Below, piece after piece: positions 1-46,489 of a stretch of 46,489 nucleotides of DNA. Under the pieces are notes generated by a model that did no database searches, was not told where the DNA came from, and was given only the letters and a program-made list of their open reading frames with translations. Where the stretch lies: the NCBI GenBank assembly GCA_031268845.1, contig JAIRWP010000086.1, forward strand, positions 1 to 46,489, written 5' to 3'. A program made the translations under genes and the position numbers. Numbering within the stretch: position 1 is the first letter of the stretch; each line of letters begins with the position of its first letter. The stretch comes from Lactobacillales bacterium (lineage in GTDB: Bacteria; Bacillota; Bacilli; Lactobacillales; Streptococcaceae).

Positions 1-74
1 CGCGCTTCTTCATAAGTATGTCCCTTTGCGAGGTATTTTAAGACCATTTCTCGCGTGTCTTTAGAATATGCCAT
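1..74 (-). mobile_element. IS630-type transposase, N-terminal end (runs off the window)
   Basis: Reading leftward from an ATG at 74, the first 24 codons start MAYSKDTREMVLKYLAKGHT, the typical helix-turn-helix opening of IS630-family transposases. The gene continues beyond position 1, so only the start is visible. The right end of the window carries the C-terminal end of an IS630-type transposase in the same orientation, consistent with two copies of one IS bounding the contig. The family assignment rests on this short stretch. Confidence 0.65.
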
Positions 75-112
75 TGTTTAATTATACTACAGATTGTTTT
101 AAATCGGAACAG

Positions 113-1288
113 CTATAACTCCTTTAATTGACCATCGGTAAGCATAATTTCAATTTGTGTATGTTTGGTTTTAGGATGATAAAAATCATATGGCAAATCA
201 TAACTAGAACTTAATGCTGTATAGTAATTGGCATCAAAACCTACTGCAGATACTAATTTTTTCATTTCATCGATGATAGCTTTGCTCTTATCGGTATAAG
301 AACAGGATTTTAGCGGCTTGCGATCCAAAAAACGTTTAGCTAAATCGCTTAAGATCGGATGCTTTGCCTGCTTCCATTCCGCAAAGTAAGTGTTTAAGAC
401 ATCATCATTTAGATGAAGATAGTCTTCTAATTTGTATTCTTCTTTGAAAAAAGGCAACAAGCGAGGAGAAGTTTGTTTAAAATATTCCGGATCTTTTTGA
501 TATAAATCATACGCCAACTTTAGCAAATGTTTTAAAATCACTTCCATAGCTCTACTCGTAGGATGAAAATAGACTTGCATATACATCTGATAGCGACTAA
601 TGATGTAGTCTTCCACTGCATGCATCCCGCTTAACTTAAAGGCAATGCCATCTTTTACAGGGCAGATAGTACGTAAAATTCTTGTTAGATCAAAGGTACC
701 ATACTTTGTGCCTGTATAGTAAGCATCACGCAAAAGATAATCCATTCGATCAGCATCAATTTGTGAAGAAATAATTTGAACAACTTGCTGATCTTTATAT
801 GTTTTTTGAATTACTTGAGCTACTTTTTCCGGAAAATCCGCTGCAAAATTATGCAAAATTTGAAAAACTTCTGTTTGCTCAGAAGTGATAATATCTATTG
901 TAAATTGCTCGTGATTAGTATGAAAGATATTCTCAAAAGTATGAGAATACGCACCATGCCCAATATCATGCAATAATGCTGCAACCAAAGTCAGTAAACG
1001 CTTAGAATCATCCCAGCCACCATTTACGCTATTTTGAGAACAATGACGACTAAAAATCTTACAAATTTTACGAGCAATTTCATAAACACCAAGTGAATGC
1101 GTAAAACGACTATGCTCACTCCCATGAAAAGTAAAATTTGAAGTCCCTAACTGCTTAATATGGCGCAAACGCTGCATTTCTTTTGCATTAATCAAATCTA
1201 AAATTAATTGATGATCAACTTTTATATAATTATGAATAGGATCACGAAAAATTTTCTCATTAATTAACTGTTCTTCATATGGGATCAT
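113..1288 (-). CDS. HD-domain phosphohydrolase (YwfO / dNTPase-like)
   Basis: The 391-residue protein carries a complete metal-binding HD signature: H64 in RFTHSLG, H107-D108 in LLHDIGHG and D183 in DADRMDYLL. The N-terminal EKIFRDPIHNYI is characteristic of the YwfO family, whose studied enterococcal member is a deoxynucleoside triphosphate triphosphohydrolase. By analogy it probably hydrolyses dNTPs in the cytoplasm and tunes the nucleotide pool; the substrate is inferred. It is somewhat shorter than the roughly 430-450 residues I recall for relatives. The start has an AGGAGATC ribosome-binding site seven bases upstream. It is a single gene, divergent from the amino-acid permease. Confidence 0.85.
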   Translation of the reverse strand: MIPYEEQLINEKIFRDPIHNYIKVDHQLILDLINAKEMQRLRHIKQLGTSNFTFHGSEHSRFTHSLGVYEIARKICKIFSRHCSQNSVNGGWDDSKRLLTLVAALLHDIGHGAYSHTFENIFHTNHEQFTIDIITSEQTEVFQILHNFAADFPEKVAQVIQKTYKDQQVVQIISSQIDADRMDYLLRDAYYTGTKYGTFDLTRILRTICPVKDGIAFKLSGMHAVEDYIISRYQMYMQVYFHPTSRAMEVILKHLLKLAYDLYQKDPEYFKQTSPRLLPFFKEEYKLEDYLHLNDDVLNTYFAEWKQAKHPILSDLAKRFLDRKPLKSCSYTDKSKAIIDEMKKLVSAVGFDANYYTALSSSYDLPYDFYHPKTKHTQIEIMLTDGQLKEL

Positions 1289-1327
1289 AAAGATCTCCTT
1301 TAAATTAAAAAAAGCATGTTTATTTTT

Positions 1328-1356
1328 ATTATAGCAAAAAACACTTTACCAATCAG
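1328..1356 (-). promoter_or_regulatory. Extended -10 promoter of the HD hydrolase gene
   Basis: On the minus strand a perfect TATAAT (1333-1328) is preceded by TGC, forming an extended -10 element. A weak -35 candidate, CTGATT at 1356-1351, lies 17 bases further upstream. The -10 lies about 40 bases before the start codon. Confidence 0.5.
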
Positions 1357-1622
1357 AAGCTCTATTAATTACAAAAACTAGACCTTTTTAAGAATTTGAT
1401 GCAAGTGTTATTGGAATAACTGCGTCATATTCAAGATCATTTTCGTCAAGTTATTACACTAATATTCATCCATAGAAAGATCATTAACACGTTCTTAAGA
1501 ATATGATATCCTTATTTCTTAAGGAGATCTATTGAAATATTAGGAAAATTTATTGGAATAGCAAGTTGAGACTTTTGTGCCTTTTTCATAAAGCTTTCCA
1601 TATCAGAAAGAAAAGAGGAGTT
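1357..1622. other. Intergenic stretch with a MITE-end-like motif
   Basis: The gap between the divergent HD hydrolase and permease genes has no convincing coding sequence. At about 1479-1502 it contains AGATCATTAACACGTTCTTA, which resembles the terminal repeat of the element at 6329-6664 (ATCGTTAACAGGCTCT) and recurs inverted at 9789-9805. It may be a decayed element end or a shared operator. The palindrome TTCTTAAGAA lies beside it. Confidence 0.35.
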
Positions 1623-2981
1623 ATGGAAGAAAGAAATCAACAGGAGTTAAAACGTGGTTTAAAGAATCGACATGTGCAGTTAATCTCACTTGGCGGAGCA
1701 ATTGGGACAGGACTTTTCTTAGGCTCAGGGAAAACCATCCAACTAGCTGGACCGTCGATTTTATTGGCTTATCTTATTACTGGGATTATCTGCTTTTTCA
1801 TTATGCGAGCTTTAGGAGAGCTATTATTGTCCAATTTAAAATACGGCTCGTTTTTGGACTTTATTAAGGAATACTTCGGTGATAAGCATGCCTTCTTTTT
1901 TGGTTGGACATATTGGTTTTGCTGGATTTGCGTAGCGATGACGGATTTAACAGCAACAGGTGTGTATGTTAGACACTGGGCGCCTAACATTCCGCACTGG
2001 ATACCACCATTGATAACTTTAGTTCTTTTGATTTGTTTAAATTTAACAGCTGTGCAAATTTTTGGTGAATTAGAATTTTGGTTTGCTTTAATCAAAGTTA
2101 TCGCTATTTTATCCTTAATTGGCTTTGGCATTTTTATGTTAATCACTCATTTTAAAATTCATGACAATGTTGCCAGTGTTTCTAATCTTTGGGAACATGG
2201 TGGTCTCTTTCCTAGAGGTTTTAAAGGTTTCTTACTCTCTTTTCAGTTGGTTACTTTTTCCTTTGCAGGGATTGAAGTTGTAGGCTTAATCTCTGGTGAA
2301 ACCAAGGATCCACGAAAAGTTATCCCTAAAGCAATCAATAATATTCCCTTTCGTATTATTTTATTTTATATCTTAGCTTTACTTGTCATTATAACAGTTT
2401 ATCCATGGAATAATATTAATACCACGCAAAGTCCCTTTGTTGAAATTTTTTCTGATTTTGGAATTGTTATGGCCGCATCAATTATCAATTTTGTGGTCTT
2501 AACCGCTGCAGCGTCTTCATGTAATAGTGCGATTTACAGTACCAGTCGAATGACTTACTCACTAGCTGAAGAGGGAATTGCTTCAAAACGCCATACTCAG
2601 TTAAATAAAAAGCAAGTTCCTTGTTACTCTATTTTCTTCTCCAGCGCCATTATTTGTGTGGTTATCTTATTAAACTACTCTATTCCAAGCCATGTTTTTG
2701 AAATTATTTCTAGCATTTCCACTATTTGTTTTTTATATATTTGGACAATGTTGGTTTGGGCGCATACAAGATATCGCAAACGTGTTGGTCAGCAAACAAA
2801 TTCAGAATTTAAAATGCCATTTTTCCCCATTAGTAACTATCTTGTTTATCTTTTTATGGCTTTTGTACTGATGATTATGTTTTTTATTCCAGACACAAGA
2901 ATTGCTTTATTTTTTACACCACTGTGGTTTATAGGTGTTGCTATTGCTTATTGGTGGAAAATTAAAAAGCATAGTCACTGA
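1623..2981 (+). CDS. Amino-acid permease (APC superfamily)
   Basis: This integral membrane protein of about 452 residues opens with the APC/AAT signature: LKRGLKNRHVQLISLGGAIG followed by GTGLFLGSGKTIQLAGPSI. Around twelve hydrophobic segments follow, ending in IAYWWKIKK. Such carriers import amino acids with protons; similarity to the lysine/proline/aromatic/alanine group is evident, but the substrate cannot be chosen from sequence. I placed the start at the ATG at 1623 because AGAGGAG lies five bases before it; an in-frame upstream start at 1566 lacks a comparable site. It appears to be transcribed alone, followed by a broken small gene. Confidence 0.85.
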   Translation: MEERNQQELKRGLKNRHVQLISLGGAIGTGLFLGSGKTIQLAGPSILLAYLITGIICFFIMRALGELLLSNLKYGSFLDFIKEYFGDKHAFFFGWTYWFCWICVAMTDLTATGVYVRHWAPNIPHWIPPLITLVLLICLNLTAVQIFGELEFWFALIKVIAILSLIGFGIFMLITHFKIHDNVASVSNLWEHGGLFPRGFKGFLLSFQLVTFSFAGIEVVGLISGETKDPRKVIPKAINNIPFRIILFYILALLVIITVYPWNNINTTQSPFVEIFSDFGIVMAASIINFVVLTAAASSCNSAIYSTSRMTYSLAEEGIASKRHTQLNKKQVPCYSIFFSSAIICVVILLNYSIPSHVFEIISSISTICFLYIWTMLVWAHTRYRKRVGQQTNSEFKMPFFPISNYLVYLFMAFVLMIMFFIPDTRIALFFTPLWFIGVAIAYWWKIKKHSH

Positions 2982-3017
2982 ACTTAAATATTTATAAATG
3001 CTAGTAGGAGGAAAGTG

Positions 3018-3246
3018 ATGAATTAAAGGTTGTGGAAAAAAATCTGAACCACCTTTTTTTGAAGAAGGGATCGTTATTTGTTTTACACTCGCTACTTTAA
3101 AACGTAATAAGTTTAGTATTCCAATTTATGCCGAAGAAGATGCTCTTTGGAGCATTAGAAATTTAGAACAAAAAGCTACCGTTGAGTTACTGGCACATCT
3201 TGTATATGATGTTCAAGAAAAGACATGGAACATCATAATAAATTGA
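3018..3246 (+). pseudogene. Small frameshifted gene of unknown function
   Basis: A strong AGGAGGA site lies five bases before ATG 3018, but that frame stops after two codons. Another frame is then open to TGA 3244-3246, encoding about 70 residues including EEGIVICFTLATLKRNKFSI and AHLVYDVQEKTWNIIIN. The break falls among A-rich runs (TTAAA and a seven-A tract), so either natural decay or a homopolymer sequencing error could explain it. I do not recognise the family. Its end abuts the TPP riboswitch. Confidence 0.5.
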
Positions 3247-3350
3247 TTTTCACAAGGGGAGCTTTTAGCTGAGACCATTTTGGGACCCTCATAACCTGAT
3301 CTCGTTAATACGAGCGTAGGGATGTGTAAAGATACCTCCTCTTTGTGAAT
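3247..3350 (+). promoter_or_regulatory. TPP riboswitch (THI element) controlling thiT
   Basis: The aptamer shows conserved TPP-riboswitch blocks: GGGGAGC, GCTGAGA, GGGACCC, ACCTGATCTCGTTAATACGA and GCGTAGGGA. Past the aptamer, CCTCCT at 3335-3340 is complementary to the thiT Shine-Dalgarno AGGAGG (3362-3367). The same segment with its flank (3335-3349) also pairs with the leader 5' end (TTCACAAGGGGAG, 3248-3261). The two pairings exclude each other. This predicts that without TPP the leader 5' end captures the anti-SD and thiT is translated; with TPP the aptamer uses GGGGAG and the anti-SD blocks the ribosome site. The mechanism is inferred; the element is clear. Confidence 0.92.
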
Positions 3351-3377
3351 AATCTTTCATAAGGAGGAATTTTATTA

Positions 3378-3926
3378 ATGTTAGATAAGAATCATAAAAT
3401 GATGGTTTATTTAGAAATAGCAATGGTGAGCGCGGTAGCTTTTGCTCTTTCTTATATTCCTTTGCAATTGTTTCATGCAGCGCTTGATCTATCGCTTAGC
3501 TTTATTGCAATTGCAATTTTAGCTATACGTAGAGGAATGCTGCCAGCAATGTTAGCAGGCGCTATTTGCGGAATGTTATCTATATTAACGGGCAAAGCAG
3601 AGTTTTTAACAGTTGTACAAATCTTGATGGATTATCCAGTTGCCTTTGCTTTTAGTGGTCTTGTTGGAATTTTTTCTTTTCAAATAAAAACCAAACGTCA
3701 ATTTACTTTTTGGATTTTTTTAGCATCATTTACAGGATCTTTAGCGCGGTGGTTTTGGCATTTCGTTGCAGGCGTGCTTTTTTGGGGAAGCTATGCTCCA
3801 AAAGGTGTCAGTCCATGGAGTTATAGTTTGTTAATGAATGGTATAAGCTGTTTCTTTAATGCAATGATGCTAAGTTTTGTTTTACTTTTTATTGTGAAAA
3901 AAGCAGAGTTTTTAATTCGTCGTTAA
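3378..3926 (+). CDS. thiT: ThiT, substrate-binding (S) subunit of the ECF thiamine transporter
   Basis: The 182-residue protein has about six hydrophobic segments and ThiT-like features: an N-terminal cytosolic helix, an AIRRGMLPAMLAGAICGM stretch, the YP loop in QILMDYPVAFA, and a Trp/Tyr-rich region including ARWFWHFVAGVLFWGSYAP. ThiT binds thiamine at the outer membrane face and works with the shared EcfAA'T energising module, which is not encoded here. The TPP riboswitch upstream confirms the thiamine link. The SD AAGGAGG sits ten bases before the ATG and is the likely control target. Confidence 0.93.
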   Translation: MLDKNHKMMVYLEIAMVSAVAFALSYIPLQLFHAALDLSLSFIAIAILAIRRGMLPAMLAGAICGMLSILTGKAEFLTVVQILMDYPVAFAFSGLVGIFSFQIKTKRQFTFWIFLASFTGSLARWFWHFVAGVLFWGSYAPKGVSPWSYSLLMNGISCFFNAMMLSFVLLFIVKKAEFLIRR

Positions 3927-4236
3927 TTTATTTTGTTGTGATGTCTTTCACTACGCGTTGTAGTATAATTTATTGTTTGTTAACCTGATTGAGAAATGTA
4001 GGATCTATTAAACCTCTTGTCAAAACTAGGTTTCAATCGAAATGACACTTGTCGTTAGAGATAAAACCGCCATTCAAATCATCGAGTGGCATCACAATTG
4101 TGCTTTTGCAAGAGGCTTATTAATAAATTTCCTCTAAAAGCTATATGTATCAAGGAAAAAAGAAGTTCTAAAGCTTAATGCATATAGTTTTCGGGGGATT
4201 TAATTTTTATAAAACAAAGGATGAGGGGGACTTTTT
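3927..4236 (+). other. Leader/intergenic region with possible RNA structure
   Basis: No coding sequence is seen. A perfect TATAAT lies at 3964-3969 but without a clear -35. Downstream, CCTCTTG (4013-4019) can pair with CAAGAGG (4109-4115), enclosing a second stem between GCCATTC and GAGTGGC (about 4071-4092). Later CTATATG and CATATAG (about 4141-4191) can pair. This could be a structured leader of the oligopeptide-binding gene; I recognise no known riboswitch class. Confidence 0.35.
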
Positions 4237-6228
4237 TTGAATAAAAAACGTTTTTTATTAATGCTTTTAACGAGCGCAGTTCTTTTAGGGTGTTTAAGTG
4301 GTTGCAATTCTAAAAAAGATTTAAGTTCAAATCGTAATAACGAAACATTAAATTCTTTTTATCATACTGACCCAAATTCTTTTGATTACTTGGTTACTTA
4401 TCTAATGACCAATAGCACTCATTTTAATAATTTTGTCGAAGGGTTGCTTGGATACGATCGAAATGGCAATCTTAGAGGAGCGATGGCTGAATCTTGGAAA
4501 GTATCTAAAGACAATCGAATTTATACTTATCAAATCCGTAAAGATGCTAGATGGATGCAAGCAGATGGCAGCGAGTATGGTGAGGTTAAGCCTTCTGATT
4601 GGGTGATAGGACTAAAATATGCAGCGGATTCAAAATCGCAAATGATGTACGTTGCACAAAATAGTATCGAAGGATTAAATGAGTATATCAAAGGTGAAGA
4701 TAAGGATTTTTCCCATGTAGGGATTAAAGCAGATGATAAAAAAGGAACACTAACATATACATTAAAGGAATCTGAGCCTTATTGGAATTCAAAACTTGTT
4801 TTAAGTGTTTTTTTTCCAGTTAATGCCAGATTTTTAAAAGTAAAAGGTAAGAGCTTTGGTAAGCTAGCGGCTGATTCTATTCTTTATAATGGACCTTATG
4901 TTTTGGCAGAATATACTTCAAAATCTGTTATTCGCATGAAAGCAAATGATGCATATTGGGATAAGAAAAATGTTCACGTAAAAAACATCAATTTAACTTT
5001 TGATAGCGGCAAAGATCCATCTCAACAATATAGAGGACTTGCTAAGGGAGAATTTTCCTCAGCTATTTTAAAACCATCAGATGCTGCATATAAAAAAATA
5101 TATAAGAAAAATAAAAGTAAAATCTGTTATATGGGTGAAAAAGCAGGAACTTATTTTGCAATGTTTAACTTCAATCGTCAGTCTTACAATTATACAATTT
5201 CAAACAAAGATAAAGAAGGTACGCATAAAGCTATAATGAATCTAAACTTCCGTAAAGCTATTTTATTCTCGCTTAATTTAACAAATATAAATTCTCAAAG
5301 TCTTGGCGAGCAAGCCGGAGCCTTAAGTAATAGACATTCGTTAATTCCACCAAATTTTGTCAGCGTAGGTAAAAAGAGTTATGGTGCTATTTTACAGAAA
5401 AAAATGAATGCTTTAGATCCCAATTGGAAAAGTGTTGACTTTGCTAAAGATGGAAATAATACCTCACATAATGTAAAACTTGCAAAGCAGTATTTTGCAA
5501 AAGCAAAAGCTGAACTAAGTGCAAAAGGTGTTAAATTCCCAATTCATTTGGATACAGTAGAAAATGAAAGTGATGTCACAAAATTAAATACTGATAAGTC
5601 TTTCAAACAATCAATTGAAAACACTTTAGGCTCAGATAATGTGGTGTATGACGTTCATAAAATAAGCAAAGATAAAATGCTAGCTGTAACTTATCAAGCA
5701 GAAACATCCAAAGAAAAAGATTATGATTTTGCTTATTATACGGGTTGGAATCCGGATTTTAGCGATCCTATATCTTACTTAGAAGTATATGGTCAACATG
5801 GTAGCGAACTTAAAAATTTTGGCTTATCAGCTCCTACTGAAAATACATATACAGATATCGATGGAGAAATTATTAAGTCTATTGGTTTAGATAAATTTGA
5901 TGAATTATTAAGTAAAGCAGAAGAAATCAGAGCAGTTGATAAACAAACAGATAGATATGAAGCTTTGACTGAAGCAGAAGCCTACTTGCTTAATAGTGCA
6001 TGCATTATACCAACAAAATATGATATTTTTCCTTGCATGTTGAAAATAAAACCATTTAGTTGGTCATCTTCTTCAACTGGAATAGGTAGTTTTGCCAATT
6101 TACGATATCCAGAATGGAAGTATGTTGAATTACAAGATGATATCGTCACAGCAGAACAATATAAAAAAGCGCAGCAAAATTTTGCTAAAAATTTTGCTAA
6201 AAGTAAAGTGCTTGATGAAGTGAAATAA
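4237..6228 (+). CDS. OppA-like oligopeptide-binding lipoprotein
   Basis: This 663-residue extracellular solute-binding protein of family 5 is a lipoprotein: a hydrophobic signal sequence ends in the lipobox LSGC, with Cys23 the predicted lipidation site. It should capture peptides outside the cell for an ABC importer; the permease and ATPase genes are not adjacent, so it is an orphan binding subunit, which is common in Lactobacillales. Family features include the WKVSKDNRIYTYQIRKDARW block and the YDFAYYTGWNPDFSDPISYL segment. The start is TTG, chosen because GAGGGGG lies seven bases upstream and the signal peptide begins there. A strong terminator follows. Confidence 0.88.
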   Translation: MNKKRFLLMLLTSAVLLGCLSGCNSKKDLSSNRNNETLNSFYHTDPNSFDYLVTYLMTNSTHFNNFVEGLLGYDRNGNLRGAMAESWKVSKDNRIYTYQIRKDARWMQADGSEYGEVKPSDWVIGLKYAADSKSQMMYVAQNSIEGLNEYIKGEDKDFSHVGIKADDKKGTLTYTLKESEPYWNSKLVLSVFFPVNARFLKVKGKSFGKLAADSILYNGPYVLAEYTSKSVIRMKANDAYWDKKNVHVKNINLTFDSGKDPSQQYRGLAKGEFSSAILKPSDAAYKKIYKKNKSKICYMGEKAGTYFAMFNFNRQSYNYTISNKDKEGTHKAIMNLNFRKAILFSLNLTNINSQSLGEQAGALSNRHSLIPPNFVSVGKKSYGAILQKKMNALDPNWKSVDFAKDGNNTSHNVKLAKQYFAKAKAELSAKGVKFPIHLDTVENESDVTKLNTDKSFKQSIENTLGSDNVVYDVHKISKDKMLAVTYQAETSKEKDYDFAYYTGWNPDFSDPISYLEVYGQHGSELKNFGLSAPTENTYTDIDGEIIKSIGLDKFDELLSKAEEIRAVDKQTDRYEALTEAEAYLLNSACIIPTKYDIFPCMLKIKPFSWSSSSTGIGSFANLRYPEWKYVELQDDIVTAEQYKKAQQNFAKNFAKSKVLDEVK

Positions 6229-6245
6229 GATAAAAAAATAGATTA

Positions 6246-6288
6246 AAAACCCTTGATGCTATTATCAAAAATAGTAATCAAGGGTTTT
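6246..6288 (+). terminator. Intrinsic terminator after the OppA-like gene
   Basis: A 12-bp perfect stem pairs AAAACCCTTGAT (6246-6257) with ATCAAGGGTTTT (6277-6288); the loop has a further CTATT/AATAG pairing. The flanking A and T runs make it potentially bidirectional. Confidence 0.85.
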
Positions 6289-6328
6289 AAATTTTTAAAA
6301 ATTGAGTTTGTTTTTTCACTCTGGTCTA

Positions 6329-6664
6329 AGAGCCTGTTAACGATCTCCATAATTGCGACTTTTTTGGCAATTTTTTGCCTTTCTTCGTCAAAAGACCTGT
6401 CGGGTTCCTTACGATTTGTTCAAGTTTTACTTGATTACAAATCGTTGGAACGGGAGCCTCGATTTATCACCGCTAAACCTACGTTTACCGGTGATAGAAA
6501 ACTTCGTTTTCTTTTATCCATTACCTAAAAGCTGTGCTTTTAGCCTAGAATTGCATAAAAATTTCTCAAAAAGACCTGTCGGGTTATTACAAGTTGTTTC
6601 AAGCTTTGCTGGATTACAACTTGTATAACGGGATCCATCAATAGAGAAATCGTTAACAGGCTCT
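6329..6664. mobile_element. MITE-like element 1 (336 bp) with internal long hairpins
   Basis: Perfect 16-bp terminal inverted repeats (AGAGCCTGTTAACGAT at 6329-6344, its complement at 6649-6664) bound a non-coding element. The flanks share CTAAG, a possible target duplication. Inside are two long imperfect hairpins, around 6396-6453 and 6580-6634, built on the same plan (arms ACGATTTGT/ACAAATCGT and ACAAGTTGT/ACAACTTGT). About 100 bp match the element at 8303-8582 in inverse orientation. It lies about 50 bp before rodZ, so it may have replaced rodZ's promoter region. Open frames here are not credible genes. Confidence 0.75.
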
Positions 6665-6715
6665 AAGAAATAAAAGAAATATTAAATTTCTTTTTAAGAA
6701 AGAGTGACTTAAAGA

Positions 6716-7699
6716 GTGGTTAGAAAGAAAGGAACCGTTGGAGAGCGTTTAACCGCTGCGCGTCTTGAAAGTGGGTTGACGATAAATGAAATTCAACAAA
6801 TTACTAAAATACAAATTCGTTATTTAGAAGCAATTGAACAGGATCAATATGCAAACTTACCTGGAACTTTTTATGTGCGAGCGTTTATTCGTCAGTATGC
6901 GCATGCTGTGGGTGAAAATGCAGATGAGCTGATTGATATTTATGATGGAAAGATTGAACCATATGCTCCTGATCCAGAGGAATTACCTAAAATTCCTAAG
7001 GTCAAAAAAGTCGAAAAGCAAAGAATTACACGCCATGATAATCGAGTGAAAAGTTCACTGCCGTTTATTGTTTTGGGGATTTTTGCTTTGGCAATTTTGG
7101 CAATTGTACTTTATTTTATGTTTGCATATCAAGGCATTAAGCCGATGATTGATACCGACAACTCTATCAAAGTTGATCGAATGTTTGAATCATCAACTTC
7201 AAAAAGCAAAAAAGATTCGTCGTTAAATTCAAACAGTTCAAAAACAAAAGACAGTAAGACAACTTCTAGTAGTAGTGCAGATAAGAGTAAAAAAATTGAA
7301 ATAACTAAAATTTCAGAAACTGGAAATAATATCCAATTAGCCGTCAAAAATATTTCTGGACAAGCGGAAATACAGGTGAAGTCAACCGATCCAGCAAAAG
7401 GAACGTGGGTTCAGATTAATGACGCAAATCAAACAGCATTATATTCTGGAACAATACAAGCATCTAATTCATATCGTCAAAAATTAGTAGAAGGAATGCA
7501 AAAATTTTCAATTACGATTGGCGCTCCTGCTAATACAGAATTGACCATTAATGGAGAAAAATTAGATATGGCATCTTACAATTCGGGGATGGTTCTTAAC
7601 CTTACAGTTTCTTTGGAATATGTTGGAGGAAGTACAAGTACAACAAATAGCAGTAGTTCAAGCAGTTCAAAAACGCAGCAAACATACGGATATCAGTAA
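6716..7699 (+). CDS. rodZ: RodZ-like cell-shape / division protein (YmfM)
   Basis: The 327-residue protein has the RodZ layout: an N-terminal helix-turn-helix (residues 7-70, GERLTAARLESGLTINEIQQ), a basic juxtamembrane stretch, one membrane segment (about 115-138), a Ser/Lys-rich linker (about 155-195) and an extracytoplasmic beta-rich domain (about 205-300) with a Ser/Thr-rich tail. RodZ links the cytoskeleton or elongation machinery to the membrane. It directly precedes pgsA, as in many Firmicutes. The start is GTG with only a weak ribosome site, and MITE 1 ends just upstream, so expression may be altered. Confidence 0.85.
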   Translation: MVRKKGTVGERLTAARLESGLTINEIQQITKIQIRYLEAIEQDQYANLPGTFYVRAFIRQYAHAVGENADELIDIYDGKIEPYAPDPEELPKIPKVKKVEKQRITRHDNRVKSSLPFIVLGIFALAILAIVLYFMFAYQGIKPMIDTDNSIKVDRMFESSTSKSKKDSSLNSNSSKTKDSKTTSSSSADKSKKIEITKISETGNNIQLAVKNISGQAEIQVKSTDPAKGTWVQINDANQTALYSGTIQASNSYRQKLVEGMQKFSITIGAPANTELTINGEKLDMASYNSGMVLNLTVSLEYVGGSTSTTNSSSSSSSKTQQTYGYQ

Positions 7700-7727
7700 T
7701 TTTTATTGAAAGGGAAGGAAATTTTAA

Positions 7728-8297
7728 ATGAACTTACCTAATAAGTTAACGGTATTACGAATTTTGATGATTCCTTTATTCTTATTTGTCCTTTCCTTTC
7801 CATTTGATTGGGGAAGTGTGGCTGCTGTTCCTATAACTCATATTATTGCAGCAATTATTTTTACACTAGCGTCCATTACGGATTGGTTGGATGGATACTT
7901 AGCCAGAAAATGGCATTTGGTGACAAATTTTGGGAAATTCGCCGATCCTTTAGCAGATAAAATATTGGTTATGGCAGCTTTTATTATTTTAGTGCAACTT
8001 AAACAGGCGCCAGCATGGGTTGTGGCTATTATTGTGATGCGCGAGCTAGCAGTTACTGGTCTGCGTTTGCTTTTAGTGGAAGAAGGAGAAGTTTTAGGTG
8101 CTGCATGGCCAGGGAAAATTAAAACAGCAACGCAAATGTTTGCGATTATCTTTTTATTGTTGCACAACCTACCATTTGCTTTGATGATCAACTTTCCTTT
8201 AGGAAAATTGTTATTATATAGTGCATTGGTCTTTACGATTTATTCCGGTGTGGATTATTTTGTTAAAAACAAAAAAGTATTTAAGGAGAGCATGTAA
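7728..8297 (+). CDS. pgsA: CDP-diacylglycerol-glycerol-3-phosphate phosphatidyltransferase
   Basis: This 189-residue membrane enzyme makes phosphatidylglycerol-phosphate from CDP-diacylglycerol and glycerol-3-phosphate, the committed step to phosphatidylglycerol and cardiolipin. The CDP-alcohol phosphotransferase motif is intact: D55-G56, A59-R60, G69, D73 and D77. Several hydrophobic segments follow. It lies 28 bp after rodZ with an AAGGGAAGG ribosome site and is probably co-transcribed. In related genomes cinA and recA often follow; here a MITE begins five bases after the stop codon and the next genes are convergent, so the usual order is broken. Confidence 0.94.
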   Translation: MNLPNKLTVLRILMIPLFLFVLSFPFDWGSVAAVPITHIIAAIIFTLASITDWLDGYLARKWHLVTNFGKFADPLADKILVMAAFIILVQLKQAPAWVVAIIVMRELAVTGLRLLLVEEGEVLGAAWPGKIKTATQMFAIIFLLLHNLPFALMINFPLGKLLLYSALVFTIYSGVDYFVKNKKVFKESM

Positions 8298-8302
8298 GCT
8301 TT

Positions 8303-8582
8303 AGAATCTGTCTACCATCTTTCAGTGGATGAAATCCCGTTATACAAATTGTAATCAAGCAAAGCTTGAAACAATTTGTAAACCTGCCAGGTTTTTTGAA
8401 TAATTTTGTGCAATTTTAGGCAAAAAACGCAGGTTTAGTGGTGCTAAATCGAGGCTCCCGTTCCAACGATTTGTAATCAAGCAAAGCTTGAACAAATCGT
8501 AAGGAACCCGACAGGTTTTTTAACGACAAAGTGCAAAAAATTAGCAAAAACTTTCGCCGCTAGAAGATGGTAGACAGGTTCT
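8303..8582. mobile_element. MITE-like element 2 (280 bp) between pgsA and tsaE
   Basis: Near-perfect terminal repeats (AGAATCTGTCTACCATCTT at 8303; complement of AGAACCTGTCTACCATCTTC at the right end) are flanked by direct TTAG. These ends match those of the IS5-type copy at 35407-35994, so this may be its non-autonomous derivative. The interior carries two long hairpin modules (about 8336-8392 and 8456-8515) shared with MITE 1 in inverse orientation. The right terminal repeat overlaps the 3' end of tsaE and provides its stop codon. Confidence 0.75.
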
Positions 8583-9036
8583 TAGAGCTTTCAACAATTC
8601 GTTGATAGAATTTTTTTCCCCTTAAACCAAAAGCTTGAAAATCTACAATTCGCTGACTTTCTTTTGCACCTTTTTTTAAAATAATTTCAATATAACTTTC
8701 AGGTAATTCTGCAAGCATCTTGCCCCACTCTACTACAGATAAACCATTACTTGCAAAATATTCTTCCAGTCCTAATTCATCTGCATCCATTTCAACACGA
8801 TATAGATCCATATGAAAAAGCGGGATTCGTCCATCTCTATATTCACGCATAATTGTATAAGTAGGACTTTTAATCATCTGCTTAATCCCTAAACCCTGCG
8901 CAATCCCTTTGGTAAAGGTTGTTTTACCAGCACCTAAATCTCCAGTTAAAATTAATATATCTTGCGGCAGTGCAATTTTACCAATTTTTTTGGCTAATCG
9001 CTCAGTTTCTTTAATATCTTTTAAAATCTTCTTCAT
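8560..9036 (-). CDS. tsaE: TsaE, ATPase subunit for tRNA t6A modification
   Basis: TsaE works with TsaB and TsaD to form N6-threonylcarbamoyladenosine at position 37 of ANN-decoding tRNAs. The Walker A motif GDLGAGKT (residues 32-39) and the TYTIMREY and HMDLYR segments are typical. I prefer the ATG at 9036 (MKKILKD) over an in-frame codon at 9051; either overlaps the end of deoC, suggesting translational coupling. The last residues (NLSTIF and stop) are encoded by the terminal repeat of MITE 2, so the native C-terminus was replaced; the conserved core is intact and the protein is probably functional. Confidence 0.9.
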   Translation of the reverse strand: MKKILKDIKETERLAKKIGKIALPQDILILTGDLGAGKTTFTKGIAQGLGIKQMIKSPTYTIMREYRDGRIPLFHMDLYRVEMDADELGLEEYFASNGLSVVEWGKMLAELPESYIEIILKKGAKESQRIVDFQAFGLRGKKFYQRIVESSKNLSTIF

Positions 9037-9700
9037 CGTTAAATTTAACACTTTCTAAATTTTTCAAAATAGCAACACCTGCTGAAGTTCCAATTCGGTT
9101 TGCACCGGCTTTAATCATCGCTAGCGCTCTATCTGCTGTAAAAATTTTACCACTAGCTTTTATGCCCATATCAACTCCAACAACTTTACGTATTAAAGTA
9201 ATATCTTTTGCATTGGCACCACCATTTACAAAACCAGTTGAAGTTTTAATAAAATCGGCCTTTGCTTGTTTAACTAGCTCACAGGTTTTTATTTTTTCTT
9301 TATCCGTTAACAATCCTGTTTCAATGATTACTTTCACTTTAGCTGTACCTTTTACAGCTTCAACAACAACTTGAATATCGGTTACCACTTTTTTATAATG
9401 ACCCGATTTTAGCGCAGCAATATTAATCACCATATCGACTTCGTCTGCACCGTTTAAAATAGCTTCTTTTGCTTCATATGCCTTAGTTTCAGAAGTATTT
9501 GCTCCCAAGGGAAAGCCAATAACTGTGCATACCTTCACCTTGGAATTTCTTAAATTTTCAGCAGCATAAGCTACCCACATCGGCGCGACACAAAGAGCAT
9601 AAAATCCATAATATTTAGCTTCTTCTATTGCTTTTTGAACCTCTACTTGATTTAAATTTGGTTTTAAAAGCGTGTGATCAATCATTTTTGCTAAATTCAT
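9011..9700 (-). CDS. deoC: Deoxyribose-phosphate aldolase
   Basis: The 229-residue class I aldolase cleaves 2-deoxyribose-5-phosphate to glyceraldehyde-3-phosphate and acetaldehyde in deoxynucleoside catabolism. Catalytic residues are visible: D89 in ADEVDM, the Schiff-base lysine K152 in DFIKTSTG and the proton-relay K181 in GIKASGK. The length is normal for bacterial short-form DeoC. It overlaps and precedes tsaE on the minus strand, an unusual partner, since deoC normally sits with other nucleoside genes; this suggests rearrangement. A GGGGT site lies before the ATG. Confidence 0.95.
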   Translation of the reverse strand: MNLAKMIDHTLLKPNLNQVEVQKAIEEAKYYGFYALCVAPMWVAYAAENLRNSKVKVCTVIGFPLGANTSETKAYEAKEAILNGADEVDMVINIAALKSGHYKKVVTDIQVVVEAVKGTAKVKVIIETGLLTDKEKIKTCELVKQAKADFIKTSTGFVNGGANAKDITLIRKVVGVDMGIKASGKIFTADRALAMIKAGANRIGTSAGVAILKNLESVKFNDEEDFKRY

Positions 9701-9788
9701 CTAAGGTACCCCTTTGCAAAACTTATCGCAAAGGCTATTAAAGCATATAAACTTCTTTTTTAAAACTAAAAACTAACTGTTTACTTAT

Positions 9789-9805
9789 TAAAAACGTGTT
9801 AATGA
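9789..9805. repeat. Inverted partner of the motif at 1479
   Basis: AACGTGTTAATGATCT here is the exact reverse complement of AGATCATTAACACGTT near 1480. It lies in the divergent gap between deoC and the large coiled-coil gene. It may be a regulatory site or a remnant of the MITE 1 family, whose terminal repeat it resembles. Confidence 0.35.
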
Positions 9806-9906
9806 TCTAAGTGCGTTTTTGTTGATTTATAATTATTTTGTTTTAAAATGATTGTAAATCATATATCTATCAAGATTTTTAAAATTAATATGAAAAGAGA
9901 AAAAAT

Positions 9907-12585
9907 ATGAGTGAAAAGAAAGAACAAAAAAAATTACGTAAAGTAAAGAAAAAATGGATTGTCGTCAGCGCAGGTATATGGGTAGGGTTATTATCCACAA
10001 TCGTTGCAGCTACAAATCCAGAGCTTATTCCTGAGTCAATAAGACAGTTTATTCCTAGCTCAACGTTAGAAAAGCTAAATGCTGACCCAAATGCTCAATC
10101 AATATTATCTGGAATTTTAGGTGAGCAGATAAAAGATCAGACTGGGCAATCAATAAAGTTAAATGATAGTGTTGTTCAACAATTAAATGAAGCAGTAAAA
10201 ACTGTTTTTGCTGAGCAAGTTCCTGATGGGACTCCAAGAATAAATTTAGGTAGACAACAAATTGAAAGTATTTTTGATGTTATAACCTCAAGAGATAATC
10301 ATGATGCTACCCCGCAACAATTATTCCAATCGGCCGCGGAAGTAGTTTTAGAGGAATCAGAACCTGAACCCGTAGTATCACCTGTTATCCAAAAAGTAGT
10401 CGAGCATGTGGAAAAAGTTGCACCAGAATTGATGGAACCACCTAAAACTGACCTTTCTAAATTATTAAAAGAAGAACAAGAATTACAACAACTTTTAACA
10501 AAAGAACAAGAATTACAACAACTTTTAATAAAAGAAAAAAGTGAAGTAGATAATTTAGAACTACAAAAGACTGATCTTCAAAGTGTTGTAGGAGAACTAA
10601 AAGAGCGGATTGAAGAGCATAATGAAGATGTAGAATTTCTTGATGAAAATATAAATGATTATAAAGATGAATTAGATAAAATTAACGATCAATTAGCCAA
10701 TGATAAAGATTCAGAAGGCAATCCTTTCACTGAAGATGCAAGAGTTAAACTTGAGAATAGAAAAGCAAAACTTGAGAAAAGAATTCAGAAAAATAATGAG
10801 AAGAAAAACAAAGTTACTGAAAAAATCTCTAGAAGAACAGTTATTTTAGAAGAACGCAAGGAAAAATTAAGTGATTTAGAACAAAAATTAATTGAACAAC
10901 AAAAGAAAATTGCTGAGCTAGAAGAAAAAAGCAAAGCTTTAAATAGTAGCGCAGAAACACCACCTGGTATAAATGAAGATGCTATTAGAACAGAATACGA
11001 AAAAAGAAGCAGCGAACAAGTTGAGCAAGCTAGAAAAGATTTATCAGATACTATTAGAACAGAATATGAAAAAAGAAGCAGCGAGCAAGTTGAGCAAGCT
11101 AGAAAAGATTTATCAGATACTTTTAAAACAAGAGCAGATAAAGCGATAGAACAAGTAAATGCATTAAAAGGTATGTTTAGCAGTAATCCAACGGTAAAAG
11201 CTAGATTAACGGCAGTAGAACAGGCATTAGTTTCTGAATCTTCAACTGCAACTGAAACAACTGGAGATGCTGCTTCAAGTAAAGAAGACAAAATAAAAGC
11301 AGACCAAGAAGCATATGAGAACGCAAGAAAAGAAGCTGGAATAAAATTAAGAAGTGTTATACCAAAACGCTTTCCTGAAGATAAAGTAGATTTAATTGTT
11401 GCTGCTTATAATGCACTTGATGATAGAAATAAAGATATGATAGCTACTGCTGATCTAGAAAACCCTCCACCATATATTAGTGTTTGGGAGTTATTAACTG
11501 TTGATGATGCTGGAAAAAAACCTTTTCGAAATCCTGCAGATATCAAAACAAAATTAAGTAGTAAACAGTTTGTAGGTGTGCCTAATCTAGATGCAGTAAA
11601 AATTATTAAAAAAGAGGAAGATAGAGAAGAATTAAAAAAACAAATGCTTCAAATGGAAGAAGCTATTAGTGAGCGTTTTAAATTACCATTAAAAAGTAGA
11701 GTTGGTAATTCTAAAGATAAAAATAATAAAATTTATACTGAAATAACTTGGTATAAGCAGTTAATAGAATGGAATCAAGCCTTGGAGGATGGGACTCTTA
11801 CAGATGCGGATGTATGGAAGAAAAAACCTCTTGTTAGTGCATTGTCAAGAAAAAGTGGTGTTGAGCAATTAGAAGCTTTTTTAGCTAGCCCTGCTAATAA
11901 TTTAAATAATGTGAAAGCGCGTGGTGAATTTGCTGCTTTAATCTTTGGAAATAGTAGTTACAATCATCCAGATAATTTAAAAGCTGCTTTAAATGTAAAA
12001 AAACGTTTCGGGTTAGATATTTCTAATAATTTGTCTAAAATATATAATATGCAAAATTTTGTTAATTCATTAATGGTTTTGAACCAATGGCTTGAAAGCA
12101 ATACAAATGTATCAACAGTGTCAGCTATTCCTGATAAGATTGGTACAGGAAGAAAGGCAGAATCTATGAAAGATTTAAAGGCATACCTTTCAAGCCTAAC
12201 GCCAGTAAAATCAAAAACACCAGATATTCAATTAGATGAAAATGGTTTTGAAAAATTAACTTTAGCTAAACGAATGAGTCTTAATTCATATTCTGAACCA
12301 ATTATTAAAAAATTAGACGGTGATTATGATACTTCTACCCTTAGAATAGCTTTACGAGATAAAGGATTTGAAGTAACAAAAACAGATGATTTTATAAAAT
12401 TATTGCAAAATTTTCAATCACAGTTATTGAGTGGTGATTTATCTCAGGAATTGAAGGATAAAGGATTTAAATTATTGGTTGCGGAAGAAACTCCGGAAGA
12501 AACTTCTACTGATGCAGGAGCAAATATACCACCACCACCACCTCCTCCTCCGCCGCCGCCGCCGCCGCCGCCGAAAAAAGGCTAA
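9907..12585 (+). CDS. Large coiled-coil protein with signal anchor and polyproline tail
   Basis: I do not recognise the family of this 892-residue protein. It has a basic N-terminus followed by one hydrophobic segment (about residues 17-35, ending in VAATNPE), so it is exported or membrane anchored. Residues 180-350 are Glu/Lys/Gln-rich with heptad-like coiled coil, including a doubled QELQQLL motif. A 23-residue unit (starting IRTEYEKRSSEQ) occurs twice in tandem at 360-405. Residues 430-870 look like a mixed helical region without known motifs. The protein ends in 15 consecutive prolines then KKG, with no LPXTG sorting signal. It stands alone, with a strong terminator after it and only an A-rich weak ribosome site before the ATG. 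A surface adhesin or host-interaction role is speculation. Confidence 0.75.
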   Translation: MSEKKEQKKLRKVKKKWIVVSAGIWVGLLSTIVAATNPELIPESIRQFIPSSTLEKLNADPNAQSILSGILGEQIKDQTGQSIKLNDSVVQQLNEAVKTVFAEQVPDGTPRINLGRQQIESIFDVITSRDNHDATPQQLFQSAAEVVLEESEPEPVVSPVIQKVVEHVEKVAPELMEPPKTDLSKLLKEEQELQQLLTKEQELQQLLIKEKSEVDNLELQKTDLQSVVGELKERIEEHNEDVEFLDENINDYKDELDKINDQLANDKDSEGNPFTEDARVKLENRKAKLEKRIQKNNEKKNKVTEKISRRTVILEERKEKLSDLEQKLIEQQKKIAELEEKSKALNSSAETPPGINEDAIRTEYEKRSSEQVEQARKDLSDTIRTEYEKRSSEQVEQARKDLSDTFKTRADKAIEQVNALKGMFSSNPTVKARLTAVEQALVSESSTATETTGDAASSKEDKIKADQEAYENARKEAGIKLRSVIPKRFPEDKVDLIVAAYNALDDRNKDMIATADLENPPPYISVWELLTVDDAGKKPFRNPADIKTKLSSKQFVGVPNLDAVKIIKKEEDREELKKQMLQMEEAISERFKLPLKSRVGNSKDKNNKIYTEITWYKQLIEWNQALEDGTLTDADVWKKKPLVSALSRKSGVEQLEAFLASPANNLNNVKARGEFAALIFGNSSYNHPDNLKAALNVKKRFGLDISNNLSKIYNMQNFVNSLMVLNQWLESNTNVSTVSAIPDKIGTGRKAESMKDLKAYLSSLTPVKSKTPDIQLDENGFEKLTLAKRMSLNSYSEPIIKKLDGDYDTSTLRIALRDKGFEVTKTDDFIKLLQNFQSQLLSGDLSQELKDKGFKLLVAEETPEETSTDAGANIPPPPPPPPPPPPPPPKKG
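10984..11121 (+). repeat. Tandem 69-bp repeat inside the coiled-coil gene
   Basis: Copies at 10984-11052 and 11053-11121 differ at only two positions and encode the same 23 residues (IRTEYEKRSSEQVEQARKDL plus three more), so the duplication is recent or kept homogeneous. In-frame copy-number change would lengthen or shorten the coil. Confidence 0.9.
12529..12573 (+). repeat. CCN trinucleotide tract encoding 15 prolines
   Basis: Four CCA, three CCT and eight CCG codons in a row form the C-terminal polyproline tail. The pure CCG run in an AT-rich genome is a likely site for slipped-strand length variation. Long proline runs usually need EF-P for translation. Confidence 0.9.
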
Positions 12586-12589
12586 TTTT

Positions 12590-12622
12590 AAAACCAGAAG
12601 AGATATCTCTTCTGGTTTTTTG
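12590..12622 (+). terminator. Terminator after the coiled-coil gene
   Basis: A 15-bp perfect stem (AAAACCAGAAGAGAT with its complement) is followed by TTTTTTGTTTT, five bases after the stop codon. Confidence 0.92.
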
Positions 12623-12687
12623 TTTTAAGGTATAATCCTAGGTGTTATAAAAATCAAAAATTAATTTTCGCAATAATTTGCATCAAT

Positions 12688-12716
12688 TTTACGTCTTTAC
12701 CTGTTCATGTTACAAT
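12688..12716 (+). promoter_or_regulatory. Promoter of the truncated Rpn-type gene
   Basis: TTTACG (12688-12693) and TACAAT (12711-12716) are spaced by 17 bases, with TG at the extended -10 position. The start codon lies 43 bases downstream after AGGAG. Confidence 0.55.
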
Positions 12717-12759
12717 TTTCTTAGAAATGAAGGAAAAATTTTATTAGGAGCTTTTATAC

Positions 12760-13111
12760 ATGAATTCAGTAACGGATGATTTGTTGTTTAAACTGGTATT
12801 TGGGGATGAGCGGAATAAGAATGCTCTGATCCACTTATTAAATAGTGTTGTTGGTTTTCAGATTTCCGAAGTTGACATTCGCAAAACAGAGATGACCCCA
12901 GAGTTTATCGGCGGAAAAGAGTCGCGCCTTGACGTGCTTGCGACTGATGAAAAAGGGCGGCTTTACAATGTTGAGCTGCAAAAACAAAATGATATAAACA
13001 TGTGTGAGCGTTCGTTATTTTATTGGTCGGAAGTGTTTTACAAACAGCTGGACAAGGGGGAATCGTATGACCTCTTGCGCAAAACGATTTGTATTAATAT
13101 TTTAGAATTTA
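12760..13111 (+). pseudogene. Truncated Rpn-family (PD-(D/E)XK) recombination nuclease
   Basis: The first about 117 codons match the N-terminal half of Rpn/PDDEXK transposase-like nucleases: TDDLLFKLVFGDERNKNALI, then the nuclease core ESRLDVLA and YNVELQ. A complete protein is usually near 290 residues. After KTICINILEF the sequence switches abruptly at about 13112 to the 3' end of an unrelated DUF6273-like gene in another frame, so the remainder here is not Rpn. It keeps a good promoter and AGGAG ribosome site, so a chimeric peptide of 135 residues could still be made, but it lacks the C-terminal half and is probably inactive. Confidence 0.8.
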
Positions 13112-13309
13112 AATTATGTAGCTGTTGGAGGAGATCTTTGGACAAATTTTGTGACTGGCTTTTCTAACAGTGGTACTCAATATCCAAATTATACATGGCT
13201 GCGTTCGCCGCTCCACGATCCTTATGGCGCTGCGCGCGTCGGTGGTGATGGTTCTGTCATCCGCTACTATGCTCTCGCGCTCCGTCCAGCTTGCTGGATT
13301 AACATCTAG
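13112..13309 (+). pseudogene. 3' fragment of a DUF6273-like variable protein gene (candidate DGR variable region)
   Basis: Starting at codons for NYVAVGG and ending in ALRPACWINI and TAG, this 66-codon piece is homologous to the last part of the intact gene at 31741-32529. It has no start of its own and is fused to the broken Rpn gene. The outer parts are almost identical at the DNA level to the other copy: 19 bases of TGGCTGCGTTCGCCGCTCC on the left, and more than 40 bases from CTCGCGCTCCGTCC past the stop codon on the right. The core at 13214-13273 is completely different, and 19 of its 20 codons end in C or T. It could be a dead variable region or a silent donor cassette. Confidence 0.75.
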
Positions 13310-13322
13310 GCTCAAAATCTTC

Positions 13323-13337
13323 TCCCTGAAAAAGGGG
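13323..13337 (+). other. Small hairpin just downstream of the variable region
   Basis: TCCCT, a GAAAA loop and AGGGG form a 5-bp hairpin 14 bases after the stop codon. The intact relative has a matching hairpin at 32545-32559 with loop GAGAA. Known DGR variable regions are followed by a short GC-rich hairpin needed for efficient retrohoming; there is no T-run, so it does not look like a terminator. Confidence 0.55.
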
Positions 13338-13366
13338 CGAGGGGGCTTGTGTTGTTTTACAATTAG

Positions 13367-13511
13367 GTCATAAAAAGGGAGATCTTTGCGACAAATTATG
13401 ATATGCGTGTCCATGCTTCACTAATTAACAGACAACGTGGTAAACCTACTTTAAAACCAAAAATTATCTATGATAACTGTGCTTGTCAAAAAAGCAAAGG
13501 AACTCATTTGG
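13367..13511 (+). pseudogene. Reverse transcriptase fragment (DGR-like)
   Basis: One frame reads VIKREIFATNYDMRVHASLI and then KPKIIYDNCACQKSKGTH before running into the 3' end of ligA. This follows the family pattern of DGR and related reverse transcriptases, in which R-E-I-x-A-x-x-x-R-D-R-x-V-H-H-A-L precedes a segment ending A-C-R-x-x-K-G-T-H-x-A. Both the upstream finger region and the catalytic YxDD palm domain are missing, so it is a dead fragment of about 48 codons. It lies 57 bases after the variable-region hairpin, the side where a DGR polymerase is expected. No template repeat is visible between them. Confidence 0.65.
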
Positions 13512-15542
<2,031 letters not shown>

Positions 15543-15611
15543 TCAAAAAATATTATACAATAGTAGACGTTAATTGCACTGCTAGATATAAAAGCAAGAA
15601 AAGAGGAAAAG

Positions 15612-16334
15612 TTGAAACGATTAAATAAAGTACTTGCACATGCTGATATTGCTTCTAGACGTAAAGCAGATGAATTAATTGCCACAGGACATGTGAAAGT
15701 TAATGGAAAAGTGGTTATTACCCAAGGTGTTAAAGTGAGTGATAACGATAGTGTAGAAGTAGATGGCATTCCTATTTTTAAAGAAGAGAAAATTTATTTT
15801 TTATTCTACAAACCAAAAGGTGTGATAACCTCTGTTAAAGACGAGCATAAACGTAAAACCGTAATGGATTATTTTAAACATGTGAAAGAAAGAATCTATC
15901 CTGTTGGTAGACTGGACTTAAATACATCGGGAGTATTGCTTATGACAAATGATGGAGATTTTGCTAATCAGATGATGCACCCAAAACATAAAATTGAAAA
16001 AGTATATCTAGTTAAAATTCAAGGTCTTGCCAATAAAAAAAATCTTAGGCCTTTAATATATGGCGTTAAAGTTGATGGTCAAAAAACCAGTCCAGCTCGT
16101 TATGAAATTATTCATATAAACGCTGATAAAAAAACATCTATCATAAAGTTAACGATTCACGAAGGGCGTAATCATCAAGTGAAAAAAATGTTTGATGCTG
16201 TTAATTTGTCTGTACAAAAATTAAAACGTGAACGCTATGGAACGTTAGATCTTACGGGACTAAAACCGGGTGAATATCGTAAGCTAAGTAGAAAAGAAAG
16301 AGAAGCATTAGGCTACTTTTTTAAGGTAGTGTAA
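15612..16334 (+). CDS. RluB/RsuA-family rRNA pseudouridine synthase
   Basis: This 240-residue enzyme has an N-terminal S4 RNA-binding domain (RLNKVLAHADIASRRKADEL, residues 3-50) and a pseudouridine synthase domain with the catalytic aspartate D102 in GRLDLNTSG, plus the EGRNHQVKKMF motif. It is closest in pattern to RluB, which modifies U2605 of 23S rRNA (E. coli numbering); RsuA, acting on 16S rRNA, is the alternative. The start is TTG, supported by AGAGG just upstream. It is divergent from ligA, with overlapping -10-like sequences (ATTATACAAT) near 15552-15561. Confidence 0.9.
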   Translation: MKRLNKVLAHADIASRRKADELIATGHVKVNGKVVITQGVKVSDNDSVEVDGIPIFKEEKIYFLFYKPKGVITSVKDEHKRKTVMDYFKHVKERIYPVGRLDLNTSGVLLMTNDGDFANQMMHPKHKIEKVYLVKIQGLANKKNLRPLIYGVKVDGQKTSPARYEIIHINADKKTSIIKLTIHEGRNHQVKKMFDAVNLSVQKLKRERYGTLDLTGLKPGEYRKLSRKEREALGYFFKVV

Positions 16335-16407
16335 ATAAAAAAACTTTGGGACTGACTCCTACCTTATCGACGCTTGCTTTTACAGCAACACAATTTACTT
16401 TACACTC

Positions 16408-17460
16408 TCACTTATTAGCTTTTACATATCCAGTAGTGGGGCCATTATTAACTTTATCTATATAACCATTTTTTACCAAATCAGTTAAAGTTCGTTCTAC
16501 TGTAACTTTACTAATATCAGGCGCTTGATCCATAATTTCTTTTTTAGTTATTTTGCCGAGTGTCTGGTCAATGATTGCTCGGATACGTTCTGGTTTAGAT
16601 ATTTTTTTCTTTTTTAGATGCTCTGCTCTTTTTTCAAATTCGTTATAAGCTTTTAGTAAAATTCCAAGATAATACTTAATAAAAGGTGCATAATTATTTT
16701 TTTCTTCATGCCAAAGGAGTGAACTTGCTTGTAGCACTTCGTAATAAGTTTCTTTGCTTTTTTCAACTAACATTTCCAAACTAATATATTTACCAACAAT
16801 ATATCCACTTCGATAGTAAAGCAATAATGTCAACAGCCTACTCATTCTCCCGTTTCCATCATTAAAAGGATGAATACTTAAAAAATCTAAAATAAACATT
16901 GGGATAAGAATTAGCGGATCAATTTCATGTTTGTTAATTGCTATAGCAAATTCTTGGCATAATGCTTCAACAGCATTTTTTGTTTGATATGCGGGCACAG
17001 GGATAAATCTTTCTTTTTGCTTGCCTTTTTCATCAGTTTCAGCAATGACGTTGTTAAAATTTTTATAACTTCCTCCTATAGAAATATCCGAATAAGAATA
17101 TAAATCACGATGCATCTGCAAGATAATATTTGGTGTTGGAGTGATATGCTCATAATTTTCATGGATTGTTTGCAAAATTTCTCTATAACCGGCAATTTCC
17201 TGTTCAGAACGGTTTTGCGGCTTAGATTTTTCATGAACCAATTCTTTAAGACGTTTATCTGATGTAAATATCCCTTCAATTCGATTTGAAGCTCCTGTAC
17301 TTTGGACTTTTGCTACATCAAGCAGTGTGTTTAATTTATCAGCATTAGTTTCAATAAATAAATCTTGTCGTCCTTTATGTTCATGAATGCTTGCGATTAA
17401 AATAACTATTTCAGATGTTAAATATTCATATGGCTTGTTTATATAATCGTATTGCCTCAT
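16408..17460 (-). CDS. Fic-domain AMPylase-like protein, class II, with winged helix
   Basis: The Fic core motif HPFNDGNGR (residues 197-205 from the chosen start) is complete, so it should transfer AMP or another nucleotide moiety to a target hydroxyl. The N-terminal inhibitory helix motif SNRIEG (about 58-63) fits the class II (S/T)xxxE(G/N) pattern, meaning the protein probably autoinhibits. The C-terminus (about 290-350) looks like a winged helix-turn-helix, as in many stand-alone bacterial Fic proteins. I chose the ATG at 17460 because GGAG lies six bases upstream; a start at 17475 would overlap that ribosome site. Its target is unknown. It lies alone downstream of rexB. Confidence 0.88.
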   Translation of the reverse strand: MRQYDYINKPYEYLTSEIVILIASIHEHKGRQDLFIETNADKLNTLLDVAKVQSTGASNRIEGIFTSDKRLKELVHEKSKPQNRSEQEIAGYREILQTIHENYEHITPTPNIILQMHRDLYSYSDISIGGSYKNFNNVIAETDEKGKQKERFIPVPAYQTKNAVEALCQEFAIAINKHEIDPLILIPMFILDFLSIHPFNDGNGRMSRLLTLLLYYRSGYIVGKYISLEMLVEKSKETYYEVLQASSLLWHEEKNNYAPFIKYYLGILLKAYNEFEKRAEHLKKKKISKPERIRAIIDQTLGKITKKEIMDQAPDISKVTVERTLTDLVKNGYIDKVNNGPTTGYVKANK

Positions 17461-17769
17461 TTTCATCTCCTTCATTTATGTTTTATTTCCTTCATTTTAA
17501 CATTTTTGATGGAGATAAAATGAATTTCGAAAGGCGCTAGCTAAATAGTAAGAAGAATGGTAAGTGCCGTATTAATAAGGTGGCAAGTTGTAACATAAAA
17601 CCGTCCACTGTATAGAAAAAAGACAGATCATCAAAATTCTAGTAAAATGTATAGCAACAATAGATGAAGAATTTAGAATTCAAAATTTTGGAGCATATGA
17701 AAGCTCTGTTATAGAAAGTGGCGAAGCTACCAATTAGAAAATTTTGCTACCTATTAAATTTTTAATTAT
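17461..17769. other. Intergenic region with a small open-frame remnant
   Basis: Between fic and rexB there is no convincing gene. On the plus strand about 17618-17738 one frame reads IEKRQIIKILVKCIATIDEE then FRIQNFGAYESSVIESGEAT before a stop, without start codon or ribosome site. It may be the C-terminal scrap of a lost gene; I do not recognise it. Confidence 0.3.
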
Positions 17770-17770
17770 A

Positions 17771-17805
17771 AATTATGGAGTTTTTAAAAATAAATCTCCA
17801 TAATT
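17771..17805 (-). terminator. Terminator after rexB
   Basis: AATTATGGAG (17771-17780) pairs with CTCCATAATT (17796-17805), directly after the rexB stop codon. It separates rexB from anything downstream and shows that no rexA follows. Confidence 0.75.
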
Positions 17806-17808
17806 TTT

Positions 17809-20800
17809 TTAATTTTCAATGCTGGCATCTTTAAGTCCTAATACTTTCTTCATTTTTTGCAATATTATTTCCTTCTTATTACTGCCAAATTTTTCCATCC
17901 GTTTGTAATTGTTTTCCGCCAGTGTTACATCAAACTTACAAATACTGCAAAATGAGCAATACTGACAAGCTCTTTTTTGTTTACTTTCCATTAGCGGGTT
18001 TAAAATCAGCTTACCACTTAACATTTTTTCGGCGGCACTGATAAATTTTTTTCTATTAAATTGACGAATAAGCTCAAACTCAGCATCCATGTAAGCGTTA
18101 GCTAGCGTTGCTTGATCAAGCGTTCCATCTTTTTTTAACTTTACTGGATAAACCAAAGATTTAGCCGTCGCATCAAGTGTTTTATCAAGTTCATATAAAC
18201 TTTCTTTTTGATTTAATAAGCCTTTTAAACGAAATTTTTGCAAAAGAAAATCCGAAAACTCGTCTTTTCGCTGCCCTTCATATTTTATTTTTGGATGATG
18301 AACATGCAGATAAAAACTGCCTGCTGGCTGAAGTACTTTCCCAAAAAGCTTTTCACTATTTTGCACAGCCACATCTAAATACGTTATCATCTGCATTGCC
18401 GTGCCGTAATAAACACTCGCCAAGTCAAATGACTTCTGACTTGATTTATAATCCACTACCGCCAAACATTTTTCATCGCAATCCAAACGATCGATCTTGC
18501 CACGAATCGAAAGTTTCGCATCATTCATTAAAGAAAAATTCATACCAGAAATATCTAAATTACTTCCTAGTTGGCCGAAAATAAGCTCCGTAAAAGCAGA
18601 ATGCATTCTCATCCGTTTACTTTGCTGATGCATTGCCCATAATACACGCTTTAAAGTTTGAGACAATTCATAAGCAGTAAATTGCATCCGGTAACTACGC
18701 CTAAAAAGGGCAAACTGACCTTCCTCTAAAACATTTGCCAACACTTCTTGAGTATATTTTTCTAGCTGATTCTCAGATAAATCTGACAGCAAAATATTTT
18801 TGCGCGCCAAAACTTTAAAAAAAACATCCAACACTTCATGATAAAAACTCCCGGCAAAAGCTGGAGTTAACTCTAAAACCTCTCGTTTTCTTAATTGCAG
18901 GCCACTTTCCAGAAAATAACGATATTCACACTGATAAAACGTTTCAAAGCGAGATACTGACGCTTGCAAATGCTTGCCATATAATTTTTCAGAAAGCTCA
19001 CCGGATAAATTTTCCGGCACATTTTTTAATGACAAATTGGCAAAAACACTTTGACCGATCTCACCTAACTTACTTTTTAAAAGCAAAGTTTGCAAATGAT
19101 GCCAAAATCTAGCAGGTGTTTGATTTAAATCACGTTGTTGTTGCAAGATAACAACTAAATCGGGTAGCAATGCACGATAGGTAGAAAGATATGATAAAAT
19201 CTTTTGTCCTTGCTTTTCATAAATAGAAGGTGCATCAAAAGCTTGAACTGAAATTTTTAAATCTTGACTTATGCGTTTTAAATAAGGCGATAAATATATG
19301 CCTGTCTTATCATCCAAGTTTTCCGGGTAAGAAAAATAAAGCTTAACTTTTGCAGATAAAAATAACCGATAAGCAAGATAAACTTCATTAGCATTTACCC
19401 GCGCGGTATCCTTTAAACTACTGGCAGCAAGCAAAGGCAGATGCTCTTTTAACAAAGTTCGCTCTTCTTGCGAAAGAAGACTATTATTCTCTAAAACGCG
19501 CGGCAAGTTGCCCTCGCAAACGCCTAAAACAAACACATACTTAGCCTGTGCTGGTCGCGCAAGTTCCAGTGTCGTCACCTCAACTTGATCAAGAACAGCT
19601 GGCACCACTCCAAAATCCATCTCCTCTAAACCTGTGGAAAATAATTCAATAAATTCCGCTAAATCAAAAACTTCCTCACCAAAAATTTCTACATACTCAT
19701 CCAACAAATTAATAAAAGCACTCCATACTTGCTCAAAATGTCCTGCTCGCTCTAGCTCACCCTTATCTAAAGCAAGATCGCGATGCAAAAGCAATTGCTG
19801 ATCAACTTGAGCTTTTATTAAAAATTCATAAAAAATCTGTGCTGCCTCTTTACATTTTTTTTGCCCAGAACAATCATCCAATTGTTGAAAAAAAGAACAT
19901 AAAGTCTTTTTAAGAAATTGACGAATTTGATTGCTTGTATCTTCTGTTACTTGGTCATAGTCATAAACTGTGTCTTTTTCGTTTTTGTAGTCATAAGTTA
20001 CAAAAGACCAGCTTGCTTCTTGCGTCCAATCTTGATGATCATAACCATATCTTAAAACCACATTCTCGGTTATATCAACAGCATCACGAAATTGATGAAT
20101 TTCTTTTTGCCACTGTTGTATACGTTTTGCTTTATTTTTTCTCTTACTTGTTTGTTTAGGCATTAAAAGCTCTGTTCGAAGCAGACGAAAAACATCCTCA
20201 TAGCGAAAAAAAGATTGTTTTACGGCAAACAAACTTTGAAAAAATTCAACTAACGGGTGATGTTTCATTTTTTTGTCTTTGCCGCTGGCAAAAGGAATTT
20301 CATTAATTTTAAAAATAGGCTCTAATAAACGCGAATAAGCATTTAAATCTCGTGTTAAAATGACAATATCTTTATACCGCGCATGATTTTCCGCCACCAA
20401 ACGACGAATCTCAGTGGTCACCCACTTTACTTCCATAATAGGAGCAACTGCCTTAACAATAGTGACATTGTCTATTGTTGTATCTATTTTAGGAGCATTT
20501 TTAGAAAAATTAACGACATCTTCCCAATAAGCAGCTAGTTGTTTAAAATCAGTTGAAATTTCATACTCTTCTTTCACAAAATAGTCAAAATAAACCGGCA
20601 CCTGATGAGCTTTCGCTAAATTTATACACTGCCGATATAAAAGTTTGGAGTCATAAAAAAGATCGTTGGTATTTAAGCCTTGAAGATTAACTGAATCAGT
20701 AATCAATGCTACATTTACTTGAGCGGCCTTGATCAATAATTGTTCAACCAACTTTAACTCGCAAGCATCAAAGTGTGAGTAGCCAGAAATCAAAAAAAGG

Positions 20801-21399
20801 ACATCTGATAAATCTTCTGTCGCTAAAAAAGTAACTAAACTTTCAAGAATGCTTTCCTTTTGCTTTCCATAGCGTAATAAGTTTTGTTCATATTCAGCAA
20901 AAATAAATTGCAACTCCTGTAATTTACGACGTGCTCCCTCTTCATCTTTAAGCTTTTCTACTAATAACTCGCACTCAATTCCACCAGCTGCAAACTCTTT
21001 GTATAAGCTTAATAACTGCTCAATAAAACCACTTTTTCCAACTTCACCTTTATAAAGTGATAGCTTTTGCTCAACATCTCGCAATGATTTTCGCATTACC
21101 ATCAAAGCGCCCACTTCGCTTAAGCGATCATCAACTCGATCAAAAGTGTGCTTAAAATAATACCAAGCTAAACGTGAAAAACTAAAAACTTGCAGTCTTG
21201 ATTGAGCAGTTACTTCTGTTTGATTTAACAATTTTCCAAACTCTGTTAACAAAGAAATCTCTAACTCAAACTTTACTGAATTAGGAACAATATAAAAAAC
21301 ACGATGCTTTGGATCTTCTAAAAGCCAACTCTTAGCTTTTTTTAACAAAGCCAATTCATGATTTTTCTCGCCTTTTCCTAAAAAAAACTGCAAGCTCAT
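17809..21399 (-). CDS. rexB: RexB, nuclease subunit of the RexAB (AddAB-like) recombination exonuclease
   Basis: The roughly 1196-residue protein has the inactivated helicase-like N-terminus of AddB/RexB (FFLGKGEKNHELALLKKAKS and YIVPNSVKFELE) and a C-terminal RecB-type nuclease domain with AVVDYKSSQK. A CxxCxxCxxC cluster near the end (RACQYCSFCSICKFD) is the likely iron-sulphur site. With RexA it processes double-strand breaks and foreign linear DNA. The ATG at 21399 is preceded by AGAGG at six bases. In related Lactobacillales rexA normally follows immediately; here a terminator and then fic follow instead, so rexB is an orphan in this contig. Confidence 0.93.
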   Translation of the reverse strand: MSLQFFLGKGEKNHELALLKKAKSWLLEDPKHRVFYIVPNSVKFELEISLLTEFGKLLNQTEVTAQSRLQVFSFSRLAWYYFKHTFDRVDDRLSEVGALMVMRKSLRDVEQKLSLYKGEVGKSGFIEQLLSLYKEFAAGGIECELLVEKLKDEEGARRKLQELQFIFAEYEQNLLRYGKQKESILESLVTFLATEDLSDVLFLISGYSHFDACELKLVEQLLIKAAQVNVALITDSVNLQGLNTNDLFYDSKLLYRQCINLAKAHQVPVYFDYFVKEEYEISTDFKQLAAYWEDVVNFSKNAPKIDTTIDNVTIVKAVAPIMEVKWVTTEIRRLVAENHARYKDIVILTRDLNAYSRLLEPIFKINEIPFASGKDKKMKHHPLVEFFQSLFAVKQSFFRYEDVFRLLRTELLMPKQTSKRKNKAKRIQQWQKEIHQFRDAVDITENVVLRYGYDHQDWTQEASWSFVTYDYKNEKDTVYDYDQVTEDTSNQIRQFLKKTLCSFFQQLDDCSGQKKCKEAAQIFYEFLIKAQVDQQLLLHRDLALDKGELERAGHFEQVWSAFINLLDEYVEIFGEEVFDLAEFIELFSTGLEEMDFGVVPAVLDQVEVTTLELARPAQAKYVFVLGVCEGNLPRVLENNSLLSQEERTLLKEHLPLLAASSLKDTARVNANEVYLAYRLFLSAKVKLYFSYPENLDDKTGIYLSPYLKRISQDLKISVQAFDAPSIYEKQGQKILSYLSTYRALLPDLVVILQQQRDLNQTPARFWHHLQTLLLKSKLGEIGQSVFANLSLKNVPENLSGELSEKLYGKHLQASVSRFETFYQCEYRYFLESGLQLRKREVLELTPAFAGSFYHEVLDVFFKVLARKNILLSDLSENQLEKYTQEVLANVLEEGQFALFRRSYRMQFTAYELSQTLKRVLWAMHQQSKRMRMHSAFTELIFGQLGSNLDISGMNFSLMNDAKLSIRGKIDRLDCDEKCLAVVDYKSSQKSFDLASVYYGTAMQMITYLDVAVQNSEKLFGKVLQPAGSFYLHVHHPKIKYEGQRKDEFSDFLLQKFRLKGLLNQKESLYELDKTLDATAKSLVYPVKLKKDGTLDQATLANAYMDAEFELIRQFNRKKFISAAEKMLSGKLILNPLMESKQKRACQYCSFCSICKFDVTLAENNYKRMEKFGSNKKEIILQKMKKVLGLKDASIEN

Positions 21400-21449
21400 C
21401 ACATACCTCTGATTGGTTTAATAACAATTTTCCAAAAATTTCATCTATA

Positions 21450-21472
21450 GAGAGACAAGTTAACAGGCCCTC
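21450..21472. repeat. Decayed terminal repeat of the MITE 1 family
   Basis: AGAGAGACAAGTTAACAGGCCCTC closely resembles the right end of MITE 1 (AGAGAAATCGTTAACAGGCTCT). No matching left end is seen nearby. Confidence 0.5.
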
Positions 21473-21474
21473 AG

Positions 21475-21639
21475 ACGTTGCGTCGATGAGTCAAGGGATA
21501 TCAAGCAGATCTGTCAGCACCAGTTGAAAGTACAGACGAACATATCAAACGGCTTGAAAAAGAACTCCAACGAGAGCGTGAAATTAATCAGATTTTACGT
21601 GACGCTTCGATTTTCTTCGCAGTTTGTAAGCAATTTTGA
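21475..21639 (+). pseudogene. IS3-family transposase OrfA remnant
   Basis: The frame TLRR-stop-VKGYQADLSAPVESTDEH continues into RLEKELQREREINQILRDAS and FFAV, the leucine-zipper-like end of IS3 OrfA proteins. An internal TGA replaces the expected Trp codon. The upstream helix-turn-helix and all of OrfB are missing. The region from here to 21746 otherwise holds nothing recognisable. Confidence 0.7.
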
Positions 21640-21746
21640 ATACAAAATTGCTTTAATTCAGTAATACAAATAATGTTAATAGCGTCACTCGAGAGCGGCA
21701 AAAGGCCCTCAACTAGCTAAATTGAGAGCTTGTAAATAAATTACAC

Positions 21747-22484
21747 CTACCTTGTTCGCCTTTCATTTATTTTTTTGGTAATCGAGCAATGGGATCTTAA
21801 AACTTCGGATAATTTATAAAATCTATTTTTTTCATATTCACTAAATTCATAGCTACACCAAAACCATGCATCATTTAACGATACAAAGCCATTTGGAATA
21901 AAAACATAACCCCCTGTGTATAACCCCATACTGATAGGAATTATCTTTGCCTCTTCAAAATTCATTTCTCTATTTTCTTCTTTTTCCCTATTCATAAGGG
22001 CAAACTCTTCATTGTAGTTATATGAAGAACCAACATTCATAAATCTAAGCTCGCTAACAACATTTGGTTGTTCTTCTGAGTTCAATATTTCGCTAATATT
22101 ATGGATGTACATAGGACTATTTGCTTTTAAGTTAAATGATGCAATTATCGATGCTCCCCTGTCCTCTTCATCTTGACTTATGATAGGAACATTTAAACTA
22201 ATTGAGTCGGCAGCCATAAAATTTGCCCTTGCATCTGTTTCATTAATTACTTCTTCATCATCTATACATTTCCAACTAATGATTATTTTTTCAGTCCAAT
22301 CACCAGAAAGTCTGTAGAATGTTCCAAAATTTGCAGAAACTATTTTTTCTATTATCCAACTGTTCTCTGGCAACTTTATATATATACTATTTTTTGTTTC
22401 TTCACTCATAGCGCTTACCAAGGTATCAAAACTACCTAAAAACGTAAAGACACATGCAATTAAAAATAAATATTTTTTCATCAT
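21747..22484 (-). CDS. Secreted protein of unknown function, partner of the cysteine protease
   Basis: This protein of about 245 residues has a clear signal peptide (MMKKYLFLIACVFTFLGSFD, probable cleavage after LVSA). The mature part is acidic, with no membrane anchor or sorting motif, and contains two cysteines near the middle and C-terminus. I do not recognise a family. It lies 12 bp after the secreted protease on the same strand with its own AGGAGG site, so the two are almost certainly co-transcribed. I chose 22484, six bases from the ribosome site, because the ATG at 22490 touches it. It could be a chaperone, inhibitor or substrate of the protease, as paired genes often are; this is inference. 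Confidence 0.75.
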   Translation of the reverse strand: MMKKYLFLIACVFTFLGSFDTLVSAMSEETKNSIYIKLPENSWIIEKIVSANFGTFYRLSGDWTEKIIISWKCIDDEEVINETDARANFMAADSISLNVPIISQDEEDRGASIIASFNLKANSPMYIHNISEILNSEEQPNVVSELRFMNVGSSYNYNEEFALMNREKEENREMNFEEAKIIPISMGLYTGGYVFIPNGFVSLNDAWFWCSYEFSEYEKNRFYKLSEVLRSHCSITKKINERRTR

Positions 22485-22496
22485 AAACATCCTCCT

Positions 22497-23513
22497 TTAA
22501 TAATTAAAAGTTGTATATTGATAAATATCCCAATGTACAGGATTTCTATTCCTACCAATATTTATATTGTGATTTAAACCGGGATTCCTTCCGTTCATAT
22601 AAATAAAACTTCCCATAGGGTCATATATCCACAAATTTTCATATCCACCATCGTTATTAGCCCTATAAGCGACACAAGCATGAGCTTGAGTTGAATTTGC
22701 AGGATTTTTAAATCCGACAATTACCATGCGTCCGTGATTCACGATCTCGTTTCTGATATTTGTTAAAGAGTTTTGTAAATTTCCTGCATTTATATTATGA
22801 GTTTGAGCAGTTACCCCACAAATATTTTGTATTTCAGTATTAACATACTGATCTTCTTCTCCGTAAAACATTTTTCTAGCTACTGGAGCTAAAGCACTCC
22901 ATGTATTTTGTCGTGTAACAAGTGGCGCTCCTTCTATTAAGCCTGTAAAAACACCTGCTTTTTTTTCTATATTTGCTATATTGGTTAATTGAGTTCTTAA
23001 GTTATTATGCATACAATTTGCGCATTGAGTACCATTTACACCTGGTGCTGCATTACAATTAGTAAAATGCCCATAATTTCCATTGAAAAAATTATCAATT
23101 GTTCCTGTTAAAGCACCTTGGGCCCCAGGAGTAGCTTCATAAAAGATATCCATATCAATTATTGCACGTCCACTATTAAATAATTTCTCGAGAAAAAATT
23201 CGTGAAAATCATGTCCGAATATGACCTGTTGATTTAGGAATGTATTTAAGTTGCCAAGATGAATATGACCTGGTACAGCAGCAGCAGGATTAGAATATTT
23301 AATAGATATATCTTTTAGAACAATATCAGCACATATAATTCGACACCATGATGTCTGTCTCTGAAGCACAAACGGATCATGATGTTGATTATGAGCTATC
23401 CAAGGATTAAAGGCAGTATTTGTTGGAACGGCTAAAACTAAATTGTTATAGAACAAACCAACAATTATCGTCATCCCCATAATAAATTTCTTTCCCATTT
23501 TCCCCATTTTCAT
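22497..23513 (-). CDS. Secreted papain-like cysteine protease
   Basis: The 338-residue protein has a signal peptide (to about residue 28, LVLA-VPTN). The mature part shows a papain-like arrangement: QRQTSWCRIICAD with candidate oxyanion Gln53 and nucleophile Cys57, His278 in QAHACVAYR after the strand RMVIVGF, and Asp298 in LWIYDPMGS. This resembles C39/C70-type papain-fold peptidases (AvrRpt2-like) rather than streptopain. Two CxxC-like cysteines (164-167) lie in an insert. It heads a two-gene operon. The IS fragment, then two hydrophobic peptide genes and an Rgg-like regulator, lie upstream, suggesting control by peptide signalling. Catalytic assignments come from motif context only. Confidence 0.72.
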   Translation of the reverse strand: MKMGKMGKKFIMGMTIIVGLFYNNLVLAVPTNTAFNPWIAHNQHHDPFVLQRQTSWCRIICADIVLKDISIKYSNPAAAVPGHIHLGNLNTFLNQQVIFGHDFHEFFLEKLFNSGRAIIDMDIFYEATPGAQGALTGTIDNFFNGNYGHFTNCNAAPGVNGTQCANCMHNNLRTQLTNIANIEKKAGVFTGLIEGAPLVTRQNTWSALAPVARKMFYGEEDQYVNTEIQNICGVTAQTHNINAGNLQNSLTNIRNEIVNHGRMVIVGFKNPANSTQAHACVAYRANNDGGYENLWIYDPMGSFIYMNGRNPGLNHNINIGRNRNPVHWDIYQYTTFNY

Positions 23514-23550
23514 TTTTGTCAGTTACTCCTACCTTAATTTTAAATTTTTT

Positions 23551-23580
23551 GTACTAGTACTTTATGTAAGTATACAAAAA
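23551..23580 (-). promoter_or_regulatory. Promoter region and palindrome before the protease operon
   Basis: On the minus strand TATACT (23574-23569) is a plausible -10. Just downstream, at the expected transcription start, lies the perfect 10-bp palindrome GTACTAGTAC (23551-23560), a possible operator. No good -35 is seen, which would fit an activator-dependent promoter. Confidence 0.4.
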
Positions 23581-23667
23581 ATTTAAAAAAATTAAACATG
23601 GAAAATATTTTCAAATTTTAATTTTATAGACTTTTTGCGAAACATTTTTTAATGCTAAATTGTAAGA

Positions 23668-23916
23668 ATGAAATATAACAAGATAAAAACATATAAACCA
23701 GAAGCTTTTCGATGCTTGACAAGCGTTAAAGTCGAGACTTTTGAAAATTGATAGTCGATGTTTTGCGCGAAAGCTTTTGCCGCCAAACACAAGCGTGGGG
23801 GCAGGCCGCCTAAGCTAAGTCTCGAAGACATGTTGCTTGCCACTTTTGAATATCTGCGAAAGTATCGCACTTTTGCTCATATTGCGGCTGAGTTTGGCGT
23901 GTTGGTATTATTTTAG
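23668..23916 (+). pseudogene. IS5-type transposase N-terminal remnant
   Basis: The start MKYNKIKTYKPEAFRCLTSV, later KHKRGGRPPKLSLEDMLLAT and EYLRKYRTFAHIAAEFGV, is the N-terminal DNA-binding half of IS5-family (IS1381-like) transposases. A small deletion after ETFEN introduces two stops, and the catalytic domain is missing. It separates the peptide genes from the protease operon. A weak hairpin (AATCCGCTGAAA with TTTCAACGGTT, about 23971-24008) follows. Confidence 0.75.
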
Positions 23917-24032
23917 TAACGTATCCCCAAACTCTTCATCATTAAGAAATTATAAGCATTCTTAATAAAAAATCCGCTGAAAATTAAATTAGAAAACTTT
24001 CAACGGTTTTAACTTATTATATTATAAAGTAC

Positions 24033-24122
24033 TTAACCAGTAGAAGTAGGCGGAACAAGTAATGCTGCTATACCTAAAATTGTAAGAATTAACTTGTAAT
24101 GTCTAGCCACAAATTTTTTCAT
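24033..24122 (-). CDS. Short hydrophobic peptide 1 (candidate Rgg pheromone precursor)
   Basis: A 29-residue peptide starts MKKFVARHYKLILTILGI and ends LLVPPTSTG. It has the layout of Rgg-associated SHP precursors: basic start, hydrophobic middle, short C-terminal segment that could be released as the signal. It is a paralogue of the peptide encoded 30 bp upstream: 21 of 29 residues are identical, the basic start and LILTIL core are conserved, and the C-terminus differs. An AGAAGA-like weak ribosome site lies upstream. It is divergent from the Rgg-like regulator. Confidence 0.7.
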   Translation of the reverse strand: MKKFVARHYKLILTILGIAALLVPPTSTG

Positions 24123-24151
24123 AAATATAATCTTCTTCTCATTTTAAATAT

Positions 24152-24241
24152 TTAACCAGTGAGAGTAGGCGGAAGAATTAACGTTGCTATACTTAAAATT
24201 GTAAGAATCAATTTATAATGTTTAGCCACAAATTTCTTCAT
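24152..24241 (-). CDS. Short hydrophobic peptide 2 (candidate Rgg pheromone precursor)
   Basis: A 29-residue peptide starts MKKFVAKHYKLILTILSI and ends LILPPTLTG. Its ATG has AGAAGG eight bases upstream. With the copy at 24033-24122 it forms a tandem duplication with 119-bp spacing. Conservation of both reading frames, lengths and the PPTxTG end, while third codon positions vary, argues that both are real genes. The AT-rich gap to the regulator gene on the other strand is the expected shared control region. Confidence 0.72.
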   Translation of the reverse strand: MKKFVAKHYKLILTILSIATLILPPTLTG

Positions 24242-24309
24242 AATCATAACCTTCTTTCCATTTATATTTTATTCCCCTTATTAGTAATTAAAGTTTAACA
24301 AAACTACTT

Positions 24310-24393
24310 TTTATAGTAAAATAAATTTTATTTTTTAAACAAATAGGAAAAAAATGTCACATTTTCTCTTTGCCTATTTTTTTGTTTTATAAT
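24310..24393. promoter_or_regulatory. Divergent control region between peptides and Rgg-like regulator
   Basis: On the plus strand TATAAT (24388-24393) is a plausible -10 for the regulator gene. On the minus strand TATAAA (24315-24310) may serve the peptide genes. Between them AAAATAAATTTTATTTT (24318-24334) is a perfect 8+1+8 palindrome and a possible Rgg operator, though AT-richness makes chance palindromes common. Confidence 0.4.
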
Positions 24394-24442
24394 AGCTACA
24401 CAATAAGAGAACAATTAATATTATAAATTAAAGGAGTTTGAC

Positions 24443-25384
24443 ATGGACGAATTTGCCTATTTAGATTACTTATATCAAAATCCCCATATTTTTGGAAAAA
24501 CATTTAGGAAAATAAGAAAAGATAAAGAATTTACAATCGAAGAAGTTTGTTCAAAAAATAATGCATGCAATCGCAAAACTTTATATAATTTTGAAAGCGG
24601 TAAAAATTGTCTTAGTATCCTTAGTTTAGTTAGAATATTGCCCAATATTAATACTTCTATTGCAGATTATTTTGCCGCTGTTTTTAATTATCGAGTCAGT
24701 GCTAGCGAAAAGCTTATGAGAAAAATAATAGACTATTGTCATCAAAATAATACTGAAGCCCTAAAAAAAATTTTAGCAGACAAACAAGCTGATAAGTCAA
24801 AAAATTTGGAAAAACATGCTTATATTCTGATGATCTATGTCTTTCTTTATGAAATGGAGCCAAACTTTCAAATTTCACAAGAGATTCTAGAAAAAGCCAG
24901 TGATTATTTTTTTGGCGTCGAGCAATGGGGTTATGCCGAATTAAATTTATTTAGTAATACAGCTCATGTTTTAAATATTAATTTAACAATAACTATAGCT
25001 GGAGAGTTGGCAAAGAAAAAAGAAGAAATGTATTTTGATAGCATGAAAAGAAGAGACTTTTTAGGAATGTTGCTTAATACTTCATATGCTTGTATAAAAA
25101 ATTATCGTTTAGATGATGCTGTTTATTTTTTTGATGTTATTAGTGAGTTAATAGCTAAACAAATGCTAGAAAAAACAGTTTTAGAAAGAATTATTTTTAA
25201 ATTTATGAAAGGTTATTATCATTTACTTAATGGAGATGATGATAAAGGCAAAAAATTGATGGAAAAAGCAATTGAACTTTTCGAAGATACAGAAACTTCA
25301 AGTGCCGCAGAACGTTATAAAACTTACTACGAAGTAGCACTACTTCAAGCTGAAAAGCTTAAAGAACTAGAAAATAAGGAGTAA
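24443..25384 (+). CDS. Rgg/MutR-family peptide-responsive transcriptional regulator
   Basis: The 313-residue protein has an N-terminal helix-turn-helix (about residues 17-70: GKTFRKIRKDKEFTIEEVCS, then RKTLYNFESGKN) and a helical TPR-like C-terminal domain (about 90-300), the architecture of Rgg/PlcR/PrgX receptors that bind imported short peptides. The ATG has AAAGGAG seven bases upstream. Its divergent position next to two hydrophobic peptide genes fits an Rgg-SHP pair, and the secreted protease operon beyond is the likely target. The extra 16 residues before the helix-turn-helix (MDEFAYLDYLYQNPHI) are unusual for Rgg. Confidence 0.8.
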   Translation: MDEFAYLDYLYQNPHIFGKTFRKIRKDKEFTIEEVCSKNNACNRKTLYNFESGKNCLSILSLVRILPNINTSIADYFAAVFNYRVSASEKLMRKIIDYCHQNNTEALKKILADKQADKSKNLEKHAYILMIYVFLYEMEPNFQISQEILEKASDYFFGVEQWGYAELNLFSNTAHVLNINLTITIAGELAKKKEEMYFDSMKRRDFLGMLLNTSYACIKNYRLDDAVYFFDVISELIAKQMLEKTVLERIIFKFMKGYYHLLNGDDDKGKKLMEKAIELFEDTETSSAAERYKTYYEVALLQAEKLKELENKE

Positions 25385-25405
25385 ATTTTCAACTTAATTT
25401 TCTCC

Positions 25406-25538
25406 GAAATTCCTAAGGGTCGACATAAACATGAAGCTATAATCTTTTATTCATCTTACCGATGATATAGCAATTCCCCCTATATGTTTCACGTTTATGC
25501 CGGCTGCTAGGAGTTTCTGAGGAAATTTCAGAAACTCC
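25406..25538 (+). other. Large nested hairpin structure after the regulator gene
   Basis: The arm 25406-25435 (GAAATTCCTA, then GACATAAACATGAA) pairs imperfectly with 25486-25517, enclosing GCTATA/TATAGC (25436-25441 with 25466-25471) and CATC/GATG. The segment GGAGTTTCTGA (25510-25520) can alternatively pair with TCAGAAACTCC (25528-25538), giving a perfect 11-bp hairpin. The two pairings exclude each other, like an antiterminator/terminator pair, but no strong T-run follows. It may be the rgg terminator, an attenuator or a small structured RNA. Confidence 0.5.
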
Positions 25539-25590
25539 AATTATTTCCAATCATTCTTTTTTATAATTTCCAACAAAGTTTCCGTTATTT

Positions 25591-25631
25591 TTGACCAAAA
25601 AGTCAAATTTAAAAGCAGTTTGTGCTATAAT
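25591..25631 (+). promoter_or_regulatory. Promoter of the first DUF4143 ATPase
   Basis: TGC-TATAAT (25626-25631) is a perfect extended -10. Upstream TTGAC and GTCAA, separated by CAAAAA (25591-25606), form an inverted repeat that may be an operator overlapping the -35 region. Confidence 0.55.
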
Positions 25632-25657
25632 TGTAAGAAATTATAGGAGATTGAAAG

Positions 25658-26887
25658 GTGAATAGTGAACTTATAAATCGTCCAGAATACTTAAACAGAC
25701 TAATAGAAAACATCGATGTTGACCTTGTCAAAATTGTCACTGGTATCCGCAGATGTGGAAAATCAACATTATTAGATTTATTCCATAAATATCTTCTTGA
25801 CTCTGGAGTAGAAGATGAAAGAATTATTCATATGAATATGGAGTCGTTAAAGTATAGAAATCTCACGGATTATCTAACATTTTACAATTATATTAGCAAG
25901 CAAATCGTTATAGAAAAGAAGACTTATTTAATATTTGACGAATTGCAAGCAGTAAAAGGCTTTGAAAAAGCTATAGAATCTTTTCGTATCGACTTTGATG
26001 TTGACATATACATTACTGGATCAAACGCTTATCTACTATCTTCCGAGTTTTCAACTTTACTATCAGGAAGATATGTGGAAATTAAAATGTTACCTCTATC
26101 TTTTAAGGAATTTTTAACATTTTATGATTTTCAAAAAGGAACTACAAATGAGAAAAAATTTGACAAATATCTTCAATTTGGCGGCCTGCCAATTTTAAAA
26201 CAATACAACTTTAATGAAAAAAGAAGTTTAGAAGCACTTGAAGGTATTTATTCAACAGTCGTTTTACGAGATATTTTAGAACGTAATGAATCAGCTAGCC
26301 AGCTTACTCTTGAAAAAATTGTTAAATTTTTATGTTCAAACATTGGCAGTATCACTTCGCCAAATAATATCGGCAATGTTCTTTCACATGAAGGCGATAT
26401 CACAGGCAGGCAAGCAATAGCTGGACGAAAAGTTGCCAAATACATCAAAATGCTTGAAAAAGCTTTTATCTTTTACACTGTAGGCCGATATGATATTAAA
26501 GGTAGGCAATTACTTAAAACGCTTGGCAAACATTATATAGCTGATCTAGGTTTTCGTAGTTTGTTATTAGGATATCGAGATGTTGATCGAGGACATATAT
26601 TAGAAAATGTTGTCTTTTTAGAATTATTGCGTAGAGATTATAAAATATATATTGGAAAAGTTAATGAAACGGAGATTGATTTTTTAGCGGAAAAGCCTGA
26701 TGAAAAAGTTTATATTCAAGTAACAGAATCAATGAATAGTGAAGAGGTGCGAGCACGTGAATTTAGACCGCTTCAAAGTATCTCTGATAATTATGAAAAA
26801 ATTGTTTTATCAATGGATAGAAATTTTATTAATTCATATGAAGGAATAAAATCTCTCAATTTGATAGATTGGCTTTTAGCTGAATGA
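25658..26887 (+). CDS. AAA_14 / DUF4143 ATPase (copy 1)
   Basis: The 409-residue P-loop protein has Walker A GIRRCGKST (residues 29-37), Walker B YLIFDELQ, an ITGSNAYLLS sensor region, a central winged helix and a C-terminal DUF4143 domain with a nuclease-like EIDFLAE motif. Such ATPases are abundant in host-associated Firmicutes and Bacteroidetes; their function is poorly known and a defence or addiction role is only suspected. The start is GTG with AGGAGA seven bases upstream. A second intact copy and two C-terminal remnants lie within 4 kb. Confidence 0.88.
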   Translation: MNSELINRPEYLNRLIENIDVDLVKIVTGIRRCGKSTLLDLFHKYLLDSGVEDERIIHMNMESLKYRNLTDYLTFYNYISKQIVIEKKTYLIFDELQAVKGFEKAIESFRIDFDVDIYITGSNAYLLSSEFSTLLSGRYVEIKMLPLSFKEFLTFYDFQKGTTNEKKFDKYLQFGGLPILKQYNFNEKRSLEALEGIYSTVVLRDILERNESASQLTLEKIVKFLCSNIGSITSPNNIGNVLSHEGDITGRQAIAGRKVAKYIKMLEKAFIFYTVGRYDIKGRQLLKTLGKHYIADLGFRSLLLGYRDVDRGHILENVVFLELLRRDYKIYIGKVNETEIDFLAEKPDEKVYIQVTESMNSEEVRAREFRPLQSISDNYEKIVLSMDRNFINSYEGIKSLNLIDWLLAE

Positions 26888-26983
26888 AGAAGCAAAGTTG
26901 GGGGTACTTGGGATCAAGAGAAATATTTGAAGGTATTTTGTTATGATTATATTTCATAAAAATGATGGTTTTCCGGAAAGATA

Positions 26984-27031
26984 AAAATAAAGTAAATAAG
27001 CACCTCCAAAAAAAGTTCCTTACTTTATTTT
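26984..27031. terminator. Bidirectional terminator after ATPase copy 1
   Basis: AAAATAAAGTAA (26984-26995) pairs perfectly with TTACTTTATTTT (27020-27031) around a 24-base loop. A and T runs on both sides suit either strand. Confidence 0.6.
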
Positions 27032-27043
27032 TCAACGTTTATT

Positions 27044-27289
27044 TTATACTTTCTCTGCATCCAACAACCAATTAACCACATGTACAAGCTCAATCCCAGC
27101 AATTCTTCCAACATCCATGCGATTTGCCGTCAATACAACTTTTTTATAATTATCAGGTAAATGTTTTAAATTATCGATTTCTCTATTGCTATTTATAGGC
27201 AATTGCTGCGCAACTTGATAGTAAACAACATCTTTGCCGCGTCTTGCCACAAAATCAATTTCAAAATCATTATATTTTCCAATGTTTAT
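27044..27289 (-). pseudogene. C-terminal remnant of a third DUF4143 ATPase
   Basis: The frame INIGKYNDFEIDFVARRG continues to VHVVNWLLDAEKV and stop. This is the DUF4143 C-terminal nuclease-like end (compare EIDFLAE and LIDWLLAE in copy 1). All upstream ATPase sequence is missing. Confidence 0.8.
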
Positions 27290-27305
27290 TCAAGATTTCA
27301 CCTTC

Positions 27306-27331
27306 TTTTTCTACATTCTAGCGTAGAAAAA
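27306..27331 (-). terminator. Terminator after ATPase copy 2
   Basis: TTTTTCTAC (27306-27314) pairs with GTAGAAAAA (27323-27331), about 45 bases after the stop codon of the gene at 27375-28598. Confidence 0.6.
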
Positions 27332-27374
27332 AAGAGAAATCAAAAAAATATACGATTGATCATTTAAACTTTTA

Positions 27375-28598
27375 TTAAATCAAATTAGCCGGAATCAAAT
27401 TATATATACCGTCAACTGGTAATAGCCTTTCTATATTGCAAATGATTCCTCCTCCAGCTATTTTCACTTCCGTTTTTTCTAACATTTTAAATTTTTTCAC
27501 ATCTCGACGATTAGGCGATGCAGACATTTTTATTTCAAGCGTGTATATCTGCCTACCATATTCAACGATTACATCGATTTCTTTATCATTTGAATCTCTT
27601 ATATATGTCAAATTTGCTTTATGTTGACCATATTCATATGATTTTAACAATTCAATAACAATATAGTTTTCGAAATAATGACCATTACTTGCCCCCATTA
27701 TTAACGTTTCCGCAGTCAGCCACATAGACAAATGTGATGCTAAGCCAGTATCAATAAAATATAATTTTGGCGTTTTATTTAAGCGCTTTAGTTGATTATT
27801 ATAATATGGATGAAGTAAATAAATAATGCCTAAGCTCTCTAGCAAATTTAGCCAGCGCTTTGCTGTTTCTTGATCAATTCCTACAACATCAGATAAATTT
27901 TTAAAGCTAAGTTGTTCACCAATTAAAGCAGCGCATGCACTTAAAAATGTCCGAAATTTAATAACATCTCGTACACCACCAAGTTCAACCACATCACGCA
28001 TTAAATAAGTATTAATATACCCTTCAAAATAAGTTTCTTTTTGTAAATCAGTAGCATTTAATACTTGAGGCATTCCTCCAGCCCAAATTCTATGGAAAAT
28101 TTCTTTTAAAGAATTACTTTGCACCATTTCTTGTCTTTTCTTTAGCGATTCCAAATCAAAAAATAACTCGGAGTCAAATTGAATTCCATTTATTTCCGAA
28201 TTTGAAAATGGATATAAATTTAAAATTCCCACACGTCCAGCAAGTGATTCTTGAATATTTTTCATTAAATTATATTGTTGTGAGCCGGTTAGCCAAATTT
28301 GGCCTGTTTTATTACTTTGGTCAACTAATAATTTTATATATGGAAATAACTCTGGTGCATACTGCACCTCATCAATTATGATTGGTAAATCGTAAATTTG
28401 GAAAAAATGTGCAGGCTCTTCCTTAGCCATTTTTCGAATTTCTAAATTATCTAAAGTAACGTAAGTCCGTTTTTGATTACTAGCAAGCTTTCTTAACATT
28501 GTGGTTTTTCCAACCTGTCTTGGACCGTTGACAAGCAGCACTTTAAAAAAATCATTCATCTCTATAAATTTTTTTTCTAATGTTCGATGGATATACAT
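27375..28598 (-). CDS. AAA_14 / DUF4143 ATPase (copy 2)
   Basis: The 407-residue protein has Walker A GPRQVGKT (residues 25-32), Walker B PIIIDEVQYAP, the sensor LTGSQQYNLM and the C-terminal DUF4143 segment with EIDVIVEYG and LEIKMS. It is only distantly related to copy 1, so it is not a recent duplicate. GAGG lies seven bases before the ATG. An AbrB-RelE toxin-antitoxin pair lies upstream on the same strand. Function unknown, as for copy 1. Confidence 0.88.
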   Translation of the reverse strand: MYIHRTLEKKFIEMNDFFKVLLVNGPRQVGKTTMLRKLASNQKRTYVTLDNLEIRKMAKEEPAHFFQIYDLPIIIDEVQYAPELFPYIKLLVDQSNKTGQIWLTGSQQYNLMKNIQESLAGRVGILNLYPFSNSEINGIQFDSELFFDLESLKKRQEMVQSNSLKEIFHRIWAGGMPQVLNATDLQKETYFEGYINTYLMRDVVELGGVRDVIKFRTFLSACAALIGEQLSFKNLSDVVGIDQETAKRWLNLLESLGIIYLLHPYYNNQLKRLNKTPKLYFIDTGLASHLSMWLTAETLIMGASNGHYFENYIVIELLKSYEYGQHKANLTYIRDSNDKEIDVIVEYGRQIYTLEIKMSASPNRRDVKKFKMLEKTEVKIAGGGIICNIERLLPVDGIYNLIPANLI

Positions 28599-28647
28599 AA
28601 TTTACCTCTTTTATAGTTTCAAGCAACTTATATCATCTATTTTTAAC

Positions 28648-28956
28648 TTATCTATAACGTGTGATTCGCTTTAACTCGCGATAGAAATTTTCATGACTTC
28701 CAACAAGCAAGATCGGTACAATATTTTTTTCTTCAATAATGTATGCAATACGGTAATCTGTTTTATCATATCTGAGCTCCCAAATATAAATTTCAGATAA
28801 ATTACCTTGTTTTTGGATACCTTTGTCAGGATTTTTTGCAATATCATTATAAATAACATTTATAAATTGTTCTTTTAGCTTCTTTTCTTTCAACTTTTTA
28901 AGATATTTCAAAACTCTTTTTTCAGGAGCTACTTTATAAGCCAATCTCTTCTTCAA
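28648..28956 (-). CDS. RelE/ParE-superfamily toxin
   Basis: The 102-residue basic protein has the RelE fold pattern: helical VLKYLKKLKEKKLKEQFINV, then IYIWELRYDKTDYRIAYIIE and a C-terminal GSHENFYRELKR. It is probably a ribosome-dependent mRNA interferase. The frame opens with TTG at 28956 inside the antitoxin gene, giving a 23-bp overlap typical of coupled toxin-antitoxin genes; AGGAG is only one base before it, so the TTG at 28944 is an alternative start. Confidence 0.8.
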   Translation of the reverse strand: MKKRLAYKVAPEKRVLKYLKKLKEKKLKEQFINVIYNDIAKNPDKGIQKQGNLSEIYIWELRYDKTDYRIAYIIEEKNIVPILLVGSHENFYRELKRITRYR

Positions 28957-29281
28957 GCTCCTCTCTAGTCATCAAAACAGTCTTGCCGGTTCGTATATTT
29001 TCCCTAGCATCCTCTGCGATTACTTGCCATGCTGAAGAAATTTCTTGTTTACGTTTTTTAAAAGCCGCAAGTATTTGCTCTTTATCTGTCAAGCCTTCAT
29101 TTAAAACGTCACTGAGAATCTCACTATCAAAATCAAAAAAATTATCTGTTTTTCTAACAAAACGATAAAAAATTCCATCACTCTGCAGTTCTGGCTCAAC
29201 AGAAACTCCTTCTGGTAATTTAAAATCTGAAGGAACAGTCAACATAATCGAATTGCCTTGACGTCGTGTTTTTGTAATCAT
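28934..29281 (-). CDS. AbrB/MazE-type antitoxin
   Basis: The 115-residue protein begins MITKTRRQGNSIMLTVPSDF, a SpoVT/AbrB swapped-hairpin DNA-binding domain, followed by an acidic helical tail (ending MTREELEEEIGL) that should wrap and neutralise the toxin. The ATG at 29281 has GGAGG eight bases upstream and is preferred to the in-frame TTG at 29296, which overlaps that site. It is cotranscribed with the RelE-type toxin and probably represses the operon. Confidence 0.8.
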   Translation of the reverse strand: MITKTRRQGNSIMLTVPSDFKLPEGVSVEPELQSDGIFYRFVRKTDNFFDFDSEILSDVLNEGLTDKEQILAAFKKRKQEISSAWQVIAEDARENIRTGKTVLMTREELEEEIGL

Positions 29282-29303
29282 ATCATTTACCTCCAAACTT
29301 TTG

Positions 29304-29399
29304 TTAAACCAAATTTTCCTTCTCTGAATATCCTTCTAGCAAAAAATTCAAAATATGCACCACTGGTATTCCTGAGAGTGTCCCAACATCATTATAATT
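29304..29399 (-). pseudogene. C-terminal scrap of a fourth DUF4143 ATPase
   Basis: The frame NNYNDVGTLSGIPVVHILNF then LLEGYSEKENLV matches the last residues of the remnant at 27044 (MDVGRIAGIELVHVVNWLL). No more of the gene remains. The gap from here to 29534 is AT-rich and empty. Confidence 0.65.
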
Positions 29400-29534
29400 A
29401 TTTTAACTTAAACAAATGATATCCATAGTTTGTTTAAATTTAAATATTTAAACAAACTTGTGCATCTTCGGAAAACATTTAATTATTTTTATAAATATCT
29501 GAAATATGATAATTATCATATAAATTTTTAAATC

Positions 29535-29741
29535 TTATCTAATTGATTTATTTTCATCCATAATCATTGCTGCAATATCCTCAGGTGCGTAAGTAAAAAT
29601 CCAAGAATTTTTATTATTAAACTCTTTTGCAGTTTCAGAAGAATAGAAAATATCCATTGCCTTTTTTGGACTTAATTGGTATTGAGCAATTAAATCATGA
29701 ATAACCAATCTTACTAAGGATACAGAACTACTCGTTTCCTT
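29535..29741 (-). pseudogene. Small protein of the decayed DUF3990/DUF3791 locus
   Basis: The frame encodes about 68 residues including LVRLVIHDLIAQYQLSPKKA and NSWIFTYAPEDIAAMIMDEN. There is no start codon: a stop (TAA) precedes AAG-GAA-ACG directly, so the 5' end is lost or shifted. Similar small proteins accompany DUF3990/DUF3791 genes; their role is unknown to me. Confidence 0.5.
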
Positions 29742-29792
29742 TTACCTCACATGATTTTAAAAACGTAAGCTCTGAAAGACTATTTTGCGTCT

Positions 29793-29894
29793 TTAGACAT
29801 AATAAAACCCTTTTCCAAAATCCAATTTTATTCTTGAATGCACTAAATCAGGTTTTTGAATGACTGTTGTTCCACCATGATATACAATCATCAT
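29793..29894 (-). pseudogene. Truncated DUF3990 (ADP-ribosyltransferase-like) toxin
   Basis: The 33 codons start MMIVYHGGTTVIQKPDLVHS and end KLDFGKGFYYV, the conserved N-terminal YHGS and DFGKGFY motifs of DUF3990, after which it stops. The rest of the NAD-binding domain is deleted. Its ATG overlaps the stop codon of the preceding DUF3791 gene (ATGA), confirming the two were one operon. Confidence 0.7.
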
Positions 29895-30094
29895 TTTTTA
29901 TTTAACCTTTCTTGTATTTCTTCTAAAATATATTCTTGCCCAAGAGTATGCGATGTATCATAGTGAGTAGCATAAAAATCTAGCAAATTTTCCTTTTCAA
30001 GGATTTTATATGTCTTGGTAATATTTCCGCTAAATAAACGGTTAGCCGTTAAATCAATTATCCATACCAAGTAATCTGCTATCTTTTGATTCAT
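29891..30094 (-). CDS. DUF3791-type small protein (probable antitoxin partner)
   Basis: The 67-residue protein starts MNQKIADYLVWIIDLTANRL and ends HTLGQEYILEEIQERLNKK, matching DUF3791 proteins that are commonly encoded just before DUF3990 toxins. It is intact although its toxin gene is truncated, so it may be an orphan antitoxin. Its 5' part and upstream sequence are duplicated at 30823-30945. Confidence 0.7.
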   Translation of the reverse strand: MNQKIADYLVWIIDLTANRLFSGNITKTYKILEKENLLDFYATHYDTSHTLGQEYILEEIQERLNKK

Positions 30095-30177
30095 CTGCTT
30101 TTACTCCTGCACATTTAATATGATTATCTATCATTATTAGGATAAATCTAATTTTTACTTTTCCTGCTAAAAATTTA

Positions 30178-30495
30178 CTAAATATCAAGAATTTGTTTCA
30201 ATTTTTCAGATAATAATTTCATTTCTTCACTTAATAATTCTCCAATTTTTTCGTTTAGTAATTTTTTATTGAAAGAAATAATTTTATCTGTCATCACATA
30301 GCTTGTTTTGTTTAAGCCATTTTTATCTGTTGGTTTAATTTTCAATCTCGTAACGATATTTTCTGATTTATAACTGGTAAACAAGGAAAGAATGACAGAA
30401 TCAAACAAATATTTATCTGATTGAATAATAACAACAGGTCTTGCTTTACTTGCATAATTAGAATTCCGTAATGTCCAAATTTCACCACGTTTCAC
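30178..30495 (-). CDS. MazF/PemK-family mRNA interferase toxin
   Basis: The 105-residue protein starts MKRGEIWTLRNSNYASKARP and continues VVIIQSDKY, the MazF/PemK active-site region with the conserved Arg of the ARP motif. It should cleave mRNA at short sequences. The GTG start at 30495 lies inside the end of the upstream RelB-type antitoxin gene (14-bp overlap), with AGGAG nine bases before it. Pairing of a MazF toxin with a RelB/DinJ antitoxin, rather than MazE, is a hybrid combination. Confidence 0.82.
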   Translation of the reverse strand: MKRGEIWTLRNSNYASKARPVVIIQSDKYLFDSVILSLFTSYKSENIVTRLKIKPTDKNGLNKTSYVMTDKIISFNKKLLNEKIGELLSEEMKLLSEKLKQILDI

Positions 30496-30733
30496 TTTTC
30501 AATACTCCTAAAGATAGATCTGTTGCAAAATCCGTCGCTTCCTTTTCGCTTTTAAAAGGCTCTGCAACAATTGTTGGTTCATCTAAACGCAATGGAATTG
30601 TATGTGTTTTGGCAATTCTTGTAACAAACATACGCATAGCGGTAGACAAATCTAGTCCATAATCTTTGGCCACTTTTTGTGCCTCTAACTTTATATCTTC
30701 ATCTACACGAGTTGCAATTTGCAAAGTTTTCAT
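30482..30733 (-). CDS. RelB/DinJ-family antitoxin paired with MazF
   Basis: The 83-residue protein (MKTLQIATRVDEDIKLEAQK, then LDLSTAMRMFVTRI) has the ribbon-helix-helix domain of RelB/DinJ antitoxins and a C-terminal toxin-binding segment. It precedes and overlaps the MazF-type toxin gene, and probably represses the pair. Confidence 0.85.
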   Translation of the reverse strand: MKTLQIATRVDEDIKLEAQKVAKDYGLDLSTAMRMFVTRIAKTHTIPLRLDEPTIVAEPFKSEKEATDFATDLSLGVLKSETW

Positions 30734-30822
30734 AACAAATACTCCCTTTCTGTTATCTTATAGTTACATTATATAACTCATTTGAACGAGAAGAAAGCCA
30801 TTTATTTTTTTCAAATGATTTT

Positions 30823-30945
30823 ATATGTCTTTAGTAATATTTCCGTTAAACAAACAATTAGCCGTTAAATCAATTATCCATACCAAGTAATCTGCTATTT
30901 TTTGATTCATTTGCTTTACCCCTGCACATTTAACATGACTTATCT
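30823..30945 (-). repeat. Partial duplicate of the DUF3791 gene start and its upstream region
   Basis: This stretch closely matches 30008-30130, covering the first about 30 codons (MNQKIADYLVWIIDLTAN) and the upstream sequence, then breaks off. The two copies lie either side of the MazF-RelB pair in direct orientation, suggesting duplication or insertion of that pair between them. Confidence 0.75.
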
Positions 30946-31194
30946 ATCACTATAATGACCACGTATTGAATAAATCTCCAAAACTTCATTTTCAATTCGA
31001 AAAACTAATCGATCTTTTTTCATTACCGAAATACTATATAATCCACTTAAATCATGTTTTAATGGCTCAGCACCATCATAGCCATTTCTTTCAATTTGTT
31101 TAATTTTTGCATTAAGCTTTTTTAAGTAAGTTTTATCCTTGGTTTGCAAGTTTTCATATTCAGACCATGCGCTATCTTCCCACAGCTTCTTCAC
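30940..31194 (-). CDS. YoeB/Txe-family toxin
   Basis: The 84-residue protein has the YoeB/Txe pattern: WEDSAWSEYENLQTKDKTYL at the start, then GAEPLKHDLSGLYSI and the C-terminal RIENEVLEIYSIRGHYSDR with the conserved His-Tyr end. It should cleave mRNA at the ribosome. It starts with GTG directly after the antitoxin stop codon, so the two are translationally coupled. Confidence 0.88.
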   Translation of the reverse strand: MKKLWEDSAWSEYENLQTKDKTYLKKLNAKIKQIERNGYDGAEPLKHDLSGLYSISVMKKDRLVFRIENEVLEIYSIRGHYSDR

Positions 31195-31455
31195 TTATTC
31201 TACCTCGAAAAGTTCATGTTCCGAATGATTTCCCTTTTCAAACGATTCTTTAGCTTTTCTTAAATAATCTAAATTTTCTTTAGAATAAAACGGATCACTT
31301 ACTCTAGGAGTAAATGGCAGAGCACCATCATCAACAATTCGCTTCAAAGTCATCGTTAAAGCTGTACTTAAATTCATGCCCATTTCATTTAAAATAATAT
31401 CAGCATCTTTTTTTAATTGTTCATCTACTCTAAAATTAATTGCTGTTGTTGTCAT
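31195..31455 (-). CDS. RelB/DinJ-family antitoxin paired with YoeB
   Basis: The 86-residue protein starts MTTTAINFRVDEQLKKDADI with the LNEMGMNLSTALTMTLKRIV ribbon-helix-helix. It usually partners RelE/YafQ; here its toxin is YoeB-like. I chose the ATG at 31455, with AAGGA 11 bases upstream; an ATG at 31467 overlaps the ribosome site. Confidence 0.85.
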   Translation of the reverse strand: MTTTAINFRVDEQLKKDADIILNEMGMNLSTALTMTLKRIVDDGALPFTPRVSDPFYSKENLDYLRKAKESFEKGNHSEHELFEVE

Positions 31456-31549
31456 AATTGACACCATCCTTATATTTTATAAAGCGATTATACAATATAT
31501 CCTTTACAAATTCATTAAAAATCACACAAATCAACCTTGAGTTAAAAAG

Positions 31550-31570
31550 AATTATACGACGCTTACTTTT
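31550..31570 (-). repeat. Isolated IS66-type terminal sequence
   Basis: The 21 bases at 31550-31570 are the exact reverse complement of 32741-32761, the left end of the IS66 element. Read on the minus strand they start with the IS66-typical GTAAGCG. No other IS66 sequence adjoins, so this is a relic end. The two inverted copies exactly bracket the variable-protein gene. The stretch 31571-31740 holds only AT-rich upstream sequence of that gene. Confidence 0.65.
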
Positions 31571-31740
31571 CTTGTATTTGGGATTTGACAACAGTTTTGT
31601 GGGTGTTTTTAGTGACGCAATTCAGCTCTTTACTTCACTTCTCAAAGCTTTTTTGCTATATATTATTTAGTAATTATTATTTCATTTCGTTTTCAAAAAA
31701 TAATCAAATTATTTATTGAAAATTAATGGAGGGTATCATC

Positions 31741-32529
31741 ATGAATCAAAAAATGTTTAGGTTAGAAGGTAAAAAAATATTAGCTTTATTTTTAACTGTG
31801 TTTTTGTGCGTTTGTTTAACTCAAGTTAAACAAGTAGCCAGCGCAGTAACTCTTAAACAAAAAAACGGCCAACCAATTATGGCAATAGGTCAATTAGTTA
31901 ATTTCGTAGGAACGTGCGGCTATCAAGGTATAGGAACACCACCTGAGCACCAACAAGATCAAACAGACACCTGGATAGTCATGAAAATAAAGGGTAGACA
32001 AGCGATTATTATTAAGCAAAACCCCATAGCAGTGCAAATGTACAACAAAGCTGGCGAGAGATTTGCAATATATGCGAACTCTGATATAAAGCAAACTATA
32101 AGCAGTTGGTGGAGTGTAGCCTGCTCCCAAAGAATAGACGGCATACCAGCACAAAATTATGCACTACCGGTAAAACTAAACGGAGAAAACCAATGCAATC
32201 CATTTAAGTTTTGCATAGCTGATCAAAGCAAATACGAAACAACCGTCGACCCAAATCCACAAAACATCACAAAAGCTTTTGTTCCATCGCTGATAGATGT
32301 TAACTCAAACCCAAAAAACTACTATGTAGATGCTGGAGAAGTTGCTTGGACGAGTTTTGTGTCTGGCTTTTCTCGCAGTGGTGGTCAATATCCAAATATT
32401 ACATGGCTGCGTTCGCCGCTCCGCATTCATCTTAACGCTGCGGTCATCAGTGATGATGGTGCTACCTACAGTAGCGCTGTCCACTATAAATCTCTCGCGC
32501 TCCGTCCAGCTTGCTGGATTAACATCTAG
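31741..32529 (+). CDS. Secreted DUF6273-like variable protein (candidate DGR target)
   Basis: The 262-residue protein has a signal peptide (cleavage probably after QVASA, residue 35) and no sorting signal. Its C-terminal half matches the DUF6273 pattern, ending with TWLRSPL, a variable core (residues 228-251) and LALRPACWINI; this recalls C-type-lectin-like variable proteins of DGRs. The ATG at 31741 follows GGAGGG at seven bases. DNA flanking the core is nearly identical to the broken copy at 13112-13309, while the core is different in sequence and four codons longer. A conserved hairpin follows the stop. No polymerase or template repeat is adjacent, so diversification would have to come from elsewhere. 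Confidence 0.75.
   Translation: MNQKMFRLEGKKILALFLTVFLCVCLTQVKQVASAVTLKQKNGQPIMAIGQLVNFVGTCGYQGIGTPPEHQQDQTDTWIVMKIKGRQAIIIKQNPIAVQMYNKAGERFAIYANSDIKQTISSWWSVACSQRIDGIPAQNYALPVKLNGENQCNPFKFCIADQSKYETTVDPNPQNITKAFVPSLIDVNSNPKNYYVDAGEVAWTSFVSGFSRSGGQYPNITWLRSPLRIHLNAAVISDDGATYSSAVHYKSLALRPACWINI
32422..32493 (+). other. Hypervariable core of the variable protein gene
   Basis: The 24 codons between the conserved CTC and CTCGCGCTCCGTCC blocks share little with the 20 codons at 13214-13273. Twenty-two of 24 end in C or T, against the A/T-ending preference of the surrounding genes. This is what adenine-specific mutagenesis of AAY codons in a DGR template would leave. Confidence 0.6.
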
Positions 32530-32544
32530 GCTCAATGATCTCGC

Positions 32545-32559
32545 CTCCTGAGAAAGGGG
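32545..32559 (+). other. Hairpin after the variable protein gene
   Basis: CTCCT, a GAGAA loop and AGGGG form a 5-bp hairpin 15 bases past the stop codon, equivalent in place, stem and loop to the one at 13323-13337. Confidence 0.55.
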
Positions 32560-32639
32560 CAATGAAGTACTTAGTAAGGTGAAATCAGATATTATTCTAG
32601 TGCATCGCCTCCCATTTTAGGGATCTTTTGCCTTTTCTT

Positions 32640-32674
32640 AATCACTACCACCAATTCAAGTGGTGGTAGTGATT
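32640..32674. terminator. Strong hairpin between the variable gene and the relB scrap
   Basis: AATCACTACCACCA (32640-32653) pairs perfectly with TGGTGGTAGTGATT (32661-32674) around ATTCAAG. It is probably the transcription terminator for the variable gene, although the following tract is AAAATAAT rather than T-rich. Confidence 0.55.
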
Positions 32675-32743
32675 AAAATAATACGTACAGATCAAGAAGT
32701 TAAAAAAGCAGCGGAAGCAATTTTTAATGAATTTGGATTAAAG
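32669..32743 (+). pseudogene. RelB/DinJ antitoxin N-terminal fragment cut by IS66
   Basis: The codons IRTDQEVKKAAEAIFNEFGL match the start of RelB/DinJ antitoxins and end exactly where the IS66 terminal GTAAGCG begins. The rest of the gene is not found beyond the IS66 right end. Confidence 0.7.
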
Positions 32744-32828
32744 TAAGCGTCGTATAATTCGGTACTTATGCCTGGGCACTTAGTTGTATTATTTATTCTA
32801 AAATCATCAAAAAGATTGGGGTGATTTT

Positions 32829-33017
32829 ATGAATAAGGCACCAGACATAGTCCCCATTCAATTGTTCGACAACAATCGGGGACAAAATGATTTTCGCACC
32901 AAACCGAAAACAGCTGCCAGTATAAAAATTGGACACACTGAAGTACGCATTCAAAACGGCTGCGACAAATACATTCTCTACACAATTCTTAAGGAATTGA
33001 TGCTCAGTTCTAAATAA
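32829..33017 (+). CDS. IS66 accessory protein TnpA-like
   Basis: The 62-residue protein contains IKIGHTEVRIQNGCDKYILY and TILKELMLSS, the pattern of small IS66 TnpA proteins. GGGGTGA lies just before the ATG. It is intact, but its element is dead. Confidence 0.7.
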   Translation: MNKAPDIVPIQLFDNNRGQNDFRTKPKTAASIKIGHTEVRIQNGCDKYILYTILKELMLSSK

Positions 33018-33145
33018 TGTCTCCTGAATAATCCCAAACCTCACTAATATCAGCGTTTTATCTCAAATTTTGTTATAATAAGTGCAAGGTTTTTGAGGCA
33101 AAAACGCCAAAAATTGTGCACTTTTATCGAAACGAGGAGTAATCC

Positions 33146-34280
33146 ATGTATAAATCTCAGCTATATACTCAAATATCCTTTGAAGACTTTGATCAACCAA
33201 TGGGACTTAAAATGAACCCTAATAATTGTTGGATTCATAAAGCAGAGCTAATTCCTTGGTCAGAACTCGAAATAGAGTATGCGAAGAACTTCAAAAATAA
33301 TAATAATACTTGGAACATCGCAAAACTCTTGCGTATGGCACTTGGCCCCTTATTGATACAAGCTGAATACCAGTATTCGGATGAAGAAACAGTTCTTCAA
33401 ATTCAAGAGAATCCTTATCTTCAGTTCTTTATTGGCTTGCCTGGCTATCAGGATAAAAAGCCATTTGATGCCTCTACTATGGTCTATTTTCGTAAACGCC
33501 TTGATGAAGTGACTCTTGCCGAAATTAACGAGAAAATCCTTCGTCACAACGAAACGGAAAAAATTTTAAACAACGATAATAACGATGATAATACGCCCAA
33601 CTCAGGCACGCTTATTGTGGACGCCACTTGTGCACCTCAAAACATCAAATACCCAACAGACACTGAAATGTTGAATGATTCGGACACACGCTGAAAAGAT
33701 TATTGACGAGATATGTGAGGAGCATAGTCTATTGAAACCTCGAGTTCATCGCCTGAGAGCACGAAAAGATTATTTGAACATCGTTTGTCGCAAGCGTAAA
33801 TGCCAAGCTTGGCTTCGCCCTAAAATTCGGAAAATGCTGAATTATGTTAAGCGTGATATTGGTTTCGTCAACGACTATCTTGAACAAGGATATAAAATCT
33901 CTTCTCATCGTTTACAATGGTGGGAAACCATACAAGCACTTTTTACTCAACAGCAGTATATGTATGATAACCGTACGCACTGCGTTGAAAACCGAATTGT
34001 CAGTTTTTCTCAACCTTGGCTTCGCCCTATCGTGCGAGGTAAGTCGAAAACGAATGTTGAATTTGGCGTGAAACTTGATATGAGTATTGATCACAATGGT
34101 TTAGCTCGATTAGAGAAGACGAGCTTTGATGCGTATAATGAGTCAACCGTGCTTATTAATGCTATCCGTCGCTTTTATGACCGGGAGGGGCATTTTCCTT
34201 AAACGAGTGTTAGTAGATAAAATCTATCGAACTCGTGAAAACATCAAGTATTGTAAGGAGAGGGGGATCCGTTTGACGGG
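33146..34280 (+). pseudogene. IS5-type (DUF772) transposase, frameshifted and truncated
   Basis: Three frames together give one transposase: 33146-33694 (NAKLLRMALGPLL-like N-terminal DUF772 domain, then LIVDATCAPQNIKYPTD with the first catalytic Asp), 33675-34202 (HAEKIIDEI to YNESTVLINAIRRFYDREG) and 34201-34280 (KRVLVDKIYRTRENIKYCKE with the second Asp). Frameshifts near 33690 and 34200 and loss of the C-terminal catalytic Glu region make it inactive. It is inserted in the IS66 element after tnpA. Confidence 0.8.
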
Positions 34281-34292
34281 AGATCCTTTAAT

Positions 34293-34345
34293 TACCACCG
34301 TATAGTCCAGATTTAAATCCGATTGAGATGATTTTGAAGAGCGAA
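34293..34345 (+). pseudogene. Scrap of an IS630-type transposase
   Basis: The codons PPYSPDLNPIEMILKSEK carry the conserved SPDLNPIE motif of IS630-family transposases. The piece is joined on both sides to other transposase fragments. Confidence 0.55.
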
Positions 34346-34765
34346 AAAGGTTGCGGAAAGAGAAAATTCAACCAATTTTGGATGATCTTTATCAGTGGGT
34401 GCTAACGATTGCAGCAGTTCCTAGTTCTAGGCTAGAAAAAGCATTGAATTATCTTGTCAATCACCGAGAGGGACTTACAGATGGCAGATTTGAGTTGGAT
34501 AATAATCGAGCAGAACGGATTTATCAAGGAGCTGGTGATGAGTCGCAAGAATTGGCTGTTTTCAACGAGTTTAAGGGGCGCCAAGAGTTCAGGGATTATT
34601 TTGAGTATTGTGAAGACGGCGGGAATCAGTCAGCTTGATGTGGATAAATACTTGGAGTATTTGTTTAAGGTTATTCCAAATTTAAAGGTGGTTGACGAGA
34701 CTTCGCTTAAGGAACTTCTTCTGCCGTGGAGTAGTTTGGTGCAGAAAAAGTGTTGGAGGTTATAA
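34346..34765 (+). pseudogene. IS66 transposase C-terminal remnant
   Basis: RKEKIQPILDDLYQWVLTIA, then NYLVNHREGLTDGRFELDNN and RAERIYQG occur in one frame (to about 34540). The motif continues in another frame as MSRKNWLFSTSLRGAKSSGI and YLEYLFKVIPNL. These are the catalytic-end motifs of IS66 transposases, split by frameshifts. Confidence 0.8.
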
Positions 34766-34877
34766 ATAGACTAAGTGGAATGTGTTGATTTCCAAAAGTT
34801 AGATTTTTTGTCTAACTTTGGGGAGGCAGCTTGTTTGATGTGCAGGTCTGGAAGAGATACTAAATGATACGACGTTT

Positions 34878-35245
34878 ACCACCGATGAATCACCCGTAGA
34901 AACAAGCTAATTTTATCAGATATAAAAGACGCAAGAGGAATTTGATGCAGGGAGAATCGTCTGCCTGATTCACACTTTTTTCGTCTGGTCGACGGTGAAT
35001 GGAGAACAAGACAAGCGTGTTAGAAATGGTCGAAGACTGATGAAAAAGTAGACGCCTGACTCATACTTTTTTTGAGGGAGACGGTCCTTGCTCTTTGAGC
35101 AGAATCATCAAAAAAATTCAAAAATGTTTCTTGATTTTTTGGGACATTTTTAAATTTCATTGACAACATTTACTTTGACGATGAATATAAGTATGTATCG
35201 ATACAAAAAAGAAAAAATTACTTACTGTACAAAAGTCAACGATGT
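34878..35245. other. Non-coding stretch between IS elements
   Basis: No gene is recognised. A segment near 34965 (TGCCTGATTCACACTTTTTT) is echoed near 35050 (CGCCTGACTCATACTTTTTT), a short imperfect direct repeat. Near 35193 GATACAAAAAAGAAAAAATT recurs at about 36908 outside the other end of the IS481-like element. Confidence 0.4.
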
Positions 35246-35406
35246 GAGACCAAATTTTAAATCTCTAAATAAATTATCCTGTAAACTATTTTTTAAAAAT
35301 TCACTTTTAAGCAGATATTTTTCTTTTCTCTTTAGGAGTTAAAAACCCAAGAATTTGCATTGGCGTGTTATTGTATCTTCCCAAATAATCCTTTGCTTGT
35401 TTTCTT

Positions 35407-35994
35407 AGAACCTGTCTACTATCTAATAAATCTGTTATACTCCCGACTTTATCACTTCCCACTCTTTCAGGAAGCGCATACGATTGGCTTCACACAGCCG
35501 TGTATACCTTCTTTTGAACAACGAGAAGTGATAAAGTCGGGAAAAATGCTGATACTGCCGAGGAAAAAGGGTATGATGGCGGTAAAAAAATTTCCGGAAT
35601 CAAGTGACATATTGCCGTAGACACCAATGGTTTTCCTCATGCGATTCATGTAACAACTGCGAATATTTCTGATAAAGCCGGAGCAATAAAAATGTTCGAA
35701 AGATCTCGAGATCGCGCTTCTTTGCCTAAAGTAGAAAATATTCTTTTAGATGGTGGCTATAAAGGACAACCGTTTGCGGATAAGATTAAGAAAATTTTGG
35801 ATTGTTCTGTAGAAATTGTTAAACGCTCAGATGAACACATGTTTAAAGTAATTCCAAAGCGCTGTGTGGTGGAGCGGTGTTTTGCTTGGCTTGAGAAAGC
35901 TAGACTGTGGAGCGAAAGATTCCAACGAGTAAGCAGATGGTAGTATTGGCGTTTTTGGCAATTCTTATGAAAAGATGAGACAGTAGACAGGCTC
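35407..35994. mobile_element. IS5-type element, internally deleted copy
   Basis: Terminal repeats AGAACCTGTCTACTATCT (35407) and the complement of AGAGCCTGTCTACTGTCT (35994) bound 588 bp. The inverted similarity extends outward over TTTTCTT/AAGAAAA. The ends match MITE 2 and the remnant at 42203, so this family was once active across the contig. Confidence 0.7.
35542..35978 (+). pseudogene. IS5-type transposase C-terminal half
   Basis: The frame contains HIAVDTNGFPHAIHVTTANI, LLDGGYKGQPFADKIKKILD, IVKRSDEHMFKVIPKRCVVE and RCFAWLEK, then shifts frame to SKQMVVLAFLAILMKR and stop. These are the DDE D and E regions of IS5 (IS427-type) transposases. A TGA replaces Arg before HIAVD and the N-terminal half is deleted. 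Confidence 0.85.
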
Positions 35995-37172
35995 TAAGAA
36001 AAAAATTTAAGAAACGCATAAAACCGCTCACCATCGGTACGATGACTTCACTTAACTTTGCCGTTATGTTGCGGCGTTCGAAGTCGAATCAACTGATGTC
36101 GAATCTGCTTCTTTTTACAAAACATGTCAAAAGGATGTACTTTTTCCGTTTTGACGATGTATGTAAATTCAGCGCCGTTATCGGTTTGAATAATTTTTGA
36201 TTGATAACGGAAGTAGCGGATAGCTCGCTGTACAAAATCGACGGTTGAACGACGCTTGCTTCTTGTAACGGTAGATAAATCGCTCTCTTGAGGCTTCGTC
36301 AATCATTGTGTACTGGTAAAATTTATCTGGCAGCTTCCCTACGTAACAATTTTTGGGAACGTATTTCACATCGAGTTGCCATTTTTCGCCGATTTTTCGA
36401 GAAGTGTCGCACAATTTTTGGTTGGTATTTTTTGCTTTTTTTCTTTTGTTTTTTGAAAAATTCTAAGCGTCGCAGGACTCGAAAAAGTGAGTTAGGATGC
36501 CGTTTGTAATCTTTGTTTCGTTTTAATTTTCCGTAAAGTTCAATCACCTAGAAGCGAGGATTTCGACGCAGATAGTCGCGAATCCAGCCAATCTCTTCCT
36601 TTGTGTGGATGCTCGGGTGCGCATTTTGGGGACGACCCTGAGAGATTCTTTAGTTCCGTCAAATCGCTAATTTAAGTGCATAAGTGAGGCTTTGGATATT
36701 TTGTAACGACGACAGACGAAAGCAATGGAGTGACCTCGACGGTAGAGTTTGACGCTATAAAAGCGAGTGTTAAGGATGTGTGGTAAATAGCGCTGCGTTT
36801 GTGTTATATTAGCCATGTGTTAAGGCTCCTGTTCTGTTATTTTTTTAATTACAGTTTACAGGAAGTCTTTTTTTATTTTTCTTTTCAAGGTCTCACATCT
36901 ATTGTAGCGATACAAGACAAAAAAGAAAAAATTACTTACACGCTTTATTTGACAAAACCTTAATTTACGTTTTAGGATTGGTCTTATCTTTGTATAGTTA
37001 TAGTAAAACTGTTTTTGTATTTTTAAAATAATAGAAATGGGAAACTTTACTATGCGAAGTCTATTATACAAATTCTTCCTGCGTATTTGTTCTTTACTAC
37101 GATCAACCGTATTTACATAATGCCAGCCTTTTGCTCAAAAACAACGCTTAACACAGTGATTGATAGAACATT

Positions 37173-38315
37173 TTAATTAATACACCAATCTTTCGGACGG
37201 CTATCCATCATACCAAATTCAAATGCTATACTATTAATAATTCTTTTGCTAGCATTCCCATCTCCATATAAATTAGAAATTTTGGACATTTTGATGTATT
37301 CTTTTTTGTCAGTTAATAGAACATCAGCTAAATGAAATACTTTTTCTTCCTCAGTTCCTACAAGTTTCAATACTCCTGCAGAAACTCCCTCAGGACGTTC
37401 AGTTGTATTTCTTAACACCAAAACAGGTTTTCCTAAAGACGAAGCTTCTTCTTGTACACCTCCTGAATCACTCATAATAAAATAACTTTTACTCATAAAA
37501 TTTTGAAAATCTATAACATTCAATGGTTCTATAATATGAGCTCTCTCTGAAATAATTAAATGTAATTTTGCCAATTCACGCACTTTCGGGCTTTTATGAA
37601 TTGGAAAGACAATTTCAACATCTTTATGTTTCTTGACTAAACGATTGATTGCACGAAAAACATTAATCATGGATTGACCAAAATTTTCACGTCTGTGCAT
37701 AGTAACCAAAATCATACGATGATTTCCAATTTTTCGTATAAGATCATTTTTATAATTAGCATTTACCGTATATTTCATTGCATCAATAGCTGTATTTCCA
37801 GTAATATAAATTTTATTTCTATTGCGATTTTCTAAAAGAAGATTTTTTTTGCTAGTCAAAGTGGGAACAAAATATAAATCAGTTAACATATCTGTTATTT
37901 GTCGATTAATCTCTTCAGGAAATGGTGAAAATTTATTCCACGATCTTAATCCAGCTTCAACATGACCAATTTTAATTTGATGATAAAAACCAGCTAAAGA
38001 AGCTGAAAAAGTTGTAGTCGTATCACCATGTACTAGAATAATATCTGATTTCACCTTACTAAGTACTTCATTTAATCCTAACAATGTATTTGAAGTTATA
38101 TCAGCCAACGTCTGATTTTTTTCCATAATATTTAAATCAAAATCAGGATTAATTTCAAAAACATCTAACACCTGATCAAGCATTTCACGATGTTGAGCTG
38201 TAATTGTAATTATAGATTCAAAGCGATTATCATTTTCTAATGCTTTTATCAAAGGAGCAATTTTTATCGCTTCAGGTCTAGTACCAAAAATTGTCATTAC
38301 TTTAATTTTCTGCAT
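37173..38315 (-). CDS. wecB: UDP-N-acetylglucosamine 2-epimerase (WecB/MnaA-like)
   Basis: The roughly 380-residue enzyme interconverts UDP-GlcNAc and UDP-ManNAc in the cytosol. Hallmarks are MTIFGTRPEAIKIAPLI, VHGDTTTTFSASLAGFY, GHVEAGLRSW, PFPEEINRQITD, MHRRENFG and SDSGGVQEEASSLGKPVLVL. I chose the ATG at 38315 (MQKIKVMTIFG), six bases after AAAGGTG and 16 bases after the wecC stop, over an earlier in-frame codon inside wecC. With wecC it supplies UDP-ManNAcA. It is the last gene of the polysaccharide cluster, followed by IS debris. Confidence 0.93.
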   Translation of the reverse strand: MQKIKVMTIFGTRPEAIKIAPLIKALENDNRFESIITITAQHREMLDQVLDVFEINPDFDLNIMEKNQTLADITSNTLLGLNEVLSKVKSDIILVHGDTTTTFSASLAGFYHQIKIGHVEAGLRSWNKFSPFPEEINRQITDMLTDLYFVPTLTSKKNLLLENRNRNKIYITGNTAIDAMKYTVNANYKNDLIRKIGNHRMILVTMHRRENFGQSMINVFRAINRLVKKHKDVEIVFPIHKSPKVRELAKLHLIISERAHIIEPLNVIDFQNFMSKSYFIMSDSGGVQEEASSLGKPVLVLRNTTERPEGVSAGVLKLVGTEEEKVFHLADVLLTDKKEYIKMSKISNLYGDGNASKRIINSIAFEFGMMDSRPKDWCIN

Positions 38316-38331
38316 AATTTCACCTTTACAA

Positions 38332-39546
38332 CTATAATCTATAAGCACCTTCAATAACATTTTGTGTGTCAAATACTATTTTCTCTTTAAAAGAATTTAT
38401 GGAATTTTTAATATGTTTATGAGAAACCATAATTACAACCATGTCAATATCTTTAATAAATTCATTAAACTCCATAATCTGAGAATCAATCAATTTTTTC
38501 GTAACCATTGGATCATAAACTTTTAACGGCTTAGCCAAATGACGTTTCATTATATCAATCAATTGTAATGTTGGACTTTCACGAATATCATCTACATTTG
38601 CTTTATAAGTTAGTCCATACAATCCAACACGTTTTGTATCAGAAATCCCTTTTTCCTCCATAATATCGTAAATGCGATTCAACACGTATTCAGGCATTGA
38701 ATCATTAATTTCACGAGCTGAAGTTATCAATTTAGTATAACGAGGAAAATCCCCAACTAGAAACCAAGGATCAACTGGAATACAATGACCACCTACTCCA
38801 GGACCAGGAGATAAAATATTAACTCTAGGATGTTTATTAGCAACATATATAATTTCATATACATCTAAACTATCTTTCCTACAAATATTTACTAATTCAT
38901 TTGCAAAAGCAATATTAATATCACGAAAAGTATTTTCAATTACTTTTGACATCTCTGCTGAACGAATATCTGTTAAAGTAATCTCTCCTTTGCAAAAAGT
39001 TGAGTAAATTTTTTTTACTATTTCTGCAATTTTTATATTATCTGCACCAATAGTTCGTGAATTATTTTCAAGTTCATGAATCATATTTCCAGGAAGAATT
39101 CGTTCTGGAGCATGAACTAGGTGGATAGATTTTCCTAACTCATATTTATAGTCATTAAATAAAGGGCGAATTACACGATCTATTGTTCCTGGAGAAACAG
39201 TTGACTCAATAATAATAATTGCACCCTCTTCACATACTTTCATCACAGATTTTACAGCAGAAACTATACAAGTAGTATCAATTTTTTTATCATCTTTTCT
39301 ATAAGGTGTTGGAACTGCAATAATGTATATATCACTTTTTTTATAGTTATTTGTAAATAAGATACCTTGTTCTTTAGCTCTAAAAAATAATTCCTCTAGT
39401 CCTTTTTCTTTAAAAGTTAATTGATCATTATTAAGTTTATCTATAATTTCATTACTATAATCAGTTCCTGTCACTTTTTCTCCATTTGCTGCCAATATTA
39501 AAGCAGTTGGCAAACCTATGTAACCTAAACCTATAATATTTATCAT
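38332..39546 (-). CDS. wecC: UDP-N-acetyl-D-mannosamine dehydrogenase (WecC-like)
   Basis: The 404-residue UDP-sugar dehydrogenase oxidises UDP-ManNAc to UDP-ManNAcA with two NAD+. It has an N-terminal Rossmann fold (INIIGLGYIGLPTALILAANG), the ESTVSPGT segment, the central domain and the catalytic Cys255 in GPGVGGHCIPVDPWFLV, which favours WecC over UDP-glucose dehydrogenase. It starts one base after the glycosyltransferase gene ends, and 16 bases precede wecB, so these form one operon. Confidence 0.92.
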   Translation of the reverse strand: MINIIGLGYIGLPTALILAANGEKVTGTDYSNEIIDKLNNDQLTFKEKGLEELFFRAKEQGILFTNNYKKSDIYIIAVPTPYRKDDKKIDTTCIVSAVKSVMKVCEEGAIIIIESTVSPGTIDRVIRPLFNDYKYELGKSIHLVHAPERILPGNMIHELENNSRTIGADNIKIAEIVKKIYSTFCKGEITLTDIRSAEMSKVIENTFRDINIAFANELVNICRKDSLDVYEIIYVANKHPRVNILSPGPGVGGHCIPVDPWFLVGDFPRYTKLITSAREINDSMPEYVLNRIYDIMEEKGISDTKRVGLYGLTYKANVDDIRESPTLQLIDIMKRHLAKPLKVYDPMVTKKLIDSQIMEFNEFIKDIDMVVIMVSHKHIKNSINSFKEKIVFDTQNVIEGAYRL

Positions 39547-39547
39547 T

Positions 39548-40651
39548 TTAATTCTCCAAATTTTTATAAACTTCCATTAATTTTCTCTCTTCTATATTCC
39601 AATTATATTTTTCCACTACTACTTTATGTCCATTTAGTCCCATTTGCTTTGCTATATTTCTATTTTCAAGTAAATAATTAATAGCTTTTGAAATTTCAGG
39701 AACATTTTCTGGATCAACACATAATCCACAATTATTTACTTCTACAATTTTTTTATAATGATCAAAATTAGAGCATATTACAGGTATTCCAGCATACATA
39801 TATTCAAATAATTTATTGGGAAATGAATTTTTATGATTTGGTTCTGCTGAATATATAAATATCCCTATATAACTTATATAATACAGTTTATCGACTTGTT
39901 TTCTCCTAACTTTTCCAATATACCTTGTTTTCTCCCAACCCGAAAGTTTCTCTAAATAATTTTTATAACTTCCATCACAAGGTCCTGCTAGAATAAGCTT
40001 ACCTTCAACATTATCCATCGCTTTAACAATATTATGTATATTTCTTACTTTTGTTAATCCACCAGCATAACAAATTATGGATCTTTTTTTATCAAAATTG
40101 TCACTATTAAATTCCTTATCCTTTGTCAACAAAGCAAAATTATTAATAGTACAATTTTTATCATTTATTCTACTAAATCTTTCTGTAACAATTAGTGAAG
40201 CAGTTATTGTTATGTCGATTTTTTTTATTACTCTCTTCTCATATTTCTCCAATATCTTTGAAATTATATTTCTTAAACTAAAAGGTAGCCATTCTTTCGA
40301 TAATATTTGCTTTGGTACATCTTCATGTGAATCATATATAACTTTTTTTCCTAATCTTTTTAACTTTAATGCATAACGCAATAATTCAGGATCATGAAAA
40401 TGATAAACATCAGCGTCAATTTTTAAAGCTTCTTTATACACTTTTCTTGAAAAATTAAACATTCTATCTAGTCGATTTTTTGAATTATATTCTAAACCAA
40501 CTATGCTAACACCATTTTTTCTTTCTGATTTACCTCTTCCAACTAAATAAACTTGATAATCTAACTTTTTTGCAAGTGATGTACATTCTTTTATAAATAT
40601 TCTAATATCATCAACCTCATGTGCAGTTGTAAAATGGCAAATTTTTAACAT
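39548..40651 (-). CDS. Glycosyltransferase family 4
   Basis: The 367-residue GT-B enzyme has an N-terminal acceptor domain beginning MLKICHFTTAHEVDDIRIFI with YHFHDPELL, and a C-terminal nucleotide-sugar domain including SFPNKLFEYMYAGIPVICSN and the Glu-rich loop that binds the donor. It should add one sugar, possibly ManNAcA, to the growing repeat unit at the cytoplasmic membrane face. It lies between the flippase and the wecC gene with near-zero spacing. Donor and linkage cannot be assigned. Confidence 0.88.
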   Translation of the reverse strand: MLKICHFTTAHEVDDIRIFIKECTSLAKKLDYQVYLVGRGKSERKNGVSIVGLEYNSKNRLDRMFNFSRKVYKEALKIDADVYHFHDPELLRYALKLKRLGKKVIYDSHEDVPKQILSKEWLPFSLRNIISKILEKYEKRVIKKIDITITASLIVTERFSRINDKNCTINNFALLTKDKEFNSDNFDKKRSIICYAGGLTKVRNIHNIVKAMDNVEGKLILAGPCDGSYKNYLEKLSGWEKTRYIGKVRRKQVDKLYYISYIGIFIYSAEPNHKNSFPNKLFEYMYAGIPVICSNFDHYKKIVEVNNCGLCVDPENVPEISKAINYLLENRNIAKQMGLNGHKVVVEKYNWNIEERKLMEVYKNLEN

Positions 40652-40655
40652 AACA

Positions 40656-42059
40656 CTACCGTTCCTTACTTTTTTTAATTATTAATATAAAATATTTTCC
40701 AAAAAAGATAAAAGCAAATATTAAATTTACGAAAAATATAGCAATATTAACACAAAAATTTGAATAAAAATATATTAAACATGTAACAACATATAAACAA
40801 ATTAATATACTGACATTTTTTTTTTCTAATTGTATTGTATTATTTCTGCATTTATTCAGAAAATACGATCTGAGCAGTATACACATACTGTATTCAAACA
40901 ATAATGCTATATTCGATAATTGAATTCCATATTTACTTATAAATAAATGTAATATCACGATCAATGTAATTGATGATATTATATTTGAAAATAATAATTT
41001 ATTGTTTTCATTTTCTGCAGATAGAATACTTCCAATAAAATTAGATAAAATATTCTCACAAGTTATAAACAAATATAAAGGGATCAAATAAAAAGAATCA
41101 TGATAATTAATTCCTATAACAAATGAGAATATACAATAAATTAATGGCACATACAATAAAAGTCCAACCATTAAGACTTTAATATACAAATTCACTGCTT
41201 TAGTATACATTCTCCATCGATTTACATTTTTAACATTATTAAAAATAAGTTCTTGCCAAGAAAACAAAAAACATGTAGAAATCATTATTAGTACAATAGT
41301 AAATTTTGTTGCAATTGCATAAATACCATTAGAATATAGGCTTAATTTGTTTTTTATCATTACAACAACATAATACGTTGAGAAATAATTAAAAACTTCA
41401 CTAATCCCTAAAGGTAATGAAAATTTAAACATTTCTATAATTAAAGATTTATCATAATATAAAGGTTTAATTATTCCAAAAATCCGTGCTTTTAAGATCA
41501 AAACTATATCTTCTAAAAACAATAATATTAAAGTTGAAATATAAATTGATTCAACTCCTATATTAAAATATGTAATCAAAATTATATTTAATATCCCCAT
41601 TAAAAAACTTGTTAAAGATCCTATTAGTGCAAAGAATTTTGAATATCCAAGTCCTCGAACTATATTTCCCACAATATAGTGTACAGATGATGCAATTCCC
41701 AAAAAATATATAAATACAATATACCTTATATGCCAAAAAGTCCCCCAAATTATCATCATAACCGTATATAAAAAAGTTGAAATTAAAAATATTATAAATC
41801 CATTAAATATATACCTATTTTTTCTTTCTGAATCAGACTGTTCATCACAAATAAACTTTAAAATAGTAATCCATATATTCAAAAAAAATAACGGCAATAT
41901 TAAATTTAACATATTATTACAATAATCATAATATCCCATATCAGACGGTGATATATTTTTTGTATATATTGGCAATAAAAAAATAACTAATATTTTAGAT
42001 AAAATTGAACCAGCAAAATAAGCAATAGATGATTTAATAAATTTTTTATATTTAAACAC
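40656..42059 (-). CDS. Polysaccharide flippase (Wzx-like)
   Basis: The 467-residue protein has about 12-14 hydrophobic segments and the MATE/MVF-like opening FIKSSIAYFAGSILSKILVI with FLLPIYTKNISPSDMGYYDY, typical of Wzx flippases. It would move lipid-linked repeat units across the membrane for polymerisation. It lies four bases before the glycosyltransferase gene, but an IS-scarred 440-bp gap separates it from the upstream methyltransferase gene, so it may now rely on its own promoter. Confidence 0.88.
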   Translation of the reverse strand: MFKYKKFIKSSIAYFAGSILSKILVIFLLPIYTKNISPSDMGYYDYCNNMLNLILPLFFLNIWITILKFICDEQSDSERKNRYIFNGFIIFLISTFLYTVMMIIWGTFWHIRYIVFIYFLGIASSVHYIVGNIVRGLGYSKFFALIGSLTSFLMGILNIILITYFNIGVESIYISTLILLFLEDIVLILKARIFGIIKPLYYDKSLIIEMFKFSLPLGISEVFNYFSTYYVVVMIKNKLSLYSNGIYAIATKFTIVLIMISTCFLFSWQELIFNNVKNVNRWRMYTKAVNLYIKVLMVGLLLYVPLIYCIFSFVIGINYHDSFYLIPLYLFITCENILSNFIGSILSAENENNKLLFSNIISSITLIVILHLFISKYGIQLSNIALLFEYSMCILLRSYFLNKCRNNTIQLEKKNVSILICLYVVTCLIYFYSNFCVNIAIFFVNLIFAFIFFGKYFILIIKKSKER

Positions 42060-42155
42060 AAAAACAACACAACTTCCACATTTATTTCATATAAACAACA
42101 ATAGACTTGTTCCAAAACCTTGCAATTAATTTACTCAAGTAGTATAAACAAACCC

Positions 42156-42202
42156 ATGAATAATAAAAAACGAATCGCAAAACTCAAAGATAACGAATAC
42201 TT
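42156..42202 (+). pseudogene. IS transposase N-terminal scrap
   Basis: MNNKKRIAKLKDNEYLE resembles the start of IS5-type transposases and is cut off by the terminal repeat of the IS5 remnant at 42203. No ribosome site is evident. Confidence 0.4.
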
Positions 42203-42490
42203 AGAACCTGTCTACTGTCTCATCTTTTCATAAGAATTGCCAAAAATGCTAGTACCACCATTTAATTGTGATCTTGATTTGCGAAAACTTGATCATTACA
42301 TCAAGATAAGGGTTTTAATTTATCACTCTACGTAAAAGTACCTTCCCGCGCTTAGCAAAGGGTTTAATAGAGAATCTTAATTACCCCAGGACTAAACGGA
42401 ACAATTTAAAATCTTTCTAATTTTATCTACAAACGATTGTCCTGTATAACCATTATCATTTTTATTCAGAACATAATTGGCATTCCACCT
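42203..42490 (-). pseudogene. IS5-type remnant inside the polysaccharide cluster
   Basis: The terminal repeat AGAACCTGTCTACTGTCTCA (from about 42205) and the next 55 bases match the 3' end of the copy at 35407-35994. Further in, the minus strand reads GYTGQSFVDKIRKILNCSV, equivalent to GYKGQPFADKIKKILDCSV there. The rest is deleted or scrambled. The remainder of 42060-42497 holds no gene. Confidence 0.75.
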
Positions 42491-42497
42491 ACCTAAA

Positions 42498-43166
42498 CTA
42501 TAAAGCATTATAATTATAATGCTTTAAATCATTTTCTAATTCTTTGAAATTAATATCAAATTTCTTCTTACAAATCATAAGAGAGTCAACTCCATCCATT
42601 ATATTTACATACTTTTTTATGATATGATAATAAGGTCTATTCCAAAAATCATGAATCATTATTACGGTATCATCACTTACATTTTTTAATGCGCATAAAC
42701 AACATGTAACACGAAACCTTCCATCAATTAATATAACATCTGCAAATTTTACATCATTATATTTTTCAAATATTTTTTCTGAATAATTTAACATTTTATC
42801 TGACTTTTCCAATGGCATTCCCCAAGCTCCACAAGGACCAATATCTGCATATATATATTTCAATTGATTATTATTTTGTGCTATATTTATTAAATTATAT
42901 CTATTTTTCATTGCATTTATCCAATCTTTGCTAGATTCTACAGAATATATTTTTGTTACTTTGTTTTTTATTGAAGAAATAGTGGAACCTCCTGATCCAA
43001 ATTCAAGATATATTTTCGATCCTTTAATATATTTAATAAAAAGTTTTCTTTCATTTTTAGTCATTGCCCATGCAAATCCTTCAGACATTTCTACTTTTCT
43101 TTTTTTAATTATTCTGTACAAAAAAATGAATCCATATGGAGTTATAAACTTAATTGCTTTTTTCAT
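42498..43166 (-). CDS. SAM-dependent methyltransferase-like protein
   Basis: The 222-residue protein has a class I methyltransferase-like fold: motif I YLEFGSGGSTISSIKN (about residues 52-67), an acidic strand end IYSVESSKDW and motif IV ADVILIDGRFR. Its place between the polymerase and flippase genes suggests it acts on the polysaccharide or its precursor, perhaps adding a methyl group; the substrate is unknown and similar proteins sometimes have other roles. It starts two bases after the polymerase stop codon. Confidence 0.65.
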   Translation of the reverse strand: MKKAIKFITPYGFIFLYRIIKKRKVEMSEGFAWAMTKNERKLFIKYIKGSKIYLEFGSGGSTISSIKNKVTKIYSVESSKDWINAMKNRYNLINIAQNNNQLKYIYADIGPCGAWGMPLEKSDKMLNYSEKIFEKYNDVKFADVILIDGRFRVTCCLCALKNVSDDTVIMIHDFWNRPYYHIIKKYVNIMDGVDSLMICKKKFDINFKELENDLKHYNYNAL

Positions 43167-43167
43167 A

Positions 43168-44448
43168 TTAATAAATCTTCTTTCTATTTAATTTAATTTT
43201 TCTACTAAACCACTCAAAAAATAATAATATCGGCAATCCGATTGCACTCTGATGAAAACCATTGTATACTGATCCCCTACCTATTACTATAAACGAATAT
43301 GAAAATAAAGCATACATTAGACAAATAAAAATTTTAGAATTTTGTTTTAATAATATTCTGTCAGAAATATTAGCTAAAAATGCCCAAAGAATACCCAAAA
43401 ATATTCCAAACCACCCTAAATTGGCATAACAATCTGCAAATAACGTTGGATGCATACTTCCTCTTGCAGCAGTCATTCCTATAGCTTGACCCATTGATAT
43501 AGCAAAATCAGGAGGCTTTATATTCCATGTAAATTCAGTTGGAAAGTAAACAAGCAACATCCTAATATATGTATGACCTTTCCCAAAATTAACAAAATTA
43601 TTATTATTTTTAATAAAATAATAAAACCATTTTTTTAATCCTAATTCTCCGTTATCGCTTTTAAGAAACAAAATTATTTGATCATTTATAGCGTGAATAC
43701 TACCTTCCTTTAAATAACTATTGTAACTTCCATACCAACGAAACGCTCTAATAGCGTAAACAATATATATAACAAAAAACGCAAAAAGGATATACACTAT
43801 TATAGTGCTAATTCTAATTTTTTTCATATTAAATAAGTAAATAGCAATAAAAGCAACAAATATCGGAATAAATGATATTCTTTTCCTAAATAAAAAACCA
43901 ATAAATAAAATAACAAAAAAATAAACAATACTTCTTTTATCACGTTTAACAAAATAATATAACAATAATCCACAAAGCGAAAAATAACTTAACATAAATG
44001 CCTGAAAAAGACTAACATACTTTTGACTTGCACCAATATTAATTACATCACTCCAAGTAATATCAAGAAAAGAATTCGATGATTTTTTAATAAAATAAAA
44101 CAAATAAAATACTGATATGAAAAATGAAAATTTCAACAAATAGTATTTTTTATCATCTTCCAAATAAGAAATATTGCTAAGTTTTTGATTTAAGTTGTTT
44201 TCATATTTTAAATTTAAAAACAATCTCGTCGATAAATAAAAAATACAAAATAAAACACTAAATATAGAAGCTTTAAAAAAAATAGTTAAACTAAATGACC
44301 TATCAAAAAAAGTGGTGAAAAAATGTGTAATTCCAAACATTAATAAAAGTGTAGCCCATAAAAAAACAACAGGAGATTTTAATTTACATTCATATACGGC
44401 AATCGAAGTAATCATAAATAATTGTAAAAAAGCTAAAACATAAACCAT
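43168..44448 (-). CDS. Oligosaccharide repeat-unit polymerase (Wzy-like)
   Basis: The membrane protein of about 426 residues has 10-12 hydrophobic segments and a larger external loop (about 280-340, including GKGHTYIRMLLVYFPTEFTW and AISMGQAIGMTAARGSMHPT), typical of O-antigen/capsule polymerases, which have little sequence conservation. It should join flipped repeat units outside the membrane. Position next to flippase and transferase genes supports this. I chose the ATG at 44448 after GAGGATAG; an in-frame ATG lies at 44466. Confidence 0.8.
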   Translation of the reverse strand: MVYVLAFLQLFMITSIAVYECKLKSPVVFLWATLLLMFGITHFFTTFFDRSFSLTIFFKASIFSVLFCIFYLSTRLFLNLKYENNLNQKLSNISYLEDDKKYYLLKFSFFISVFYLFYFIKKSSNSFLDITWSDVINIGASQKYVSLFQAFMLSYFSLCGLLLYYFVKRDKRSIVYFFVILFIGFLFRKRISFIPIFVAFIAIYLFNMKKIRISTIIVYILFAFFVIYIVYAIRAFRWYGSYNSYLKEGSIHAINDQIILFLKSDNGELGLKKWFYYFIKNNNNFVNFGKGHTYIRMLLVYFPTEFTWNIKPPDFAISMGQAIGMTAARGSMHPTLFADCYANLGWFGIFLGILWAFLANISDRILLKQNSKIFICLMYALFSYSFIVIGRGSVYNGFHQSAIGLPILLFFEWFSRKIKLNRKKIY

Positions 44449-44562
44449 AATTTCTATCCTCACCATTAAAAAACTATCAAATATTTCGTGTAAAAAAGAT
44501 GATAATTAACATGCAGATTATAAAAAGGATCACTTCTTTGTTATTTACACAAAATATCTTAT

Positions 44563-45696
44563 CTATGTTAAATCACATTTCTTTATTTTCGCGCAAACAA
44601 TCTCAATCTCTTCCCCCATAAAATACGGATGCATGGGCAATGATAAAACAGTTTTACTTAATTTTTCAGAAATTGATAAATTTGCATTTTTTACATCTAA
44701 ATCTTTATATGCTGTTTGTTCAGACATTGTTTTTGGATAATAAATCATCGTGGGAATTTCAGTATCTTTTAGTTTTGCTTGTAGTTCATCTCTTTGTTTT
44801 TTACTTTTTAACTTAATCGTATACTGTGCCCAACTTGAATAAAATCCTTCTGGAATAGTTGGAACATCAACAATTTCTCTCAATCGTTGATCATACCAAC
44901 TAGCAACTTTATTTACCGCTTCAAGCTCATAATCTATAAAAGCTTTCAATTTCACTTGTAAAATTGCCGCTTGAAGCGTATCTAACCTAGAATTCATACC
45001 TATTCGAACATTATCGTATTTATCTGCACCGTTCTTGCCATGAACTTGAATAGATTTTAAATATTCCGCATAAGCGTCATTATCTGTAAAAATTGCACCT
45101 CCGTCTCCATAACAGCCTAGTGGTTTCGCAGGAAAAAATGACGTCGTAGAGATATCACCAAAGCTACACGCTCTCTTGCCATTGATACTCCCGCCAAATC
45201 CCTGAGCTCCATCTTCAATAATCTTCAAGTTATATCTATCTGCTACTTTTTTAATATTAACATAATCAGCAGGCAATCCAAACAAGTCAACCGCAATAAT
45301 CGCCTTTGGAATAAATCTTCTTTCCGATAATACATTTTTTATAACAATTTCTAATTTCTTCGGATCAAGATTGAATGTTTCTTCATCAACATCTACAAAA
45401 ATAGGCGTTGCTCCACTAAAAGATACTGCTTCTGCTGTAGCAAAAAAGGTAAAATTAGGAACGAAAATGGCGTCTCCTTCTTTTATATCTAAAGTCATCA
45501 AAGCCATTGTTAGCGCATCTGTCCCGTTCCCACAAGTAATACAATGCTTCACACCAACGTACTCAGCTAAAGATTCCTCTAATTCTTCCACCTGTTTTCC
45601 TAAAATATAATTTCCTTCATTTAAAACAGATACTATAGCCTGGTCAATATCTTTTTTCAATATTTGATATTGTTTTTTTAGATCTCTAAATTGCAT
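44563..45696 (-). CDS. DegT/DnrJ/EryC1/StrS sugar aminotransferase (WbpE/WlbC-like)
   Basis: The roughly 377-residue PLP enzyme starts MQFRDLKKQYQILKKDIDQA and has GNGTDALTMAL, the EDGAQGFGG region and the Schiff-base lysine in FFPAKPLGCYGDGGAIFT. This pattern fits transaminases that make the 3-amino group of UDP-GlcNAc3NA in Pseudomonas-type diacetamido-uronic acid pathways. The next enzyme, a WbpD-like acetyltransferase, is encoded just upstream, seven bases away. I prefer the start at 45696, behind AGGAAG, because the frame upstream (to 45738) overlaps the previous gene. Confidence 0.88.
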   Translation of the reverse strand: MQFRDLKKQYQILKKDIDQAIVSVLNEGNYILGKQVEELEESLAEYVGVKHCITCGNGTDALTMALMTLDIKEGDAIFVPNFTFFATAEAVSFSGATPIFVDVDEETFNLDPKKLEIVIKNVLSERRFIPKAIIAVDLFGLPADYVNIKKVADRYNLKIIEDGAQGFGGSINGKRACSFGDISTTSFFPAKPLGCYGDGGAIFTDNDAYAEYLKSIQVHGKNGADKYDNVRIGMNSRLDTLQAAILQVKLKAFIDYELEAVNKVASWYDQRLREIVDVPTIPEGFYSSWAQYTIKLKSKKQRDELQAKLKDTEIPTMIYYPKTMSEQTAYKDLDVKNANLSISEKLSKTVLSLPMHPYFMGEEIEIVCAKIKKCDLT

Positions 45697-45703
45697 ATTC
45701 TTC

Positions 45704-46372
45704 CTATTTTGTCCTCTCAACAACTTTTCCATGTTCATCTACAATTCCTAACTGCTTAGCAGGAACTCCTACCATTAAAGCATAATCTGATACATCTTTT
45801 GTAACTACTGCTCCAGCTGCTATCATTGCATACTTACCTATTGTGTTTCCACAAATAATTGTTGCATTTGCTCCAATAGAAGCTCCCTGTTTTATTAATG
45901 TTTTTTTATAATTCCAGGAACTTTTTGGAAGCTTTGCTCTAGGAGTTAAATCATTTGTAAAGACACAGGATGGTCCACAAAAAACTCCATCCTCTATTTC
46001 CACACCTTCATAAACAGAAACATTATTTTGTATCTTAACATTATTGCCAATTCTTACATTCGCAGCAATATTAACATTTTGCCCCAAAGAACAGTGATTT
46101 CCTATTTTCGCTCCGCTCTGAACATGACAAAAGTGCCAAATTTTCGAAAACCAACCAATAGACACATCTTCATCAATGTAACTACTTTCGTGAACAAAGA
46201 TCTTTGAGATTCTTGAATAGTACCCCCCCCCCGGATTTTTAGTCATAATTTTTTTATATTCATTAAATTTAGTAAATAATTCCTTTTCCATCTTATTTGG
46301 CATCCTCCTAAAAATAGGGTATTCCTTGGCATCTAAAAATTCTAAATCGTCATCCACATATTGTATAGTCAA
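45704..46372 (-). CDS. Left-handed beta-helix acetyltransferase (WbpD/WlbB-like) with a poly-G tract
   Basis: From about residue 58 (KIFVHESSYIDEDVSIGWFS, then KIWHFCHVQSGAKIGNHCSL) the protein is a hexapeptide-repeat N-acetyltransferase like WbpD/WlbB, which acetylates the 3-amino group of UDP-GlcNAc3NA-uronic acid. It ends AAGAVVTKDVSDYALMVGVP. The first about 57 residues (MTIQYVDDDLEFLDAKEYPI and on) are not part of that family. The frame opens with TTG, right after a stop codon at the edge of an IS630 copy, so the native 5' end may be lost. An AGGAGG near 46304 may start translation at MEKELF. Ten consecutive G residues encode PGGG at residues 46-49, before the catalytic domain, so a one-base slip would switch the enzyme off. 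Confidence 0.8.
   Translation of the reverse strand: MTIQYVDDDLEFLDAKEYPIFRRMPNKMEKELFTKFNEYKKIMTKNPGGGYYSRISKIFVHESSYIDEDVSIGWFSKIWHFCHVQSGAKIGNHCSLGQNVNIAANVRIGNNVKIQNNVSVYEGVEIEDGVFCGPSCVFTNDLTPRAKLPKSSWNYKKTLIKQGASIGANATIICGNTIGKYAMIAAGAVVTKDVSDYALMVGVPAKQLGIVDEHGKVVERTK
46223..46232 (-). repeat. Homopolymer run of ten G in coding sequence (phase-variation candidate)
   Basis: The plus strand shows ten C in a row (46223-46232) in a very AT-rich genome. The run lies inside the acetyltransferase frame, between its start and catalytic domain. Confidence 0.85.
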
Positions 46373-46384
46373 TCAACTTAAAAA

Positions 46385-46489
46385 TCAAACTAGAAAATTT
46401 AAGATAGCTTTACTGATTTCTTCAAATTCACAGCTATGTTTTTTAAGCCATTTTTTCATATTTGCCCAAAGATGTTCAATGGGGTTGAG
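46385..46489 (-). mobile_element. IS630-type transposase, C-terminal end (runs off the window)
   Basis: Reading leftward the frame is LNPIEHLWANMKKWLKKHSC, then EFEEISKAILNFLV and TGA. LNPIEHLWANMKKW is the hallmark near the catalytic Glu of IS630-family DDE transposases. The stop lies 13 bases upstream of the truncated-looking acetyltransferase frame, so the insertion probably cut the polysaccharide operon here. Confidence 0.85.

Follow-up and report, generated by a model that had tools for sequence, protein, structure and literature searches.

Probable remains of a chromosomal diversity-generating retroelement between a truncated nuclease gene and ligA in a Streptococcaceae genome

Introduction

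A stretch of 400 bp beside ligA in a Lactobacillales genome of the Streptococcaceae raises the question of whether a diversity-generating retroelement (DGR) once resided there and, if so, what has become of its parts. The locus lies in a window of 46,489 nucleotides (the whole stretch of DNA that was analysed, on contig C17) from a genome of 1.2 Mb in 97 contigs with 95% completeness, and positions given below without a contig are those of the window. A preliminary description had read these bases as a deleted DGR, and we find this reading supported in substance: the reverse transcriptase (RT) remnant is nearest to the RTs of intact DGRs, and paralogues of the adjoining gene carry a hypervariable block between constant ends. 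We put the probability that these 400 bp are what is left of a chromosomal DGR, with a proposed history that includes later rearrangement, at about 0.92.

Layout of the locus

From 5' to 3', the locus consists of a PDDEXK_2 gene that breaks off at 13116, the 3'-terminal part of a DUF6273-like gene, a hairpin within a 3' flank, an RT piece and ligA on the opposite strand. The left flank is the 5' part of a truncated gene for a PDDEXK_2 (Rpn/transposase-type) nuclease (12760-13116, plus strand; Pfam PF12784, E 4e-33), which shares 86% DNA identity with an intact 280-aa copy on contig C47 up to 13116, where the homology stops, just as expected from the proposed left cut in an Rpn-type nuclease gene. 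The last 193 bp of the DUF6273-like target gene follow (13117-13309, plus strand); they contain the variable region V1, read ...WLRSPLHDPYGAARVGGDGSVIRYYALALRPACWINI* with the stop at 13309, and share 63% amino acid identity (E 1.2e-18) with the C-terminus of an intact paralogue at 31741-32526. A 3' flank that spans the hairpin (13310-13363, plus strand) is common to V1 and to a further copy, V4, on contig C19 (98% identity over query positions 126-180), and the bases of V1 and V4 diverge past 13363. The RT remnant occupies 13373-13507 on the plus strand.

On the right, the wreck is bounded by ligA (13512-15515, minus strand), which lies outside of it. We reject the proposal that the wreck cuts into this gene, since ligA has the full length of 667 aa also found in a sister species (91% identity) and merely abuts the wreck; DNA homology between the two species ends at 13506. 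A possible microhomology at the junction of variable region (VR) and RT, TTTTACAATT, is present also in the STREP2 RT gene, but its spacing is off by five bases and we do not claim it.

Two observations concern the surroundings of such loci. At 12520-12585, an 892-aa protein that is rich in coiled coils and has a hydrophobic segment at its N-terminus ends in a run of 15 prolines and KKG. Another species of the genus has a decayed DUF6273 piece adjoining decayed PDDEXK_2 pieces (G003:C31:12528-13314).

The reverse transcriptase remnant

The frame VIKREIFATNYDMRVHASLI...KIIYDNCACQKSKGTH at 13367-13510, with its pieces present where the preliminary description had placed them, is homologous to RTs. 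Searched against 297 Streptococcaceae genomes, a fragmented set with one genome per species, its three best matches are full-length RTs at 45-49% identity, with E-values (computed per genome) of 2.1e-10, 2.9e-10 and 4.0e-6. Frameshift-tolerant alignment lifts the score from 122 to 137, compared to a maximum of 38 among 40 shuffles, and sets MLH*LTDNVV opposite LLHCLCDNYL, which suggests a decayed RT gene that has probably shifted frame twice and, when read with these shifts, contains an internal stop. What survives corresponds to about residues 67-113, i.e., about 47 of about 345 residues, and falls short of an intact DGR-clade RT gene.

The proposed check against RT profiles gave a divided answer, with no match of the fragment alone to Pfam, NCBIfam, PADLOC or PDB and a PHROGs match only at E 0.03, while the match to the three full-length RTs of the family is clear. 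We ascribe the silence of the profiles to a fragment that is too short and too broken for them. Plasmid searches likewise gave no match. Because the remnant spans neither motif 4 (SQ) nor YxDD, its class is assigned from its nearest sequence relatives.

Intact DGRs in related genomes

All three best-matched RTs sit in intact DGR cassettes, found in the Streptococcaceae MAG UW_MP_STREP2_1 (L007), in Lactococcus chungangensis CAU 28 (L008; G035) and in Lactococcus formosensis (L009). The preliminary description had suggested looking in relatives for an intact polymerase beside a matching repeat, and these three genomes of the family indeed each have an RT together with a template repeat (TR) and VR pair. 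Each of the RTs has LGNxxSQ, and (I/V/L)GxxxSQ in motif 4 is a signature of DGR RTs (PMC3521204). Mismatches between TR and VR fall exclusively on adenines in the MAG (18 of 32 adenines, 0 of 72 other bases) and in L. formosensis (17 of 27 and 0 of 63) and are strongly biased to adenines in L. chungangensis, where three VRs depart from the TR at 15-17 of 31 adenines and at 3-7 of 78 non-adenine bases. Scanning strictly without gaps for TR/VR pairs recovered that of L. formosensis and missed the other two, which were found by BLAST.

The cassette of the MAG is ordered VR target, Avd, TR and RT, its Avd-type gene being a homologous ORF. NCBIfam NF033474 detects Avd in L. formosensis (E 4e-11) and L. 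chungangensis (E 1.6e-7), in both cases under the curated cut-off. In L. formosensis (DGR at L009:1-5090), the Avd-type ORF is followed by two extra ORFs ahead of the RT, the first of which looks, by eye only, like an HRDC-type accessory protein. In L. chungangensis, a single TR matches several VRs on separate contigs and encodes LRSAGNNYYNAGAVNNGNFNNNNNVNNSLPVRP, which matches V1, V2 and V4 by position. Since the flanking genes that were seen are ordinary chromosomal ones, these intact DGRs look cellular. As a side observation, the several remote VRs of L. chungangensis CAU 28 lie mostly in partial genes at contig ends (L008, L050, L051, L052, L057), and its DGR targets appear by eye to be surface-protein-like with InlB-type repeats.

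Variable regions and target genes

The genome under study carries three copies of a variable-region block WLRSPL ... LALRPACWINI*, which we call V1, V2 and V4. The V1 block (13196-13309, plus strand) comprises a core at 13214-13273, delimited by comparison with V2 and V4 and bounded by the constant WLRSPL and LALRPACWINI*, and a constant, IMH-like 3' end at 13274-13309 that has the same sequence in V2 and one difference in V4. V2 (32404-32529, plus strand) lies inside the intact paralogous target gene (31726-32529, plus strand), whose 267-aa product has a hydrophobic, signal-peptide-like N-terminus; comparison with V1, V4 and a sister-species orthologue places its core at 32422-32493. V4 forms the beginning of contig C19, so that the assembly breaks within a VR. 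The flanks of the three copies are identical or one base apart and the copies are of unequal lengths. The genome thus has what a DGR remnant should leave, several copies of a 3'-terminal variable region of the target framed by near-constant flanks, and the proposed conserved tail with a variable region is recovered as a constant LALRPACWINI* end next to a block that is hypervariable among paralogues with the same flanks.

That V1 belongs to the 3' end of a DUF6273-like gene is supported by its similarity to the intact paralogue. PF19789 (DUF6273) itself scores 18.4 bits on the intact V2 protein and 14.5 on the V1 tail at a curated cut-off of 23.5, and we therefore write "DUF6273-like". An AlphaFold2 model of the target is of low confidence (mean pLDDT 44.7), too poor for a fold search.

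Just past the V1 stop (by 13 nt), a hairpin TCCCT-GAAAA-AGGGG lies at 13323-13337 on the plus strand and recurs in V2 and V4 with GAGAA loops; that of V2, CTCCT-GAGAA-AGGGG, begins 15 nt past the stop (32545-32559, plus strand). In L. chungangensis, the cassette VR is followed by a 10-bp stem with a GAAAA loop, and the hairpin is absent from the remote VRs. The hairpin announced by the preliminary description is accordingly present and recurrent as a 5-bp stem with GAAAA or GAGAA loop in three copies, though in V1 its fold energy is no more stable than that of shuffles.

Among 14 codons that can be aligned jointly in V1, V2 and V4, the 18 variable columns are distributed as 9, 9 and 0 over codon positions 1, 2 and 3 (P 3.7e-5 versus uniform). 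Between V1 and V2, a skew as strong as that of the core is also seen in the 27 codons before it (5, 9 and 1), and we dropped third-position conservation as a core-specific signal after this control; the VR extends further here, or else selection plays a part. Compared to its sister-species orthologue, the V2 target has 23% amino acid identity inside the core and 81% outside, with a codon-position skew at p 0.003 for the core alone and p 2e-4 for the variable part plus the 27 preceding codons, a boundary picked after the data were seen. Such a skew alone does not prove adenine targeting.

These comparisons bear on an improbable alternative, namely that the RT piece does derive from a DGR while V1, V2 and V4 owe their differences to ordinary duplication, to gene conversion and to diversifying selection acting on a surface protein rather than to retrohoming. 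The upstream reach of the nonsynonymous skew, the unequal lengths of the copies and a genome search that found no TR would all fit. This explanation must, however, accommodate that the homologous segment in three relatives is a TR-matched VR with mismatches restricted or strongly biased to adenines, that the V1 and V4 flanks are nearly identical, even in the hairpin and the rest of the non-coding 3' block, as homing sites would be, and that the RT remnant lies 64 bp beyond one of the VRs.

Three side observations concern the target genes. Two small gene pairs just upstream of the V2 target (30178-31467) are toxin-antitoxin-like by look, and transposase-like ORFs lie downstream of it. DUF6273-like orthologues of two species (L005, G000:C48; L013, G021:C47) have asparagine-rich tails that are almost the same, as though these had been frozen undiversified.

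Loss of the machinery

The preliminary description had also proposed searching this genome for an intact polymerase beside a template repeat, a search that returned only the RT wreck and no TR. The RVT_1 profile has no match in the genome, RT profile searches find 13373-13507 as its sole RT piece, and a DNA search with V1 gives the V1, V2 and V4 blocks as the only real matches. Avd, searched with that of L. chungangensis and without a positive control within the genus, has no match in five genomes of the genus including this one. The sister species has an independent DGR RT wreck, found by RT profile (G028:C101:6205-6664; L237), which covers residues 115-268, contains GLPLGNQTSQ and is cut at YMD of the YMDD motif next to a transposase-like ORF; no RT match turned up in the three further genomes of the genus. 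Because the two RT wrecks have different breaks, decay is seen in two species.

A working DGR could nevertheless hide in an assembly gap, with targets that still diversify and the wreck as a dead second copy. We regard this, too, as improbable: the 97 contigs, the 95% completeness and contig C19, whose beginning inside a VR indicates that repeats broke the assembly, leave it some room, but RT and Avd are single-copy genes that should assemble, the RT profile finds wrecks only, here and in the sister species, and nothing in the other three genomes, and the Avd search is empty in all five. Both a hidden live DGR and an origin of the variation by gene conversion and selection are less likely than a former DGR. 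Least probable is a fragment of another RT class (Abi, group II intron, retron or DRT), which the shortness of the piece and its poor profile matches (none in Pfam, NCBIfam or PADLOC; PHROGs E 0.03) might allow, but which would have to have landed beside a VR by coincidence while its three best family matches are RTs of intact DGRs and a wreck of the same genus has GLPLGNQTSQ. None of the outcomes that the preliminary description had named beforehand as speaking against it (no RT match, a better match to some other family, relatives without polymerase or template repeat) occurred.

A proposed history of the locus

We propose that a DGR once operated on this chromosome with a cassette that was probably ordered as in intact relatives, i.e., target gene with VR, hairpin, Avd, adenine-rich TR and RT. 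Its RT would have made cDNA from TR RNA with random bases at adenines, and this cDNA would have taken the place of the VR in a secreted DUF6273-like (possibly C-type-lectin-like) protein, with at least three targets in this genome, V1, V2 and V4. The DGR would thereby have rewritten the C-terminal face of several copies of DUF6273-like proteins that are probably secreted. Subsequent rearrangements involving the mobile nuclease gene may then have fused its 5' piece to the target's 3' end and deleted Avd and TR as well as the two ends of the RT, whose middle part was left next to an intact ligA. The DGR looks dead, incapable of acting in this genome now; two sister targets that it probably shaped persist, and under the proposed history the surviving targets are frozen variants.

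Relation to known systems

The remnant is a fresh relic of an already known type of system. It most resembles the DGR of L. chungangensis CAU 28, which has an RT 49% identical to the remnant, several targets, a homologous VR segment in DUF6273-like proteins and a GAAAA-loop stem after the cassette VR, but differs in retaining Avd, TR and an intact RT and in targets with InlB-type repeats (by eye). The DGRs of MAG UW_MP_STREP2_1 and L. formosensis also have an RT homologous to the remnant, along with VR, Avd, TR and adenine-only mismatches; unlike the wreck they are complete, and in L. formosensis two further ORFs separate Avd from RT.

DUF6273 proteins are known as DGR targets from phages: Faecalibacterium prophage DGRs target them with a VR at the C-terminus of the DUF6273 domain (PMC11792537), and a C-type-lectin-like fold has been reported for the DUF6273 tentaclins targeted by gut-phage DGRs (PMC10743442). 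Those systems are phage-borne and intact, whereas the wreck is chromosomal, has a probably secreted target and has lost its machinery. The idea that DUF6273 proteins are little explored as DGR targets consequently stands for cellular Lactobacillales but not for gut phages. The DGR of Bordetella phage BPP-1 has an RT of the same superfamily (the L. chungangensis RT matches Bordetella phage records by tblastn) but is a distant, active phage system with Mtd as target. In a literature search with most subscription journals outside its coverage, none of the titles and abstracts listed described cellular DGRs in Streptococcaceae.

Implications

It is a tentative and rather unlikely generalization that a small-genome Streptococcaceae lineage dismantled its chromosomal DGRs in at least two species and kept the diversified targets as a frozen repertoire, which may still remix by recombination between VR copies without RT. 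The locus makes the death of a DGR visible in a bacterial lineage, with the machinery lost twice over and the target genes retained. The function of cellular DGRs in low-GC Gram-positives could be tested directly in two culturable lactococci with intact chromosomal DGRs, L. formosensis and L. chungangensis, the latter having several targets.
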